From Balneolaceae bacterium (lineage in GTDB: Bacteria; Bacteroidota; Rhodothermia; Balneolales; Balneolaceae): a stretch of 64,000 nucleotides of DNA. The stretch covers positions 310,001 to 374,000 of the forward strand of contig CP051242.1 of NCBI GenBank assembly GCA_017795005.1. The letters run 5' to 3'. The position numbers were made by a program, and so were the translations under genes. The notes under the pieces were generated by a model, which ran no database searches, was not told where the DNA came from, and saw only the letters and a list, made by a program, of their open reading frames with translations. Shown in pieces: positions 1 to 64,000 of the stretch; position 1 is the first letter of the stretch, and every line of letters starts with the position of its first letter.

Positions 1-2
1 GT

Positions 3-1541
3 CAGAAACATAGCTGGATGACCGGGTTTTACTGGACCTTGGTTACCATGAGCACTCTTGGTTTTGGAGATATTACATTCACTTCTGATTTGGGGCGTTT
101 TTTCTCGATTGTCGTTCTCGGCTCTGGTGTTGTTGTTCTTTTAATCATGCTCCCATTCACTTTCATTGAGTTCTTTTATGCTCCATGGATGGAGGCTCAA
201 TCCAGAGCGCGGGCGCCGAGGGAATTACCACCTAATACTTCCGGGCATATTGTTATTACTTCCTTCGATCCAATTACAAAGGCACTTATTGAAAAGCTTA
301 CTCAGTACCATCATAAATATGTATTGTTGATACAGGACATTCCAACAGCGCTGGATTTATATGATCAGGGATACAGTGTAATGGTTGGCGATATCGATAA
401 CCCGGAAACCTATCAAAAGCTGCGTATTGAAAATGCATCAATGGTAGTAACATCCGGTACTGATATGCAGAATGCTAACGTGGCACACACTATCAGAGAA
501 TTCAACAAAGAAATCAAGATTGTTTCGACTGCCAATTCACACGATTCTATTGATATTCTGAAGTTGGCAGGATGTGATCATGTATTACATATGGGGAATT
601 TATTGGGGCGCGCCTTGTCTATTCGCACCCTTGGCCAGGACGCCAGAGTTCATACCATTGGTAGGTTAAACAATCTGATAATTGCTGAAGCGACAGCTTA
701 CGCAACTCCGTTAGTTGGTAAAACGATCCGGGAATCCCGGCTTAGAGAAGATATCGGAGTACATGTGGTTGGGATCTGGAACAGGGGAACTTTTAAAGGG
801 TCTCATCCGGATACCGTGATTGAAAATCATAGCGTATTAATGCTTGCTGGTTCTATTGATCAGTTACGTAACTATGACGAAATGTTTGGTATTTATGGGG
901 CGAGTGATGATCCGGTAGTAATTATAGGAGGGGGGCGAGTTGGAAGAGCAGCTGCCTATCACCTGAAAAAGAGAGGTATTAAATTCAAGATCGTTGACAA
1001 AAATCCGGATCGGATTATTTCAAAAAATTTCGTGTTAGGCGATGCCGCCGATCTCGAAACCTTGAAAAAAGCCGGCATCGATAATGCTCATACCGTTTTG
1101 ATTAGTACCAACCAGGACGATATTAATATTTATCTGACAATTTATTGTCGACATCTCCGTCCGAATATTCATATTGTTGCACGTTCAACTCTTGGAAGAA
1201 ACGTTAGTACGCTTCACCGCGCCGGTGCCGATTTTGTAATGTCTTACGCATCAATGGGGGCAAACGCTATTTTTAATATTTATGAGGACAATGATATCAT
1301 CATGATTGCGGAAGGGCTGAATGTATTCAGCCTTAAAACTCCAAAAAGCCTGGTTGGAAAAACTCTTCTGGAATCGGATATCCGCCATAAAACCGGGTGT
1401 AGTATTATCGCTTACACCAAAGATGGAGAACAAATAATAAATCCGGATCCTGCTAATCCAATTCCTGAAGACGGGGATATTATTCTGATTGGAGAAACAG
1501 AAGCAGAAATGAAATTCATTGAACTTTTCACTGATAAGTAA
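3..1541 (+). CDS. potassium channel / TrkA-type RCK protein, 5' truncated by window edge
   Basis: Inner-membrane K+ channel with cytoplasmic regulatory domains. The reading frame stays open to the left edge, so the true start and first membrane helix lie outside the window. The visible part opens with the pore loop and selectivity filter (TMSTLGFGD), then one membrane helix near residues 28-50. A TrkA-N/RCK domain follows, then a TrkA-C domain (about 205-285), a second Rossmann RCK domain with a glycine-rich nucleotide loop (VIIGGGRVGRAA, about 295-310), and a final TrkA-C domain. Two RCK units on one pore chain are typical of Kch/MthK-like channels gated by ions or nucleotides. It reads as a single gene, with an unrelated small operon downstream. 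Confidence 0.9.
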   Translation, partial: QKHSWMTGFYWTLVTMSTLGFGDITFTSDLGRFFSIVVLGSGVVVLLIMLPFTFIEFFYAPWMEAQSRARAPRELPPNTSGHIVITSFDPITKALIEKLTQYHHKYVLLIQDIPTALDLYDQGYSVMVGDIDNPETYQKLRIENASMVVTSGTDMQNANVAHTIREFNKEIKIVSTANSHDSIDILKLAGCDHVLHMGNLLGRALSIRTLGQDARVHTIGRLNNLIIAEATAYATPLVGKTIRESRLREDIGVHVVGIWNRGTFKGSHPDTVIENHSVLMLAGSIDQLRNYDEMFGIYGASDDPVVIIGGGRVGRAAAYHLKKRGIKFKIVDKNPDRIISKNFVLGDAADLETLKKAGIDNAHTVLISTNQDDINIYLTIYCRHLRPNIHIVARSTLGRNVSTLHRAGADFVMSYASMGANAIFNIYEDNDIIMIAEGLNVFSLKTPKSLVGKTLLESDIRHKTGCSIIAYTKDGEQIINPDPANPIPEDGDIILIGETEAEMKFIELFTDK

Positions 1542-1619
1542 AAAATTTTAGATATAGTGTAACATATTTTTTACATCACGTAAAGAATTTCCGACATTTA
1601 ATTTAAAACGGAGTTCATT

Positions 1620-2063
1620 ATGTCAAAACAGGAAATTCTTTCGTGGACCTCACTAGCGTCCTCAACATCAGTATTGGTTTTTTATCTTTTAATTAATTTT
1701 GGGTGGCCGGACCTAATACCAGATTATTCTGCACGGGCATTTAAAATCTTTTTCAATGTTTTTTGGATAGCTGTTGTTGTTGAAATCATAGTAGGAATTA
1801 CCGAAGGGAAAAAGAAGGTTCAGAAAGATGAGCGGGACTTTATAATTGAGGCTAAGGGTCTTAAAGTAGGTTATAATGTACTTGTAGTTGCATTAGTAAT
1901 AGCCCTTATACAGGTTTTTGTATCCAATTTTACACAAAGCTATGCACCGAACCTTCCTTTTGCTATCGAAATCTCATCTATTTTTCATTTTCTTTTTATT
2001 GCTTTGTTTTCTGCCAGTGCAGCTAAAAGAGTAACCATGATTTATAACTACAGAAAGGATTGA
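1620..2063 (+). CDS. four-helix membrane protein paired with XRE regulator
   Basis: A 147-residue integral membrane protein with about four hydrophobic segments (near residues 11-28, 44-62, 80-103 and 115-133) and a charged loop between the second and third (EGKKKVQKDERD). No enzymatic motif is visible. It is followed within 2 bases by a small helix-turn-helix gene, an arrangement common for small membrane protein/XRE pairs in which the regulator probably controls the pair. I do not recognise a specific function. Confidence 0.8.
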   Translation: MSKQEILSWTSLASSTSVLVFYLLINFGWPDLIPDYSARAFKIFFNVFWIAVVVEIIVGITEGKKKVQKDERDFIIEAKGLKVGYNVLVVALVIALIQVFVSNFTQSYAPNLPFAIEISSIFHFLFIALFSASAAKRVTMIYNYRKD

Positions 2064-2065
2064 GT

Positions 2066-2272
2066 ATGGCAGAGGGAATTATTACCAATAATATCCGGAA
2101 ACTACGGTTTAATAATCATGAGATGACTCAGCAGGAATTAGCAGATGCTGTTGGTGTAACCAGGCAAACAATCAATGCTATTGAAGCGGCAAAGTATTCT
2201 CCTTCTCTGGAGTTGGCATTTAAAATTGCTGCTGTTTTTGAACTGCCACTGGAAGAGGTTTTCCGTTATTAA
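2066..2272 (+). CDS. small XRE-family helix-turn-helix regulator
   Basis: A 68-residue DNA-binding protein consisting of little more than one HTH_3 domain: N-terminal helix, then the helix-turn-helix TQQELADAVGVTRQTINAIE. I choose the ATG at 2066 because an AGAAAGGA ribosome site ends 6-7 bases before it; a TTG at 2060 would overlap the previous stop codon. It resembles the short YozG/XRE regulators often co-transcribed with a small membrane protein, as here. Probably a cytoplasmic autoregulator of this two-gene operon (inference). Confidence 0.9.
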   Translation: MAEGIITNNIRKLRFNNHEMTQQELADAVGVTRQTINAIEAAKYSPSLELAFKIAAVFELPLEEVFRY

Positions 2273-2274
2273 AC

Positions 2275-3375
2275 TTAGAACGATTTTGTAACTAATCGCT
2301 TTGGCTGCAGGGTTGAATCCTGAACTACCTCGAAATCTATAATTCCGAGAACCAGACCCTCTTCAGTAATCACATCTACTTTCCAAAGCCCTTCCATGAC
2401 ATTACTTTTAACAGTATAACCACGAAAACCTTCGTCACGGCCGCCGGTTATTTCGAATTTAATATCGTCGATAATTTCCCATTTATTGGTATGTGGACTA
2501 AACCATTTCCATCGATGGGCAACTTCTTTATTCAGGTTTGACGGAGCAAAAATCGAGGTGAAAACATACATATTTTCTCCCGGAGTATGAATGTATTTCT
2601 TACGGTTCTGTCTCCAGAATTCATACCATTCCGTACGCTCATAACTTATCCGGTACGTATTTTCTTCTTTCTCAATATTGTGAGCTACAACCCCGGTATC
2701 CAAAGCTAACGGAACCGGAGGGATTAGATTGAAATAATAGAAGCTGTTAATCAGTATATAAATTCCGAAAATCATTCCCAGCATTTTACCTTCATGAACC
2801 TCTTTCCTGGTGGATGGACTCGAATTGTAAATATAAACTACGAGTGCCATGGTAGATGCCAGACTTATCAGTCCGGAAGTAATGAAAATAGCCGTGTTCA
2901 TATGCTTCACCAGTACGGGAATAAAAAAGGTGAAGAAAGTAAAGTTCACAAAGAAATAGGCGCTGAACTGGAGATATTTATTTGAAATTCTCTTCTTCAA
3001 TAACTCATTAGCAAATAGAAGCACTACTAGAATAATGAAGAATATAACCGTTTTAGAAAAGGATACACTTCTTGAAAAATAAATCACATATGCACTGCAC
3101 AATCCGCCTAAAAAGAACTGTATTGCTAAGGGTAAATATTCTTCAAATCGTTCTATAACAGTTTCTTTCCATTTACCATCGTCCATTAAATTGTACAGAT
3201 AAAGAGAAACACTTAAAGACGCTAAATAGGTACACAATATAAACCGATCATAAAGACGGTCTATTCTGCCAAGTGTGAGAGAATCCCATATGAATCCACA
3301 CATAAAAAAAGCGATTGGAGCATACTTTTGATGCTTTCTTATAAACGCTCTGAACCTGCTTATTTTTCTAATCAT
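2275..3375 (-). CDS. multi-pass membrane protein with C-terminal DUF2914 domain
   Basis: 366 residues. The first ~220 hold about seven to eight hydrophobic helices. The rest is soluble and looks like a DUF2914 domain: AHRWKWFSP, then a G-R-G stretch ending in GLWKVDVITEEGLVLGIIDF, the usual W-rich beta pattern of this family. DUF2914 proteins are envelope proteins of unknown function; the soluble part is probably periplasmic. It is convergent with the XRE gene (2 bases between stop codons) and divergent from the SRPBCC gene, so it is probably monocistronic. Confidence 0.75.
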   Translation of the reverse strand: MIRKISRFRAFIRKHQKYAPIAFFMCGFIWDSLTLGRIDRLYDRFILCTYLASLSVSLYLYNLMDDGKWKETVIERFEEYLPLAIQFFLGGLCSAYVIYFSRSVSFSKTVIFFIILVVLLFANELLKKRISNKYLQFSAYFFVNFTFFTFFIPVLVKHMNTAIFITSGLISLASTMALVVYIYNSSPSTRKEVHEGKMLGMIFGIYILINSFYYFNLIPPVPLALDTGVVAHNIEKEENTYRISYERTEWYEFWRQNRKKYIHTPGENMYVFTSIFAPSNLNKEVAHRWKWFSPHTNKWEIIDDIKFEITGGRDEGFRGYTVKSNVMEGLWKVDVITEEGLVLGIIDFEVVQDSTLQPKRLVTKSF

Positions 3376-3504
3376 AAGTTCTGTACTTGAGAGAAGATAT
3401 TCTTCTTTTTATTTCTAGTCTGTCAATAATTAAGAAATATTCCCGACTTTCATTTTAATTCAGGATTTTTTTCATTGTTAAACCCATAAATCAAAAAAGT
3501 TATA

Positions 3505-4428
3505 ATGCCTGCTTTTAATGTAAACCGAAAAACAACTATAAAATCCTCTCCGAATAAAATCTTTTCCGTTTTAAATGATCTGAGTACCTGGAAAAACTGG
3601 TCGCCATGGTTAATCATGGAACCTGAAGCATCGGTAAATGTTGCAAATGATAATAAATCCTATGACTGGGATGGAAGCAGAGTAGGATCCGGAAACATGA
3701 AAGTGACGGGAGAAGATGAAAATAAGAGTGTGGACTACGATCTCAACTTTCTAAAGCCCTGGAAATCGGAAGCAAAGGTTCGGTTTGAATTAAAAGAACA
3801 AGGAGAAGAAACAGAAGTTACCTGGGTCATGGACAGTTCTCTTCCATGGTATATGTTCTGGATGATCGGCATGATGGATGCATGGGTAGGAATGGATTAT
3901 GAGCGAGGACTCGGAATGCTGAAGGAGTATGTTGAAACCGGCACTATACTATCAAAGCTGGAATGGAAAGGAGAATCTGAATTTCCCGGAGTTAAATATG
4001 TAGGAGTTAAAACAACATGTGGTTTTGATGAGGTCGGGGAAGTGATGATGACTGACTTCGGCAAACTTGAATTTGTTGGACAGAAGTATGAAGACATTGC
4101 TACAGGTGTAGGTTATACTCAATATCATGACTGGAACATGAAAAAAAAACAAACTACTTACACAGCTTGCATAGGATTAACTGAAATTCCCGATGATATT
4201 CCGGAAGGGTATATTACCGGCGAAATTCCTGCTACTAATATTTACACACTTAGGCATATTGGAAAATACGATCATTTGGGAAATGCCTGGTCTACTTTGA
4301 TGAATATGAGTCGAAGTAAGGAATTTAAACAAAACAAAAAAATTGACCCGTTTGAATGGTATGTAAGTGATCCCCGGGAAACAGCTGAAAAAGATATCAT
4401 TACCGATATTTGTTTTCCCGTTAAATAA
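3505..4428 (+). CDS. SRPBCC (polyketide-cyclase-like) protein fused to a GyrI-like domain
   Basis: 307 residues in two parts. Residues 1-145 follow the polyketide cyclase/START-like pattern (KIFSVLNDLSTWKNWSPW near the start, then a long C-terminal helix after SLPWYMFW). Residues 155-305 look like a GyrI/AraC effector-binding fold, ending with a conserved-type GKYDHLGNAWSTL stretch and a final FEWYVSDPRE motif. Such fusions are thought to bind hydrophobic or cationic small molecules; the ligand is unknown. It is followed after 13 bases by the DUF2200 gene and probably forms a small operon with the next two genes. Confidence 0.85.
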   Translation: MPAFNVNRKTTIKSSPNKIFSVLNDLSTWKNWSPWLIMEPEASVNVANDNKSYDWDGSRVGSGNMKVTGEDENKSVDYDLNFLKPWKSEAKVRFELKEQGEETEVTWVMDSSLPWYMFWMIGMMDAWVGMDYERGLGMLKEYVETGTILSKLEWKGESEFPGVKYVGVKTTCGFDEVGEVMMTDFGKLEFVGQKYEDIATGVGYTQYHDWNMKKKQTTYTACIGLTEIPDDIPEGYITGEIPATNIYTLRHIGKYDHLGNAWSTLMNMSRSKEFKQNKKIDPFEWYVSDPRETAEKDIITDICFPVK

Positions 4429-4441
4429 ATCTCTCTGAATT

Positions 4442-4810
4442 ATGTCTATTACTACTCCGGAACACGATGCCCGAATTGCCAGCATGACCTTTTCCTCAGT
4501 CTATCCCCATTACGTTACCAAGATTGAAAAGAAAGGTCGAACAAAAGAAGAGCTAATGGAAGTTATCGAATGGCTTACCGGCTTTGATGAATCAAAACTT
4601 GAAGAGTTAATTGAAGCTAAAGTAACCTTCGAAGAATTCTTTGATCAGGCTGATCTGAATCCAAATGCTGAATTAATAAAAGGGGTGATTTGTGGATACC
4701 GGGTTGAAGACATTACAACACCACTAACTCAGCAAGTCCGGTATTTGGATAAGGTGATTGATGAATTAGCAAAAGGAAAAAAGATGGAAAAGATCATGCG
4801 TTCATCTTAA
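4442..4810 (+). CDS. DUF2200 family protein
   Basis: A 122-residue cytoplasmic protein carrying the DUF2200 signature: [24 protein letters not shown] near the N-terminus, an [10 protein letters not shown] helix and [10 protein letters not shown] in the middle. The length fits the family. Function is unknown; members are usually encoded as stand-alone genes among small-molecule enzymes. It sits 13 bases after the SRPBCC gene and 4 bases before the nucleotidyltransferase, so these three are likely co-transcribed. Confidence 0.9.
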
Positions 4811-4814
4811 TTAC

Positions 4815-5621
4815 ATGCTTAACCCTCATATTCGGATTAAAGCTCATCATCAGCGAGCGATAGATAATCTTACCAATGAGTACAAACATGACCCGGATTA
4901 TCTTGGTTTAATAATTGGTGGATCTGTAGCAAAAGGTTTGGCCCGGGATGATTCAGATATCGACTTCATGATTATTGCTTCTGAAAAGGAGTACAACCGA
5001 AGGAGCAAGGAGGATAATTTTTTTATAAACCGCACTGATTTATGTGACTATGAAAGAGGCTTTGTCGATGGGAAAGTGATAAACCTCGAATATTTACATC
5101 AGGTAGCAAAAAGAGGTAATGAACCTACCAGGGCTGCTTTTGATGGAGCTTTTATTACTTTTTCATCAATAGATGGATTAGATGAGATAATAGATCAAAT
5201 TCTGACTTATCCTGAAAACGGCCAGGAAGACCGAATGAAGAAATTTTATTCGATGTCATTTATTCAAAATTGGTTAATGGGGGAGGCAACCCGGCACCAA
5301 AACTTGTACACCCAAACACGTGCAGCTTCTCAGTTGGTTTTATTTTCGGGCCGACTAATTCTGGTACATAATTCTGTCTTTTTTCCTTATCACAAATGGT
5401 TTATCCAATATTTAAATCGGTGTAAAGAAAAACAAACTGGGTTTATCGATGACATAAACTCCTTGCTTAAAGAACCTAATTCCTCTAATGCTACTCGTTT
5501 ATTTGAAAGCCTTCGTGAATTTAAAGATTGGGGAGTAACAGACCTGGAAGCATTCGAATGGTTCTTAAAAGAAGTCGAATTAAGCTGGATGAATGATTCT
5601 ACACCATTAGAAGATTTATGA
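4815..5621 (+). CDS. nucleotidyltransferase-fold protein
   Basis: 268 residues. The N-terminus has the pol-beta-type nucleotidyltransferase core: GGSVAKG followed by SDIDFMII, the two aspartates being the expected metal ligands, with a further candidate acidic strand near residues 85-90 (KVINLEY). The remainder is helical. Substrate is not evident; relatives include aminoglycoside nucleotidyltransferases and MNT-type proteins, but no HEPN partner gene is adjacent. Last gene of the 3505-5621 group. Confidence 0.8.
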   Translation: MLNPHIRIKAHHQRAIDNLTNEYKHDPDYLGLIIGGSVAKGLARDDSDIDFMIIASEKEYNRRSKEDNFFINRTDLCDYERGFVDGKVINLEYLHQVAKRGNEPTRAAFDGAFITFSSIDGLDEIIDQILTYPENGQEDRMKKFYSMSFIQNWLMGEATRHQNLYTQTRAASQLVLFSGRLILVHNSVFFPYHKWFIQYLNRCKEKQTGFIDDINSLLKEPNSSNATRLFESLREFKDWGVTDLEAFEWFLKEVELSWMNDSTPLEDL

Positions 5622-5643
5622 AATTTTTAAGCAACAGTTTAAC

Positions 5644-6069
5644 TCACAAACTAAAGACAATACTTACGTAGTGTCGGGCGCTGACTGGTTCGGCGTTTTC
5701 ATTTTTGGCCGGGGTATAGGTTGAATTTCTGATGATGCCCAGAGCTGTTTCGTCACAACCGCCTCCAATTCCTCTCGTAATTCTGCTTTCCAACAACTCT
5801 CCCTCTTCATTGATATCCAGATACGCGATTACTGTACCTTCAATTCCGGCCCTTTGTGCCATCTCAGGATACCTCGCAAATTCTGCATTTGGTTTTCCCT
5901 CAAAATTTCCGGGAAACATGGCTTCTTCTGTATATAAATACCCTATTGTAATACTACTTCCATCTGCTGTTCTTACTTCTGTTCCGTTTGCAGAGGTAAT
6001 ATTTCCAGTGGTACTACAGTTGATAACTAAAAGAGTTAATAAGAGGGTTGCTAGAAATAGATTTTTCAT
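5644..6069 (-). CDS. TonB C-terminal domain lipoprotein
   Basis: About 141 residues. I start at the ATG at 6069, giving a lipoprotein-type signal (MKNLFLATLLLTLLVINC) with the candidate lipidated Cys near residue 18. The C-terminal half has the TonB-C pattern: YPEMAQRAGIEGTVIAYLDINEEGELLESRITRGIGGGCDETA (shown here by its parts GIEGTV, DINEEG and GGGCDETA), and then a Y-x-P stretch. Single-domain TonB-like proteins of this kind occur widely in Bacteroidota and need not energise receptors. It lies just downstream of the T9SS gene on the same strand (26 bases). Confidence 0.8.
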   Translation of the reverse strand: MKNLFLATLLLTLLVINCSTTGNITSANGTEVRTADGSSITIGYLYTEEAMFPGNFEGKPNAEFARYPEMAQRAGIEGTVIAYLDINEEGELLESRITRGIGGGCDETALGIIRNSTYTPAKNENAEPVSARHYVSIVFSL

Positions 6070-6095
6070 ATTAATGGATTTTAATTGCACTAATT

Positions 6096-7364
6096 TTACT
6101 TAACCAAAGTCATTTTTTTTCTTTCGGTAAAGTCACCCACTTTCAATTCATAAAAATAAATACCACTTGATAAGTTTCTGGCATTAAAATTAATAGTATG
6201 ATCTCCTGATAATTTGTCCCCTTTAAATACTACCTCTACCTTTCTTCCTAATAAGTCATAAATAGAAATTTCAATATCCTGTGGTTTTGATAAAGAAAAC
6301 GAAATATTCGTGCTTGGGTTGAAAGGGTTAGGATAGTTTTGATTTAAACGGATGCCAATCGGTTTTGTATCCCATTCATTATTTGTGGGAATAGAGATAT
6401 CCTCTTTTTTGAAAATAAATCTGGTGCTCGTTATAAATGCTTCTTTTCGGGATGTAATTACGAGATCATGGAGTGTTTGATCTGTATTTAAATGCTCAAC
6501 TTCATAGCTATCAAAGCCGTCAAAAGACTGAATAAGAGAACCATCAGAACCGATAACGAATACCGTATCCTGATTAATACCGTTTATTTTGTTATATGCA
6601 TATTCCCCTGGTAGATTAATTTCGCTCCAGCTCAATCCGTAATCACTTGATTTTTGGATCTTACTACCCGGCCCTCTTGGTGAATACAATAAATAGATAG
6701 TTTCATTGTTTATATAGAATGATTTAAAACCACTATGCTCTTCAGGAATAATAACAGATCTGCCTGACTCCCCACAATTTCTGCTATAATGCTCTGTAAG
6801 GCTTTCAGAATATGAAATAAGAAAGCATTGATTCAGGTCTGATATAAAATCCAGGTTACTTAAAAGGCTATCCATTAATTCCTCAGCTAATGAAGATGTA
6901 TAAAGCGAAGAATCAATGCGGTTTGTCCAGGTTTCACCGCCATCTACTGATTTTGCTAATCCCCCTCCCAGTAAAAAAAGTGTATCCTTATTTTGAGGAA
7001 TTATATATCTGGGATTGAACGGTTGTGGGTAATCTGTGAAACTTTTTAATTTCCAGGTTTCTCCACCATCATCCGTTAACAATAAATTATTTGCCAGTGT
7101 AAGGAAATACCCTTTTGACTTATTTATGAACCTGATTTCACTATTGGTAAAAAATCCATCAAGATCAATAAAAACTACCTCTGTGGTTTCAAAAGCGTCT
7201 TCCGTTTTCAGAAAACTATTTGTTCTCCCATTTATAAAAAAAACACTGTCGTTCTGCATATGTAACTCACCGAAACTAGTGCTGAACGTCTGATACTTTT
7301 CCACCCATTGTGCCTGTACTTGTACACTAATAATTGTGCATAGAAAAACTAAAACTACTCTCAT
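6096..7364 (-). CDS. secreted beta-propeller protein with type IX secretion sorting domain
   Basis: 422 residues with an N-terminal signal peptide (MRVVLVFLCTIISVQVQAQ). The middle holds several photosystem-stability/BNR-like blades marked by DDGGETWKLKS, SVDGGETWTNR and SSDYGLSWSEI. Residues about 340-422 form a type A T9SS sorting domain: NQNYPNPFNPST, then SIYDLLGRKVEVV, and a final SSGIYFYELKVG stretch. The protein should cross the outer membrane by T9SS, but the secretion machinery is not in this window. What the propeller binds is unknown. Confidence 0.9.
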   Translation of the reverse strand: MRVVLVFLCTIISVQVQAQWVEKYQTFSTSFGELHMQNDSVFFINGRTNSFLKTEDAFETTEVVFIDLDGFFTNSEIRFINKSKGYFLTLANNLLLTDDGGETWKLKSFTDYPQPFNPRYIIPQNKDTLFLLGGGLAKSVDGGETWTNRIDSSLYTSSLAEELMDSLLSNLDFISDLNQCFLISYSESLTEHYSRNCGESGRSVIIPEEHSGFKSFYINNETIYLLYSPRGPGSKIQKSSDYGLSWSEINLPGEYAYNKINGINQDTVFVIGSDGSLIQSFDGFDSYEVEHLNTDQTLHDLVITSRKEAFITSTRFIFKKEDISIPTNNEWDTKPIGIRLNQNYPNPFNPSTNISFSLSKPQDIEISIYDLLGRKVEVVFKGDKLSGDHTINFNARNLSSGIYFYELKVGDFTERKKMTLVK

Positions 7365-7507
7365 TTTCTCTAATTTTATTCCTCTTGTTTTTTATTAACC
7401 GATTATATCAAAAATTAATACGAAAGAGTATAATATGTTTTCAGAACGATTGATTGCACTTAAATCTATAAATATTAAATAGAGTTACAAACGTTAAGGA
7501 ATAGATT

Positions 7508-7651
7508 ATGACAAATCGAATTGAAACCGAAATTGATAATTAAGATGGTCCGGTAACCTTTGAACACGACGAAATATTTAGCGGATTACTAGTTGGTTTC
7601 ATGCCTAAACTACTGCAGGATACCAAAACAGGTTTTGAAAAAAGAATGTGA
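7508..7651 (+). pseudogene. possible remnant of a SRPBCC-family gene in the 7365-7693 gap
   Basis: The 300-base gap between 7365 and 7693 contains one short frame with a single internal TAA (7541-7543). Its translation around the stop (NRIETEID, then GPVTFEHDEIFSGLLVGFMPKLLQ) resembles the tail of small polyketide-cyclase/SRPBCC proteins, ending in GFEKRM before a second stop. No upstream half is present. I read it as a decayed gene fragment; the match is by eye only. The rest of the gap shows nothing. Confidence 0.35.
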
Positions 7652-7693
7652 GAAAGGAAAATAGCTATAATCTAATACTGGTTAAGAGTTAAA

Positions 7694-8083
7694 TTATATT
7701 AGCTCAATTTTTTTATGATATACTTCTCCCTTTCCATACACTTCTCTAATTATAAATCCGCTTTTCTCCAAAAGAGCTCTTAGTTTAATATTAGGTTTAG
7801 CACAATTTATAGCATGTACTATATATTCCATTTGTTTCAGTTTTTTTAGTCTGGAAATATGTTTTGCTATTTTGTTTATAGCTGGAAGAACTCCTTCTCC
7901 TCCGCCATCTATTTGAGCTAATTCAATTATAAGAGATAAATCATCCTTAATCGTAAACTGACCTAGTACTTCCCCAGATCCAATATTTATTACAATAGGT
8001 TTATCAATAAGAACTAACTGATCAAACTCAGATTCTGACCATTTTAATATTTCTTCTATTGATTCCCCTTCAATTTTGATCAT
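7694..8083 (-). CDS. hypothetical protein, second gene of an orphan pair
   Basis: 129 residues, not recognised. It has a glycine-rich centre (IDGGGEGVLP) and a C-terminal stretch (KLRALLEKSGFIIREVYGKGEVYHKKI) loosely like the final strands of acetyltransferase-type folds, too weak for assignment. Its start codon directly abuts the stop codon of the upstream gene (8084), so the two are translationally linked. Both genes are more AT-rich than purM beside them, which suggests acquisition by transfer. Confidence 0.7.
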   Translation of the reverse strand: MIKIEGESIEEILKWSESEFDQLVLIDKPIVINIGSGEVLGQFTIKDDLSLIIELAQIDGGGEGVLPAINKIAKHISRLKKLKQMEYIVHAINCAKPNIKLRALLEKSGFIIREVYGKGEVYHKKIELI

Positions 8084-8542
8084 TTATTCACCTACTCTTA
8101 TTGAGTTAAGTATTTCATCTAAGTTTTTGGATACCAACCTTGAAAGTTTATTAGTTCTTTCTTCAAAAATATTCTCTAAAACCCTCTTTCTTTTCTTTCT
8201 GATCTTAGGTGAACAGCTTTTGATTTTCAAAACTTTTTCAAATCTCTGTCTATCATTATTTGTCAAACCAAAATTCTTCATAAGAATTTCTTCAATAGAT
8301 ATTCTTTCTTCCTTAAAGAATGCAGGTATTTTACGTATAGGAATTTCTAAATGAATTTCAGGAAGAGTATAAAATGAAGAAAATCCATATATCAAAAACA
8401 CGGAGATTACTATTTTGATTTCTTCTCTTTTCCATAAAAAGTAAAACTCTTCGTTCTTCCAACTTTCATAATTTGGTCCTTCAAAATTATACTTCTCATT
8501 AAGAAATGAGAATTCATTTTCTATCTTTTCAGTAAAATTCAA
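8084..8542 (-). CDS. hypothetical protein, first gene of an orphan pair
   Basis: 152 residues, not recognised. The N-terminus (ENEFSFLNEKYNFEG then aromatic-rich strands to about residue 60) resembles the opening of stand-alone immunity-type proteins in general style; the C-terminal half is a lysine/arginine-rich helix (KIRKKRKRVLENIFEERTNK). No signal peptide or membrane helix. Strong AT bias. It is 12 bases downstream of purM on the same strand and abuts the next gene without a gap. Confidence 0.65.
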   Translation of the reverse strand: MNFTEKIENEFSFLNEKYNFEGPNYESWKNEEFYFLWKREEIKIVISVFLIYGFSSFYTLPEIHLEIPIRKIPAFFKEERISIEEILMKNFGLTNNDRQRFEKVLKIKSCSPKIRKKRKRVLENIFEERTNKLSRLVSKNLDEILNSIRVGE

Positions 8543-8554
8543 AATCCATAATCT

Positions 8555-9565
8555 TTAATTTTGAATTACAGAACCCACCTCAAAAACTTCCTCTCCTAAT
8601 TTAGTTGCTTCAGCTATTATCTCGTCTTTCGCATATTTATCTATAACAGCAACCAATCCAATTCCAAGATTGAATGTAGCCTGCATATCTTCTTCCGGTA
8701 CATTTCCAATTTCCTGAATGAGTTTATACACGGCCGGACGTTCCCATCCATCCCAATTAATATCTAAAGCTAAGCCTTCGGGTAAAATTCGTTTGGTATT
8801 TCCTACCATTCCACCGCCTGTAATGTGGGAAAATCCATGTACTCCTTCTATTCCTTTTAAAGCAGTAATTAAAGGTAAGTAGGATTTGTGTACTTGCAGT
8901 AATTCTTCCGCTACGGTACGTCCCAACTCTTCCACAAAATCATATACTTCATATTCACTGAATAACACCTTCCTTGCCAGCGAATATCCGTTGGTATGTA
9001 ATCCGGAACTTTTAAATCCGAGTAGTACATTACCTTCTTTAATTCCGGCTCCGTTTATTACTTTGTCTTCATCTACTATTCCCACAATAGTACCGGCCAG
9101 ATCAAATTCTCCTGGTCCGTAGATGTCGGGCATTTCTGCTGTTTCTCCTCCTATTAAAGCCACCCCATTTTCTTTACAAGCGGTAGCAAAACCTTTAATT
9201 ACTTCATAACCCACATTTTGCTCCAGTTTTCCGGTAGAGAAATAATCCAAAAAGAAAAGCGGAGTAGCTCCGCATACGGCAATATCATTCACACAATGAT
9301 TAACTAAGTCCTGACCCACGGTATCATATTTCTGAGCTTTGAAAGCCACAATCAATTTAGTTCCAACTCCATCCACAGAACTCACAAAGGTTGGTTTTTT
9401 AAAGCCATCCAGATTTGGACTAAAAAATCCACCAAAACCACCGATGTTAGAAAGTACCGCATCAGAATGTGTTTCCTTAACAATCCCTTTTATGGAGTTA
9501 ACCAGATCTTCTCCGGCCTTAATATCTACACCGGAATCTTTATACGTAAATTGTTTTTTCGCCAT
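8555..9565 (-). CDS. purM: phosphoribosylformylglycinamidine cyclo-ligase (AIR synthetase)
   Basis: Catalyses ATP-dependent ring closure of FGAM to AIR in purine synthesis. About 336 residues from the ATG at 9565 (MAKKQFTYKDSGVD), which matches the usual PurM start; an in-frame upstream extension would overlap the preceding gene. Visible family features: YKDSGVDIKAGE, then SSVDGVGTK (nucleotide/FGAM site), NDIAVCGATPLFFLDYF, ALIGGETAEMP, and the C-terminal HITGGGMVGN. It starts 5 bases after the YfiT-type gene on the same strand. No other pur gene is in the window. Confidence 0.97.
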   Translation of the reverse strand: MAKKQFTYKDSGVDIKAGEDLVNSIKGIVKETHSDAVLSNIGGFGGFFSPNLDGFKKPTFVSSVDGVGTKLIVAFKAQKYDTVGQDLVNHCVNDIAVCGATPLFFLDYFSTGKLEQNVGYEVIKGFATACKENGVALIGGETAEMPDIYGPGEFDLAGTIVGIVDEDKVINGAGIKEGNVLLGFKSSGLHTNGYSLARKVLFSEYEVYDFVEELGRTVAEELLQVHKSYLPLITALKGIEGVHGFSHITGGGMVGNTKRILPEGLALDINWDGWERPAVYKLIQEIGNVPEEDMQATFNLGIGLVAVIDKYAKDEIIAEATKLGEEVFEVGSVIQN

Positions 9566-9570
9566 CAGGC

Positions 9571-10086
9571 TTATTGATTTTGTGTTACCAGTTGGATGTG
9601 AGCTAAATGGTGATTGCAATGCCAGGCATAATGTGCTGTTGCTAAAAGTAAAGTATAATCTATCCCGGATTCCGGGTGATGGAACGTTCTTTTAAAATGC
9701 TTTTTCTTCATGTTATTCAACACAGCAGCCCATTTTTCATGAATAGCCGTTAACATTCTGAGGGTGCTTTTCATGGATATTTCATAATCCCCTAAATCTG
9801 TCCAAGCACTTTCGTCATACGGTTTGATAGTCGGATTATCTTCTGTTAAAGCAAGCTTTACTCTGATTAATGCATTCATATGGCTGTCGCATAAATGATG
9901 AACAACCTGACTTACCGTCCAGCCTCCATCCCGGTAAGGCGAGTTCAAAACCTCATCGGATTGACCATACAACTCTGCTTTCACTTTTAGGGGGAGAGAA
10001 CGAATATCTTCAATCAACTCCGGAAGATCCTTTACCTTCCATTGTTTATTGAAATCAAATTCTCCGATAGGGTATTTTTTATTCAT
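9571..10086 (-). CDS. YfiT-type DinB-superfamily protein (putative bacillithiol transferase or metal-dependent hydrolase)
   Basis: About 171 residues. I start at the ATG at 10086 (MNKKYPIGEF), which matches YfiT-like proteins and has GGAG six bases upstream; longer in-frame starts exist at 10098 and 10152. It shows the DinB four-helix signature with metal-binding histidines: QVVHHLCDSH and later AWHCNHHLAHI. Family members are bacillithiol-S-transferases or related hydrolases; whether this organism makes bacillithiol cannot be seen here. It is the first gene leftwards from the DnaA-box region. Confidence 0.85.
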   Translation of the reverse strand: MNKKYPIGEFDFNKQWKVKDLPELIEDIRSLPLKVKAELYGQSDEVLNSPYRDGGWTVSQVVHHLCDSHMNALIRVKLALTEDNPTIKPYDESAWTDLGDYEISMKSTLRMLTAIHEKWAAVLNNMKKKHFKRTFHHPESGIDYTLLLATAHYAWHCNHHLAHIQLVTQNQ

Positions 10087-10155
10087 TTCATTCTCCATTT
10101 TGCTCAAATAAATATACCATCTTTCAAAAAGGTTTATGAGAGCTTTTTCCAAATC

Positions 10156-10510
10156 TTTTCCACAGTCTAAAAGACAAATAAAATGAGATTTAAATATTTA
10201 GTAATTAGTTATAGGTAGTGTGGAAATGTGGAAAACAAACTTTTCCTTTTTCTCAACAACTCTTGACAATGCTTTGTGGAAAGAAATGTGCACAACCATA
10301 TATTAATTTATATTGAGTTACAAGAAATATTAAAAACTTCTCCACAGCTACACCTTAATCACACATAAAATCTGATATCATTGAATTAACATTAAAAGTT
10401 ATTCTATTTGGGTGTTGATTAGGACTTCGGAATGTGGAAACTTGTGTATAAATCGGAAGGATTTTGGTTATCAAAAAGTTATGGAGTTGATATCCACATA
10501 GTAATCCACA
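10156..10510. other. oriC: candidate chromosomal replication origin (DnaA-box cluster)
   Basis: A non-coding divergent gap between the YfiT-type gene and dtd. Read against TTWTNCACA I find three perfect boxes (10156-10164; 10227-10235 reversed; 10443-10451 reversed) and single-mismatch boxes at 10219, 10275, 10287, 10338, 10355, 10433, 10490 and 10502. An AT-rich tract between 10299 and 10336 could be the unwinding element. Flanking genes point away on both sides. Hand counts of G versus C on either side suggest a strand-skew change here. dnaA is not in the window, so this is an inference. Confidence 0.6.
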
Positions 10511-10521
10511 TATAAACATTT

Positions 10522-10962
10522 ATGAAAGTAGTAGTTCAGCGCGTGAGTTCAGCTTCAGTAATGGTAGGAAACGAAATTACCGGAGCTATCGATAAAGGAC
10601 TTTTATTGTTAGTGGGAGTTCATCAGGAAGATACTGAAGAGCAGATGAAATGGATGTGTGAAAAGATTCTGAAGCTTCGTGTTTTTGAAGATGAAAATGA
10701 GAAAATGAATTTGTCAGTTTCTGATGTTCACGGAGAAATATTGGTCGTTTCACAGTTTACTTTATATGGAGACACTAAAAAAGGTACACGTCCCAGTTAT
10801 ATTGAAGCGGCCCGACCCGAGAAAGCAGAACCGATGTATGAAGCCATGATTCAGTATTTTAAAGATCATTCAGATCTGAACATTCAAACCGGAAAATTTG
10901 GTGCTATGATGGATTTGAAGTTGGTAAATGATGGTCCGGTAACCCTGATACTGGAGAAGTAG
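10522..10962 (+). CDS. dtd: D-aminoacyl-tRNA deacylase
   Basis: Removes D-amino acids (and glycine from tRNA-Ala) mischarged on tRNA. 146 residues, the usual DTD length. It carries the family hallmarks: MKVVVQRVSSASV start, the catalytic SQFTLYGD segment, KGTRPSYIEAA, and the C-terminal NDGPVTLILE (Gly-cisPro-type motif region). The gene begins 11 bases after the last DnaA box, and its stop codon is directly followed by the TTG start of the next gene, so the two are co-transcribed. Confidence 0.97.
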   Translation: MKVVVQRVSSASVMVGNEITGAIDKGLLLLVGVHQEDTEEQMKWMCEKILKLRVFEDENEKMNLSVSDVHGEILVVSQFTLYGDTKKGTRPSYIEAARPEKAEPMYEAMIQYFKDHSDLNIQTGKFGAMMDLKLVNDGPVTLILEK

Positions 10963-10963
10963 G

Positions 10964-11851
10964 TTGGCAGTTATTTTCATTTTTATTGATGGTGTTGGAT
11001 TAGGAGAAGCATCCGGTCAAAACCCATTCTTTGTGGATCGTTATGAAAGTTTTCAGATACTTTCCGGAGGAGAATTTCATAAAAAAGGAAAATCGATACA
11101 GTCTAAAACACACCTTTTTAAACCCATTGATGCCAATCTTGGAGTGGAAGGTTTACCACAAAGCGGAACAGGTCAAACTACCTTATTTACCGGAGAGAAT
11201 GCATCGAAAGTGATAGGAAAGCATTTCGGACCCTATCCACATTCCGGAATTAAATACTTACTGAAAGAACAAAGCATATTTCACGCTGTATTAGAGAAGG
11301 GGAAGAAACCCTATTTCATGAATGCTTACCCACCGATTTTTTTCGAACATGCTCAGAGAAGAAACCGGTGGAGTTGCACTACACTTATGACTAAAAGTGC
11401 AGGAATGAAATTGAATTCAACGGAAGAAGTGCAGAACGGCACGGCACTAACTGCTGAAATTATCCAGAATGCATGGAGAGAACGATTAGGAATAGATATC
11501 CCAAAAATAGATGCTAAAGAAGCGGCGCGAAGATTAATTAATATTGTTCCGGAATATGATTTGGTGATGTATGAGTATTATCTGACGGATAAAGCAGGTC
11601 ACAATAAAAATCTGGAAGACGCCCGAACAGTATTGAATACATTGGATGAATTTTTACTTCATATTATTAAAGAAAAGAGAAGTGAGGATACTTTAGTAAT
11701 TACCAGTGATCATGGAAACCTGGAAGACCTTTCCACTAAAACCCACACCCGAAATGAAGTCCCTTTATTTGTACTGGGAGAAAATGCTGTTAAGTTTAAT
11801 GAAGTAGAAAGTCTGGTTGGGGTGAAGGATGGGATTTTTGCCATACTATGA
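10964..11851 (+). CDS. metalloenzyme-superfamily phosphatase/mutase-like protein
   Basis: 295 residues of the alkaline-phosphatase/phosphoglycerate-mutase-like superfamily: N-terminal metal loop FIDGVGLGE, SGTGQTTLFTG with the nucleophile position, and the C-terminal ITSDHGNLEDLS plus THTRNEVPLFVLG metal ligands. It starts with TTG right after dtd, with GGAG seven bases upstream. It is shorter than iPGM and lacks its inserted domain, so the substrate is unknown. Its stop overlaps the next gene (ATGA). Confidence 0.8.
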   Translation: MAVIFIFIDGVGLGEASGQNPFFVDRYESFQILSGGEFHKKGKSIQSKTHLFKPIDANLGVEGLPQSGTGQTTLFTGENASKVIGKHFGPYPHSGIKYLLKEQSIFHAVLEKGKKPYFMNAYPPIFFEHAQRRNRWSCTTLMTKSAGMKLNSTEEVQNGTALTAEIIQNAWRERLGIDIPKIDAKEAARRLINIVPEYDLVMYEYYLTDKAGHNKNLEDARTVLNTLDEFLLHIIKEKRSEDTLVITSDHGNLEDLSTKTHTRNEVPLFVLGENAVKFNEVESLVGVKDGIFAIL

Positions 11852-12405
11852 AAAAGATAGAGAAGCCATACAGGGGACGGGCAGAAATAATAGAATCTGA
11901 AGAAGGTCTTTCAATTAAAATATCTGTACAAAGAAAATGGTTATTGATTGTTAGAAGTTTTTTGGGAGTTGGGGTATGGGCGATTTTTGGAATAGTTTTG
12001 CTCTTTTTTCTCTTATTTGCAACAAATAATGAAGCAAGAATAGAAATGTTTATAGTAAATGTTATTTGGGGATTTGTAGGGTTAGTTTCAATAATTGGAT
12101 TTCTATGGGATATAAAAGGAAAACAGAAACTAGCTATTGAGGATGAAAATTTATTGGTAGAAAAAAACGCCATTCTTTTATACAGAAGAAAAAGATACCA
12201 GCTAAAAAATATTAGAAATTTCTCAATGAACGAATATAAACCAATGTTCACAATAAGGAAAAGAGATAGCTTTTGGCTTAATACTGGTATTGTAAAATTC
12301 GATTATTTGGGAAAGCAACCAAAAATATTACTAGATATTGATGAAGCTGAAGCAAAAGAAATTGTGAAAAGGATAAACTCATTTATTAACAATGGAAGTA
12401 ATTGA
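11848..12405 (+). CDS. two-helix membrane protein, PH-like
   Basis: 185 residues with two hydrophobic helices at about residues 32-52 and 63-83, followed by a soluble beta-rich C-terminus (LLVEKNAILLYRRKRYQL and so on) reminiscent of bacterial PH-like membrane proteins. Not recognised as a named family. The ATG overlaps the stop of the metalloenzyme gene (ATGA), and its end overlaps the next gene by 14 bases, giving a tight four-gene run from dtd. The next gene has the same architecture, so the two are probably diverged relatives. Confidence 0.7.
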   Translation: MKKIEKPYRGRAEIIESEEGLSIKISVQRKWLLIVRSFLGVGVWAIFGIVLLFFLLFATNNEARIEMFIVNVIWGFVGLVSIIGFLWDIKGKQKLAIEDENLLVEKNAILLYRRKRYQLKNIRNFSMNEYKPMFTIRKRDSFWLNTGIVKFDYLGKQPKILLDIDEAEAKEIVKRINSFINNGSN

Positions 12406-12904
12406 TAAAAACAAGTCATTTCATGTAACCATAAATGCAAAGAAAAATATTCCTCTTATTATTCTTATACCCATACTCATTTTTGTTTTTGGATTTTTTG
12501 ATTGGAAAATAGCACTTATACCTATTTTCCTTGGCGGGTATATAATCCAATGGATGTTTTTTGGAAAAGAGATCATACAAATATCAGATGGAATTTTAAC
12601 AGTTAAAAAGGAGCTTTTTTCATTTTCAAAAGAACTCCATTATGATATTAATGAAATCCAAGAGATAAGAAGGAATCGTAAAACTGACGCTATTGAACAG
12701 GACTTTGAGGCAACCATGAGTATAAGTAATTACTTTTCTAACGATGGGCTCCTAAAGTTTGATTATGGAATGAAAACAGTAAAATTTGCAGATGAAATAA
12801 GTGAAAAAGAGGCAGAAATTTTGCTGGAAAAGTTAAAAAATAGAATAAAAAAAAGTCATCCTGAGGATACTTCCGAAGGATCTTCAAAGCCATTAAGAAA
12901 CTAG
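12392..12904 (+). CDS. two-helix membrane protein, PH-like, with repeat-derived C-terminus
   Basis: 170 residues, same layout as the preceding gene: two helices (about residues 16-50) then a soluble part (ILTVKKELFSFSKELHYDINEIQEI). The last ~17 residues (KSHPEDTSEGSSK...) are encoded by a copy of the dispersed TCATCCTGAGGAT repeat at 12854-12883, which has replaced or extended the original 3' end. The stop codon also overlaps the end of the GIY-YIG remnant on the other strand. Function unknown. Confidence 0.65.
   Translation: MEVIDKNKSFHVTINAKKNIPLIILIPILIFVFGFFDWKIALIPIFLGGYIIQWMFFGKEIIQISDGILTVKKELFSFSKELHYDINEIQEIRRNRKTDAIEQDFEATMSISNYFSNDGLLKFDYGMKTVKFADEISEKEAEILLEKLKNRIKKSHPEDTSEGSSKPLRN
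12854..12883 (+). repeat. dispersed palindromic repeat, copy 1
   Basis: A 30-base unit beginning AGTCATCCTGAGGATACTTC and ending CGAAGGATCT. It is in the coding end of the 12392 gene. Copies or near copies are at 13287 (inverted), 22442 and 59321, with shorter relatives at 14844 and 54147. Confidence 0.8.
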
Positions 12905-13222
12905 CGTTTCAGAAGGAGGCCACTCACCCAAAACAACTTCATTCAAAAATTTCCATTCCAGATTACTCTTCTCAATTAACTCTTCCTTCCATTTTCTATT
13001 CTTTCCCTTAATGTACTTTTCGGCTGCAATCGCTTCATTAGCAGTAGAAAACACCTCATACCAAACTAGACAATAACAAAAGTTCTTTCCTGCGAAAGAT
13101 TATTTATTTACCCTGTTTTGGTAATGTTGAACAATTCTACTCTGTAGGTTATTAGTCATTCCCGTATAAAGAACGGTTCGGTTTGGATTGGTAACTATGT
13201 ATGTGTAGAAATTTTTATTCAT
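12893..13222 (-). pseudogene. GIY-YIG nuclease-superfamily gene with in-frame stop
   Basis: Reading on the minus strand from the ATG at 13222, a 109-codon frame is open except for one TAA at 13100-13102 (codon 41). The N-terminal part has YTYIVT and LYTGMTNNLQSRIVQH, and the part after the stop continues the family (SFAGKNFCYCLVWYEVF, EKYIKGKNRKWKEELIE), so a single nonsense change broke a small YhbQ/UvrC-like GIY-YIG gene. It is flanked by inverted copies of the dispersed repeat (12854 and 13287). Readthrough or a sequencing error is possible but less likely. Confidence 0.8.
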
Positions 13223-13286
13223 ACTTTGTTAGATCGGGAAAGGATAGAATCCTTACAAAAAAGTTCAATCAGATCGTCAATTGTGC

Positions 13287-13316
13287 AGATCCTTCGGAGG
13301 TATCCTCAGGATGACT
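13287..13316 (-). repeat. dispersed palindromic repeat, copy 2 (inverted)
   Basis: Reverse complement of copy 1 with one base difference. Read on the minus strand it starts AGTCATCCTGAGGATACC and ends CGAAGGATCT. Copies 1 and 2 bracket the broken GIY-YIG gene as a 460-base inverted-repeat unit. Confidence 0.8.
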
Positions 13317-13362
13317 GGAGTTGAGTATTTAAAACGATACAATACTTCTGTACCTTCAAACT

Positions 13363-14832
13363 ATGAAAAGAATAGTACTCTACTCATTATTTGGTCTGGT
13401 TTTTCTTTATGGAATTCTTCTTATCCCGGATACCTCATCCATTAATATTGAAAGTGAAGGGAATGCAACGCCGTTTATTTGGAATCAGGATGAGCGATGG
13501 GAAGAACTGGAGGATCAATTTTTACTTGCAAAAAAAGAAGATCAGTTTGTAGTTGATTTAGAAGCAGCTAAACAAAAGGTTCAGTTGGAGATTTTACTAG
13601 GAGAATTAAAAGACACTGATTTTTCTCCGGAAGATCCAAGGCTGGAAGAATTTCTGAATGGTTTTTTTGAACTAGCTCCTTTAGTTGCTGCCTTACCCGA
13701 TCACCAGGAAAAAAGGAAATTACTTGAATTATACAGCAGAGCCCGACTAATTATTAAAGAAGAGTCGGTGAATTGGGACATCAATGATCCGGAAACAAGA
13801 ATAGCTTTATATAAAGTTTTGTATGGTATGCGGGCTACCGTTGAAGAAGTTCTTTTGCAGTCAAAAGAAGAAATAGACCCGGTTTTATATGTAAAAGACG
13901 AAGAATCGGCGACGCCATCCACTACAATTCTTGGAATAAAAGTCCACAGTGGGGATTTATTGGTTTCCAGGGGAGGAGCTGAAGTTTCAGCACTTATTTC
14001 AAGAGGTAACGACTACCCTGGAAATTTCTCTCATGTAGCCCTTATTTATGTGGAGGAAGGAACTAATATTCCATATATCATCGAAGCACATATTGAAAGA
14101 GGGGTTGATATAGCCAATCTCGAAGAATATATACAGGACAGAAAACTTCGGTTTATGGCTTTAAGGCCTCGCTTTGATCTGAAGAAGATTCAGGACAATC
14201 CAATGCTTCCACATATCGCCGCAAAAGAAATGTTTGAAGAAGCTAAATCACGTCATATTCCATACGACTTCAAGATGAACTTCTTTGATCATGAAGCTAT
14301 GTTTTGTTCAGAAGTAGGTTCATCAACCTATAAGAATAATGGAATTCAGCTATGGCAATCGGAATCGACCATTTCGTCGTTTGGAGTAGTAAAATTATTG
14401 AACACATTCAGTGTTGAAAACTTTGTAACTCAAATGCCTTCTGATCTGGAATATGATCCCCAACTTTCAGTAGTTGCAGAGTGGCGTAATTCAGAAGCTC
14501 TTTTTGACGATCATTTATACAATGCAGTGATCGATGCCATGTTGGAGTGTGCAGAAAAAGGAGAAGAAATAGAATACAATCATTTTCTGCTCCCGGTAGT
14601 AAGAGGGATTAAAGGAGTTAGTGTGGTAAAAAACTGGTTTGGGGGAGTTGGCCCAGTTCCAGAAGGAATGAGTGCAACACAGGCATTAAAAAGTGATGCA
14701 TTTATTAATCGACACGAAGAGTTGAAAATGGAAACGAGAGAAAAAGCTCAAGAGTTTGAAAAAGAGATTGGATATACACCACCCTATTGGGAATTGGTAA
14801 AGATGGCAAGTGAGAGTACGAGCTGTAACTGA
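13363..14832 (+). CDS. YiiX/YebB-like permuted-papain cysteine hydrolase, exported
   Basis: 489 residues with an N-terminal membrane anchor or signal (KRIVLYSLFGLVFLYGILLIP). The enzyme domain is in the middle: GDLLVSRGGAEVSALIS, then the catalytic His in NFSHVALIYVE and the catalytic Cys in EAMFCSEVGSSTY, the order expected of circularly permuted NlpC/P60 (YiiX, C92-type) enzymes. About 150 residues before and 140 after this domain are unassigned. Likely acts outside the cytoplasm on an amide or peptide bond; the substrate is unknown. It stands alone between two repeats. Confidence 0.75.
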   Translation: MKRIVLYSLFGLVFLYGILLIPDTSSINIESEGNATPFIWNQDERWEELEDQFLLAKKEDQFVVDLEAAKQKVQLEILLGELKDTDFSPEDPRLEEFLNGFFELAPLVAALPDHQEKRKLLELYSRARLIIKEESVNWDINDPETRIALYKVLYGMRATVEEVLLQSKEEIDPVLYVKDEESATPSTTILGIKVHSGDLLVSRGGAEVSALISRGNDYPGNFSHVALIYVEEGTNIPYIIEAHIERGVDIANLEEYIQDRKLRFMALRPRFDLKKIQDNPMLPHIAAKEMFEEAKSRHIPYDFKMNFFDHEAMFCSEVGSSTYKNNGIQLWQSESTISSFGVVKLLNTFSVENFVTQMPSDLEYDPQLSVVAEWRNSEALFDDHLYNAVIDAMLECAEKGEEIEYNHFLLPVVRGIKGVSVVKNWFGGVGPVPEGMSATQALKSDAFINRHEELKMETREKAQEFEKEIGYTPPYWELVKMASESTSCN

Positions 14833-14843
14833 TTTTATCTTAC

Positions 14844-14862
14844 AGTCATCCTCAGGATGACT
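14844..14862. repeat. short perfect palindrome of the dispersed repeat family
   Basis: AGTCATCCT, one C, AGGATGACT: a 9-base perfect stem followed by ATGATTTTTTT, so it may double as the transcription terminator of the YiiX-like gene. It is the core of the same family as copies 1 and 2. Confidence 0.7.
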
Positions 14863-14904
14863 ATGATTTTTTTAAACTTTTCAAATGTTATTTACTTTAG
14901 ATAA

Positions 14905-15807
14905 ATGAAAAAGAAAGTTCATTTAGTATTAGGTAGTGGTGGAGCAAGAGGGTTGGCACACATTGCCGTTATAGAAGAACTGGAAAAAGAGGGTTTCGAG
15001 ATAATTGAGGTAATTGGTTGTTCAATGGGGGCGGTAATCGGTGGGTTTTATGCAGCTGGTCATTTGAAGGAATATAAAGAATGGTTATTCGGACTTTCAA
15101 AATCAGATGTGTTTGATCTGATGGATTTTACCTTTACAAAACAAGGATTTATAAAAGGAGAAAAGATATTTAATACCCTCAGAGAAATGACCGGGGATTT
15201 GAATATTGAAGATTTTAAAGTCCCGTTTACTGCTGTTGCTACTGATATGAAGAATAATAAAGAAGTGTATTTCAGGAAAGGGGATTTGTTCAGGGCGTTA
15301 AGGGCTTCCGTATCTATTCCGGGTGTATTTCTCCCTGTTATTGATGGAAACAGGCTATTGGTTGATGGAGGAGTATTAAATCCAATGCCAGTAAATCTGG
15401 TTAAGAAAAAAGAAGATGCGATAGTTGTTGCGGTAAATTTAAATGCTCCTGCAGAAGATTCATTTAGAGCTATAAAGAAGAGTACAAGAGAATTAGCCAG
15501 AAAAAATGAAATCCAAAAATGGATCGAGAAAATGTTACCGGATGGTTTGAAAGAGTATGCTAAGAAATATGGGAAAGAGGGAGCAGAAACAGAGAAGGAA
15601 GAGTTTTCGCTAATGGGTTTGATGGAAGCCACCTTCAGTTTTACACAAGACAGACTTTCTGAACTGATACTGGAAACATCAAAACCTGATATACTCATTT
15701 CCATACCAAGAAACGCTGCAGGTACTTTTGAGTTCTATGAATCAAAAAATATCTACAGCCTTGGTCAGGAACGATGTAAAAAAGCGATGCAGCTTCTGGA
15801 GAATTGA
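14905..15807 (+). CDS. patatin-like phospholipase
   Basis: 300-residue serine lipid acyl hydrolase of the RssA/YchK type. The N-terminal oxyanion loop (GSGGARGLAH), the nucleophile elbow GCSMG (Ser about residue 40) and the catalytic Asp in LLVDGGVLNPMPV are all present. No signal peptide, so it should be cytoplasmic. C-terminal ~110 residues are helical. It converges on the sialate O-acetylesterase gene with no gap between stop codons. Confidence 0.9.
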   Translation: MKKKVHLVLGSGGARGLAHIAVIEELEKEGFEIIEVIGCSMGAVIGGFYAAGHLKEYKEWLFGLSKSDVFDLMDFTFTKQGFIKGEKIFNTLREMTGDLNIEDFKVPFTAVATDMKNNKEVYFRKGDLFRALRASVSIPGVFLPVIDGNRLLVDGGVLNPMPVNLVKKKEDAIVVAVNLNAPAEDSFRAIKKSTRELARKNEIQKWIEKMLPDGLKEYAKKYGKEGAETEKEEFSLMGLMEATFSFTQDRLSELILETSKPDILISIPRNAAGTFEFYESKNIYSLGQERCKKAMQLLEN

Positions 15808-17709
15808 TTACCAGTCATCTGTTCTGAACGGTACAGCGGGTAAACCTTCAAAATTATATAAAGCAGTCTCGGGGTTATCTGCCCAGGCATAACGAATGGC
15901 TACAGGATGTTCGACTTCATCTGATTCAAGAATAATAAGATCGCCATCGATGGTAGCGTCTGCCCAATGGAAAACACTGTCCGATCCTGCGAGAGCAAAT
16001 CCCGGAAGCCCCCCTTCGCTCTTTTTATTGACCAATCCTGAACCGATGTGATTAAAGGAAACGATGACTTTGTTTCCATCAATTACATGTCCACGATACA
16101 TTGGACCTGAATACACAATATCTTCATTGTAAACCACATGACGGGCCGATTGCCATAACCGATACCCAACATCCTGTTTGTTTCGGGGATGGATGTCATT
16201 GGCTTCTCCAATATCAATGATAGTAGCCATGCCGGTATTGATCAGACTTAGCGTTTGTGTTTGTGCTTCCTGAAGTTTTGCCCACCCGGATTCGGTTGGC
16301 TGATCATACCGTTCCTGATAATTTGCGAGCTGAACAAAAAGGAAAGGAAAATCGCCCTGGTTCCAAACATTCCTCCAGGATACAATCATTGTCTCAAACA
16401 AATCATTATAATATTGATTGGCTGCCACATTACTTTCTCCCTGATACCAAATGGTACCTTTTATAGTATATCCGGCAATAGGGTGTATCATTGCATTGTA
16501 AAGAAAGCCGGATTCATTTTCGTAACGTATGACTTCCGGCATTGGCGGCTCAATCAGGTTAGAGTACTTCCAGGTTCCATTAAGTGGAATTTTTTGGTTT
16601 TCGGTTTGAATCCAAAAATCATTTTCGCTCCCAATAAAAGTTCGGTTAGCCCAATCTTCGACTGTTCTTATTGCAATTAGATTTTCTCCTTCCCGCAATA
16701 AGCTTTTGTCAATATCAATGATTTCGGGATCATCAGACCAGATTTTCACATACACTTGTTCACCATTAATGAAAGCAACTGTGAATTTACCTGGATTCCC
16801 GAATGATAGTTGTGCGTTGCTAACCTGATCAAGGGTAAATGTTTTTCGAAGCCAGACAAATTCTCCGAGTGGATCCGAATTCGGAAGATTTAAGTTTTCC
16901 CAGCCGGCATCATTATAGTCTGGCAGATGAACACCAAAACTCAAAAAATTCTCTGTATCCTGTACCCGTTGGTATTTTTCAGCATTCTTTTGGTTGTTTT
17001 CTTCGATCCTTTGACTCCAATCTGTATTGTCTTCTAAATAGCTTCTGGCGTCTTCTTCATATCCGGGAACAGAGGTCAAGGCAGGAAGCGGAGTCCATGA
17101 TTCAGCGGGTGTACCACCCCAATTATCATCAATTATGCCTACAGGAACATTTTTTTCCGCGTGATTATGTTTTGCAAAAAACCAGGCAACCGCCGAAAAA
17201 TTACGGGCATTTTCTTTATTGGCAACTTTCCATTCTGCGGGTTGCTTAAAATCGTTTAACGGAACAACGGAAATATCGTGTGCAACTTTAATAAAACGTA
17301 TTTCCGGGTATTCAGCGTCATTAAGCTCCGCTTCCATATTATCTATGTTTGCACCAATCTGCCATTCCATATTAGACTGCCCGCCTGCAAGCCAGACATC
17401 TCCAAAATACACATCTTCGAAGGTAAGGGTCTGTCGGGAATCAACAGTGATTGTGTGTGGGCCTCCGGCTTGCTGCTTTGGAAGATATATTTCCCACTCA
17501 CCGGACTCATTCGATTCCGTTATTACATTCAAATCACCCATTAAAACAGTAACTACAGAGTTGGGCCTCGACCATCCCCAAAGCCGCACATTTTCATCGT
17601 GTTGAAGGACCATGTGATCACCAAAAATCGTTGGCATTTTAAGGTCTTGAGAATAGCCGGATAAAGAGAACATGGTAACAATAAAAGTAAGAATACTGAC
17701 TCTGAACAT
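15808..17709 (-). CDS. sialate O-acetylesterase, secreted
   Basis: About 633 residues from the ATG at 17709, which gives a clear signal peptide (MFRVSILTFIVTMFSLSGYSQ); a longer frame upstream lacks support. SGNH-hydrolase features: catalytic Ser in WLAGGQSNMEW, IWYQGESNV, and the C-terminal HPRNKQDVGYRLW with the catalytic His. An inserted beta domain (about residues 270-380) matches the family length. It removes O-acetyl groups from sialic acids or related glycans in the periplasm or outside. No other glycan genes are adjacent. Confidence 0.9.
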   Translation of the reverse strand: MFRVSILTFIVTMFSLSGYSQDLKMPTIFGDHMVLQHDENVRLWGWSRPNSVVTVLMGDLNVITESNESGEWEIYLPKQQAGGPHTITVDSRQTLTFEDVYFGDVWLAGGQSNMEWQIGANIDNMEAELNDAEYPEIRFIKVAHDISVVPLNDFKQPAEWKVANKENARNFSAVAWFFAKHNHAEKNVPVGIIDDNWGGTPAESWTPLPALTSVPGYEEDARSYLEDNTDWSQRIEENNQKNAEKYQRVQDTENFLSFGVHLPDYNDAGWENLNLPNSDPLGEFVWLRKTFTLDQVSNAQLSFGNPGKFTVAFINGEQVYVKIWSDDPEIIDIDKSLLREGENLIAIRTVEDWANRTFIGSENDFWIQTENQKIPLNGTWKYSNLIEPPMPEVIRYENESGFLYNAMIHPIAGYTIKGTIWYQGESNVAANQYYNDLFETMIVSWRNVWNQGDFPFLFVQLANYQERYDQPTESGWAKLQEAQTQTLSLINTGMATIIDIGEANDIHPRNKQDVGYRLWQSARHVVYNEDIVYSGPMYRGHVIDGNKVIVSFNHIGSGLVNKKSEGGLPGFALAGSDSVFHWADATIDGDLIILESDEVEHPVAIRYAWADNPETALYNFEGLPAVPFRTDDW

Positions 17710-17822
17710 AACAGGAATGTTAATTAGTAAATCAATTTTAGTAAAAAGAAGGTAATAGCTCAGATTATTAAAAACTATTTTGCATTTTAGAATCATGAAT
17801 AATCACCAAACTCAACGGTAAC

Positions 17823-18815
17823 ATGGAATTAAAACAACTTGGAAAATCTGAAATTAAAGTAACGCCGATTGCATTCGGAGCCTGGGCAATCGGAGGATGG
17901 ATGTGGGGAGGGGCAGACGAACAAGACGCAATTAAAGCCATCCAAAAAGCGTACGAACTCGGGATCACAACAATAGATACTGCTCCGGTGTACGGCTTTG
18001 GGAAAAGTGAGAACCTGGTTGCAGAAGCTATGAAGGGCATTCCAAGAGAGAACTATCAGATACTAACCAAATATGGATTGAACTGGGAAAGCGAAGACGG
18101 GCATTTTCGATTTATGTCTGAAGATAATGAAGGTAACCCAACCCCGCTTCACGCCTGGGCATCAAAAGAAAGAGTGAAAAAAGAATGTGAAGACAGTCTT
18201 CGGCGTCTGAAAACTGATTATTTGGATCTATATCAAATACACTGGCCGGATCCTTCTACAGAAATATCAGAGACTATGGAGGCTGTTGCAGAATTGCTTG
18301 AAGAAGGTAAAATACTTGCGGCAGGCGTTTGTAATTATAGCGTTGAACAAGTGGAGGAAGCATTGAAAATAGTGCCTCTGGCATCAAACCAAGTCCCTTA
18401 TAGTATGATTAACCGTGGAAATGAGGAAGATGTAATTCCCCAGGCGATAGAAAAGGGAATGGAAATACTCCCATATAGTCCGATTCAGCGAGGACTTTTA
18501 ACAGGAAAAATCAAACCCAGGCATGAATTTACGGGATATGATACCCGAAAAGGGGATAAGTTTTTTAAAGATGAAAACATTCAAAGAGTTCTTGTGCTAT
18601 TGGATAAAATCCGACCAATTGCAGAAGCTCATGACGCTTCGCTTACTCAGGTAGTAATTAACTGGACGGTTCAACAACCAGGAATAGGGTCCGTTCTGGT
18701 AGGTGCTAGAAATGAAAAACAGGTTATCGATAATGCCGCATCACTGGATTTTGAACTTTCGGAGGGAGAGTTAAACCTTATTACCAAAGCCTCAGATGAA
18801 TTCGAATTAGTGTAG
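17823..18815 (+). CDS. aldo/keto reductase
   Basis: 330-residue NADPH-dependent TIM-barrel oxidoreductase. Catalytic tetrad visible: Asp in TIDTAPVYGFG (Tyr in the same segment), Lys in LTKYGLNW, His in LYQIHWPD. The C-terminal cofactor region GSVLVGARNEKQV is also typical. Closest in style to the general stress/Mgs-type reductases; the substrate is unknown. It ends 92 bases before glpK and may or may not be in the same transcript. Confidence 0.93.
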   Translation: MELKQLGKSEIKVTPIAFGAWAIGGWMWGGADEQDAIKAIQKAYELGITTIDTAPVYGFGKSENLVAEAMKGIPRENYQILTKYGLNWESEDGHFRFMSEDNEGNPTPLHAWASKERVKKECEDSLRRLKTDYLDLYQIHWPDPSTEISETMEAVAELLEEGKILAAGVCNYSVEQVEEALKIVPLASNQVPYSMINRGNEEDVIPQAIEKGMEILPYSPIQRGLLTGKIKPRHEFTGYDTRKGDKFFKDENIQRVLVLLDKIRPIAEAHDASLTQVVINWTVQQPGIGSVLVGARNEKQVIDNAASLDFELSEGELNLITKASDEFELV

Positions 18816-18873
18816 ACTCATTAACGAACCATTAGCATTAGATTAAGCTGTTGCGGAAGGAGTTTATTTAAAT

Positions 18874-18910
18874 CATATTGACTTCGAAATAGAATGCAGG
18901 AGTCAATATG
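18874..18910 (+). promoter_or_regulatory. inverted repeat covering glpK ribosome site and start codon
   Basis: CATATTGACT (18874-18883) and AGTCAATATG (18901-18910) are perfect 10-base arms with a 17-base loop. The 3' arm includes part of the AGGAG ribosome site (18898-18902) and the glpK ATG (18908). In RNA this hairpin would hide the start of translation; in DNA it could be an operator. Confidence 0.5.
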
Positions 18911-20401
18911 GAAAAGAGATTTATACTAGCAATCGATCAGGGGACAACCAGCTCCAGGGCGATCGTTTTTGATCATTCAGGAGAAATTCGAGCAGTAGCC
19001 CAAAAAGAATTCAAACAACATTTTCCCAACGATGGCTGGGTAGAACATGATCCAAATGAAATCTGGAAGACTCAGGCGGGAGTAGTAGCAGAAGCGATTA
19101 TGGATTGCGGTGCAGACGGTAAGAACATTGCTGCTATTGGAATAACCAATCAAAGAGAAACTACGGTAGTTTGGGATAGAGAAACAGGGGAGCCCGTTTA
19201 TAACGCTATAGTATGGCAAGACCGGCGCACCTCTGATTACTGCGATCAACTAAGGGAAGAGGGGTGGACAGAAAAAGTAAAAGAGAAAACAGGTCTGATC
19301 ATTGATAGCTATTTTTCTGGAACCAAAGTTCGATGGATTCTTGAAAATGTGGAAGGAGCCAGAGAAAAGGCCGAACAGGGAAAACTTGCTTTCGGCACGA
19401 TTGATTGCTGGTTGGTTTGGAATTTCACTAAAGGGGAAACGCACATTACCGATGTAACCAACGCCTCACGAACGATGTTGTACAACATTACAGAACACAA
19501 ATGGGATGAGGAGCTGCTGGAGTTAATGGGAATTCCAGAAAGTATGCTACCGGAGGTAAAGTCATCCAGCGAAATATATGGACATACCAAAACAACTATT
19601 TTCGCTCATGAAGTACCCATTGCCGGAATAGCCGGAGATCAGCAGGCCGCGATGTTTGGTCAGATGTGTTTACAACCCGGAATGTTGAAGAATACTTATG
19701 GCACGGGTTCTTTTATTATGTTTAATACCGGAGAAGAAGCAATAGAGTCTAATAACAATCTCCTAACCACAATCGGATATGGGTTTAATGATAAAACCAT
19801 TTATGCTTTAGAAGGAAGTATTTTTATTGCCGGTGCAGTTGTCCAGTGGCTGAGAGATGGATTGGGAATTATAAAATCTTCTTCAGATGTAGAGAAACTC
19901 GCTCTTACCGAAAAGGATAATGGAGGGATTTACTTGGTACCTGCTTTTGCCGGACTTGGTGCACCACACTGGGACCAGCGAGCGAGAGGGTCCATTTTCG
20001 GATTGACACGTGGTTCCACTGCCGGACATATTGCCCGGGCTGCTTTGGAGGGAATAGCCTTTCAAGTGAAGGATGTGCTTTCTGCGATGGAAGCTGATTC
20101 CGGAATCGAAATTAAAGAACTCCGGGTAGATGGTGGAGCAACCGTAAACGACACGTTAATGCAATTTCAATCCGATATTTTACAGATACCGCTGGTTCGC
20201 CCAAAGATATTGGAAACCACAGCACTTGGCGCCGCTTACTTAGCGGGACTCGCCGTTGGCTTCTGGAAAAATACCGATGAAACCAAAGAACAGTGGCAGG
20301 AAGACAAACGCTTTGAGCCCAAAATGAGTAAAGATCAGGCTAACGAATTTTTGTTTAAATGGAACAAAGCCGTTGAGAAAAGTAAGGGGTGGGTTGAGTG
20401 A
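18908..20401 (+). CDS. glpK: glycerol kinase
   Basis: 497 residues, normal length. Phosphorylates glycerol to sn-glycerol 3-phosphate with ATP. FGGY-kinase motifs: [13 protein letters not shown] near the start, [10 protein letters not shown], the substrate region WQDRRT, the ATPase segment [13 protein letters not shown], and [22 protein letters not shown] with [16 protein letters not shown] near the C-terminus. First gene of a glycerol operon: it overlaps the DUF4262 gene by 4 bases, which overlaps glpD by 1. Start at ATG 18908 with a strong AGGAG, itself inside a hairpin. Confidence 0.98.
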
Positions 20402-20859
20402 ACGCACATGAAATACAGGACAAAGAAACGGAAGACTTCATAAAACAAAAGATAAAGGAGTTTGGATGGTCTGTTCAGTATTTTGAAGCAGAAGAAGAAA
20501 AACCGACTTTTGCATATACAATTGGTTTATGGGAAACTTTCAAACATCCAGAAATAATTGTTTTTGGATTATCCACTAATCATTTAGTCACAATTCTAAA
20601 TGAGGCGGGTTCATATATTAAAGAGGGAAAAGTACTTAAAGTCGGAAAAGTATACGATGAATACTTAGAAGGCTTTGGTTCCATCTTCCGGAAGGTTAAA
20701 AAGTCCCGAATGCCAGAGTATTTTGGATATGGATTATGGTATTACTCAGGAGAAAATTTTGAAGCGATTCAGTTTTTTTGGCCTGATTCTGATGGAAACT
20801 TTCCTTGGCAAGAAGGTTTTGAAGAATCAGTAAAAGAGCTACAACCACAACTTTTTTAA
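20398..20859 (+). CDS. DUF4262 protein within the glycerol operon
   Basis: 153 residues starting at GTG, overlapping glpK by 4 bases (GTGA) and glpD by 1. DUF4262 pattern: [21 protein letters not shown], a glycine-rich middle, then [18 protein letters not shown] and a C-terminal helix. No signal or membrane segment. Family function is unknown and it is not a usual glp gene, so its tight placement between kinase and dehydrogenase is notable. It may simply be an insertion into the operon. Confidence 0.85.
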
Positions 20860-22421
20860 TGAAACGTAAAGACTTCATAAACACCCTAAAGGAAACCAAC
20901 GACTACTGGGATGTACTCATTATCGGGGGAGGCGCAACGGGCCTAGGTTGTGCGGTTGACTCCGCTTCCCGGGGATATAAAACGGTACTTCTTGATATGC
21001 ACGATTTTGCAAAGGGAACCTCAAGTCGTAGTACTAAACTGGTTCATGGAGGAGTTCGTTATCTGCAGCAGGGAGATGTTTCTCTGGTGATTGAAGCATT
21101 GAAAGAACGCGGCTTACTCATTCAGAACGCGCCACATCTAGTAAGTCATCAGTCTTTTATCGTGCCGAGTTATAAATGGTGGAACGGACCGTTCTATGGG
21201 GTTGGACTAAAAGTCTACGATGCACTTGCAGGAAAGCTAGGTATTAAAAAATCCAAAAGTCTTTCTAAAGAAGAAGTACTTGAGAAAATTCCCACATTAG
21301 AATCGGAAGGATTAAATGGAGGCACTATTTACTATGACGGACAATTCGATGATTCCCGTTTAGCAATAAATCTTGCTCAAACAGCTGTTGATCATGGGGC
21401 TACGGTAATAAATTATATGAAGGTTACCGGACTCATAAAAAATAGTCCGGGATATATTACGGGTGTAAAAGTTCAGAATATGATTGATGGAAGTTCAATG
21501 GAGATTAGCGCCAGAGTTGTAATTAATGCCACTGGAATCTTTTCGGATTCAATTCTTGAAATGGATGACTTTAAACATCAGCGAATGATACAATGTGCAC
21601 AGGGTGTACATATTGTATTAGATAAAGAGTTTTTACCCGGTAATGCTGCTATAATGGTTCCACATACTGATGACGGAAGGGTTCTTTTTGCCGTACCCTG
21701 GCACGGAAAGGCATTGGTTGGAACGACTGATACTCCGATTAATAAACCATCACTTGAGCCGATAGCGCTTGAAGAAGAGGTAGAGTTTATCTTAAAGCAC
21801 GCAAAAAAATATTTAACGAAAGACCCAAAAAGGAGCGATGTAAAAAGTGTTTTTGCTGGACTAAGACCCTTGGTTAAACCTCAGGATGCCAAGTCAACGG
21901 CAGAAATTTCCAGGAGTCACCATTTGCAGGTATCGGGATCTGGTTTGGTTACGATTGCCGGTGGAAAGTGGACTACTTATAGAAAAATGGCTGAGGATAC
22001 TATTAATCAGGCAGAATTAGTTGCCGGGCTTGAAAACACATCCTGTAAAACAGAAAACCTGAGAATTCATGGTTGGTTAAAAAATATTGATTCGGATAAC
22101 CATTTACATGTGTATGGCTCAGACGAAGTAGGATTAAGAAAATTACTTGAAGAAAACCCGGAATGGAATGAACCCCTTCACCAAAATTTACCATACTTAA
22201 AAGGGGAAGTTATCTGGGCGGTACGAAATGAACTTGCAATTACAATTGAAGACGTACTTTCCAGGCGAACAAGGGCACTACTTTTAGACGCAAAGGCGTC
22301 TCTGGAAATGGCACCGGAAGTTGGGAGACTCATTGCCTCAGAATTTGGATACGATGAGGCATGGGTTCAGCAGGAGGTAAAAGAGTATGAAGCGTTAGCA
22401 AGAAATTATATTTTGGAATAA
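20859..22421 (+). CDS. glpD: aerobic glycerol-3-phosphate dehydrogenase
   Basis: 520 residues. Membrane-associated FAD enzyme that oxidises glycerol 3-phosphate to dihydroxyacetone phosphate and passes electrons to quinone. N-terminal FAD-binding loop LIIGGGATGLGCAVDSASRG, then SSRSTKLVHGGVRYLQQG, characteristic of GlpA/GlpD, and GRVLFAVPWHGKALVGTTDTP. The C-terminal GlpA-C-like domain includes RNELAITIEDVLSRRTR. Overlaps the preceding gene by one base and forms the glycerol catabolic core with glpK and glpF. Confidence 0.97.
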   Translation: MKRKDFINTLKETNDYWDVLIIGGGATGLGCAVDSASRGYKTVLLDMHDFAKGTSSRSTKLVHGGVRYLQQGDVSLVIEALKERGLLIQNAPHLVSHQSFIVPSYKWWNGPFYGVGLKVYDALAGKLGIKKSKSLSKEEVLEKIPTLESEGLNGGTIYYDGQFDDSRLAINLAQTAVDHGATVINYMKVTGLIKNSPGYITGVKVQNMIDGSSMEISARVVINATGIFSDSILEMDDFKHQRMIQCAQGVHIVLDKEFLPGNAAIMVPHTDDGRVLFAVPWHGKALVGTTDTPINKPSLEPIALEEEVEFILKHAKKYLTKDPKRSDVKSVFAGLRPLVKPQDAKSTAEISRSHHLQVSGSGLVTIAGGKWTTYRKMAEDTINQAELVAGLENTSCKTENLRIHGWLKNIDSDNHLHVYGSDEVGLRKLLEENPEWNEPLHQNLPYLKGEVIWAVRNELAITIEDVLSRRTRALLLDAKASLEMAPEVGRLIASEFGYDEAWVQQEVKEYEALARNYILE

Positions 22422-22441
22422 AATCCATGAAATAAAACAAC

Positions 22442-22518
22442 AGTCATCCTGAGCGAAAGCGAAGGATCTGCACAATTCGAAGTTAAGTAGATTCTTCGGC
22501 AGTAGCCTCAGAATGACT
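22442..22518 (+). repeat. dispersed palindromic repeat, long copy in the glp operon
   Basis: A 77-base unit from AGTCATCCTGAGCGAAAGC to CAGAATGACT, with an inner GATCTGCACAATTCGAAG. Ends are inverted relative to each other (AGTCATCCTGAG against CTCAGAATGACT). It lies between glpD and glpF and could fold in the transcript and alter glpF expression. Confidence 0.75.
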
Positions 22519-22533
22519 AAAATTAAAAAAACT

Positions 22534-23244
22534 ATGGAAGCATACTTAGGGGAAGTTCTGGGAACATTCTTATTAATGGTTTTAGGATTAGGAGTGAACG
22601 CAAACGTTTCACTTAAAAGAACCTATGGCTCCGGAGGAAGCTGGCTTCTGATAAACTGGGGATGGGGAATCGCTGTATTTGTTGCTGTTTTTGTTTCAGC
22701 AGGAATAAGTGGCGCTCATATTAATCCTGCTGTAACAATAGGGCTGGCGGTAGCCGGTAAATTTTCATGGGCCTTAGTTCCAGGGTATATAATTGCCCAG
22801 TTCATTGGGGCAATATTAGCTGCTATTTTAATCTGGATACAATTCAAAAATCATTTTGAGGAAACCGAAGATCAAGGAACAAAACTTGGAGTTTTTAGTA
22901 CCGGACCTGCTATCAAAGACACATGGAACAATTTATACTCCGAAGTATTCGGCACATTTGTACTAGTATTAGCAGTGTTATTTTTGGCCGCACCAGATGT
23001 CGGTCTTGGCTCCATTGAGGCTCTACCGGTTGGACTGTTAGTATTTGGAATAGGGATGTCTTTAGGTGGTACAACAGGATACGCTATTAATCCAGCCAGA
23101 GATCTAGGGCCAAGATTAGCACATGCGTTTTTACCCATAAAAGGAAAAGGAAGTAGTAACTGGGCTTATTCATGGATTCCGGTTCTTGGGCCACTTGTAG
23201 GAGGAGTTTTAGCAGCATTTGTATATTCTTTACTTCCATTTTAA
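22534..23244 (+). CDS. glpF: glycerol facilitator (aquaporin family)
   Basis: About 236 residues, six helices and two NPA half-helices: GAHINPAVTIG and GYAINPARDLGPR. The Asp after the second NPAR is the residue that marks glycerol-conducting members. An in-frame ATG at 22513 lies in the end of the repeat, so I prefer ATG 22534 (MEAYLGEVLGTF). It completes the glycerol uptake-kinase-dehydrogenase set, although a 91-base spacer with a repeat separates it from glpD. Confidence 0.93.
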   Translation: MEAYLGEVLGTFLLMVLGLGVNANVSLKRTYGSGGSWLLINWGWGIAVFVAVFVSAGISGAHINPAVTIGLAVAGKFSWALVPGYIIAQFIGAILAAILIWIQFKNHFEETEDQGTKLGVFSTGPAIKDTWNNLYSEVFGTFVLVLAVLFLAAPDVGLGSIEALPVGLLVFGIGMSLGGTTGYAINPARDLGPRLAHAFLPIKGKGSSNWAYSWIPVLGPLVGGVLAAFVYSLLPF

Positions 23245-23255
23245 AACCCTGAAGA

Positions 23256-23831
23256 ATGAGATCATTTTTAAAAGACAGAAGCTGGCGATTTTTACTATTT
23301 GAGTTTATTGTGGTTTTCGTCGGAATTTATGGGGCATTTTATCTTAACACACTACGTGAAGAACAGATTGAGCGTAGAAACCAGGTTAATTACTACAAGA
23401 CCTTCATGCTGAATCTGGATTACCTGTATGCCAATGCCGAATCTGTAAAAACCCTAGTCGAGACATCTTTAAAAGAACATGAAGAAAACCCGGAGGCTGA
23501 ATTTAAAATCCTCAGGGAAATCGATTTTACCAATAATATGCTGATAGTACGTTCAGGGTTTGAGGCCGAAAATTTCACTACGATAGGGCAAGAGTATTTA
23601 GCGAGCCTGGACCGTGGATCAAACCTTATATCACTAATAGAGAAGAGGGCGAATATTCTGGAAGACGAAACAAGAGAGTTTCTAATTTATAAGAACGGAG
23701 ATAAAGAAGCGTTCAGGAAATGGTATATAGAAGAACATCAAATATTATCAGGGCTTCTGGATGCATTAATGTCCACCATCAAAAATGGAGCTGTTCCTGA
23801 AACCAGAGAAATAATCAGGTTGATAGAATAA
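23256..23831 (+). CDS. hypothetical protein with one N-terminal membrane helix
   Basis: 191 residues. A single helix at about residues 12-30 (FLLFEFIVVFVGIYGAFYLN) precedes a helical soluble domain of acidic/basic character. This layout (short basic start, one helix with ...VVFVGIYGAFYLNTLREEQ..., long helical tail) resembles uncharacterised Bacteroidota proteins of the DUF6090 type, but I am not certain. 11 bases after glpF, so probably in the same transcript; role unknown. Confidence 0.7.
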   Translation: MRSFLKDRSWRFLLFEFIVVFVGIYGAFYLNTLREEQIERRNQVNYYKTFMLNLDYLYANAESVKTLVETSLKEHEENPEAEFKILREIDFTNNMLIVRSGFEAENFTTIGQEYLASLDRGSNLISLIEKRANILEDETREFLIYKNGDKEAFRKWYIEEHQILSGLLDALMSTIKNGAVPETREIIRLIE

Positions 23832-23835
23832 ACAG

Positions 23836-24390
23836 TTAGCTTAACGCTTCTTTAATCCGGCTAAAGATTTCATCAATAGTTCCTATCCCATCAATTTCTT
23901 TAACCTGTCCCTTAGTTTTATAATAAGCCAGAACGGGAGCGGTTTCATTATGATAAACTTCCAGACGGTTTTTAATTCCCTCTTCGGTATCGTCCGTCCG
24001 TCCCTGTCCTCTGGAAAGGATTCTCTTGATAAGTTCTTCTTCAGGAACTTCAAGGGAAATGAAAGCGTCAACCTGCGATCCTTTTTTTACTAATAAAGCA
24101 TCAAACGCCTCTGCCTGAACAACTGTTCTTGGAAAACCATCAAATACAGCGCCGTTAGCATACTTTTCATCTTCTAATTCTTCAGCTACTAAGTCTACAA
24201 CCGTTTGGTCAGAGACTAATTCTCCAGCGTCCAGAATCGCTTTAACTTTAACGCCAAGGGGTGTTTCGTTTTTAATTGCAGCCCGGAAAATATTTCCCGT
24301 TGAAAGATGTGGAATAGAATATTCCTTAATCAGAAGTTCTGCCTGAGTTCCTTTTCCTGCGCCCGGAGGTCCAAATAGAATGATATTCAT
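23836..24390 (-). CDS. adk: adenylate kinase
   Basis: 184 residues; equilibrates ATP + AMP with 2 ADP. P-loop GPPGAGKGTQ at residues 6-15, AMP-binding STGNIFRAA and GFPRTVVQAE, and a short LID with RGQGRTDD. The protein is the short type without the zinc-finger LID insertion. It is downstream of rplS on the same strand but separated by a terminator hairpin (24442-24481), so it probably has its own promoter in the 24391-24441 gap or depends on readthrough. Confidence 0.97.
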   Translation of the reverse strand: MNIILFGPPGAGKGTQAELLIKEYSIPHLSTGNIFRAAIKNETPLGVKVKAILDAGELVSDQTVVDLVAEELEDEKYANGAVFDGFPRTVVQAEAFDALLVKKGSQVDAFISLEVPEEELIKRILSRGQGRTDDTEEGIKNRLEVYHNETAPVLAYYKTKGQVKEIDGIGTIDEIFSRIKEALS

Positions 24391-24441
24391 ACTAAGAGAT
24401 TTTCGCGTTCGATAAGTGAGGGTTGTCTGAATTTCAGGGAA

Positions 24442-24481
24442 TAGAAAACCCGGAACCTGAAGATTGAATTCCAGGTCCGGG
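24442..24481 (-). terminator. rho-independent terminator after rplS
   Basis: On the minus strand CCCGGACCTG and CAGGTTCCGGG form a 10-base stem with one bulge around an 12-base loop, followed by TTTTCTATT. It ends the rpsP-rimM-trmD-rplS transcript. Confidence 0.8.
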
Positions 24482-24521
24482 AAGTTTTAATAATTCCTTA
24501 ATTCAGGAGAAAGCAAAGAGC

Positions 24522-24881
24522 TTATTTCTTTGGGTTTTGGCTTTCACGCTCTTTAATACGCGCAGCTTTACCACGTAGCTCACGTAGATAGAACAATTTA
24601 GAACGTCTTACTTTTCCTCTTCTCTTCACATCAATTTGAGCGATGAACGGAGAGTTTAATGGGAAAATACGCTCAACACCTACACTACCGCTCATTTTTC
24701 GAACAGTAAAGGTTTTGTTCGGGCCGCTTCCTCGTTCTGAGATCACAACACCTTCGTATTGCTGAATTCTTTCTTTTTCACCTTCACGTACACGGTAATG
24801 TACATTAACAGTATCACCTGCTGTAAACTCAGGGATATCGTCAGTTACTAAAGTTTGTTCAACTAATTTTAGTTTGTCCAT
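24522..24881 (-). CDS. rplS: 50S ribosomal protein L19
   Basis: 119 residues, normal length. Family stretches: [55 protein letters not shown], and [24 protein letters not shown]. Last gene of the rpsP-rimM-trmD-rplS cluster, 51 bases after trmD. Binds at the 30S-50S interface. Confidence 0.99.
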
Positions 24882-24932
24882 TTTTCTGTGTGTTAAATCC
24901 TTCCCATAATGGAAGAATGTTAATATTCTTTC

Positions 24933-25613
24933 TTATAATTTTTCGTACAAATCTTTTCTTCGTTCTTTGGTACGCTTGATGGATTGTTCCTGCTGCCAGG
25001 TCTCTATCTTTTTTGGATCGCCAGACCTCAGTACCTCCGGAACTTTTAATCCTTTGAATTCTGCTGGCCGGGTATAAACCGGCGCTTCCAGCAATCCATT
25101 CTGAAATGAATCATTCAGTGCGCTTCCGGCATCACCAATAGCCCCGGGCAAAAGTCTTACTATTGCATCGGTAATTACCATGGCGGGAAGCTCTCCTCCT
25201 GAAAGTACATAATCACCAATAGTGTATTCTTTGGTGATTAGTTCATCTCGTACCCGCTGATCTACTCCTTTATAGTGCCCGCATAGAATCAGAATATTTT
25301 TTTTCAACGAGAGCGCATTAGCTGCAGGTTGATCAAATACTTCTCCATCGGCTGCGGTAAAAATCACTTCGTCGTATTCGCGTTGGCTGGTCAAATGCTC
25401 AATACAGCTGAAAATCGGCTGTGGAGTTAACACCATTCCGGGGTTTCCGCCATACGGGTAGTCATCTATTTTTTTGTGTTTGTCTTCGGTGTAATCACGA
25501 AGATCATGCACATAGATTTCTACGAGATTTTTATCAATCGCACGTTTCACAATGCTGTGATTCAGTGGGCCGTCCAGCAAAGCCGGAACTCCTGAAATGA
25601 TATCAATTCTCAT
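24933..25613 (-). CDS. trmD: tRNA (guanine-N1)-methyltransferase
   Basis: About 226 residues. Methylates G37 of tRNAs with SAM. Start at ATG 25613 (MRIDIISGVP), overlapping the rimM stop by one base (TAATG). SPOUT-fold trefoil-knot signatures: DDYPYGGNPGMVL, LCGHYKGVDQRV, EYTIGDYVLSGGELPAMV, and the C-terminal RPAEFKGLKVPEVLRSGDP. Co-transcribed with rimM and rplS. Confidence 0.98.
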   Translation of the reverse strand: MRIDIISGVPALLDGPLNHSIVKRAIDKNLVEIYVHDLRDYTEDKHKKIDDYPYGGNPGMVLTPQPIFSCIEHLTSQREYDEVIFTAADGEVFDQPAANALSLKKNILILCGHYKGVDQRVRDELITKEYTIGDYVLSGGELPAMVITDAIVRLLPGAIGDAGSALNDSFQNGLLEAPVYTRPAEFKGLKVPEVLRSGDPKKIETWQQEQSIKRTKERRKDLYEKL

Positions 25614-26155
25614 TACAGGTCCTCCAGTATTTTCAGGTTCTGACACCGAATAGTTTGCGCTTCATGGTTCACCTCAACAACAAATTCATCTACTAATGGA
25701 ATTAATAGAGAGCCGGAAGTTGTGGCAACTGTCAACACAGTTTGTGCGCCGCTGTCCATAAAGTCGATAACCAACCCGATGGATTCATTCTGGTCATTCA
25801 GAACTTCATAATCCAGAAGAGTTTGTTCTTCTTCATGATTACTAAAAAACCGTTCTGCAACTTCCTGATCAACAAAAAGAGCTCGATTTTTTAAAGCTTC
25901 AGCAGAAGTGCGATCAGCGATATGGTCAAATTGTACAAAGAACGAAATTTTATTTCCCTTACCCTCGACCCGGAGGTTTGCAATGCGGCAGGGATAAAAG
26001 TCTCCGCGATCATTTCGCAAATACACCATCAATAATTGTTCAATAGTTTCAGGTGTTTCTGAATCAAAGAGAACTTTAAGCTCTCCTTTGAGACCCTGAG
26101 ACCGGACAATGTGTCCAATCTGAACAAATGGTGATGTATTGGCGTCCTTAATCAT
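25613..26155 (-). CDS. rimM: ribosome maturation factor RimM
   Basis: 180 residues. Assembly factor for the 30S head that binds S19. N-terminal RimM domain with IGHIVRSQGLKGELKV and the C-terminal PRC-barrel (LLDYEVLNDQNESIGLV ... LIPLVDEFV). It follows rpsP by 17 bases and overlaps trmD by one, the usual order in bacteria. Confidence 0.97.
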   Translation of the reverse strand: MIKDANTSPFVQIGHIVRSQGLKGELKVLFDSETPETIEQLLMVYLRNDRGDFYPCRIANLRVEGKGNKISFFVQFDHIADRTSAEALKNRALFVDQEVAERFFSNHEEEQTLLDYEVLNDQNESIGLVIDFMDSGAQTVLTVATTSGSLLIPLVDEFVVEVNHEAQTIRCQNLKILEDL

Positions 26156-26172
26156 AGGAGCCCGATAATGTG

Positions 26173-27120
26173 TTACGCTTGTTTAGCTTCCCAGGCAGCA
26201 AGAACGGTTTTACGATCTTCAGCTTCAGTTACAAAACCTGCAAGATTTGCAAGGTCAGTGTCGTTGATGTGATCGATAGCCTCTTTTGCTGTCATGTCGC
26301 TTGAAGTCTGAGCCGAAGTTTCTGCAACTTCTTCAGTTGTCTCTTCAGCAGCGGCTTCTACTACTTCTTCCTCTGCTTCAGCAGTTTCTTCTTCTGCGGG
26401 AGCGGCTTCAGTTTCAGCGGTTTCTTCAGCTACTTCCTCTGTTGTAGTTTCTTCAACAACAGCTTCTTCGGTAGCAGTCTCTTCAGTTGTTACTTTCTCT
26501 TCTACAACTTCTTCCGTTGCTTCAGCGGCTTCTACTTCTGCTGATGCTTCCTCTTCAACCACTTCCTCAGCAACTTCTTCTTCAACTTCTGCCGTTTCCT
26601 CAACAACTTCGGCGGTAGTCTCTTCAGTAGCTGCTTCAGCTTCAGCAGTTTCTTCTTCCGTTTCTGCAACAGCTTCTTCTGCTGCTAATTCAACGGCGGC
26701 TTTTTCTGCTTTTTTAGCAACTTGTTCTTTAACCGCTTTTTCTTCGGCTGCCAAAGAAGCCTGAACCTGCTCTTTGCGGGTTACTTCTTTTTCAGCTTTT
26801 GATTCGCGGTAAGCTTTCCACTCAGTAAGTGCAGCTTCAATTTCTTCTTCACTTTTGCCCCACATCATAAGGTGACGCTTGTAAAGTACTCCTTCCTGGC
26901 GGAGGATTTTACGCACAGAGTCGGTTGGTTGTGCTCCGGTTTCTAACCAGTACATGATACGATCTTCGTTCAGTATGGTCTCTTTCTTTTCGGTAACGCC
27001 ATCATATCGACCAACTTGCTCGATGATTCGTCCATCACGTGGAGAACGGCTATCAGCAACTACGATATGATAAATAGGACGACGAATACGCCCTTTACGT
27101 TGAAGTCTAATCTTAATCAA
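26173..27120 (-). CDS. rpsP: 30S ribosomal protein S16 with a very long acidic C-terminal extension
   Basis: 315 residues against 80-90 in most bacteria. Residues 1-90 are a normal S16 domain (IRLQRKGRIRRPIYHIVVAD, GRIIEQVGRYDG). Residues ~110-275 are a low-complexity Ala/Glu/Val/Thr tract (VEETAEVEEEVAEEV...), strongly acidic. The last 40 residues look folded and helical (AKEAIDHINDTDLANLAGF, then EDRKTVLAAWEAK). Bacteroidota-type S16 proteins often carry extensions, but this is long even so. First gene after ffh in the cluster. Confidence 0.95.
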   Translation of the reverse strand: MIKIRLQRKGRIRRPIYHIVVADSRSPRDGRIIEQVGRYDGVTEKKETILNEDRIMYWLETGAQPTDSVRKILRQEGVLYKRHLMMWGKSEEEIEAALTEWKAYRESKAEKEVTRKEQVQASLAAEEKAVKEQVAKKAEKAAVELAAEEAVAETEEETAEAEAATEETTAEVVEETAEVEEEVAEEVVEEEASAEVEAAEATEEVVEEKVTTEETATEEAVVEETTTEEVAEETAETEAAPAEEETAEAEEEVVEAAAEETTEEVAETSAQTSSDMTAKEAIDHINDTDLANLAGFVTEAEDRKTVLAAWEAKQA

Positions 27121-27159
27121 TGATGTTCCTCAGTTGAGTTTTTGTGTTATCTAAGTTCT

Positions 27160-28500
27160 TTATCGGCCTAGTGGCAGATTTTTTAATCCATGAAGAGCAC
27201 GGCCCATTTTTCCCATTTTGGACATGGTCTTCATCATTTTTTTCATCTGATCAAACTGTTTAATGAGATCGTTGATCTCCTTAACAGTGGTGCCAGAACC
27301 TTTTGCAATACGTCGTCGTCGACTTCCATCTAATATGCTTGGGTCCTGACGCTCCTCCGGCGTCATAGAATAGATAATTGCTTCGATGGGCTTGAAAGCA
27401 TCATCATCGATATCTGCGTTTTCTATAGCTTTGCTGGCGCCGGGGATCATAGATACGAGATCACCAAGATCTCCCATCTTTTTAATCTTTTGTATTTGAG
27501 CGAGGAAGTCTTCAAGATCAAACTTGTCAGAGCTGATGCGCTTTTGAAGTCGTTCAGCTTCTTTCTCGTCAAATTCTTTTTGAGCTTTTTCAACAAGGGA
27601 AACCACATCACCCATTCCAAGAATACGCTGAGCCATACGGTCAGGATAGAATGGAGAAAGAGCATCCAGCTTCTCGCCGGTACTCACAAACTTGATTGGT
27701 TTATCAACTACAGTTTTGATGGAAAGTGCGGCACCACCACGTGTGTCACCATCGAGTTTAGTTAAAACTACACCATCAAAATTGAGTCGCTCGTTGAAAT
27801 CTTTTGCTGTGTTAACCGCGTCCTGTCCGGTCATCGAATCAACAACAAACAAAATCTCATTAGGGTTAACGGCTTTTTTAATTTCCGCAACCTCTTTCAT
27901 CATCTCTTCATCCACATGCAAACGTCCTGCGGTATCAATGATAACTGTATCCATAGCCAAACTTTTAGCCATGGAAACGGCTTCTTTGGCAACACGAACA
28001 GCATCCTGCTGTTCAATGGAATACACAGGTACATCAATTTGCTCTGCGAGTGTTTTTAGCTGATTAACGGCAGCAGGGCGATAAACATCGGCGGCAGCAA
28101 GAAGCGGGTTCCGTTTATGCTCCTGCTTAAGGTACCGGGCCAGCTTTCCTGAGAAAGTGGTTTTACCGGAACCTTGCAATCCAGCTATGAGAATAACAGT
28201 AGGTGGAGTATGTGCTGTGGCAATGTCTGACATCTCGCCACCAAAAGTCGCAACCAGTTCGTCGTACACAATTTTAGTGAACTGCTGACCTGGATTAACT
28301 GCGGTGAGAACATCAGAGCCGAGCACCTTATCCTTAATGTCGGCTGTAAACTGGCGGGCTACCTCATAATTTACATCAGCATCCAAAAGGGCGCGACGTA
28401 TCTCTCGCACGGTTTCAGCGATGTTAACATCGGTGATCCGGGCTTCCCCTTTCAGGTTCTGAAAGGCCTTTTCTAAATTTGAGGATAAATTATCAAACAT
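27160..28500 (-). CDS. ffh: signal recognition particle GTPase
   Basis: 446 residues. Binds 4.5S RNA and signal sequences and delivers ribosomes to FtsY at the membrane. N domain, then G domain motifs [44 protein letters not shown], and a C-terminal M domain (SMIPGASKA..., [23 protein letters not shown]). It heads the ffh-rpsP-rimM-trmD-rplS run (39-base gap to rpsP). Confidence 0.99.
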
Positions 28501-28589
28501 GGAGTAGTAACAGTGTTACAACAGGATTTTTCTCCGCCAATTACAGAGCCGATAAAAATACGGCATTAAGAGAGGTTTATCAACAACAA

Positions 28590-28598
28590 TGTGGATAA
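28590..28598 (-). promoter_or_regulatory. single DnaA box in the 28501-28813 gap upstream of ffh
   Basis: TGTGGATAA is the reverse of a perfect TTATCCACA box, with a one-mismatch box (TTATCAACA) at 28577-28585. The 313-base gap between ffh and the 28814 gene holds these and a degenerate CCCCTCTCAAAAGGG hairpin near 28673; otherwise I see nothing in it. Might link ffh or its neighbour to DnaA, or be chance. Confidence 0.45.
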
Positions 28599-28813
28599 TT
28601 ATTTAGGTTGATTAAGTGAAAGGAGAAAGTGGATAGGTGGAAATACTATTTCAGGGGTTTTGTAAAATTTAGCCCCCTCTCAAAAGGGTATTTAAGGCTG
28701 TATTTTGTAGTTAAACTAAAACTATCGCTACCAATAAAAGAGCGCTCAAATTAGTAACATTTTCTTTTACTATTACTCATGTAGTGTACACGGGTTAACA
28801 GCACACTTTTTAC

Positions 28814-29071
28814 ATGAGAAACAAGTTTATTTATCTCTTCTTTTTGTTCTTTCCTTTGGGAGTAAATTATTTCCTGTTCGATTTCAGCAGTGAATTCCTG
28901 GGCATTCTTTTCTTACTCTTTTATCTCTTTTTGTATCGCCCGCTGGTGGATAGTATGCGATTGTTCGAATTGGGAGAAATAAGTCATGATGAATTTCAGA
29001 ATTGGCTAATACCTTTTGCCAAACCATTCTGGTACTCGTTTACCCATTTCAGACCACTTTTTTTCAAATAA
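28814..29071 (+). CDS. small hydrophobic protein
   Basis: 85 residues with two hydrophobic segments (about 5-22 and 27-45) and an aromatic C-terminus ending near FWYSFTHFRPLFF. Not recognised. Probably an inner-membrane protein. Divergent from ffh and 110 bases before fabI. Confidence 0.6.
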   Translation: MRNKFIYLFFLFFPLGVNYFLFDFSSEFLGILFLLFYLFLYRPLVDSMRLFELGEISHDEFQNWLIPFAKPFWYSFTHFRPLFFK

Positions 29072-29181
29072 ATAACAGGTAGTCGTTTTTTCTAAGTAAT
29101 CACTGAAGGTTTTCCTATTCCGTTTTTATCAGAAATGGTAGTATTTTGATCATGAATACTATATCAAAATAAAATTAAGTT

Positions 29182-30012
29182 ATGTCAGACGGCTACGGAT
29201 TATTAAAAGGAAAAAAAGGAATCATTTTTGGAGCGCTGGACGAGCGAAGCATTGCCTGGAGAATTGCACTCGCCTGTAAAAGAGAGGGGGCAGATTTTGT
29301 TCTATCAAATGCTCCTATTGCACTCAGACTTGGAACCCTGAATGCACTGGCCGAAGAAACAAATGCGCAAATCATACCTTGTGATGTTTCAAATGATGAT
29401 GATGTTAAGGAGATGATGGAGAAAGTTAAAGCGGAGCTTGGAGGAGTAGACTTTATTCTTCATGCGATCGGGATGTCTCCAAATATCCGTAAGAAAAAAG
29501 AATATACAGACATCAACTATAACTGGTATCAGCAGTCGCTGGATATCTCTGCTATTTCACTCCATAGAATTTTACACCATGCAGATGAAGTCGGAATCCT
29601 GAATGACGGAGGAAGTGTAATAGCATTATCCTATATCGGTGCCCAGCGAATTTTCAGCAAATATTCTGATATGAATGACGCGAAAGCACTGTTGGAAAGT
29701 ATCGCCAGAAATTATGGAAGTCGGTTAGCTTCAAGAGGAATTCGGGTAAATACGATTTCTCAGGCACCAACTAAAACATCAGCCGGATCAGGAATCAAGG
29801 GTTTTGACGGAATGTATACTTTTGCCGAAAAACTCGCGCCACTGGGCAACCCTTCTGCAGATGACTGCGCAGATTATTGTGTAGCGATGTTCTCTGATCT
29901 CACCCGTAAAGTTACTATGCAAAACCTTTTCCACGATGGTGGATTTGTAACTAATGGTATTTCAGAAGAAATGATGGAAGACTTAGCAAAACTATATTCA
30001 GAAGAAGATTGA
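29182..30012 (+). CDS. fabI: enoyl-[acyl-carrier-protein] reductase (NADH)
   Basis: 276 residues. Final reduction in each fatty-acid elongation cycle. SDR fold of the FabI type: KGKKGIIFGALDERSIAWRIA cofactor loop (short form GALDERSIAW), HAIGMSP, and the catalytic Tyr-x6-Lys YSDMNDAK. C-terminal LFHDGGFVTNGI. Slightly longer than average at the end. Alone on its transcript, followed by an inverted repeat (30024-30097). Confidence 0.97.
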   Translation: MSDGYGLLKGKKGIIFGALDERSIAWRIALACKREGADFVLSNAPIALRLGTLNALAEETNAQIIPCDVSNDDDVKEMMEKVKAELGGVDFILHAIGMSPNIRKKKEYTDINYNWYQQSLDISAISLHRILHHADEVGILNDGGSVIALSYIGAQRIFSKYSDMNDAKALLESIARNYGSRLASRGIRVNTISQAPTKTSAGSGIKGFDGMYTFAEKLAPLGNPSADDCADYCVAMFSDLTRKVTMQNLFHDGGFVTNGISEEMMEDLAKLYSEED

Positions 30013-30023
30013 TAATTTCTACT

Positions 30024-30097
30024 AGTCATTCCGCTGCGTAAGCCGGTATCTCAAATTGTTTATTAGATCTTAGATTCCTGCCTGTGCAGGAATGACT
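30024..30097 (+). repeat. inverted-repeat extragenic element between fabI and ruvC
   Basis: Ends AGTCATTCC and GGAATGACT are inverted, with an inner GCCTGTGCAGG hairpin (30079-30090 region). The type, with an ATTCCTGCCTGTGCAGGAAT core, is common between genes in many bacteria. Could act as a transcript-end stabiliser for fabI. Confidence 0.6.
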
Positions 30098-30118
30098 TAA
30101 AAACCAAGATTAGAAGAT

Positions 30119-30691
30119 ATGCCTGATATCATCCTCGGTATTGATCCTGGCTCCCGCAACACTGGGTATGCTGTATTAACTGAGGAAAACGGCAAATTGA
30201 TTGCGCTTCGTTGTGATGTTTTGAAAATGGCACACATTGAAGAGCACTCGGACCGACTTCAATTTATTTTTGAGAAAATATCAGCACTGATTAAATCTGT
30301 TCAGCCTACAAAGTGCGCTGTTGAAACACCAATATATGGAGTCGACCCACAGGCGATGTTGAAACTTGGTCGGGCTCAGGCTGCAGCAATTTTGGCAATA
30401 AAGAATGCCGGACTTGAGGCAACAGAATACTTTCCCAAAGTGGTAAAGAAGTCAATTACGGGAAATGGAAACGCAACTAAAGACCAGGTTGCTTTCATGT
30501 TAAAGAAAATGGTTCAGTTGCCGGATGAGAAATTATCAAATGACGCAACCGATGCATTAGCGGTAGCCTGGTGTCATATGATGAATGGAAAACGCATTCC
30601 TGCTTCAAAGAAAAAAACCCATCAAAATAATAAGAAATCGGACTGGGCTAGTTTCGTGGCAGATAATCCGGAAAGAGTCAAAGGGCTATGA
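30119..30691 (+). CDS. ruvC: crossover junction endodeoxyribonuclease RuvC
   Basis: 190 residues. Holliday junction resolvase. Active-site acids in ILGIDPGSRNTGYAV, AVETPIYGVDPQAMLKLG and NDATDALAVAWCH are all present. The C-terminus has a basic tail (KKKTHQNNKKSDW). Overlaps ruvA by 4 bases (ATGA), so the two are translated together. ruvB is not in the window. Confidence 0.98.
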   Translation: MPDIILGIDPGSRNTGYAVLTEENGKLIALRCDVLKMAHIEEHSDRLQFIFEKISALIKSVQPTKCAVETPIYGVDPQAMLKLGRAQAAAILAIKNAGLEATEYFPKVVKKSITGNGNATKDQVAFMLKKMVQLPDEKLSNDATDALAVAWCHMMNGKRIPASKKKTHQNNKKSDWASFVADNPERVKGL

Positions 30692-31281
30692 TAGCATTTC
30701 TAAAAGGACATATTGAACAAAAAAACTCAGACTCAGTTTTGCTGGATGTGCAGGGAGTGGGTTATAAAGTGGAGGTTTCCAGCCAGACTCTCGACCAGCT
30801 TTCATCCTCAGGGTCTGAAATCAAGTTATTGATTTATCATCATATAACAGAAAGCGACCAAAGACTTTTTGGGTTTTTTACGAAGAATGAAAAAGGTCTG
30901 TTTGAAAAATTGATTACTGTTAAAGGGGTTGGACCAAAACTCGGTTTAACAATTTTAAGTGGACTACCCGCATCAAATTTAATTTCTGCAATTACTCAAA
31001 GCGATGTGACAGCACTTTCAAGAGTACCAGGAATAGGAAAGAAAACAGCAGAGAGAATCATATTGGAGCTAAAAGAAAAACTTTCTGAATTGAAATCAGA
31101 GTCAGTCCGTTCTTCAAATGATACCGGTAAAGGGGAAATGAACGAAGCAATTCAGGCGCTTCAGGCACTAGGCTTCAAGTCCAGAGAAGCAGAACAAGCC
31201 GTTATGAAAGTTCTTAACGAAACTAAAGAAGTTGAAACATCAGCGTTAATACGGAAGTCACTAGCCCTGTTGAATCGCTAG
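30688..31281 (+). CDS. ruvA: Holliday junction DNA helicase subunit RuvA
   Basis: 197 residues. Binds four-way junctions and loads RuvB. N-terminal OB domain (IAFLKGHIEQKNSDSVLLDVQGVGYKV), two helix-hairpin-helix units (VKGVGPKLGLTIL and VPGIGKKTAERIILELK), and a C-terminal RuvB-contact domain (ALGFKSREAEQAV). Overlaps ruvC. Confidence 0.98.
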   Translation: MIAFLKGHIEQKNSDSVLLDVQGVGYKVEVSSQTLDQLSSSGSEIKLLIYHHITESDQRLFGFFTKNEKGLFEKLITVKGVGPKLGLTILSGLPASNLISAITQSDVTALSRVPGIGKKTAERIILELKEKLSELKSESVRSSNDTGKGEMNEAIQALQALGFKSREAEQAVMKVLNETKEVETSALIRKSLALLNR

Positions 31282-31361
31282 GTAACAATTTCTTCATTTT
31301 ATATTGGTGTATTACATTATTACCATTATAAGATTGAAAGTTTTAATAAAATCATGTTCTC

Positions 31362-32039
31362 GTGGCTAAAAAAACAATTCTTGTAGTTGATGACGAAAAA
31401 GATCTGCTGGATTTAATAGAGTATAACCTCAAGAAAGAGGGCTTCAACGTACTAAAAGCAGAAAACGGGGAAGAAGGCATTGCAATCGCTAAAGAGAGTA
31501 AACCGGATTTGGTACTTTTAGATATCATGATGCCAAAAATGGATGGGCTCGAAACGGTTGAAATCATGAGAAAAGACGACGATTTAAAACGTATGCCCAT
31601 CATTTTCCTAACTGCGAGAAGTGACGAGAAAACAGAAGTTGAAGGACTGAATAAAGGTGGTGACGACTACATTACAAAGCCCATCAGTACAACGAAATTA
31701 ATTTCCAGAATTAAAGCGGTTATGCGTCGTTTTGATGAAAACCAGGAATCAGTAAATAAGCTGGAAGTACATGATCTTGAGATCGATAAAGATCGTTATA
31801 TCGTACTCAGAGGTGAAAAAGAGTTTCAATTACCGAGAAAAGAATTCGAGCTTTTATTCTTTTTAGCCAGCCGCAGAGGAAAAGTTTTAGATCGGCAAAC
31901 TCTGTTAAATAAAGTTTGGGGTGATAATATCTATGTTGTTGACCGCACCGTTGATGTACATGTTAGAAAAATCAGGGAAAAGTTAGGAGATCACTATATT
32001 GAGACCGTGAAAGGTGTTGGATATAGATTTAAAGAATGA
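31362..32039 (+). CDS. PhoB/OmpR-type response regulator
   Basis: 225 residues from a GTG start. Receiver domain with acidic pocket VVDDEKD, phospho-acceptor Asp in LVLLDIMMPKMDG, FLTARSDE and KPIST. Winged-helix output domain (about residues 125-225) with RKEFELLFFLA, VDRTVDVHVRKIREKLG and TVKGVGYRF. Overlaps the kinase gene by 4 bases. The pairing and layout fit PhoB/PhoR, but no phosphate genes are adjacent, so the signal is unproven. Confidence 0.93.
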   Translation: MAKKTILVVDDEKDLLDLIEYNLKKEGFNVLKAENGEEGIAIAKESKPDLVLLDIMMPKMDGLETVEIMRKDDDLKRMPIIFLTARSDEKTEVEGLNKGGDDYITKPISTTKLISRIKAVMRRFDENQESVNKLEVHDLEIDKDRYIVLRGEKEFQLPRKEFELLFFLASRRGKVLDRQTLLNKVWGDNIYVVDRTVDVHVRKIREKLGDHYIETVKGVGYRFKE

Positions 32040-33124
32040 GTAGAACCCGGAGAAGATCCAAAGTTTACAAACTTGGAATTCGTTTAGCGCTATACACCTC
32101 TGTACTATCTGCAGGGGTTTCTTATTTATTGATGTGGCTGGTTTTTGAAATGAATACTGACCAGGTGCTTACAATAGCTTTGTCTTTATTATTAGGAATA
32201 TTTATTACTACCTATATAGTAAGCTTCGCCCTTCAGTTTAGGCGAATTCAAGTACTGGAACAGGTATCTAAAAACATCTCAAAAAAAAGATTCGAAGAAA
32301 TTGAAGATTTAAGAACGCTCTATGACGATGAGCTGGATTACATTATTAAGCACCTTATTAAGTCTAGCCGTACAGTAGAAAGAGAGATTCAGCGCCTTAA
32401 CCGAATCGAAAATTATAGAAAAGAGTTTATTGGGGATATTTCTCACGAGTTAAAAACGCCAATATTTGCAATTCAGGGATTTATAGAAACTCTTTTAAAT
32501 GGTGCACTTGAAGATGAAGAAGTAAACCGGGCTTTTCTTCAAAAGGCCATGAGAAACGTGAACCGGCTTATTTATCTCACAAAAGATTTAATGGAGATAT
32601 CAAAACTGGAAACAGGGGAGCTGAAATCTGAAATAGAGGATATATATCTATTCGATATTGTTAAAGAAACCGTTGAAAGCCTCAATTACAAAGCCGAGAA
32701 AGAAAAAATTCAATTAACTATTTACCCTTTTGATAGAAACACACAAATAAGGGCAGATAAGAATCAATTAAAGCAGGTACTTATTAATTTGATCGAAAAC
32801 GGGATTAAGTACAATGTTCAGGGTGGTAAGGTAGAGGTTTTGCTAAAAGAGACTGAGAAGAATCCCCAGAAATTAACCCTTTCCGTTTCTGATACGGGGA
32901 TGGGGATTGATGAAGCCGATTTACCCCGTGTAACAGAACGGTTTTTCAGAGTGGATAAGTCTCGTTCCAGAGAAAGAGGGGGAACGGGGTTAGGGCTTGC
33001 AATTGTAAAGCACATCATTGAAGCTCACGGAGAACAGCTTAAAATAAAAAGTGAGCCAAATAAAGGCTCGATCTTCAGTATCACATTAACCCGGGTGAAT
33101 CTTCCAGAGCAGCTGGATGCATGA
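32036..33124 (+). CDS. PhoR-like sensor histidine kinase
   Basis: 362 residues. Two membrane helices near residues 12-33 and 40-64 with almost no periplasmic loop, then a linker and DHp domain with the phospho-His in FIGDISHELKTPIFAIQGF, and the ATPase domain: QVLINLIENGIKYN (N box), SVSDTGMGID (G1), RFFRVDKSRSRERGGTGLGLAIVKHI (F and G2). Lacks a PAS or large sensor domain, so it may sense membrane state or a partner protein. Cotranscribed with the regulator. Confidence 0.92.
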   Translation: MSRTRRRSKVYKLGIRLALYTSVLSAGVSYLLMWLVFEMNTDQVLTIALSLLLGIFITTYIVSFALQFRRIQVLEQVSKNISKKRFEEIEDLRTLYDDELDYIIKHLIKSSRTVEREIQRLNRIENYRKEFIGDISHELKTPIFAIQGFIETLLNGALEDEEVNRAFLQKAMRNVNRLIYLTKDLMEISKLETGELKSEIEDIYLFDIVKETVESLNYKAEKEKIQLTIYPFDRNTQIRADKNQLKQVLINLIENGIKYNVQGGKVEVLLKETEKNPQKLTLSVSDTGMGIDEADLPRVTERFFRVDKSRSRERGGTGLGLAIVKHIIEAHGEQLKIKSEPNKGSIFSITLTRVNLPEQLDA

Positions 33125-33174
33125 TTGATTATCTTTTACAATCAAATTTATAAGTTTAATATAGTATTAGATTG

Positions 33175-34260
33175 ATGGTATATGCAGTGATAATGGCTGG
33201 TGGTTCAGGTACCAGGTTCTGGCCAAAGAGTACAAAAGCGTTACCGAAGCAGTTTTTGAATTTATTTGGTAAGGGTACCATGATTCAAAACACAGCCGAT
33301 AGAATTAAAGAAATTGTTCCTCAGGAAAGGATTATGGTAGTAACGAACGAGAGCTATGTCTCAATAGTGAAAGAGCAGCTTCCAAAGGTTCCGGAGGAAA
33401 ATATTGTTGGTGAACCCGTGGCAAAGAATACCGCCCCTTGCGTAGCCATCGCCGCTGAATTGTTATACAAAAAAGACCCTGATGCGATTATGGTAGTTCT
33501 TCCAGCCGACCATCATATAACTGAGCCTTACAGATTTAATGAAATTCTTAAAAGCGCAATTGCAAAGGCAGAAGATGGGGATCATTTGGTTACTATTGGA
33601 ATAAATCCGAACCGCCCTGAAACCGGCTTCGGTTATATTCATGCAGATAATACTGTAAGCGAATCTTATGAAGAAAATACAGTTAACCCGGTTCATGCAT
33701 TTACAGAAAAACCGGATGAACAAACTGCCCAAAAGTTTTTAGACTCAGGTGATTATTTCTGGAATAGTGGAATGTTTGTCTGGAAGGCAAGTACAGTGCT
33801 TAACGAAATAGAGATACAACTCCCCGAGATGTATGAAGAAGTTAAAGCAGCTTCATCTGAGTTATATGAGTCCACTCATGATGCCGCTATTAATGATTTT
33901 TATTACGCCTGTGAATCTATTTCTATTGATTACGGGATTATGGAAGGTGCTAACTCAGTGTATGTGGTTCCCGGGGAATTTGGTTGGAGTGATGTAGGAA
34001 GCTGGACAGCTGTATATGAGCTTGCTGAAAAAAACCAACAAGGTAATTCAGTTCAAACTCTAAACGCTACATTTGCAGAAGCTGAAGGAAACCTGGTTCT
34101 TTCGTCGGGCGAAAAAATGATATCATTAGTAGGCGTCGAAAATTTAGCAGTGGTGGAAACTGAGGACGCCATTTTAGTTTGTAACTTAGAAAAGGCTCAG
34201 GGTGTTAAGGAAATAGTAGAACAGTTGAAAGGCAGTGAAGATTTAAAGAAATTTCTTTAG
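33175..34260 (+). CDS. manC: mannose-1-phosphate guanylyltransferase
   Basis: About 361 residues. Makes GDP-mannose from mannose 1-phosphate and GTP for glycans. Nucleotidyltransferase signature MAGGSGTRFWPKS near the start with QFLNLFG, VLPADHHI, ETGFGYIHA, EKPD, FWNSGMFVWKA and the GWSDVGSW segment. It is the single-domain form without a C-terminal isomerase. I use ATG 33175 rather than the TTG codon just before. It converges with the MBL gene, overlapping by 4 bases. Confidence 0.92.
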   Translation: MVYAVIMAGGSGTRFWPKSTKALPKQFLNLFGKGTMIQNTADRIKEIVPQERIMVVTNESYVSIVKEQLPKVPEENIVGEPVAKNTAPCVAIAAELLYKKDPDAIMVVLPADHHITEPYRFNEILKSAIAKAEDGDHLVTIGINPNRPETGFGYIHADNTVSESYEENTVNPVHAFTEKPDEQTAQKFLDSGDYFWNSGMFVWKASTVLNEIEIQLPEMYEEVKAASSELYESTHDAAINDFYYACESISIDYGIMEGANSVYVVPGEFGWSDVGSWTAVYELAEKNQQGNSVQTLNATFAEAEGNLVLSSGEKMISLVGVENLAVVETEDAILVCNLEKAQGVKEIVEQLKGSEDLKKFL

Positions 34261-35018
34261 TCTATTTCAATAGTTTGCATATCGTATGCTAAGCGTATGT
34301 GAGGGGGCAGTTTTTCATTTGATTCCTGATGATCAACATAGCTATTCATATGTATTAGGTAAGCACTGGGAATTTCTAATTCGTTAATTATTTCAACAGA
34401 CTCTGGAATAGTAAGATGAGTTGGATGATCAGGAGACCACCTTAAGGCGCTTAGAACAACGACTTTACTCCCGCGGATGAGTTCCTTTGTTGATTCAGGA
34501 ATCGTTTTTACATCAGTAAGGTACGAGAAGTCATTAACTCGAAATCCAAATATTTTTAAATCCCCATGATATACAGGAAGAGGAGTAATCTTAAGGTCAT
34601 TTAAATTGATGGGTGAATTAATGATGTTCAGATCCAAAGAAGTTGAGCCCGGATATTTATTTTCTCCAAACATATATTCAAACCTTTTTTCTATCGACTT
34701 AACAGCAGAATCGGTAGTGTACACCGGAATATCTTTTTTTAAGACGTAATTATACATCCGTAAGTCATCCAGTCCACCTATGTGATCCATGTGTTCATGA
34801 GTGATTAAGACATAATCTATATGTTTTATATCTGCCCGAATGCTTTGTATTCTGAATTCTGGACCAGCATCTATCACTAAAGAGCTTTGATTTGTTTGTA
34901 CCCAAACGGAACATCGCATACGCTCATTTCTTGGGTCATGAGCTAAATCTTCTCTTTTAAAGCCCCCGGCAACAGGAACTCCCATTGAGGTACCGGTTCC
35001 CAAAAAAGTAACCTTCAT
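34257..35018 (-). CDS. MBL-fold metallohydrolase (PhnP-like)
   Basis: 253 residues. Metallo-beta-lactamase fold with TFLGTGTSMGVP near the start, the metal motif THEHMDHIGG, a late Asp in FSYLTDVKTI and a C-terminal His in YLIHMNS. The GTGTSMGVP opening and spacing match the PhnP/cyclic-phosphate phosphodiesterase-type group. Substrate not determined. Last gene of a three-gene minus-strand run. Confidence 0.85.
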   Translation of the reverse strand: MKVTFLGTGTSMGVPVAGGFKREDLAHDPRNERMRCSVWVQTNQSSLVIDAGPEFRIQSIRADIKHIDYVLITHEHMDHIGGLDDLRMYNYVLKKDIPVYTTDSAVKSIEKRFEYMFGENKYPGSTSLDLNIINSPINLNDLKITPLPVYHGDLKIFGFRVNDFSYLTDVKTIPESTKELIRGSKVVVLSALRWSPDHPTHLTIPESVEIINELEIPSAYLIHMNSYVDHQESNEKLPPHIRLAYDMQTIEID

Positions 35019-35318
35019 TTAATCCATCTCCCAATCTGAGACAGATTCACCAGGCGAAACTTCAAGTTGATCCCAAAGTTTTTCAAGCTGTTTTCTGACA
35101 ATAGGCTTGACATATACCCCCGTTAAATCTATTTGGCTCAAAACACGTGCAATTGTACCAAGTTGTGACTCAACAGGTTTGTTTTTATTAACCAGAACAA
35201 GTTTATCTCCTTCAATTATACAATCGGCGCCCTTAAAAGACCCTCGCTCTTTTCGGAGTCGGTAACCACTTTGTTCTAAAAGTTGTTCAAGCTCTAATAG
35301 CAGTTTGTCGGGTTTCAC
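35019..35318 (-). CDS. small conserved hypothetical protein
   Basis: 99 residues, not recognised. A short helix (LLLELEQLLEQSGYRLRKERGSFKG), a beta segment with a glycine (CIIEGDKLVLVNKNKP), and a helical C-terminus. It is translationally linked to both neighbours: 4-base overlap with the upstream gene and no gap to the MBL gene. Probably a regulator or partner of one of them. Confidence 0.7.
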   Translation of the reverse strand: MKPDKLLLELEQLLEQSGYRLRKERGSFKGADCIIEGDKLVLVNKNKPVESQLGTIARVLSQIDLTGVYVKPIVRKQLEKLWDQLEVSPGESVSDWEMD

Positions 35319-36037
35319 AAAGAAATAGCTAAAGTTATTGTGTGAGAAGTTAAATCAAAATCGTAGAAATCATCATCAATATCAAAAGAGCGAAAGTTAT
35401 AATCATATCCCAGACCGATAGAGCGCCCACCGATCAGCCCAATAAAAGTTAATCGGCTTTTGGTTTTCAGATAATACATTGACCCCCCCAAAAAACCGCC
35501 ACTTGAATTACTAAAACCATAGCCAGGGGTTGCTTCATTATTAAACGTGAGCTTTTCTCCTATGCGAATATTCAGGAATCCTCCGCCCCCAATTGCAAAA
35601 TTAGCCTGGTTAAAGTTTTCTTCAATTTGGTTATTGTTTACACTTGTAATCGAGCTGTGTAATTGAAGCGGTATTCCGGCACGCACATTCCTTTTGTTTA
35701 TAAGATAAAAACGGTTGGATAGAGTGAAATTTAAATCAAAGAAGCTTTTATTCTCGAGTCCGGATAATTGATTTGCCAGAGTAAGATTAAGCTCGACCCC
35801 GGGACTTTCAAAGCCAATAAAGAAGGCATTATTTTCCAGTTCTAATAGTGAAGTACCCGGATCATTACTCTCACCATCATAATCAAAAGCAGTAGGAGCC
35901 AGACCTATCTTTAAATAAGAATTGGAAATAGTAGCTGGGCCACTTGATTCCCCAACCGAAAACATTTGTGCAAAAGCAGGGAATGTTAATAATTGGAAAA
36001 CAAAAGCAATAATAAAAGGAGATGAATATCTTCTCAT
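35315..36037 (-). CDS. exported beta-rich protein, likely outer membrane
   Basis: 240 residues with signal peptide (MRRYSSPFIIAFVFQLLTFPAFAQ) and alternating hydrophobic strands, e.g. SRLTFIGLIGGRSIGLGYDYNF and a terminal TITLAISL ending in a hydrophobic residue pattern. Looks like a small outer-membrane barrel. First gene of the run to the MBL hydrolase. Confidence 0.6.
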   Translation of the reverse strand: MRRYSSPFIIAFVFQLLTFPAFAQMFSVGESSGPATISNSYLKIGLAPTAFDYDGESNDPGTSLLELENNAFFIGFESPGVELNLTLANQLSGLENKSFFDLNFTLSNRFYLINKRNVRAGIPLQLHSSITSVNNNQIEENFNQANFAIGGGGFLNIRIGEKLTFNNEATPGYGFSNSSGGFLGGSMYYLKTKSRLTFIGLIGGRSIGLGYDYNFRSFDIDDDFYDFDLTSHTITLAISL

Positions 36038-36098
36038 AAGGAATGAATTTAGACGTTATTCAAGTTCTTAAAGTAACGCAACTTTTAAACTTTATGTT

Positions 36099-36641
36099 AT
36101 GAAAATAATACTTACGATACTTTTAGCGATTACAATGTCATTATTTAATAATTCAGATAGCAAAGGGATCTATGACTTCCCTGTTACGGATATCGATGGA
36201 AACGAATTAAATCTTGAACAGTACAAAGGGAAGGTTTTACTAATTGTAAATGTAGCTTCAAAATGTGGCTATACACCTCAGTATGAGGGACTGCAAGCTA
36301 TTTACGAAGAATATAAAGACGATGGATTAGTGATACTCGGCTTCCCGGCGAATAACTTTAAAGGTCAGGAGCCAGGTACTGAAGAAGATATTAAGCAATT
36401 TTGCACGCTAAATTACGGAGTTACTTTTCCGATGAGCTCAAAAGTTTCTGTATTGGGTGATGATCAGGATCCATTATTTACCTATCTGACTACGCAGCCA
36501 AACAAAGACTTTGAAGGCGATATCAAATGGAATTTTGAGAAGTTCCTGATAAATAAAGAAGGAGAATTAACAAGAAGATTCAGAAGCTCCGTAAAACCTG
36601 AAAGCGAAGAAATGACGTCTTCTATAAAAGCACTCTTATAA
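36099..36641 (+). CDS. glutathione peroxidase-family peroxidase, exported
   Basis: 180 residues with a short N-terminal hydrophobic segment (IILTILLAITMSLF) and then the GPx fold: catalytic Cys in NVASKCGYTPQYEGLQ (Cys, not selenocysteine), GFPANNFKGQEPG with the conserved Gln, and IKWNFEKFLIN with the Trp. Likely a thioredoxin-dependent peroxidase in the envelope. Stands alone upstream of the tRNA. Confidence 0.93.
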   Translation: MKIILTILLAITMSLFNNSDSKGIYDFPVTDIDGNELNLEQYKGKVLLIVNVASKCGYTPQYEGLQAIYEEYKDDGLVILGFPANNFKGQEPGTEEDIKQFCTLNYGVTFPMSSKVSVLGDDQDPLFTYLTTQPNKDFEGDIKWNFEKFLINKEGELTRRFRSSVKPESEEMTSSIKALL

Positions 36642-36669
36642 AATAATTAGTTCTTTATTAGAACAAGTG

Positions 36670-36701
36670 TTGACTTCTTTTCCAATACCTGTGTATATTT
36701 G
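36670..36701 (+). promoter_or_regulatory. Bacteroidota-type promoter of tRNA-Asp
   Basis: TTGAC at 36670 and TATATTTG at 36694-36701, fitting the -33 TTG / -7 TAnnTTTG pattern with 21 bases between TTG and TA. tRNA begins at 36714. Confidence 0.7.
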
Positions 36702-36713
36702 AGGCTCTCAAAA

Positions 36714-36787
36714 GGTCCGGTAGTTCAGTTGGTTAGAACGCCTGCCTGTCACGCAGGAGGTCGAGGGTTCGAGTCCCTTCCGGATCG
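36714..36787 (+). tRNA. tRNA-Asp (GTC)
   Basis: 74 nt cloverleaf: acceptor GGTCCGG with CCGGATC (one G-U), anticodon stem CCTGC/GCAGG around a CTGTCAC loop giving anticodon GTC, and T-arm GAGGGTTCGAGTCCCTT... with TTCGAGTC. CCA is not encoded. A promoter precedes it and a terminator follows. Confidence 0.97.
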
Positions 36788-36791
36788 CAAT

Positions 36792-36832
36792 AAAAGCCTT
36801 GGGTTACAAAAGTAGTTCAAGGCTTTTTCTTT
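36792..36832 (+). terminator. terminator after tRNA-Asp
   Basis: Perfect 10-base stem AAAAGCCTTG / CAAGGCTTTT with a 16-base loop and a T-rich tail (TTTTTCTTTTC). Confidence 0.85.
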
Positions 36833-36888
36833 TCTTATATTCTAAAGACAGCCTTATTAAGGTGTAAGCCAATAAAAAACAATAATTA

Positions 36889-38781
36889 ATGCCGTCAATT
36901 TATCCCTCATATGATGTAATAGTAGTTGGCGCGGGTCATGCTGGAAGCGAAGCCGCAGGTGCTGCAGCACAGCTTGGAGCAAAAACGCTTCTTATAACAA
37001 TGAATTTAGAGGCGATTGCAAAAATGTCTTGTAATCCTGCTATGGGCGGTGTAGCAAAAGGTCAGCTTGTTAGAGAAATTGATGCTTTGGGCGGACTTTC
37101 TGGAATTGTAAGCGATGAATCGGGTGTGCAATTTCGAATGTTGAATAGAAGTAAGGGGCCCGCAATGTGGAGTCCGAGATGTCAAAGTGATAGAATGCTG
37201 TATGCTCAAAGAATGAGGGAGCATTTAGAGGGCAAGGAAAACCTGAGTTTTCGTCAGGATAATGTAGTTGATCTGATTTCTGAGGACGGTAATAAAGTTA
37301 CAGGTGTAATTACTCAAACAGGCCAAAAATTTTACGCTAAAGCAGCTGTTCTTACAAGTGGCACTTTTTTAAATGGGCTGATACATATCGGAGAAAGTCA
37401 GTATGGAGGTGGAAGGTCTGGAGAAAGAGCTTCAATTGGAATCTCCGTAGCATTAGAAAAGCTTGGTTTTGAAATAGGTAGACTAAAAACAGGGACTCCT
37501 CCGAGAGTCGATGGAAGATCCATCGACTATACAAAGCTGGAAGTTCAATACGGAGACGAAAAGCCAACCCCGTTCTCCTTTTTGACTAGCCCTGAAAACC
37601 TACCGAATGTAGACAAGCAATTAACCTGCTGGATTGGTTATACAAATGAAAGTGTTCATGAGGTTTTAAAAACCGGTTTTGATAGAAGCCCCATGTTTAA
37701 TGGCAGGATTAAGTCGATTGGGCCAAGATATTGCCCGAGCATAGAGGACAAAATCAATCGCTTTGCCGATAAAGATCGGCATCAATTATTTCTGGAGCCG
37801 GAAGGGTGGAATACATACGAAATGTACCTTAATGGTTTTTCTACTTCCCTACCTGAAGAAACACAGTACGAGGCTTTAAAAACAATACCCGGCTTCGAAA
37901 ATGTAGTTATGATTCGCCCGGGATATGCTATTGAATACGATTATTTTCCTCCACACCAGATAAAACGAACCCTGGAAACTAAAAAAGTAGAAGGATTATT
38001 TTTTGCGGGTCAGATCAATGGAACTACTGGTTATGAAGAAGCGGCATGTCAGGGATTAATGGCAGGAATAAATGCAGGACTAAAGGTAACAGGTAAAGAG
38101 CCGTTTATTCTCAAAAGATCGGAGGCTTATATTGGAGTATTAATTGATGACCTTATTAATAAAGGCACCGAAGAACCATATCGAATGTTTACCTCCAGGG
38201 CAGAACATAGAATTTTGCTTCGCCAGGACAATGCAGACTTAAGACTCACTGAATTAGGGTATAAAATTGGTCTTGCTTCAGAAGAAAGATACCAGAAGCT
38301 TTTAAAGAAAAGAGAGGAAATAGATCGTTTACATGATCTATTTATGAACCAGACAGTTCGTCCTGAATACATGGATGCTATGTTAAAAGAACTTGGTACT
38401 TCTCCGTTGTCACAGCCGGTAAAGGCACACACGGTTCTTTCCAGGCCGGAAGTCTCTATTCATAATATGTTGGAGGCAGACCCTGAACTACTATCTAAAA
38501 CAACAGAAATCACACAAGACGACTTTGTAACTGAAGAAGTAGAAATACAGATTAAGTATTCCGGTTATATACAGAAAGAGTTCGAGATGGTAGAAGAGTT
38601 AAGTAAAAAAGAAAATACTACCATACCAGAAGCCCTTGACTACTCCAAAATAAAAAGCCTATCTACAGAGGGGTATCAAAAACTTTCCAAAATCAGACCG
38701 GAAACTATTGGCCAGGCCGGAAGGATAAGCGGAGTATCTGCTAGTGATCTCGCGGTTCTTATGGTATACTTAAAACGATAA
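36889..38781 (+). CDS. mnmG: tRNA uridine-5-carboxymethylaminomethyl modification enzyme
   Basis: 630 residues. With MnmE it installs cmnm5U at tRNA wobble positions using FAD and folate. FAD-binding loop [14 protein letters not shown] near residue 10, then [23 protein letters not shown], and C-terminal SAEHR-like [18 protein letters not shown], then [13 protein letters not shown]. Full length. Its last base is shared with the rsmG start (TAATG type), the classical gidA-gidB pairing. mnmE is not in the window. Confidence 0.98.
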
Positions 38782-39443
38782 TGTTTCATGTGAAACATCA
38801 GATCACACATAGTGACTACCCTATAGGGTTTCTAGAAGAAGCAGAGTCTATTCTGCAGAATCATGAGCATGACTTAAAAAATTATTCTGAAAAATTACTC
38901 TGGTGGAATAAAAGAATTAATCTTGTTAGCAGAGATGTTTCACATGAAACAATCAGAGAACATATTCGGCATTCTCTGTTGTTGAGAGGTTTTATTTCAA
39001 GAGAAGGGGGTAAAAAAATTATTGATACCGGCACTGGTGGAGGCTTACCAGGCTTGCCTTTGGCTATATCGATGCCCGAAAAAAGTCTTGTGCTGAATGA
39101 TATAGTTTCAAAAAAAATTATTGCTGTAAAGCAAATGGCTGGAGAGCTTAAACTTAAAAAGGTGGAGACTTTCTCTGGGTCAATTGAAGATGTGAATGTG
39201 GGGCCAGAAAGTATTATTGTTACCAAACACGCTTTTAAAATTAACCAGTTGATTGAGCTTTTAGGGAATAAAGAGTGGACTAAAATATATTTCCTAAAAG
39301 GAAAAAAAGAAGCAAAAGGAGAGCTGGAGGGTATTAGTTTTCCATTAAGTGTTGAGGTGTTTTCACTTGAGCGATTAATAAAAAATAAAAATGATTTTTA
39401 TAATGGGAAGGCAGTAGTAAAGGTGGAAAGAATACATGAATAG
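38781..39443 (+). CDS. rsmG: 16S rRNA (guanine-N7)-methyltransferase
   Basis: 220 residues. Methylates G527 of 16S rRNA with SAM. SAM loop IIDTGTGGGLPGLPLAI, NLVSRDVSHETIREH and LVLNDIVSKKI fit the GidB family. Its start (MFHVKHQ) and the VSHETI segment are encoded by two parS-like palindromes (38782 and 38936), a pattern seen in many gidB genes. Overlaps mnmG and the WYL regulator. Confidence 0.97.
   Translation: MFHVKHQITHSDYPIGFLEEAESILQNHEHDLKNYSEKLLWWNKRINLVSRDVSHETIREHIRHSLLLRGFISREGGKKIIDTGTGGGLPGLPLAISMPEKSLVLNDIVSKKIIAVKQMAGELKLKKVETFSGSIEDVNVGPESIIVTKHAFKINQLIELLGNKEWTKIYFLKGKKEAKGELEGISFPLSVEVFSLERLIKNKNDFYNGKAVVKVERIHE
38782..38797 (+). promoter_or_regulatory. parS: parS-like ParB binding site 1
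   Basis: TGTTTCATGTGAAACA differs at one base from the parS consensus TGTTTCACGTGAAACA. Lies on the rsmG start. Confidence 0.75.
38936..38951 (-). promoter_or_regulatory. parS: parS-like ParB binding site 2
   Basis: TGTTTCACATGAAACA is the exact reverse complement of site 1, one mismatch from consensus, 154 bases downstream inside rsmG. Confidence 0.75.
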
Positions 39444-40371
39444 TTCAGAGCGACGTTTAAAATTAATGCTTCTACTTCAGCAGCCGGGAAAAAAATTAAC
39501 GGTGGAAGAGATTGCCGATAAGTTTGGAGTAAGTAGGCGGACTATATTCAGGGATTTCAATGCTTTACAGGAAATTAACGTTCCGGTTACCTGGGATAAA
39601 TACTCCGGTTATGGAGTAATGCCTGGTTATAAAGTACCACCATTAATGTTTACTTCTAAAGAGCTTGCCACCATAATGGTTGGTTTGAACTTTGTTAAAT
39701 CTCAGGTAGACAAGCAGTTAGTGGAAGATGCGCAAGGGGTTGAGCTTAAAATTAAGAATGTGCTACCCGATGACTTAAAAGAATTAATGTCATCTCTGGA
39801 ATCCAGAACAATAGTAGATCCATATTTAAAGTTTGGTGGAAAGAAAAAAGAAGGGGGCGACTGGTATTTGCTTAGTAGCGCAATTGCACAGAAGAAGAGA
39901 GTTCAATTTTCGTACACTACTAAAGAAGGAAAAACGTCGGTAAGAAAAGTAGATCCATATATTCTCGTTTTTTATGAAGATCATTGGAATATGATTGGTA
40001 AATCACACTTGAGAGGAGACATCAGGAATTTTATTCTCGACCGAATGGAAAAAATCGAAATTCTTGAGGAAAAAATAAGAGAAGAAAGAAGCATCGACAT
40101 AGAGGGGTTAATTTTTAGATATAACGAAAGATCACATTTGGTAAAGCTAGTAGTCGAAAAAACTTTTTTAGAGCGGTTACAGTCAAATTTGCCGGCTAAA
40201 ATTTTTAAGATTTCCGAAAAAAATCCTCAAAAAGTTCAGATCAGTTTTTATTTCGACAATTTAGAATTTATAAATGAATGGCTTCTCCAGTTTGGAAATC
40301 GGGTCGAAATCCTGGAACCGGAAATTCTGAAAGAAAAAAGAAAAGAGATACTGAAAGAAATGCTGTCTTAA
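39436..40371 (+). CDS. HTH/WYL-domain transcriptional regulator
   Basis: 311 residues. N-terminal winged helix-turn-helix (KKLTVEEIADKFGVSRRTIFRDFNAL) of the DeoR/YafY type, then a WYL domain centred on VQFSYTTKEGKTSVRKVDPYILVFYEDHWNMIGKS, and a C-terminal extension (WCX-like). WYL domains sense nucleic-acid ligands in several systems. Start overlaps the rsmG end. Target genes unknown. Confidence 0.92.
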   Translation: MNSSERRLKLMLLLQQPGKKLTVEEIADKFGVSRRTIFRDFNALQEINVPVTWDKYSGYGVMPGYKVPPLMFTSKELATIMVGLNFVKSQVDKQLVEDAQGVELKIKNVLPDDLKELMSSLESRTIVDPYLKFGGKKKEGGDWYLLSSAIAQKKRVQFSYTTKEGKTSVRKVDPYILVFYEDHWNMIGKSHLRGDIRNFILDRMEKIEILEEKIREERSIDIEGLIFRYNERSHLVKLVVEKTFLERLQSNLPAKIFKISEKNPQKVQISFYFDNLEFINEWLLQFGNRVEILEPEILKEKRKEILKEMLS

Positions 40372-40610
40372 TCTTCTTTAGGAGGAGTAGGATAAATCTT
40401 TTTGATGATCATAATTAAGATAATACCTACTAGTGACCCGGTTATAAAGACTACTTTACTTAACAGAAGAAGTACTTCTTTAGGGGTCAGGTCAGTAATG
40501 CCTATGTTTAAAGCTTGAAAAGTGTTTAATGCTAAAAAAATCAATAACCCAATTATGGCAAGAACATATGATTTTTTATGAAATGACTTCAAATTTTTCA
40601 TGACCATCAT
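40368..40610 (-). CDS. small two-helix membrane protein
   Basis: 80 residues with hydrophobic segments at about 17-35 and 48-70 and a short charged tail. Not recognised. Ends in a 4-base overlap with the convergent WYL gene. Its ATG overlaps the stop of a 34-codon frame upstream (TAATG). Confidence 0.6.
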   Translation of the reverse strand: MMVMKNLKSFHKKSYVLAIIGLLIFLALNTFQALNIGITDLTPKEVLLLLSKVVFITGSLVGIILIMIIKKIYPTPPKED

Positions 40611-40714
40611 TATTTATAATCAAACCAAAACGTTGCAGGACCAGTAAATGCGCCACCAAGAAAACCAAACACTCCCTCCAACACCGGCCCCTTTAGCACA
40701 ACCCGCAGTGTCAT
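40610..40714 (-). CDS. candidate 34-residue peptide coupled to the 40368 gene
   Basis: Minus-strand frame from ATG 40714 to TAA at 40610-40612, glycine-rich middle (EGVFGFLGGAFTGPATF). Its stop shares a base with the next ATG, consistent with coupling. The rest of the 40611-40913 gap holds only the gyrA terminator. It may instead be the end of a decayed gene, since another frame of the same stretch also reads as glycine-rich protein. Confidence 0.3.
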   Translation of the reverse strand: MTLRVVLKGPVLEGVFGFLGGAFTGPATFWFDYK

Positions 40715-40854
40715 CTAAGAAAGCAGAAATATCAAAAGATTAAAAGCTTTAAATTCTTGGTTTGTGAAAGGGTCAAGCATATAATTTAAATCTTGATTTC
40801 ATTAGTAACAGTATTAATTGTTAGTAGTTAGACCTAATCCAAATGAATTCCTTA

Positions 40855-40887
40855 CAAAAAAATCCTGCACCAAAATAGAGCAGGATT
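40855..40887 (-). terminator. terminator of gyrA
   Basis: On the minus strand AATCCTGC and GCAGGATT form an 8-base stem with an 11-base loop, followed by TTTTTT. It begins about 27 bases after the gyrA stop. Confidence 0.85.
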
Positions 40888-40913
40888 AAAATTTCCGAAA
40901 ACGGAATTAAAAC

Positions 40914-43376
40914 TTAAGATTCCTCTTCCGCATCTTCGTCTTCATTTACGACCCGGGTAACTGCCGCGATGGCACCATCGGAGTCAAGTCTCATAATTCG
41001 AACTCCCTGAGTATTTCTACCCATGGTTCGAATACCACCACAACTCATTCTGATTACTTTTCCGCGCTCTGTGATAATCATTAAATCATCAGCATCAGTA
41101 ACTTCTTTCAGTGCAATCAGATTTCCGGTCTTTGGTGTTACTTTTAATGTGATTACTCCTTTTCCACCTCTGGACTGTTCTCTGTAATCATCGACTAAAG
41201 AACGTTTTCCATATCCGTTTTCGGAGATTGCAAGAACCGTAGCTTCATGTGTGTTTTTGATAACAACCATATCTACGATTTCATCATTTTTTCCAATGGT
41301 CATGCCGCGTACTCCAGAAGTATTTCTTCCCATTTCACGCACGTCTGATTCATGGAAGCGAATAGCGCGACCATTTTTGTTGGCAAGAATGATATTACAA
41401 TCACCATCAGTAAGTTCGGCGCCAAGTAAACTATCTCCATCTTTGATATTGATAGCAATGATACCATCTCTTCTTGGCCGACTGTAAGCCTCCAGGGAAG
41501 TCTTCTTAATTTGTCCTTCCTGAGTACACATTACAATAGAATGATTCTTAACGTACTCTTCGTCATCCAGAGTTTTAACCGGAACAAAGGCTTTAATTGC
41601 ATCATCTTTGTCTATCTCGATAAGGTTTACAATTGCTCGCCCTCTGGATAATCTTCCTCCCTCAGGAATCTCGTATACTTTAAGCCAGTAACACTGACCT
41701 TTCTCGGTAAAGAATAGAATATAATTGTGGTTGGTAGCCACAAATAAATGTTCTACATATTCCTCATCTCTTGTAGTGGTTCCTTTCATACCTTTTCCGC
41801 CACGTCGCTGTCTACGATATCCACTAACAGGCATTCTTTTGATAAAGCCTTTATTTGATATAGTGACCACTACATCTTCATCTGCGATCATATCCTCTAC
41901 ACTGAAATCTTCAGCAGAATAAACAATCTGCGTGCGACGCTCATCACCATAACGACCTTTGAGGTCCTCAAGCTCTTCTTTAATAATTGAAGTTTGACGG
42001 TCACGATCCGAAAGAATCAATCTGAACTCTTCAATTTTATCGATGATTTCATTGTATTCTGTATCAATCTTATCCCTCTCTAATCCGGTAAGTTTTTGAA
42101 GGCGCATTTCCAGAATAGCTTTTGCCTGAATATCTGTAAGAGCGAATTTCTTACGAAGCTCAACGTTTGCTTCCTGTGGATTTTTAGAAGCCCGGATTGT
42201 TTTGATAACCTCGTCCAGATTATCAAGGGCGATTTTAAGTCCTTCTAAAATGTGAGCCCGGGCCTCAGCAGCCTCGAGATCATAAATCGTTCTTCTGATT
42301 ACAATCTCAACACGGTGCTCAACGTAATGGTGTATTAACTCTTTGAGTGCCATTACCTTAGGTCTCCCCTGAACTAGTGCAAGATTGATAATTCCAAAGG
42401 TAGTCTGCATTTGCGTGTACTTATACAGCTGATTTAATACCACACCTGCATTAGCAGAGCGCTTGAGAATAATTACTACTCTCATACCCTCGCGGTCGGA
42501 TTCGTCACGCACCTCAGAGATTTCAGTGATTTTCTCGTTGTTAACAAGTTCCGCAATTTTTTGAATCAGGGTGCTTTTGTTTACCTGATATGGAATTTCA
42601 GTTACAACTATCTGTTCACGTCCACCGCGTAATTCTTCTGTATTTGCTCTTGCTCGAAGAGTCACTTTTCCGCGGCCGGTTTCATAAGCTTCTTTGACGC
42701 CCTCATAACCATAAATAATTCCACCTGTAGGAAAATCCGGGGCAGTGATGTGCTGCATCAGCTCTTTTGTTTCTACTTCTGGATTATCAATGTAAGTGAC
42801 AATTCCATCCACTACTTCAGTGAGGTTGTGGGGAGCCATGTTGGTCGCCATTCCTACAGCGATACCCGAGGCACCATTTATCAATAAGTTAGGTAATGCG
42901 CCCGGAAGAACGGTTGGTTCCTGAAGTGTATCGTCAAAGTTAGGTTGGTAGTCGACCGTTTCTTTATTGATGTCAGTTAGAAGCTCTTCGGCAATTCGGT
43001 CCATACGAACTTCCGTGTAACGCATTGCGGCGGCAGAATCGCCATCAACAGAACCAAAGTTACCCTGACCATCAACAAGTGGATATCTCAAAGAAAAATC
43101 CTGTACCATTCTAACAATGGTATCATATACAGCAGAATCACCATGAGGATGATACTTACCAAGCACTTCACCAACAATACGGGCACTTTTTTTGTACCCA
43201 CGATTATGAAGCATTCCTAATTCACTCATTCCATAAAGGGCGCGTCGGTGTACGGGTTTTAAACCATCCCTAACATCCGGGAGTGCTCTGGAAACAATAA
43301 CCGACATCGAATAATCGATGTAGGATGACTGCATTTCATCTTCAATGGTTATTGGAATAATTTTTTCTCTAGCCAT
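40914..43376 (-). CDS. gyrA: DNA gyrase subunit A
   Basis: 820 residues. Breaks and rejoins DNA for negative supercoiling with GyrB. Winged-helix start with [16 protein letters not shown], the quinolone region [11 protein letters not shown] with Ser and Asp in the sensitive state, catalytic Tyr in [10 protein letters not shown] (about residue 120), and the GyrA box QRRGGKG (about residue 527), which marks gyrase rather than topoisomerase IV. C-terminal beta-pinwheel repeats and an acidic tail. 34 bases after gyrB in a gyrB-gyrA operon. Confidence 0.97.
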
Positions 43377-43410
43377 AAATCAGTTTTTAAAGTCTTTTCA
43401 AATAAAAGGT

Positions 43411-45399
<1,989 letters not shown>

Positions 45400-45498
45400 C
45401 TATTAGGAGCAAAAACAAAAAAAGGCACACTCAATATCAAAAAAATCTGAGATGGTAAGTTTGGGGGCAAATTTGAGCCTCAAAAAACCCGCTTCTAA

Positions 45499-45526
45499 TG
45501 TGGAAAACTTTTAAATCCGTGGATAA
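45499..45526 (-). promoter_or_regulatory. DnaA boxes between gyrB and rpmB
   Basis: TGTGGAAAA (45499-45507) is the reverse of a perfect TTTTCCACA box and CGTGGATAA (45518-45526) is one mismatch away. They lie in the 45349-45624 gap, which otherwise holds the rpmB promoter. Confidence 0.5.
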
Positions 45527-45559
45527 CTAAAAAATTCTGTTTTTTTGAAGTCAAAATCG

Positions 45560-45590
45560 TTGAGTTTTGAAAATGATCGCCGTATCTTTG
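45560..45590 (+). promoter_or_regulatory. promoter of rpmB
   Basis: TTGA at 45560 and TATCTTTG at 45583-45590 fit -33 TTG / -7 TAnnTTTG with 20 bases between them. Start codon of rpmB is 35 bases downstream. Confidence 0.65.
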
Positions 45591-45624
45591 GTGTCTATCT
45601 CAAAAACGAAATAACCCGAAGACA

Positions 45625-45870
45625 ATGTCGCGAAGAGACGATATTACTGGAAAGAAGGCAATGAACGGTTACCGTTCTTCTAAGTCGAACAACAAGACTA
45701 AGCACCGCTTTCATTTAAATTTACAAAAACGACGCTTCTATATCCCTGAAGAGGACAAGTGGATTACATTAAAAGTATCAGCTAAAACTCTCAGAACCAT
45801 TAACAAGAAAGGGATTACTGAAGTTTTGAAAGATGCGCGTCGTAAAGGAACCCTTTTAAAACAAGTATAG
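45625..45870 (+). CDS. rpmB: 50S ribosomal protein L28
   Basis: 81 residues. DDITGKKAMNGY, NNKTKHRFHLNLQKRRFY and KWITLKVSAKTLRTI NKKG are L28 features. First gene of a rpmB-rpmG-DUF4295 operon typical of Bacteroidota; four bases before rpmG. Confidence 0.98.
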   Translation: MSRRDDITGKKAMNGYRSSKSNNKTKHRFHLNLQKRRFYIPEEDKWITLKVSAKTLRTINKKGITEVLKDARRKGTLLKQV

Positions 45871-45874
45871 ATAA

Positions 45875-46039
45875 ATGGCTAAAGGTAACAGAGTTCAGGT
45901 AATTTTGGAGTGCACCGAGAAGCCAGGTTCTTCACGGTATGTGACTACTAAAAACCGACGTACACAAACAGAGCGAATGGAACTGAAAAAATATAATCCT
46001 GTTCTTCGCAAGCACACCGTTCATAAAGAAATTAAATAA
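45875..46039 (+). CDS. rpmG: 50S ribosomal protein L33
   Basis: 54 residues ([16 protein letters not shown] start, [31 protein letters not shown] end). One Cys only, so the zinc-free form. Between rpmB and the DUF4295 gene, with 9 bases to the next ATG. Too short for many gene-finders but unambiguous. Confidence 0.97.
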
Positions 46040-46048
46040 GGTTGAACC

Positions 46049-46219
46049 ATGGCTAAGAAACAAGTATTTGGTGCAGACGCACTTCAGGCAAAAATGGCAG
46101 CCAAAAGAATGGCTAAAGTAATTATCTCAACCAAAAATGAGAACGGTAAATACTCTTACCGTGAAGCAATGGTTGAGCAGGATAACGTAAAAGATTTTAT
46201 TCAAAAGAATAAAGCTTGA
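46049..46219 (+). CDS. DUF4295 family small basic protein
   Basis: 56 residues, lysine-rich (MAKKQVFGADALQAKMAAKRM, then KVIISTKNENGKYSYREAMV, EQDNVKDFIQ). Small proteins of this family follow rpmG in Bacteroidota and are probably ribosome-associated. Last gene of the operon, followed by a terminator. Confidence 0.93.
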   Translation: MAKKQVFGADALQAKMAAKRMAKVIISTKNENGKYSYREAMVEQDNVKDFIQKNKA

Positions 46220-46239
46220 TAACGTAACAAAACGAATTT

Positions 46240-46277
46240 AAAAGGTTATACAAGCTAATTGTGTAACCTTTTTTTTT
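46240..46277 (+). terminator. terminator of the rpmB operon
   Basis: AAAAGGTTATAC pairs with GTGTAACCTTTT (one G-U) around AAGCTAATT and is followed by a run of T. It sits 20 bases after the DUF4295 stop. Confidence 0.85.
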
Positions 46278-46309
46278 GCTTACTTTTCACTACCAAAGAA
46301 AATTAAAGA

Positions 46310-46768
46310 ATGAGTATCAAAGAACAGATTTTTACAGACCTCAAAGAAGCGATGAAAGCAAAAGATCAGGACCGTCTGAGAGTACTGAGATCTTTGAAGG
46401 CAAAGTTGATGGAGAAAGAAATAGCCGAACGTCAGGGTGGAGAAGCTGAACTCTCAGATGAACAAGCATTACAAGTTCTGACAAAAGCCGCTAAACAAAG
46501 AAAAGAGTCGATTGCACAATTTACAGATGGCGGCAGAGAAGACCTGGTTGCTAACGAAGAAATGGAGCTTGAAATCATAGAGGCCTATCTTCCGGAAATG
46601 ATGAGCGAAGATGAGGTACGCAAAATTGTGAAAGATAAAATTGAAGCGATGGGTGCTTCCGGCCCTCAGGATATGGGTAAAGTAATGGGTCCGATTATGG
46701 GACAACTCAAAGGCAAAGCTGATGGCTCATTAGTTAGTAGCATTGTTAAAGAGGAGCTTGCCGGCTGA
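46310..46768 (+). CDS. yqeY: GatB/YqeY-domain protein
   Basis: 152 residues. Family features KEAMKAKDQDRLRVLRSLKAKL, EAYLPEMMSEDEVRKIV, and GASGPQDMGKVMGPIMGQLKGKADGSLVS. Related to the tail domain of GatB and thought to bind tRNA; the precise role is unknown. Last base shared with the cvpA-like gene (TGATG overlap). Heads a run of four tightly spaced genes. Confidence 0.93.
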   Translation: MSIKEQIFTDLKEAMKAKDQDRLRVLRSLKAKLMEKEIAERQGGEAELSDEQALQVLTKAAKQRKESIAQFTDGGREDLVANEEMELEIIEAYLPEMMSEDEVRKIVKDKIEAMGASGPQDMGKVMGPIMGQLKGKADGSLVSSIVKEELAG

Positions 46769-47349
46769 TGGAAATTCTGGATCTCATAATTGCCGTTCCG
46801 TTATTATACTTTGCTTATAAAGGCGCAGTAAATGGAATCGTAAAAGAGGTTCTGAATATTGTTGGGATTACATTAGCCGTATTTCTGACTTTCAAGTATA
46901 TGGACGCGCTCAGTATATTGATTGAGCCTTTTTTTGAAGATCAGGCAGCGGCATATATTCCATTTCTTTCAGCAGCGCTACTTTTTTTAGGAACCCTATC
47001 TGTGGTAGCTTTGATTGCATATCTGACGAAAGAATTACTGAAGGCAGTAAAACTTAGCGCGGTTAATCGTGTACTTGGAGCTCTATTTGGTATCCTGAAA
47101 AGTGGGATGATTGTAAGCACGATTCTGCTATTACTAGCCGGATTTAATATTCCAAAAGATGAAGTTCGGGATAACTCAATCTTATATCCTTATATAATAT
47201 ATTTAGGTCCATGGACTTATGAAGCAGTAGCCTTCATTTACCCAGGAGCAGAGGGATATACTGAAACCATTCAGGAAAACCTGAGCAAATACAACCCGGT
47301 TAATAACATCCCTTTTTTGAACGAAACGAAAGATCTAAACGATAATTAA
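46768..47349 (+). CDS. CvpA-family membrane protein
   Basis: 193 residues. Four hydrophobic helices (about 1-18, 25-45, 60-85, 103-125) followed by a charged tail, with the family opening EILDLIIAVPLLYFAYKGAVNGIVKE. CvpA affects envelope processes and colicin V export in E. coli; its molecular role is unclear. Zero-gap to tyrS. Confidence 0.85.
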   Translation: MEILDLIIAVPLLYFAYKGAVNGIVKEVLNIVGITLAVFLTFKYMDALSILIEPFFEDQAAAYIPFLSAALLFLGTLSVVALIAYLTKELLKAVKLSAVNRVLGALFGILKSGMIVSTILLLLAGFNIPKDEVRDNSILYPYIIYLGPWTYEAVAFIYPGAEGYTETIQENLSKYNPVNNIPFLNETKDLNDN

Positions 47350-48564
47350 ATGGCATTTCTTCCTGTAGAAGAACAATTGGAAATAATCCAAAGAGGGGCG
47401 GTCGAAATAGTGCCCCTTGATGAGTTAAAAGAAAAACTCAAAAAATCAGCTAAAGAAAATAAGCCACTTCAAATCAAATTAGGAGTGGATCCAACACGAC
47501 CAGACTTACATCTTGGGCATTCAGTTGTACTCAGAAAAATGAGACAATTTCAGGATCTGGGACATGAAGCAGTTTTAATCATTGGCGGATTTACTGCTAT
47601 GATTGGAGACCCAACCGGACAAAACTCTACGCGACCACCGCTTACGGCTGAAGAAGTAGCAGAAAATGCACAGTCTTACATTGATCAGGCTCAGAAAATC
47701 CTGGACACTTCAAGACTTAGAATTGTAAACAACAATGACTGGCTTGGTACGATGAGCTTTATTGATGTGATTCGGCTTGCGTCAAAAACTACGGTTGCCA
47801 GAATGATTGAGAGGGATGATTTTTCAAAACGTTTCAATAATAATGAGCCCATTTCTTTGCACGAATTCTTGTATCCGTTAGCTCAGGGTCAGGATTCCGT
47901 TCATCTTGAAAATGATGTGGAGTTAGGTGGCACCGACCAGAAATTTAACTTATTGGTGGGTCGTCAACTTCAAAAAGATAGTGATATTGATCCTCAGATT
48001 TGCCTGATGATGCCACTATTAGTTGGTACAGATGGATCAGCAAAAATGTCGAAGTCTTATTATAACTATATCGGAATTGACGAAGCTGCAAATGATATGT
48101 ACGGGAAATCTCTTTCCATTCCTGATGAATTGATCTACACCTATTTTGAATTAGTAACGGATGTTGCTACGGAAGAGCTTCCGAGCATTAAAGAAAAAGC
48201 AGAAAAAGATCCCCGAAATGCTAAACACGACTTGGCTTTTGCTATTACAAAATTATATCACGGAGAAGAAGGCGCTAAAGCAGCCTGCGAGCATTTCGAG
48301 CAAACCATAATAAATAAGCAGGTGCCGGATGACGCTCCTGAGGTTGAACTAAATTCAGGTGAAGCCGTTCGATTATTAGACGTCATTTCTGATCTTAATT
48401 TTTCTCAAAGCAATGGGGAAACGAAGCGTTTAATCAAGCAGGGTGGAGTAAGTATTGATGATGAAAAGATTAATGATATTGGTTTAGAAATTTCACTTTC
48501 AGTTGGGGAAGAAAAAATTCTAAAAGTAGGAAAGCGTAAGTACGCAATTTTGAAAGGAGCGTAA
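47350..48564 (+). CDS. tyrS: tyrosyl-tRNA synthetase
   Basis: 404 residues. Class I synthetase with HIGH-type DLHLGHSVVL and GTDGSAKMSKSYYNYIG (KMSKS), YPLAQGQDSVHL and a C-terminal S4 domain (SNGETKRLIKQGGVSIDDEKIND). Belongs to the group without the long TyrRS-I insertion. Ends with a one-base overlap with xth. Confidence 0.97.
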   Translation: MAFLPVEEQLEIIQRGAVEIVPLDELKEKLKKSAKENKPLQIKLGVDPTRPDLHLGHSVVLRKMRQFQDLGHEAVLIIGGFTAMIGDPTGQNSTRPPLTAEEVAENAQSYIDQAQKILDTSRLRIVNNNDWLGTMSFIDVIRLASKTTVARMIERDDFSKRFNNNEPISLHEFLYPLAQGQDSVHLENDVELGGTDQKFNLLVGRQLQKDSDIDPQICLMMPLLVGTDGSAKMSKSYYNYIGIDEAANDMYGKSLSIPDELIYTYFELVTDVATEELPSIKEKAEKDPRNAKHDLAFAITKLYHGEEGAKAACEHFEQTIINKQVPDDAPEVELNSGEAVRLLDVISDLNFSQSNGETKRLIKQGGVSIDDEKINDIGLEISLSVGEEKILKVGKRKYAILKGA

Positions 48565-49331
48565 TGCTCAAGATTTCTTCTTACAACATTAACGGAGTTC
48601 GTGCCGCCTACCGTAAAGGTCTGATGCAGTGGATTGAAAAATCTGCTCCGGATATTATATGTTTTCAGGAACTAAGAGCAGAGATTGATCAGGTTCCGGA
48701 AGAACTTATCGACCTTGATTATCATCAAGCGTATTATGTAGCAGAAAAAAAAGGCTACTCCGGAGTATCCATTTACAGTAAAAAAGAACCGGTTTCTATC
48801 AAAGAAGGAATGGGTATTGATTGGATTGATAGTGAAGGGAGAGTATTAACCTTTGAATATGAGTCCTTCAGATTAGTTTCCGTATATATTCCTAGTGGTT
48901 CAAGTGGGGATCATCGGCAGGACTTAAAAATGAGTTTCCTCAAAGATTTCACCACTTTTGGAAAAGAGCTTAAGAGTGAAAGAAAGCCGACATTGATCTG
49001 TGGCGACTTTAATATCTGTCATCAGGAAATAGATATTCATAATCCATCTCAACAGCATAAAAACTCGGGGTTTTTACCTGAAGAGCGAACCTGGGTTAGT
49101 GAATTTCTGGAATTAGGATATGAGGATGTTTTCAGAAAGCTTCACCCGGATACTCCTGATCTATATTCATGGTGGAGTTATCGTGCTGCTTCTAAAGAAA
49201 GGAATAAAGGATGGAGAATCGATTATCATATGGCTACTCCGGAACTGGCGCAAAAAGCTTCAGAAGCGTATATCGAAAAAGAATGGAATATGTCGGATCA
49301 CGCACCGGTAACGATAATTTACGATTTATAG
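48564..49331 (+). CDS. xth: exodeoxyribonuclease III / AP endonuclease
   Basis: 255 residues. EEP-fold nuclease of base-excision repair: SYNINGVRAAYRKGL, IICFQELRAEIDQVP (Glu metal ligand), VSIYSKK, ICGDFNICHQEIDIHNP (Asp/Asn), RIDYHMAT and the final SDHAPVTI. No signal peptide. Last gene of the yqeY-cvpA-tyrS-xth run. Confidence 0.96.
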   Translation: MLKISSYNINGVRAAYRKGLMQWIEKSAPDIICFQELRAEIDQVPEELIDLDYHQAYYVAEKKGYSGVSIYSKKEPVSIKEGMGIDWIDSEGRVLTFEYESFRLVSVYIPSGSSGDHRQDLKMSFLKDFTTFGKELKSERKPTLICGDFNICHQEIDIHNPSQQHKNSGFLPEERTWVSEFLELGYEDVFRKLHPDTPDLYSWWSYRAASKERNKGWRIDYHMATPELAQKASEAYIEKEWNMSDHAPVTIIYDL

Positions 49332-49355
49332 CGAATGCAGTCCGCAGAGGCATTG

Positions 49356-49375
49356 TTTGTTTAATGTTAAACAAA
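49356..49375. promoter_or_regulatory. palindromic operator before the MarR gene
   Basis: TTTGTTTAA, TG, TTAAACAAA: a 20-base palindrome 14 bases upstream of the ATG at 49390, placed where MarR regulators usually bind to repress their own gene. Confidence 0.6.
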
Positions 49376-49389
49376 TTGTATACTTCGAT

Positions 49390-49848
49390 ATGCCTACACA
49401 TTTTAAAGGAACCAAAAAAGAAATTGACTCTCTGAACGCTTTTATCAAAATGACAAGAGCTTCAGAAAGTATTAATAACAGGATAAGCCGATCTTTGGCT
49501 GAATCATGCGGAAACCTTACGATCAGTCAGTTTGGAATTTTGGAAGCACTTCTGCATTTAGGCCCGTCTAATCAAAAAGATTTGGGCGCAAAGATCCTGA
49601 AAACGGGTGGAAATATTACTCTGGTAATAGATAATCTGGAGAAGCGAAACTATGTTACTCGTGAAACAGACCCAAATGATCGAAGAGCCTCAATTGTGAA
49701 CCTTACTAAAGAAGGGGAAGAATTTATTTCCGGATATTTTCCTGAGCACGTGGAAAAAATAGTAGATGAATTTTCGGTGCTGACCTCTGAGGAGCTGAAG
49801 GAGTTAGGCCGGCTTTGTAAAAAAGTCGGAATGAAGGAAAATAATTAA
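49390..49848 (+). CDS. MarR-family transcriptional regulator
   Basis: 152 residues from ATG 49390; a TTG start at 49357 would place the palindrome inside the coding region. Winged helix with LTISQFGILEALLHLGPSNQKDLGAKILKTGGNITLVIDNLEKRNYVTRETDPNDRRAS, split here as the recognition helix NITLVIDNLEKR and the wing DPNDRRAS. Typical dimer-forming MarR length. Ligand and targets unknown apart from likely self-control. Confidence 0.93.
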   Translation: MPTHFKGTKKEIDSLNAFIKMTRASESINNRISRSLAESCGNLTISQFGILEALLHLGPSNQKDLGAKILKTGGNITLVIDNLEKRNYVTRETDPNDRRASIVNLTKEGEEFISGYFPEHVEKIVDEFSVLTSEELKELGRLCKKVGMKENN

Positions 49849-49943
49849 CGGCTGAACAGGTTTATAGACTGTTAGTTAATTATTCAAAACTCCATAAATC
49901 CCTCAGGGGGTGGGCTTGATCGCTTGCTCCCTTTTTTATGCCC

Positions 49944-50696
49944 CTATCCCGGTTTAAGAATTTCATCGTAGATTCGTTTGACCTGAAGATCTCCAAATCC
50001 ATATATCGCTTCCCGGTTACAGAATTCCCGGAATACAGGACCAAAAGACGGATCGTCTAAGTCTTCCATAATTTGTTTTAAAGACTCAACCACTCTGCCG
50101 GGGTCTTTTTCGGATGGAAGTCGTTGAATATGTGCTTCTACAGCCGACGAGATAAAAGGAAAAGAGTCGGCCATTCCTTGAGAAATTTGAGTCAGCTTTT
50201 CCAGCTCATTATGCTGATAAGAAAGCCATAAATCAGAGAAGGAGTTCAGGTTTTGAAGAGGAAGTCTCTCGTCCAAAGCTTCCTGTAGTTCCTTATTATT
50301 TAAATGAGCAAAACTGTAAGGAGAATGAGCTTTGGGAAGAACCAGATACACGTTGTCTGTATGTAATCCTGAATTATGTAATAAATGAACTACAAACCAA
50401 AAGTTAACCTGACAAAACAAGTCCTTTTCAAACCATAGATTGATTTCAGATTCATTTTTAATATTCTGAATCTTCTGAAACTCAGGAACGACATGCTCAA
50501 TGTAAAACTGTTCCGTTTCTCCATAATTCCGACTAAGAAAACTTGCTCTGGTTGAAAAAAAATCCTCTAGATTTTCACAGCTTACATCTCCATCTACTAA
50601 ACACTCACGAGCTACAATTCTTTCCCCGGGAATGGGTTCAGGAAATCGCTCAAGAAGCGCGTCGCCGTTCAGGATGTGGTAAATCTTTTTTTTCAT
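49944..50696 (-). CDS. DUF1835 family protein
   Basis: 250 residues. DUF1835 features: YHILNGDALLERFPEP start, GERIVARECLVDGDV, and LWFEKDLFCQVNFWFVVHLL in the middle; a C-terminal helical part with YGFGDLQVKRIYDEI. Family function unknown. 9 bases after uvrB on the same strand, so probably in one transcript. Confidence 0.85.
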   Translation of the reverse strand: MKKKIYHILNGDALLERFPEPIPGERIVARECLVDGDVSCENLEDFFSTRASFLSRNYGETEQFYIEHVVPEFQKIQNIKNESEINLWFEKDLFCQVNFWFVVHLLHNSGLHTDNVYLVLPKAHSPYSFAHLNNKELQEALDERLPLQNLNSFSDLWLSYQHNELEKLTQISQGMADSFPFISSAVEAHIQRLPSEKDPGRVVESLKQIMEDLDDPSFGPVFREFCNREAIYGFGDLQVKRIYDEILKPG

Positions 50697-50705
50697 AGAT
50701 AAAGA

Positions 50706-52760
50706 TTAAAGCTCCTTTTCAAGTTTACCAATCTGATCTCTGATTCTGGCAGCTTCTTCAAACTCCATGTTTCTGGCAGCCTGAAGCATCGTTTCACGAA
50801 GATGTTCAATGAGCTTATCCTTGCTTTCAAAAGTAACTTCATTCATAGCCGGACTAGCTTTGTATTGAATTCCATCTTCGGCTACTTTGATGGACTCAAG
50901 GTAATCCTGTTCGGCCTGTTTAGCTGCTTCGGCTTCATAATCAAATTTCTGTGTTGAAATAAGAGAAGGATCTACCAGTGGTTTGAGTTCTTTAGCTACT
51001 GTTGTTGGGGTGATACCATGCTCCTTATTATAATCTTCCTGAACTTTGCGCCGGCGTTCTGTTTCATCTAAAACCTTTCTCATACTATCGGTGATTTTAT
51101 CAGCATATAAAATGGCTTTACCCTCCACATTACGAGCTGCCCTACCAACAATCTGAAACAGAGACGTTTCAGATCTCAAAAAACCTTCTTTATCGGCGTC
51201 CATGATTGCGACTAAACTGAGCTCCGGAATATCAATTCCTTCTCTGAGCAAATTGATCCCAACTAACACATCAAAATCACCACGGCGGTATTTATAAATC
51301 ACTTCAATACGCTCAAGAGCATCCAGTTCGCTATGCATATATGCCGCTGAAATCCCAAGATTTTTGAGATATTCACTTAGTTCTTCACTCAATCTCTTGG
51401 TAAGAGTAATAACCAGCACACGTTCTTTTTTGGCTATTCTTATTCTGATTTCTTCCAGCAAATCATCTACCTGATTACCAAGTGGGCGCACTTCAATTTC
51501 AGGTTCCATCAATCCGGTTGGTCGAATTATTTGTTCGGTATAAACTCCACCACTTTTCTCCAGTTCATAATCTCCCGGAGTAGCGCTTACAAAAATAACC
51601 TGATTTACTATTCCCTCCCATTCATCAAAGGTAAGAGGCCTGTTATCCAGAGCTGAAGGAAGCCTAAATCCGTGGTCTACTAATTGAACTTTTCTGGATC
51701 GATCACCGCCATACATGGCGGAAATCTGAGGGATGGTTTGGTGACTTTCGTCAACGACAACCAAAAAATCATCGGGGAAATAATCGAGCAAGCAAAAAGG
51801 ACGCTCACCAGGCTTTCTCGCACTTAAGTAACGGGAGTAATTTTCAATGCCGGAACAATAGCCGATCTCCTGAATCATCTCTATATCGAACAGGGTACGT
51901 TGTTCCAACCGTTTTGCTTCCAGAAACTTCTCTTCATCAATAAGCACTTTTGTTCTCCATTGAAGTTCATCCCTGATTTGATCAATGGACTGTTCCAATC
52001 TGGATTTGGTAGTTACATAATGTGAAGCCGGATAGATCTTAAATTCCTGAACTTCTTCAAGAACATTTCCGGTATCGGTATCGAAGAGTTGGAGTTTTTC
52101 AATTTCATCGCCCCACATGGTGATTCGTAAACCTTCATCCGAATAGGCAGGATAAACATCAATAACATCACCACGAACACGAAATACTCCTCGCCTGAAG
52201 TCATGATCATTTCGGGTATAATGTAAATCCACCATATCATAGAGGAGTTTGTTTCTGGGGATTTCCATTCCGGTTTTTAACGAAACAATCAACTTAGCAT
52301 ACTCCGACGGAGAGCCGATACCGTAAATACAACTCACTGATGAAACAATAATCACGTCCCGGCGCCCGGATAAAAGAGAACTGGTTGCACGTAATCTCAG
52401 CCGTTGAATTTCATCATTAATAGAAAGATCCTTTTCGATGTATTTATCTTGTGCAGAGATATAGGCTTCGGGCTGATAGTAATCGTAATAGGAAATGAAG
52501 AACTCAACACGGTTATCAGGAAAGAAATCACTTAGCTCCCTAAAAAGCTGCGCAGCCAGGGTCTTATTGTGACTCATAACCAGTGTAGGCTTCTGTACAT
52601 TCTCAAGAACATTAGCGATGGTTCTGGTTTTTCCTGAGCCTGTAATTCCCAATAACGTCTGAAATTTATCTCCGGCTTCAACGCCTTCCGTAAGTTCTTC
52701 AATCGCCGTTGGCTGATCACCGGCCGGTTGATAAGGAGAGTGTAATTTGAATTCAGACAT
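50706..52760 (-). CDS. uvrB: excinuclease ABC subunit B
   Basis: 684 residues. Damage-verification helicase of nucleotide excision repair. Walker A TLLGITGSGKT, the beta-hairpin region YYDYYQPEAYI, VVSSVSCIYGIG, DEFLVVVDESH-type DDFLVVVDESHQTIPQ, helicase VGINLLREGIDIPE and QIVGRAARN, and a C-terminal UVR motif (IEHLRETMLQAARNMEFEEAARIRDQ). Full length. The AT-rich region upstream (52761-52966) carries palindromic repeats. Confidence 0.98.
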   Translation of the reverse strand: MSEFKLHSPYQPAGDQPTAIEELTEGVEAGDKFQTLLGITGSGKTRTIANVLENVQKPTLVMSHNKTLAAQLFRELSDFFPDNRVEFFISYYDYYQPEAYISAQDKYIEKDLSINDEIQRLRLRATSSLLSGRRDVIIVSSVSCIYGIGSPSEYAKLIVSLKTGMEIPRNKLLYDMVDLHYTRNDHDFRRGVFRVRGDVIDVYPAYSDEGLRITMWGDEIEKLQLFDTDTGNVLEEVQEFKIYPASHYVTTKSRLEQSIDQIRDELQWRTKVLIDEEKFLEAKRLEQRTLFDIEMIQEIGYCSGIENYSRYLSARKPGERPFCLLDYFPDDFLVVVDESHQTIPQISAMYGGDRSRKVQLVDHGFRLPSALDNRPLTFDEWEGIVNQVIFVSATPGDYELEKSGGVYTEQIIRPTGLMEPEIEVRPLGNQVDDLLEEIRIRIAKKERVLVITLTKRLSEELSEYLKNLGISAAYMHSELDALERIEVIYKYRRGDFDVLVGINLLREGIDIPELSLVAIMDADKEGFLRSETSLFQIVGRAARNVEGKAILYADKITDSMRKVLDETERRRKVQEDYNKEHGITPTTVAKELKPLVDPSLISTQKFDYEAEAAKQAEQDYLESIKVAEDGIQYKASPAMNEVTFESKDKLIEHLRETMLQAARNMEFEEAARIRDQIGKLEKEL

Positions 52761-52847
52761 AAAAAGTGATTTTCAGATGAAAAGAGAGCAAAAAGAAAGG
52801 TAAATTCTTTTAGATTAAGGTTCAGAAAATATTTCGACCTCCTCTGT

Positions 52848-52952
52848 CTCCTCCTTATCAAGGAGGAGGACTCATAAAATAGAATTAGAGGTTAAAGTCC
52901 CCTCTTGAGAGGGGATTTAGCCTGCCTGCCAAAGTATTTCTACGGCGGACAG
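52848..52952. repeat. cluster of nested palindromic repeats upstream of uvrB/tyrA
   Basis: CTCCTCCTT-ATC-AAGGAGGAG (52848-52868) and TCCCCTCT-TG-AGAGGGGA (52898-52915) are two hairpins; then CCTGCCTGCC ... GGACAGG (52921-52952) interrupts the usual tail of the second repeat (GGGATTTAG|GGTGTGTC), as though inserted. Confidence 0.6.
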
Positions 52953-52966
52953 GGGTGTGTCGTTAA

Positions 52967-54118
52967 ATGATAATGAGTGCTAAAATGCCACACAGACATA
53001 AAGAATTAGAAAGTCCGCGGAAACGCATTGACGAAATCGATGAAGAAATACTGGATCTTTTGGCCGAACGTGCTAAAACAGTACAGGATGTGATCCGCGC
53101 TAAGGTGGAAAATAAACTTCCTGTTTTTGTTCCGGAACGAGAGATTGAAAAAAGCGAAGCGTTCAAAAAAATGGCTCAGGAAAAAGGTATTGATCCGGAA
53201 TGGGCAGAAGATTTTCTAAGAATGATAATGAGTTCCTCCAGAGACAGTCAGAGTCAGGAGAAATTTCCGATTGCGACCGAAGAGCCTAAACACATTTTGT
53301 ATATCGGTGGTGAAGGAGGGATGGGGAAACTTTACCAACGGATTACTCGACAAACAGGTCACCATACCTATTCCATTGATAAAGGAAACTGGCATGAACT
53401 GGAAGCGTTGAGTGAACAATTAGATATGGTAATCATAACGGTTCCTATTAATGTCACGGAACAGGTTGTTCAAAGATTACAAGGGCGGCTATCTTCAAAA
53501 ACAATCCTGGCCGATTTTACCAGCAATAAGTCAAAGCCCATGGAGGCGATGCTGGAATATCACGAGGGACCAGTTTTGGGATTACACCCTATGCACGGAC
53601 CTGATGTTGAAAACCTATCCAAGCAGCTGATGGTGGTTTGTCCGGCGCGGGATGGAGATAAAGCGGACTGGTTTATTAAACAGTGTGAGTTATGGGGAAT
53701 GCGGATTGTACATGCGGAGCCCGAAAAACACGATCATGTAATGCACCTGGTACAGGGACTCCGTCACTTTGTGGCATTACTTCATGGCTCATTTATGGAG
53801 CATTATGATTTGAAGCCGGCAGACATGTTGGATTATTCGTCTCCCATTTACCGGGCTGAGTTAATGATGACCGGCCGTATCTTTGCACAAAGCGCAGAAC
53901 TCTATGCAGATATTGTATTTTCTAATAAGGAAAGAAGAGAACTGTTACTCAACTTTTTCGAGCACCATAAAAAACTCGCTGAGCTTGTTGAGCAAAATGA
54001 CCGGGAAGGATTCATCAGAGAATTTGAAGGAGTAACGGACTTCTTCGGAAAATTTGCCACACAAGCTCTTACAGAAAGTGGCTATCTGATAAATCGTTTA
54101 GCAGATAGGTTTGCCTGA
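52967..54118 (+). CDS. tyrA: bifunctional chorismate mutase / prephenate dehydrogenase
   Basis: 383 residues. N-terminal AroQ chorismate mutase (residues ~12-95: PRKRIDEIDEEILDLLAERAK, with the KxxxxxPVFVPERE segment) and NAD-binding prephenate dehydrogenase (ILYIGGEGGMGKLYQRITRQTG onwards; VPINVTEQV, LGLHPMHGPDV, and a C-terminal helical part). This is the E. coli T-protein arrangement. Other starts at residues 3 and 7 are possible. No other aro genes are adjacent. Confidence 0.95.
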   Translation: MIMSAKMPHRHKELESPRKRIDEIDEEILDLLAERAKTVQDVIRAKVENKLPVFVPEREIEKSEAFKKMAQEKGIDPEWAEDFLRMIMSSSRDSQSQEKFPIATEEPKHILYIGGEGGMGKLYQRITRQTGHHTYSIDKGNWHELEALSEQLDMVIITVPINVTEQVVQRLQGRLSSKTILADFTSNKSKPMEAMLEYHEGPVLGLHPMHGPDVENLSKQLMVVCPARDGDKADWFIKQCELWGMRIVHAEPEKHDHVMHLVQGLRHFVALLHGSFMEHYDLKPADMLDYSSPIYRAELMMTGRIFAQSAELYADIVFSNKERRELLLNFFEHHKKLAELVEQNDREGFIREFEGVTDFFGKFATQALTESGYLINRLADRFA

Positions 54119-54146
54119 TTAAAATATCATTATTCTCCTTAAAGAC

Positions 54147-54173
54147 GTCATCCTGAACTTGTTTCAGGATCTT
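54147..54173 (+). repeat. dispersed palindromic repeat, short copy
   Basis: GTCATCCTGAACTTGTTTCAGGATCTT with ATCCTGAA / TTCAGGAT stem; 28 bases after the tyrA stop, so it may act as its terminator. Confidence 0.6.
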
Positions 54174-54202
54174 AAAATCAGGGTTCTAAACGTTGATCCG
54201 CC

Positions 54203-54552
54203 TTTGCTACTTTTGTGCTGACAAAAGTAGCAAAAGCTCCCGGCTGTGATGGCTTCCGGGCATTCAATCCCACGAATTCTACCAAAAACAGATCACCCCA
54301 CAAGTGGGGCATGTTTTAGGGTTTGAATTCTATGGGTTGATTGAATGCTATTCCTCCACCCACCTAATGCCGGATTAATTTAGGCTTAGATATTAAGTAA
54401 AATGCAAACAAAACCAAGTCCGGAAAAAATGGGCAAGCCCAGATGTAAAAGGGAGTGAGGACCGTAATCGCTCTAGTTAACAGCGGCTGGTGAAAATGAA
54501 ATCTGCATTTTTTACGGCGATTTTTGGCTACTTTTGATCGATCAAAAGTAGC
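54203..54552 (+). repeat. long structured non-coding repeat, copy A
   Basis: 350 bases. Left hairpin TTTGCTACTTTTGT/ACAAAAGTAGCAAA (54203-54234), a CCCGG/CCGGG hairpin, a long nested stem with GCATTCAATC (54260-54269) against GATTGAATGC (54339-54348) plus GAATTC pair and a CCCCAC/GTGGGG tip, a conserved 170-base core, and right palindrome GCTACTTTTGATCGATCAAAAGTAGC (54527-54552). The core contains AGTCCGGAAAAAATGGGC, identical to copy B at 59990. It fills most of the 54119-54574 gap, ending 22 bases before the DUF1643 gene. Confidence 0.8.
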
Positions 54553-54574
54553 ACACATAAAGACGATACACTAG

Positions 54575-55114
54575 ATGTTTAAAGACAAACCCTGGATATA
54601 CCACCACGATGAACCTCTTACCCGATATTCTCTAGGTCAGGAAGGGGAGAATCCGCTCATCTGTTTTGGGATAAATCCAAGCACGGCAGTTCCAGAAAAC
54701 CTGGACCCAACAGTGGCTTCAGTAGCGCGTTATGCAGTCGAAAAAAACTACGATGGCTGGCTGATGTTCAATCTCTATCCGCAGCGGGCAACCAACCCGG
54801 ATAAGATGCACAAGCACTTTCAGAAACGGATACACGATAAAAATGTAGAGGTGATCCGGGATCTGATTCACGCTATTCCGAATAAGGAAGCAGACATCTG
54901 GTGTGCCTGGGGAACCCTCATCGAAAAACGCCCATATTTAATGCGCTGTCTGAGAGATATTTACGAAGTGATAGCAGATACCAATTGTAGTTATTTCACC
55001 CGCGGCAACATTTCCAAAGCCGGACATCCACACCATCCGCTATATCTCAGAAAGACCTCACCTATGGATGAGTTTGATCCGAAGAGGTATTTAGCTATGA
55101 TGGACTATCAGTAA
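54575..55114 (+). CDS. DUF1643 family protein
   Basis: 179 residues. DUF1643 features: LICFGINPSTAVPENLDPTVASV, GWLMFNLYPQRATNPD, ADIWCAWGTLIEKRPYL and TRGNISKAGHPHHPLYL near the end. Function unknown; often carried on mobile DNA. It directly follows structured repeat A, and a broken copy of its C-terminal part is at 57061. Last 20 bases overlap the RAYT gene end on the other strand. Confidence 0.85.
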   Translation: MFKDKPWIYHHDEPLTRYSLGQEGENPLICFGINPSTAVPENLDPTVASVARYAVEKNYDGWLMFNLYPQRATNPDKMHKHFQKRIHDKNVEVIRDLIHAIPNKEADIWCAWGTLIEKRPYLMRCLRDIYEVIADTNCSYFTRGNISKAGHPHHPLYLRKTSPMDEFDPKRYLAMMDYQ

Positions 55115-55658
55115 AGAAACGGTCTTTATTCCAGTTTCTGGGATTATTGATAATGTATTCCTGAATTCTATAAAAAGATTCTTCATTTCGAACGATATGA
55201 TCATAATAATTTCTTTGCCAGACCTTCATCCCGGGTGTTTGATTAATGATGTTGATTTGTTTTGCAACATTCATTTTAAACCATCCAATGATTTTCGGGA
55301 CTAACATTTTACGGCGGTAGTTGCGGTAGTGCGCCGGGTCAATATGGTTTCGTAGGGGCGATTCATGAATCGCCCCTACGAATGGTTCTTCATTTGTAAT
55401 TTCGATAATACCATGAATATGATTAGGCATTGTTATGAATTGATGTGTTTTTGTATTCGGAAAGCGAAGCTCGATTTTATTCCAATAATCATGGACAACT
55501 TTGCCACTAGTATTCAAAATCATTTTACCATTATTAACCTCCCCAAAAAGAAAAAGCTTTTGGTAAGTACAGGCGGTTATAAAATATAATCCAGGGTGAG
55601 AATAGTTATAACCCTGTAGCCGAATTGATTTACGATCATGGTTATTAATAGACTTCAT
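55095..55658 (-). CDS. REP-associated tyrosine transposase (RAYT, Y1 family)
   Basis: 187 residues. Single-strand DNA transposase of the IS200/Y1 fold, usually domesticated to spread REP palindromes. LYFITACTYQKLFLFGE opening, HUH metal pair in ITMPNHIHGIIEI and candidate catalytic Tyr in QEYIINNPRNW. An in-frame 34-base palindrome (55349-55382) adds about ten residues (VGAIHESPLR) in the middle, so the protein is either tolerant of it or altered. Candidate mobiliser of the palindromes around it. Ends within the convergent DUF1643 gene. Confidence 0.85.
   Translation of the reverse strand: MKSINNHDRKSIRLQGYNYSHPGLYFITACTYQKLFLFGEVNNGKMILNTSGKVVHDYWNKIELRFPNTKTHQFITMPNHIHGIIEITNEEPFVGAIHESPLRNHIDPAHYRNYRRKMLVPKIIGWFKMNVAKQINIINQTPGMKVWQRNYYDHIVRNEESFYRIQEYIINNPRNWNKDRFFTDSPS
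55349..55382. repeat. 34-bp perfect palindrome inside the RAYT gene
   Basis: Arms TTCGTAGGGGCGATTCA and TGAATCGCCCCTACGAA with no spacer. It codes in frame for part of the RAYT. I saw no second copy in the window. Confidence 0.9.
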
Positions 55659-55764
55659 AATTAGTTAGATCAAGTATTAGGCTTACCCTTACAACATTTC
55701 TTTTATCTACTTTTGTTTACTTACAGCAAAGGACGATATTTCTAATCCAATTAATTAGTTCGCT

Positions 55765-57058
55765 ATGATTCGTGTTTTACTTCTGCTATTTTTTTCAATT
55801 ATAGTTTCTTGTAGCTCTAATAAAGAACCCCCAATTGACTGGGGAGAGTCGCCCTGGCCGGAAATAAGAACAGAACGAATAAATACGCTGTTGCCACGAG
55901 CCATGGAGGCTGCCGGAGTGGATGCATGGCTGGTCATTTGCAGAGAGAATAATAATGATCCGATTGCAGACCATATTGGTGGAGAAAACGCCGGAGGAAC
56001 AGCTGTCTTCTTGTTTTTCAGGGATGAAGATGGGTTTACCTCGAGAGTGTATTCACCATCAGGAGAATCAACAGCGCTGGATGAACTGGATATACACGAT
56101 GAAGTAATATCAGTCGAACGGGGAGGTTCAGCGGTTGAACAGGCCGTGGAGTTTATCAAAGAAAAAGACTTTGAGGTTATTGCGATCAATTCGAGTAGCG
56201 GTAATGCTCAGGCAGACGGATTGAGCTATACACAGCGAATCAATCTGGAAGAACGTTTGGGGGCGGGGTTTTCTGAGCGTTTAGTCTCATCCGAAGAGTT
56301 GATATACGAATGGTTATCTATAAAGCTTCCTGCAGAGGTGGAGATTATGACGAAAGCAGCTGAACTAACGGCACAGTGGCAAATTGAGGCCTATGAAATG
56401 ATTGTTCCCGGCGTTACTACTGATGCTGAAGTTGCTGCGTTTCTGGATGCCAAAATGGAAGAATATGGGGTTGGGGAAGCATGGAGCCCAACCCAAAACC
56501 CGAATGTAAATTCCGGACCCGATCGTGGACATTCACACGCCACTGATAAAGTGATTATGCCCGGAGATGTAATTCAAACAGACTTTGGTATTAAGCTGCA
56601 TGATCGTTGGGTAAGCGATATTCAACGCTTTGCTTATGTGTTGAAACCGGGAGAAACCGAAGCGCCGGAGGACATTCAGTTTTACTGGGAATCGGCGAGA
56701 GCCGGAAACCGTGCAGCCTTTAAAGCGATGAAACCCGGAGTGAAAGGAGTGGAGGTAGATGCCGCCCAGCGTGAGGTGATGAAAGCCAATAACTCGGAAT
56801 ATGTGATGTGGGCATCCGGTAGGATATGTAGCGCATGATACCGGCCCTAATCTTGGAGGCTCACAGTCGCCGAGTATACGTCCGGCAGCCCAAAAAGAAC
56901 TAAAAGCAGGAATGGTTTTTGCATTTGATGGATTCCACGCCTGGATGCTGGAAAATGGTGGAACCAAAACGATTAGTGTAGAAGAAATGGTAGTGATCAC
57001 CGAAGACGGCGCCCGCTGGTTAATCCCGCCTCAGGAAGAGTTGGTGTTGGTGGATTAA
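55765..57058 (+). pseudogene. M24 (Xaa-Pro-type) metallopeptidase with frameshift
   Basis: The frame from ATG 55765 gives a lipoprotein signal (RVLLLLFFSIIVSC) and the peptidase_M24 domain with metal Asp in QTDFGIKLHDRWVSDIQ. It stops at 56838 after WASGRICSA, but from 56810 the next frame continues exactly where the family goes on (GHPVGYVAHDTGPNLGG, then EEMVVITEDGARWL to 57058). So one net frameshift, probably a small deletion near 56808-56813, separates the His-containing region from the rest. Sequencing error is possible. Confidence 0.85.
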
Positions 57059-57060
57059 TT

Positions 57061-57183
57061 TCGTGAATGTATCGCCGAAATTAACGGTTGCAGCTTTACG
57101 CGGGGAAATCTCTCCAAAGCGAGTGGTCCGCACCATCCATTGTAACAAAGAAAAACCTCCCTCATGGATACGGATGATTTGGG
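57061..57183 (+). pseudogene. fragment of a second DUF1643 gene
   Basis: Frame reads ECIAEINGCSFTRGNLSKASGPHHPL, stop, QRKTSLMDTDD: clearly the C-terminal third of a DUF1643 protein (compare TRGNISKAGHPHHPLYLRKTS in 54575-55114). One internal TAA, no start. It directly follows the broken M24 gene. Confidence 0.8.
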
Positions 57184-57202
57184 GGCTATACTAGAAGAAG
57201 AA

Positions 57203-57445
57203 TTAGTTAATCCACTCGATGCAAGTTGGGGTTTTCTGATTCCATGACCTATCTTCTCTTGGATTGAGCATAGTATCATTTTGTATATTTTCTAAATTGG
57301 TGAGAAACCAATAATCAATTTTAGAATTAGACAAATATTTTTCAGCGTCTTTTTTGGATTTAAAAGCATAAAAAATTTCTCCATTATCAATTAAAAACCA
57401 AGTGAATGAATCGGTCCAGTCATTTTCTATAATACTATAAGGCAT
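57203..57445 (-). CDS. hypothetical protein next to HNH endonuclease
   Basis: 80 residues, not recognised. Aromatic-rich (TDSFTWFLIDNGEIFYAFKSKKDAEKYL). Two bases after the HNH gene on the same strand, so it is co-transcribed and may be an accessory or immunity partner. Confidence 0.6.
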   Translation of the reverse strand: MPYSIIENDWTDSFTWFLIDNGEIFYAFKSKKDAEKYLSNSKIDYWFLTNLENIQNDTMLNPREDRSWNQKTPTCIEWIN

Positions 57446-57447
57446 TT

Positions 57448-58188
57448 CTAAGGCTTAAAAATGTGTTGGTTATGATATTCTAAAAAGGAGCTTTCAGGGA
57501 CAAATTTTTCCGGGAGTGTTATTCTTTTACCATGAAGAGAATGAAACGACTTTTTACTATAAGAATCTGATGCATTTGAAATTAATTCTGGCGATATATT
57601 TATGCGAAAACTTGGAGTGATAGTTAACAAACCTAAGTCAAATGCCTTATCGTATAGTACAGAAAGGCAAAGTCCATTTCTTGGGTTCAGCCTATTTTCT
57701 TTATCTAAAGACCATGGCTTAATATGACTTGCAACAAGCAACTTTGGATATGAAAGTCCGGAAATACAGCAGGTATGTTTATAGCTTGATAAAATAGAAT
57801 TTCTGAAAATTGTTTGCTTCCGTCTAGTTTTTGTCTGAACAATTCCATCCTCTGAGAAATAACTATTTTCTTCGCTTTCAATAGTTATTCGGTTAAGTAT
57901 ATAATCTGCTTTTTCGAATGCAGATTCCCAATTATTGTGAAATAGGTCCCAAACTTCTTGGTCCTTAGCAGAAGCGTTTCCTAATCCTGAACGCCCGCTT
58001 TTAATAATTGCGGGATCTAAGCTGGCAAGATTAGCCATTTTCATCGACAAAGCAGAAGGGGTACGGTTTATTCTATCTGCTACTGCTACAATTAATGGGT
58101 TCCTGTGATGAATTTTTCCAAATGGTACCTGACAGTACAATGCAAATGCAACAGTGAGTTCATTATTTGTCCAGTCTCTGCGTACCAT
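57448..58188 (-). CDS. HNH endonuclease
   Basis: 246 residues. C-terminal HNH_2-type core: CCISGLSYPKLLVASHIKPWS, NPRNGLCLSVLYDKAFDLGLLTI, with the paired Cys, His and Asn expected at the metal site. The N-terminal ~100 residues are helical with a KIHHRNP stretch. Stand-alone HNH proteins of this kind are often restriction-like. Pairs with the small 57203 gene. No methyltransferase is adjacent, so it may not be an ordinary restriction enzyme. Confidence 0.8.
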   Translation of the reverse strand: MVRRDWTNNELTVAFALYCQVPFGKIHHRNPLIVAVADRINRTPSALSMKMANLASLDPAIIKSGRSGLGNASAKDQEVWDLFHNNWESAFEKADYILNRITIESEENSYFSEDGIVQTKTRRKQTIFRNSILSSYKHTCCISGLSYPKLLVASHIKPWSLDKENRLNPRNGLCLSVLYDKAFDLGLLTITPSFRINISPELISNASDSYSKKSFHSLHGKRITLPEKFVPESSFLEYHNQHIFKP

Positions 58189-58229
58189 ATTAGTAGTTCA
58201 ACATTTAATTAAAGGTATATCTAATTTAT

Positions 58230-59255
58230 CTAAACAACCAAAGCCACTTTCCCGATATTCTTTCGCTCTTCGATGTAGCGGTGGGCTTCACCAGCTTCTT
58301 CGAGTTTGAAGGTTTTGTCTACATAGGGACGGACCCAACCCGTTTCCACTCCGTCCAGAATGGATTCCATCCAGAGGGCAGCTTTTTCAGCTTCATGCCA
58401 CATATGCCCGAGGTTAACTCCGTATACGCCCCGGTTTTTATCTAACAAAGAAAGAGGTTTAAAGGTGGGCATTCTTAACACCGTTTTAATGAGTTCGATT
58501 TTGGCCCCGATTCCACCGGAGGAATTCTTACTGGCTACCGAAATGCCGAACATACCCAAACGTCCGGTTGTTCTAAGAGCGCGGTAACTTTTTTTCCATT
58601 CTTTACCACCGAGCGGGTCGGTAATGAGTTCCACTCCCCGGTTATCGGTTAGCTTCATCAGTTCCTCAAACCAGTCCTGCGTTCGGTAGTCAATTGCGTG
58701 ATTCAATCCTCGTTTTTTTAGAAAATCATGCTTTCGGGCACTGGCGGTGCCGTAGGTGGTTGCACCAATATTCATAGCAATATCCAGTTGAGCCAGCCCG
58801 ACTCCACCACCGGCATTATGGATGAGTATCGACTCGTCTTTTTTAAGCCCGCCCATCCCTACTAACAGTGCCCATGCAGTTAAGTAGGTAACCGGAATGG
58901 AAGCAGCCTCTTCAAACGAAAGTTTGGCGGGCTTTTCATACACCTGATTTTCTTTGAGCACTACCTGCTCGGCCTGACCTTTAAACCTGCATAGACCAAT
59001 AACTTCTTTTCCAATCCAGTTGTTATCAATGTCGGCACCGACTTCGGTTACTACTCCGGAAACTTCATATCCCATCACGCAAGGTGTTTTGGGTCCATCC
59101 GGGTATTGGCCTTTTCTGGCCAGAATATCCGCAAAATTTAATCCGGCTGCTTTTACCTGAATCAGGAGCTCATCTGTTTCGGGCTTCAGATCCGGAACTT
59201 CCTGAACTTCAAGCACATCATAACTTCCGGTTTTCGTGTTTACTAGTTGTCGCAT
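58230..59255 (-). CDS. MDR-family zinc-independent quinone oxidoreductase-like protein
   Basis: 341 residues. Medium-chain dehydrogenase/reductase: GroES-like N-terminus (AGLNFADILARKGQYPDGPKTPCVMGYEVSGVV), Rossmann loop HNAGGGVGLAQLDIAMN, then VELITDPLGGKEW. No structural zinc Cys cluster; closest to synaptic-vesicle VAT-1/quinone-reductase forms. Substrate unknown. Confidence 0.88.
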   Translation of the reverse strand: MRQLVNTKTGSYDVLEVQEVPDLKPETDELLIQVKAAGLNFADILARKGQYPDGPKTPCVMGYEVSGVVTEVGADIDNNWIGKEVIGLCRFKGQAEQVVLKENQVYEKPAKLSFEEAASIPVTYLTAWALLVGMGGLKKDESILIHNAGGGVGLAQLDIAMNIGATTYGTASARKHDFLKKRGLNHAIDYRTQDWFEELMKLTDNRGVELITDPLGGKEWKKSYRALRTTGRLGMFGISVASKNSSGGIGAKIELIKTVLRMPTFKPLSLLDKNRGVYGVNLGHMWHEAEKAALWMESILDGVETGWVRPYVDKTFKLEEAGEAHRYIEERKNIGKVALVV

Positions 59256-59320
59256 GGTATATATTAAATGAAATGGAGTGTAGGTAGTTTTAAGGAGAGG
59301 GGAAAGTGGGTTTTTTATAA

Positions 59321-59350
59321 GTCATCCTGAGGATACTTCCGAAGGATCTG
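59321..59350 (+). repeat. dispersed palindromic repeat, copy in the 59256-59539 gap
   Basis: GTCATCCTGAGGATACTTCC and GAAGGATCTG, nearly identical to copy 1. The rest of the gap shows nothing clear. Confidence 0.75.
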
Positions 59351-59539
59351 ATTGGGTAATGGCTTCGTGATTTATTTACCCATACCATTTTCAATCAAAG
59401 CTGTCACCCAGAGCTCCCCAAATAATCAACAAAGGAAAAGATGCCTAGCGAAGGGTATCAAACGTGGCTAAGCCCCTGGCAGATTGCTTATTTGATATCC
59501 TTTGTGAGTGAACCCGAAACCATCAGAAAAAATTGAACC

Positions 59540-59914
59540 CTAAAAAGGCAGGTCATCATCAATATCGTCGAAAGCCTGAGTATCGTTTTCGAAGCCTTCG
59601 GCACTTGGGGGTGGTGGGGATTGTTGCACCGCATTTTGTTCTCCGGTTCCGGTTTCCACCCGCCATGCTTTTACATCGGTATACCAGTTTCCGTTGTATT
59701 CCCGACTGGCAATATCTATCGAGACGGTCACTTGCTGTCCTTCCGATACAACCTGCTGATCGATGTTATCACCCCACTGCGTGATGCATACTTTCTTCGG
59801 ATACTTACCCGGAATTTCAAGGATGAAATCGCGTTTTCTCCAGGGACCGTTTTTACCCTGACCGGATTGTTCTTTCAAAATCTGGGATACATTTCCGGTA
59901 AGTTTTAAGTCCAT
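59540..59914 (-). CDS. DUF3127 OB-fold protein with SSB-like tail
   Basis: 124 residues. DUF3127 (OB-like) domain over residues 1-85: LKLTGNVSQILKEQSGQGKNGPWRKRDFILE, DNIDQQVVSEGQQVTVSIDIASREYNGNWYTDVKAW. Then a Pro/acidic linker and the end DDIDDDLPF, which closely copies the SSB C-terminal peptide that docks repair proteins. So it may recruit SSB partners to DNA. Bacteroidota-specific family of unknown function. Confidence 0.9.
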   Translation of the reverse strand: MDLKLTGNVSQILKEQSGQGKNGPWRKRDFILEIPGKYPKKVCITQWGDNIDQQVVSEGQQVTVSIDIASREYNGNWYTDVKAWRVETGTGEQNAVQQSPPPPSAEGFENDTQAFDDIDDDLPF

Positions 59915-59989
59915 GGTAGCAGGTTTTCTTTGGGGTGGATGTGATGACGAATGTAGGTAAAAGGGTATTCAATCTGAAATGCTTTCTAT

Positions 59990-60361
59990 GTTCTTTTGGG
60001 CCGCCAAAAGAACCAAAAGCCCCCGACTACAACTGCTTCGTGGGCTCATAAAAGGTTCAATTGAATAAATCCGAAGGTCCATATTCAGGAAAGCCACATT
60101 TACTTTCCGCCCGGTGCGGATTTATTCCCCTAACGGGACATTGAACCTTTGTATTCACTATCCCACTCACCAGTTTAATGCCGGATAAAATTTGAGGTAG
60201 ATTTAAATAAAGGGCAACAAAAACAAGTCCGGAAAAAATGGGCAAGCCCAGATATTGAAGGGAGTAAGGATCGTAATCGTTCTTGTAACCAGAGGCTCGT
60301 GAAAGCGAAATCTGCATTTTTTACGGCGGCTTTTGGGTACTTTTGACGGTCCAAAAGTACC
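59990..60361 (+). repeat. long structured non-coding repeat, copy B
   Basis: 372 bases. Same parts as copy A: left hairpin GTTCTTTTGG/CCAAAAGAAC (59990-60013), AGCCC/GGGCT hairpin, nested stems AAAGGTTCAA (60051) with TTGAACCTTT (60141), AATAAATCCG (60064) with CGGATTTATT (60117), GGAAAG/CTTTCC tip, the conserved core (AAGTCCGGAAAAAATGGGCA), and right hairpin GGTACTTTTG/CAAAAGTACC (60336-60361). It occupies most of the 59915-60477 gap; the remaining 115 bases before the DUF72 gene hold nothing certain. Confidence 0.8.
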
Positions 60362-60477
60362 AGAGAAAAAGCAATTGGAATTAATCTGGGATGTGAGTTA
60401 TTTACATATCCATCCAACAAAGTAAAACCACCATCACCACCCTCAAAAAATATCATCTTGGTTGTACCGTCTGGAGT

Positions 60478-61299
60478 TTGCAGGAATGGGTAGGTACTTT
60501 CTATAAAGAGAAAACAAAGCCGGGGGACTTTCTTTCTCAATATGCTTCCGTATTTAATTCTGTTGAAGGGAACACCACGTTCTACAGTACCCCATCAAAA
60601 GAGCTGTTACAGCAATGGGCCGATAAAACATCGGATGGGTTTAAGTTTTGTTTTAAGTTTCCAAAAACGATAACCCATATTCACCAACTCAGAAATGTAG
60701 AAACACAAACAAAGGATTTTCTGGAAACCTTTTCAAATGTCAGAGATAAACTGGGACCATTTATGATCCAGTTTCCGGATAGTTTTTCGCCAACAGAACT
60801 GATCAGGTTACAGGATTTTCTGTCAATCTTACCAAAAACAATGCATTACGGAGTAGAGGTTCGTCATCCGGACTTCTTTGATCATGGAAAACATGAACAC
60901 AATCTGAATACCCTACTCGAAAGTTATAACGTAGAACGAATTATTTTTGATACCAGAAAACTCCATTCAAGCAACTCAAGTATTCCTTCAATAGTCGAAG
61001 CAAAAAAGAAGAAGCCGAAGGTACCGGTTCGGTTTGAGGCATTGAGCTCCCGCCCTATGGTTCGTTTTGTCGGAGTAAACGACATTCTGAACAATGAAGT
61101 TTACCTTAAGGAGTGGGCCATAGTCGTAGCTGACTGGATCAGGGAAGGTCTTCATCCCTATATCTTTATTCATTCCCCGGATAAAATCTCACAACCAAAA
61201 CTGTGTACTCATTTTCATAAACTGCTTAGCGAACTAATCGAAATTCAACCTTTACCGGAATGGCCGGTAAACAGAGAAGCGCAATTAGGGTTATTTTAG
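60478..61299 (+). CDS. DUF72 family protein, start uncertain
   Basis: At least 273 residues from TTG 60478. DUF72 (TIM-barrel-like) features: QEWVGTFY, EGNTTFYSTPS, FKFCFKFPKTITHI, LGPFMIQFPDSF, YGVEVRHPDFF, FVGVND and YIFIHSPDKI. The family normally begins with a GC..W motif; codons for that (LGCTVWS) are in frame just upstream, but no ATG, GTG or TTG start precedes them before a stop at 60394. Structured repeat B ends 36 bases before that stop, so an insertion may have cut the original start. Function of DUF72 is unknown. Confidence 0.8.
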   Translation: MQEWVGTFYKEKTKPGDFLSQYASVFNSVEGNTTFYSTPSKELLQQWADKTSDGFKFCFKFPKTITHIHQLRNVETQTKDFLETFSNVRDKLGPFMIQFPDSFSPTELIRLQDFLSILPKTMHYGVEVRHPDFFDHGKHEHNLNTLLESYNVERIIFDTRKLHSSNSSIPSIVEAKKKKPKVPVRFEALSSRPMVRFVGVNDILNNEVYLKEWAIVVADWIREGLHPYIFIHSPDKISQPKLCTHFHKLLSELIEIQPLPEWPVNREAQLGLF

Positions 61300-61919
61300 T
61301 TTTCAATAACCCCAATAAGGGCAGTACTCAGAACAAAGGGAAGCTTTTCTATTTTTGTCATAAGTTCGGCTTCTTCTCCTGGTGTACAGGCTATGTTCAC
61401 AGATCGGGGATAATCTTTGAGGATTTGATAAGCCACACTCCTGAATTCACCCATAATTTCCTTGAGCCGCATTGTGTTTACGGTATACTCAAATTCAAAA
61501 AAAAGCTCTTCAATACTCTGTGATGATATTAACCTTATTAAAGCCTGTTCACGTTCAGTACCATTCAGTCCTTGTTCTTCTAAGAGATTTTCAAAAAAAG
61601 AGGTATCGACCGGCGCGCTTTGAGAAAAAGAACGAAGGACTTCCGGGTGGTTTTGCAGCTGATTCAATACGGAGTCGGCGGGATTATTCACTATAGAAAT
61701 CAGAATGGGTTGTATATCAATGTAAGAGATTTCATACCCAAGCTGCTTAAACTGCTCTTCAATAAAATCACTTGAAACGGTGTCTTCTAAGAAGACGATA
61801 AATTCTCCCTCCAGAAAAGAAACCTGTCCATCCTGCACCTTTTGGAGAGCTTCATCTCCAATTACCTGTCCATAAATTAATTGGGGTAAAAAGCTTACAA
61901 AAAGAAGAAAGTACTTCAC
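61296..61919 (-). CDS. secreted protein with two I9-like repeats (second of a tandem pair)
   Basis: 207 residues with signal peptide (MKYFLLFVSFLPQLIYGQ). Two similar segments follow the pattern beta-alpha-beta-beta-alpha-beta of subtilisin-prodomain (inhibitor I9) folds: residues ~33-95 (FIVFLEDTVSSDFIEEQFKQLGYEI...NHPEVLRSF) and ~132-200 (LFFEFEYTVNTMRLKEIM...KLPFVLSTAL). Overlaps the end of the DUF72 gene by 4 bases and starts inside the stop of its paralogue (ATGA). Function unknown; a protease-inhibitor role is only a guess. Confidence 0.65.
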   Translation of the reverse strand: MKYFLLFVSFLPQLIYGQVIGDEALQKVQDGQVSFLEGEFIVFLEDTVSSDFIEEQFKQLGYEISYIDIQPILISIVNNPADSVLNQLQNHPEVLRSFSQSAPVDTSFFENLLEEQGLNGTEREQALIRLISSQSIEELFFEFEYTVNTMRLKEIMGEFRSVAYQILKDYPRSVNIACTPGEEAELMTKIEKLPFVLSTALIGVIEN

Positions 61920-62473
61920 TCAAAGATCTCCGTAGTATTTCGAACATAAATCAGCATATTAAGTTCTGCCATCAGTCTTGATGGAACTTTAGTAGGATTA
62001 AGAACCACGCTTCTTGTTCTTCTTGGCAGGATCTCAATTCCTAACTTTTGGTTTTGAAATAGAAAAGCTTCTATCATTTCATCGGTAACATAATAGCTGA
62101 ACGCGATTTTTCTTCGGGTATTATCGCCGAAGTAGAGGTTAGAGCCCAGAAATGGTGATGTAAATTCGTACGATTCAATTTTTATATCCTGAACAAAGGG
62201 GTGTGCAGAAATTCGTTTTAATTCAGATTCGCTAATCTGTCTGGTAATTACACCCTGCACCGGCGCTATTTCCATAGATTCAATATCATAGCCAAAGCGA
62301 TAGAAATAATACTCAACGAACTCCGGGCTTACATAATCTTCCAGCTCCACCAGCACCCTGTGTTTATCTATTCCATGCAGATAAGGCAGCCGCTGAATGT
62401 TTGACTGTTGTTGAAAATCAAACATGGCAAAAAAGAAAAACAGGATTTGAAGCGAAATAAATGAAAGGTTCAT
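61916..62473 (-). CDS. secreted protein with two I9-like repeats (first of a tandem pair)
   Basis: 185 residues with a hydrophobic N-terminus (NLSFISLQILFFFFAMF). Segment ~38-98 (VLVELEDYVSPEFVEYYFYRFGYDI...HPFVQDI) and ~115-175 (KIAFSYYVTDEMIEAFLFQN...) repeat the same strand-helix layout as the downstream gene, so the two genes look like duplicates. Overlaps the next gene by 4 bases. Divergent from prfC. Confidence 0.65.
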   Translation of the reverse strand: MNLSFISLQILFFFFAMFDFQQQSNIQRLPYLHGIDKHRVLVELEDYVSPEFVEYYFYRFGYDIESMEIAPVQGVITRQISESELKRISAHPFVQDIKIESYEFTSPFLGSNLYFGDNTRRKIAFSYYVTDEMIEAFLFQNQKLGIEILPRRTRSVVLNPTKVPSRLMAELNMLIYVRNTTEIFE

Positions 62474-62600
62474 GGGATACTCAGGTATTGTTTTATAAAG
62501 GATTAAACCTACGCCCCAAATAAATCAAAAATGACCAAACACAAAAGAGTAAAAATCATCGTATTTTCAGGTCTTTATAAATCACTGATACAAGTTTACG

Positions 62601-64000
62601 ATGTCACAAACGGCAACAGCCGATTCAAATATCATTAAAGAGGCTAAGAAGAGACGCACCTTCGCGATTATTTCTCACCCGGATGCAGGTAAAACCACCC
62701 TTACCGAAAAGTTATTGCTTTATGGTGGAGCTATTCACGAAGCAGGATCGGTTCGTGCCAGAAAAGCTTCCCATCACGCTGCATCCGACTGGATGGCTAT
62801 CGAAAAGGAACGTGGGATTTCTGTGACTTCATCCGTGATGCGCTTTGAAAAAGAAGGCATCAAATACAACCTGCTGGATACTCCGGGTCACAAAGACTTT
62901 TCTGAAGATACTTTGAGAACCTTAGTGGCTGCAGATTCAGGCTTAATGGTAATTGACGTTGCTAAAGGGGTGGAGGAACAAACCGAGAAGTTATTTGAAG
63001 TCTGTAAACTTAGAGAAGTTCCGGTAATTACCTTTGTGAATAAATGTGACCGCCCCGGTATGGATCCATTGGAAGTATTAAGTAATGTAGAAAATAAACT
63101 CGGAATTGAAGCATTGCCTGCAAGTTGGCCAATGGGATATGGTCAAAAATTTCAGGGTATTTATGATGTGCTGGGTGGTAAAGTTCATATATATGAAAAA
63201 GCAGATCATGGTGCCAAAAAGGCGGTAACTGAAGTTCTGGATGTGGAAGAGGCGTTGGCGCAAAGTAATTTATCGGATGCAGAAAAAGATGCGTTTCGTG
63301 AAGAATTGATGCTCATCGAGGATATGTATCCAAATATGGATAAAGAGCTGTATAACAAAGGAAAAGTGACGCCAGTGTTCTTTGGGTCTGCACTGAATAA
63401 CTTTGGTCTGGATGTGTTCCTTAATTATTTTCACCAGCTTGCACCATCGCCTCAGGGATATGAACATTCAGAAGGAAATGACCGTGATTTAAATGAGCCG
63501 TTTTCGGGATTCATTTTTAAGATGCAGGCAAATATGAATCCGGGTCACCGCGATTGCGCAGCTTTTATCCGGGTAGCTTCGGGTCAGTTTAAAAGAGGAC
63601 AGGAAGTGGTTCTATCACACACAGGTAAAAAGCTAAAAATGGCAACGCCACATACTTTGATGGGTGATGAGCGTCAATTAATGGAAGAGGCTTTTCCGGG
63701 AGACATTGTATCGATTTTTAACCCGGGGGATTTCAGAATCGGAAGTACCATTTTTGAAAAAAATCCGGTTCGCTTTGATGTAATCCCGCTCTTTACTCCC
63801 GAGCATTTTCAGAAAGTTGCTACCAAAGATCCGTTTAAAAGGAAGCAACTTCGGGAAGGCTTAAAACAACTTTCGGAAGAAGGAGTGGTTCATGTATTTG
63901 AAGTGCCAAATGGTGTGGGTAATGAATTGCTGCTTGGAACGGTTGGAGTTCTGCAGTTTGAAGTTGTTCACCATCGAATGAAAGAAGAATACGGGGTGGA
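62601..64000 (+). CDS. prfC: peptide chain release factor 3, 3' truncated by window edge
   Basis: 466 codons visible, frame open to the end. GTPase that recycles RF1/RF2. G1 SHPDAGKTTLTEKLL, switch with RGISVTSSVM, G3 DTPGHKDFSEDT, G4 FVNKCDRPG, then domain II (FGSALNNFGLDVFLNYF, FIFKMQANMNPGHRDCAAFIRV) typical of RF3 rather than EF-G. Starts at ATG 62601, 127 bases divergent from the I9-like pair. The C-terminal domain lies outside the window. Confidence 0.97.
   Translation, partial: MSQTATADSNIIKEAKKRRTFAIISHPDAGKTTLTEKLLLYGGAIHEAGSVRARKASHHAASDWMAIEKERGISVTSSVMRFEKEGIKYNLLDTPGHKDFSEDTLRTLVAADSGLMVIDVAKGVEEQTEKLFEVCKLREVPVITFVNKCDRPGMDPLEVLSNVENKLGIEALPASWPMGYGQKFQGIYDVLGGKVHIYEKADHGAKKAVTEVLDVEEALAQSNLSDAEKDAFREELMLIEDMYPNMDKELYNKGKVTPVFFGSALNNFGLDVFLNYFHQLAPSPQGYEHSEGNDRDLNEPFSGFIFKMQANMNPGHRDCAAFIRVASGQFKRGQEVVLSHTGKKLKMATPHTLMGDERQLMEEAFPGDIVSIFNPGDFRIGSTIFEKNPVRFDVIPLFTPEHFQKVATKDPFKRKQLREGLKQLSEEGVVHVFEVPNGVGNELLLGTVGVLQFEVVHHRMKEEYGV

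What the first reader, a model, noticed from the sequence alone, without database searches (positions are those of the whole stretch)
54203..60361. Two copies of a ~360-base structured element with covarying stems
Seen: copies at 54203-54552 and 59990-60361 share order of parts: end hairpins with ACTTTTG/CAAAAGT, a small GC hairpin, a three-tier nested stem, and a ~170-base core with long identical stretches. The nested stems in the first half have different sequences in the two copies yet still pair (GCATTCAATC/GATTGAATGC versus AAAGGTTCAA/TTGAACCTTT). Preserved pairing with changed bases suggests selection on a fold, as in a structured RNA or a transposable DNA hairpin. Both are on the plus strand before plus-strand genes. 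I know of no named family for it, but similar ends with ACTTTTG are familiar in Bacteroidota genomes.
Basis: partly seen in the sequence, partly recalled or inferred. Interest (0 to 1): 0.75.

Follow-up and report, generated by a model that had tools for sequence, protein, structure and literature searches.

The report
Widespread folded-DNA mobile repeat units
The two matching stretches are old copies of a large, apparently unnamed family of self-folding DNA repeats that carry no gene and, in related bacteria, travel inside unrelated small transposons; their stems seem to be preserved as DNA rather than as RNA.

Summary
Copies A (54206-54552) and B (59990-60361) are each a tail-to-tail pair of ~150-215-nt units: an end hairpin (CTTTTG/CAAAAG), then nested stems. 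A covariance model built from 18 units finds the fold in 71 of 89 genomes of the family, and finds the left half of A (not a training sequence) at E 1.5e-15. In 49 units outside the training set 93.1% of cells pair (shuffled 69.5%) and 340 cells changed on both sides (shuffled 98). G-U pairs are 0.3% of cells, no more than A-C mismatches, against 6.3% in RNase P RNA of the same bacteria. This points to the DNA palindrome, not a transcript, as what is preserved. In Balneola-group genomes the units ride in an IS481-type miniature element (one insertion shown with three empty sites and a 5-bp target duplication). In another genus nine of nine copies examined ride in a different element with 8-10-bp duplications. 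The window copies carry neither end, their own movement is not shown, and no enzyme for the bare unit was found. Rfam has no match. I rate it a new variant of a known kind: non-autonomous palindromic mobile DNA.

The parts
54206..54231 (+). Copy A, left end hairpin GCTACTTTTG/CAAAAGTAGC
   Evidence: folds
54205..54389 (+). Copy A, left unit (type L1): hairpin, CAAAAG, GC hairpin, three-tier nested stem 54260-54348
   Evidence: R1 match 54.8 bits E 1.5e-15; covariation in A3
54239..54260 (+). Copy A, small GC hairpin CCCGG/CCGGG
   Evidence: in the minimum-energy fold four of these pairs form
54260..54348 (+). Copy A, nested stem with arms 54260-54269 and 54339-54348, inner arms GAATTC and CCCCAC/GTGGGG
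   Evidence: both-side changes across 7 aligned sequences
54400..54553 (-). Copy A, right unit (type R) facing the left one, stem CCGGAAAAAATG (54420-54431) with CATTTTTTACGG (54506-54517), plus right end hairpin
   Evidence: R1 21.3 bits E 3.2e-5; alignment A2
54527..54552 (+). Copy A, right end hairpin
   Evidence: fold
59988..60200 (+). Copy B, left unit (type L2)
   Evidence: R1 178 bits (a training sequence); alignment A1
59990..60013 (+). Copy B, left end hairpin GTTCTTTTGG/CCAAAAGAAC
60051..60150 (+). Copy B, nested stems AAAGGTTCAA/TTGAACCTTT enclosing GAATAAATCCG/CGGATTTATTC
60215..60361 (-). Copy B, right unit (type R) with stem CCGGAAAAAATG (60229-60240) with CATTTTTTACGG (60315-60326) and end hairpin 60336-60361
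   Evidence: R1 matches only around its end hairpin, 60307-60362, 23.4 bits
54146..54174 (+). CGTC-type REP palindrome just upstream of copy A (type named after PMC3733652)
   Evidence: such a repeat end lies upstream of 7 of 18 units examined in the genus

Best explanation
A and B are old, inherited copies of a gene-less, palindromic mobile-DNA unit. One unit is ~185-215 nt (the R halves ~150): an end hairpin whose loop often pairs with a segment behind a second CAAAAG, then a nested stem whose arms change in concert. Units occur alone, head to head or tail to tail; A and B are tail-to-tail pairs. Shown in relatives: units are carried by miniature transposons with quite different ends, one IS481-type with 5-bp target duplications and one with ends GAGRASTTACCCC and 8-10-bp duplications. 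Inferred: the unit folds as DNA (cruciform, or single strand during replication), and the fold is kept either because a DNA-processing enzyme reads it or because template switching between arms keeps it palindromic; it spreads by landing in, or being captured by, small transposons and by recombination between paired units. Not shown: transposition of the window's own copies, or an enzyme that moves the bare unit.
For: Fold and copies: R1 in 71 of 89 family genomes; 49 units from 38 of 40 loci outside the training set pair in 93.1% of cells against 69.5% shuffled, 340 both-side changes against 98, and all six slid controls lower. DNA level: G-U 0.30%, A-C 0.82%, both-side to one-side changes 286:3 over the 29 of 38 pairs that passed the filter, against RNase P RNA 6.28%, 0.67% and 342:90 with the same script; before filtering, 11 G-U and 30 A-C among 1592 cells. 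Loop to downstream pairing: mean longest complement 4.25 nt over 64 distinct combinations; 0 of 2000 shuffles reach it. Mobility of a carrier: the 575-bp composite of G003 is missing, flanks contiguous, in G007, G009 and G004, target duplication AACGG; an IS481 transposase lies between the same ends in L285; 27 of 41 Balneolaceae loci with the exact end hold the unit. Second carrier in G067: shared ends in 9 of 9 copies, perfect 8-10-bp direct repeats in 7 of 9 and imperfect ones in 2 of 9 (my reading). Presence/absence in the genus: B is absent from G001 at the orthologous place.
Against: The window's copies carry no IS481 end and no clear target duplication, and the flanks in sister genomes are too diverged to read an exact empty site. 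In 22 of 24 unit loci checked no pair of either known end was found, so most of these units have no demonstrated mover. The right half of A is also at the orthologous place in G002, so A is inherited rather than recently moved. A5 was aligned by a model that expects few G-U pairs, and 20 of its 38 loci were found by that model. In the small alignments A1-A3 G-U is about 3% and exceeds A-C, though RNAalifold chose those pairs. About 44% of loop combinations have a complement under 4 nt.
Confidence: 0.62

Rival explanations
1. A structured noncoding RNA family, or cis-regulatory RNA elements, that happens to be multi-copy; the stems are selected in the transcript.
For: Strong covariation; conserved unpaired segments such as GGTCC and GCCGGT; folding z-scores of -3.8 to -6.1 with RNA energies; about 3% G-U, above A-C, in the small alignments A1-A3.
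Against: At positions fixed beforehand (A5) G-U pairs are no commoner than A-C mismatches and about twentyfold rarer than in RNase P RNA; covariation there is almost purely both-sided; no Rfam match at gathering score; the units sit in transposon interiors, in either orientation.
Confidence: 0.13
2. Repeats moved by a REP-associated tyrosine (HUH, IS200-like) transposase that reads the folded single strand, so a long kind of REP/BIME.
For: Hairpin units in head-to-head and tail-to-tail pairs, like REPs in BIMEs; Y1 gene counts correlate with unit counts over 89 genomes (Spearman 0.60; 0.43 after genome size); a Y1-like gene lies between A and B at 55095-55658 (21 bits against a cut-off of 23).
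Against: 11 of 71 genomes with units have no Y1 match, five of them with 5-17 units (G060 17, G013 15), and 3 of 18 genomes without units have one; around the five own-genome Y1 matches only two weak one-mismatch hairpin matches were seen (L065, L074).
Confidence: 0.2
3. A neutral palindrome kept perfect by intra-strand template switching: no fold is selected, and the arms simply correct each other.
For: Changes are almost always on both sides and without wobble, which correction predicts as well as selection does.
Against: Unpaired motifs, the hairpin end and the loop-to-downstream pairing, which is not a simple palindrome, are kept across genera.
Confidence: 0.2

Closest known systems
REP / BIME / REPIN repeats with RAYT transposases (GTAG and CGTC families, PMC3733652; BIME and REPIN partly recalled)
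   Same: Intergenic palindromic repeats, many copies, often inverted pairs, gene-less; the end of a CGTC-type REP lies upstream of 7 of 18 units examined in the genus.
   Different: Units are ~200 nt with nested stems and a loop-to-downstream pairing, not 20-40 bp; no GTAG or CGTC tag of their own seen; not strictly tied to Y1 genes.
MITEs of IS481-type and other insertion sequences
   Same: In the Balneola group and in G067 the units lie between terminal inverted repeats with target duplications.
   Different: The same fold sits between unrelated ends, and 22 of 24 other loci checked show no pair of either; elements with the IS481-type end in 22 loci of other organisms do not hold the unit, nor do 14 of 41 Balneolaceae loci (one of the 14 has only a weak match).
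Rickettsia palindromic elements and other large bacterial palindromic repeats (recalled; RPE is named in a passage of PMC3733652)
   Same: Palindromic inserts longer than REPs with a conserved fold (recalled).
   Different: No sequence comparison was made here; A and B are intergenic, whereas the passage seen describes RPE inside genes.

Membership tests
Structured RNA family (Rfam-type) | Match to a described family | tested here: not met
   0 matches at gathering score in window 50000-64000 and in nine loci holding copies; three sub-threshold matches, E 1.7-2.6, with permissive search
Structured RNA family (Rfam-type) | Covariation that includes G-U wobble pairs at RNA-like frequency | tested here: not met
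   0.30% in A5 (about 3% in A1-A3) against 6.28% in 23 of 29 RNase P RNAs; six with long inserts were left out
Structured RNA family (Rfam-type) | Expressed transcript | not testable with these tools
   no expression data
REP/RAYT system | 20-40-nt palindrome with GTAG or CGTC tag | tested here: not met
   unit is ~150-215 nt and its ends are CTTTTG/CAAAAG hairpins
REP/RAYT system | RAYT (Y1) gene flanked by or co-occurring with the repeat | tested here: inconclusive
   correlated counts, but 11 genomes have units and no Y1 match; only two weak hairpin matches at Y1 loci
MITE (window copies A and B) | Terminal inverted repeats | tested here: inconclusive
   the end hairpins form an inverted pair, but each is itself a palindrome; no IS481 end
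MITE (window copies A and B) | Target-site duplication and exact empty site | tested here: inconclusive
   B absent in G001 but flanks too diverged; A partly present in G002
MITE (Balneola-group carrier of the units) | Terminal inverted repeats, target duplication, empty site | tested here: met
   575-bp insertion in G003, AACGG duplication, contiguous flanks in G004, G007, G009; duplication perfect in 3, one mismatch in 2, not matching in 3 of 8 copies with both ends in hand
Integron attC sites | Folded-strand recombination site used by an IntI integrase | not tested
   no search for IntI was made

The most novel reading that the evidence does not exclude
The unit is an independent selfish DNA fold: a single-stranded-DNA structure with a pseudoknot, moved by an undescribed DNA-processing enzyme of Bacteroidota, which keeps entering unrelated miniature transposons and so changes carrier from lineage to lineage. 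It would be a deep family defined by DNA structure in the way RNA families are defined by RNA structure.
Probability: 0.27. Interest if true: 0.82.

Novelty: new variant of a known kind. Interest (0 to 1): 0.6.

Why it matters
Covariation is often taken as evidence of a functional RNA. Here a large covarying family very probably lives in DNA, and a simple measurement (G-U pairs against A-C mismatches, with RNase P as yardstick) separates the two cases; the same test could be applied to other RNA motifs proposed from covariation alone. It also exposes a repeat found in 71 of 89 genomes of this family and in several other families of the phylum, for which I found no name in Rfam or in the papers searched, and it gives a concrete open question: which enzyme, if any, reads the fold.

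Tried and rejected
RNA family: Rfam at gathering threshold and with permissive E-values (three sub-threshold matches) gave nothing useful. Phage and plasmid collections: no match for copy B or, on plasmids, for a copy from G155; four IMG/VR contigs hold the strict end pattern, not followed up. RAYT as mover: tested by gene flanks and by counts over 89 genomes and not accepted as the main explanation. The CTACTTTTG box upstream of the Y1-like gene in the window was first taken for a broken end hairpin; it may be a Bacteroidota -7 promoter box (TAnnTTTG, recalled) of the gene at 55765. IS481 ends around the window's copies: the eight matches with 4-5 mismatches in the window are elsewhere. IS481 carrier as a general explanation: rejected, since G067 uses other ends and 22 of 24 loci checked show no pair of either. 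First counts on A1 to A3 gave more G-U than A-C in A1 and A2 and equal numbers in A3 (filtered, more in all three), partly because RNAalifold may choose G-U columns; the A5 count, at positions fixed beforehand, did not show this. A first statement of mine, that only two of 32 IS481-type loci hold the unit, rested on a subset poor in Balneola loci; on the 41 Balneolaceae loci corrected it to 27 of 41. Literature: nine searches. PMC3733652, PMC2864571, PMC12548429, PMC9769881: matching passages seen; PMC2267715: searched for five group or genus names, none found; all others only as search listings. None described the unit; most subscription journals are not in that library.
Full report
What is there. 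Copies A (54206-54552) and B (59990-60361) lie in intergenic DNA on the plus strand, before plus-strand genes for DUF1643 (54575) and DUF72 (60478) proteins. Each begins and ends with a ~25-nt hairpin, CTTTTG-loop-CAAAAG; the left one is followed by a second CAAAAG. Between them lie a left body with three nested stems and a right body with the stem CCGGAAAAAATG/CATTTTTTACGG. All six folds made beat all 100 dinucleotide shuffles.

How the unit was recognised. Related loci in the own genome and genus showed the halves in other combinations: left types L1, L2, L3 and right type R in the pairs L1+R (A), L2+R (B), L3+R, L3 with inverted L2, and L1 with inverted L3, tail to tail; L019 and L029 are head to head. 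Alignments of 18 L2/L3/Balneola-group units (A1), 15 R halves (A2) and 7 L1 halves (A3) gave consensus folds with 38, 20 and 48 pairs, of which 23, 8 and 25 have changes on both sides.

Test outside the training set. A covariance model (R1, from A1) found matches in 71 of 89 genomes of the family, 16 in the own genome (only about 26 candidates per genome were scored, so high counts are lower bounds). It found the left half of A, not used in training, at E 1.5e-15, the right halves only weakly, and copies in genomes outside the own class (G177, G155) at E 1e-18 to 6e-17. From 40 loci outside the training set, 38 gave 49 units at E 1e-13 or better. On these 93.1% of cells form standard pairs (shuffled 69.5 +- 0.7), 340 cells have both sides changed (shuffled 98 +- 8), and sliding the partner by 1-3 columns drops pairing to 38-60%. 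Twenty of the 38 loci had been found by the model itself, so they are independent in sequence but not in selection, and an alignment fitted to a structure leans towards it. The loop of the end hairpin is often complementary to the segment behind the second CAAAAG (CTTGAT/ATCAAG, CTTGAA/TTCAAG, GCGAC/GTCGC, GTGAT/ATCAC): over 64 distinct combinations, taken from the 109 of 150 aligned matches that hold the motif, the mean longest complement is 4.25 nt, and 0 of 2000 shuffles reach that. About 44% of the combinations have a complement under 4 nt, so this contact is not universal.

DNA or RNA. In RNA stems G-U pairs are stable and serve as stepping stones; in DNA G-T is about as bad as A-C (established knowledge). 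With one script and the same filters, RNase P RNAs from the same bacterial family (23 of the 29 found; six with long inserts were left out) gave 6.28% G-U, 0.67% A-C and 342 both-side against 90 one-side changes; the 49 units gave 0.30% G-U, 0.82% A-C and 286 against 3 over the 29 of 38 pairs that passed the filter. Without the filter the units have 11 G-U and 30 A-C among 1592 cells. The small alignments A1-A3, where RNAalifold chose the pairs, gave about 3% G-U and 0.7-1.1% A-C; this is below RNase P but does lean towards G-U, and I report it as evidence against my reading. On balance what keeps the arms matched acts on DNA: recognition of a cruciform or folded single strand, or template switching between arms. 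These two cannot be separated here.

Movement. In G003 (Balneola sp. EhC07 by contig name and length) two units lie head to head inside a 575-bp composite. Of six relatives searched with this locus, the site is empty with contiguous flanks in G007, G009 and G004, where the junction was read; G006 holds the insertion, split over two contigs; G008 shows both flanks close together but its junction was not read; G010 showed one flank only in the list. In G003 the insertion is flanked by AACGG on both sides. The ends read TGTAGATGTYANNTAATTC. Of 8 copies with both ends in hand, 3 have a perfect and 2 a one-mismatch 5-bp duplication, and 3 do not match (reading). In 8 of 20 left ends the flank directly abutting is the arm of a GTCATCC-type REP (reading). 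The same end occurs in many phyla (97 stretches, 80 delivered as loci); a pair of such ends was found in 33 of the 80 loci, with a perfect 5-bp duplication in 11. In L285 (a Dehalococcoidia assembly) they enclose a 343-aa transposase whose best NCBIfam match is IS481 (E 1e-57, but under the curated cut-off: 195.8 against 224 bits). Of the 41 loci with Balneola, Balneolaceae or Gracilimonas names, 27 hold the unit at E 1e-12 or better, one has a weak match (E 8e-4) and 13 have none; of 22 loci of other organisms tested, none does. In G067 nine of nine unit copies examined lie in another element of about 340 bp with ends GAGRASTTACCCC, with perfect direct repeats of 8-10 bp in 7 of 9 and imperfect ones in 2 of 9. 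Of 24 loci checked for both kinds of end, two show a pair: L141, which is one of those nine G067 copies again, and L154 in G054, whose flanks do not match each other. So the fold is carried by at least two unrelated transposon ends, and in most loci checked by none that I recognise.

The window's own copies. They have neither end nearby (IS481 end; the other end was not scanned for by script in the window, but no such sequence is seen at the flanks). B is missing from the orthologous gap in G001 (138 bases against 577), and G002 has different, smaller hairpins there. The right half of A is also in G002 at the orthologous place, while G001 has a gene there. A is thus probably older than the split from G002. 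Upstream of 7 of 18 units of the genus, A included, lies the end of a CGTC-type REP (G[G/A]ATCTTA within 130 nt; 1.0% of 4000 random positions); the REP 5' arm itself was found in 5 of 18 against 6.3%.

Who moves the bare unit is open.

Mechanism, with steps marked. Shown: a covarying fold, very few wobble pairs, carriage by two kinds of miniature transposon, presence/absence between relatives of one genus. Inferred: the unit is captured by or inserts into such elements because they and it share intergenic REP-rich sites; pairs arise by insertion next to each other, and exchange of halves between pairs explains the mosaic, for example one locus (next to a gene that I recall as a 3-methyladenine glycosylase) where G000 has an L2 half and G002 an R half. 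Unknown: the enzyme, and whether the fold brings the host anything.

Novelty. No Rfam family matched at its gathering score (permissive). Nine paper searches gave no description of the unit; a PCR primer for a BT1222 deletion in Bacteroides thetaiotaomicron contains CTTTTGCCTTGATGCAAAA, most of the end hairpin (PMC12548429), which suggests that a model organism carries it. I therefore call it a new variant of a known kind, palindromic non-autonomous mobile DNA.

Noticed in passing
L266-L345, e.g. L285:2230-3278, L313:1477-2033, L278:580-924: The end TGTAGATGTYANNTAATTCRYT occurs in assemblies of many phyla (Patescibacteria and Alphaproteobacteria among them); perfect 5-bp target duplications were seen in 11 loci, of Balneolaceae, Gracilimonas, Chloroflexota, a gammaproteobacterium and a Clostridia assembly. 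It goes with an IS481-type transposase, and several insertions abut GTCATTCC/GTCATCCC palindromes, so this IS group may target REPs.
   Followed up: partly
L312:1089-1610 (ORF 1202-1495); L280:2673-3195 looks alike: A ~522-bp element with the same IS481-type ends carries, instead of the folded unit, REP palindromes and a 97-aa GIY-YIG protein (Pfam E 7e-13), a different cargo in the same group of genomes.
   Followed up: partly
L116:1-400 (G004:C8) and L111:5900-6450 (G009:C8): At what looks by eye like the same locus (same neighbouring gene) the two-unit composite lies in opposite orientations in two Balneola-group genomes.
   Followed up: no
L116:47-92, L031:1282-1320, L003:1685-1718: In some units the loop of the end hairpin is itself enlarged by another palindrome, a repeat nested in a repeat.
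   Followed up: no
G000:C1:540556-541045 (L204) and L206, L208, L209, L211, L214: RNase P RNA matches of the window's genome and of five relatives are 473-494 nt long, against 353-425 nt in the 23 others; the extra part is not the unit.
   Followed up: partly
window 55095-55658 (-): A Y1-transposase-like gene between the two copies holds an in-frame palindrome (CGTAGGGGCGATTCATGAATCGCCCCTACG) inside its coding sequence.
   Followed up: no
window 55765-57058 (+): The reading frame of a peptidase-like gene (my reading) appears broken near its 3' end: it stops at 56838 and a likely tail follows in another frame.
   Followed up: no
L123 and L125: In two distant genomes of the phylum the unit occurs in head-to-tail arrays with a spacing of 270-490 bases, in one of them next to trinucleotide microsatellites.
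   Followed up: no
L382-L385: Four IMG/VR viral contigs contain the strict end pattern of the unit.
   Followed up: no
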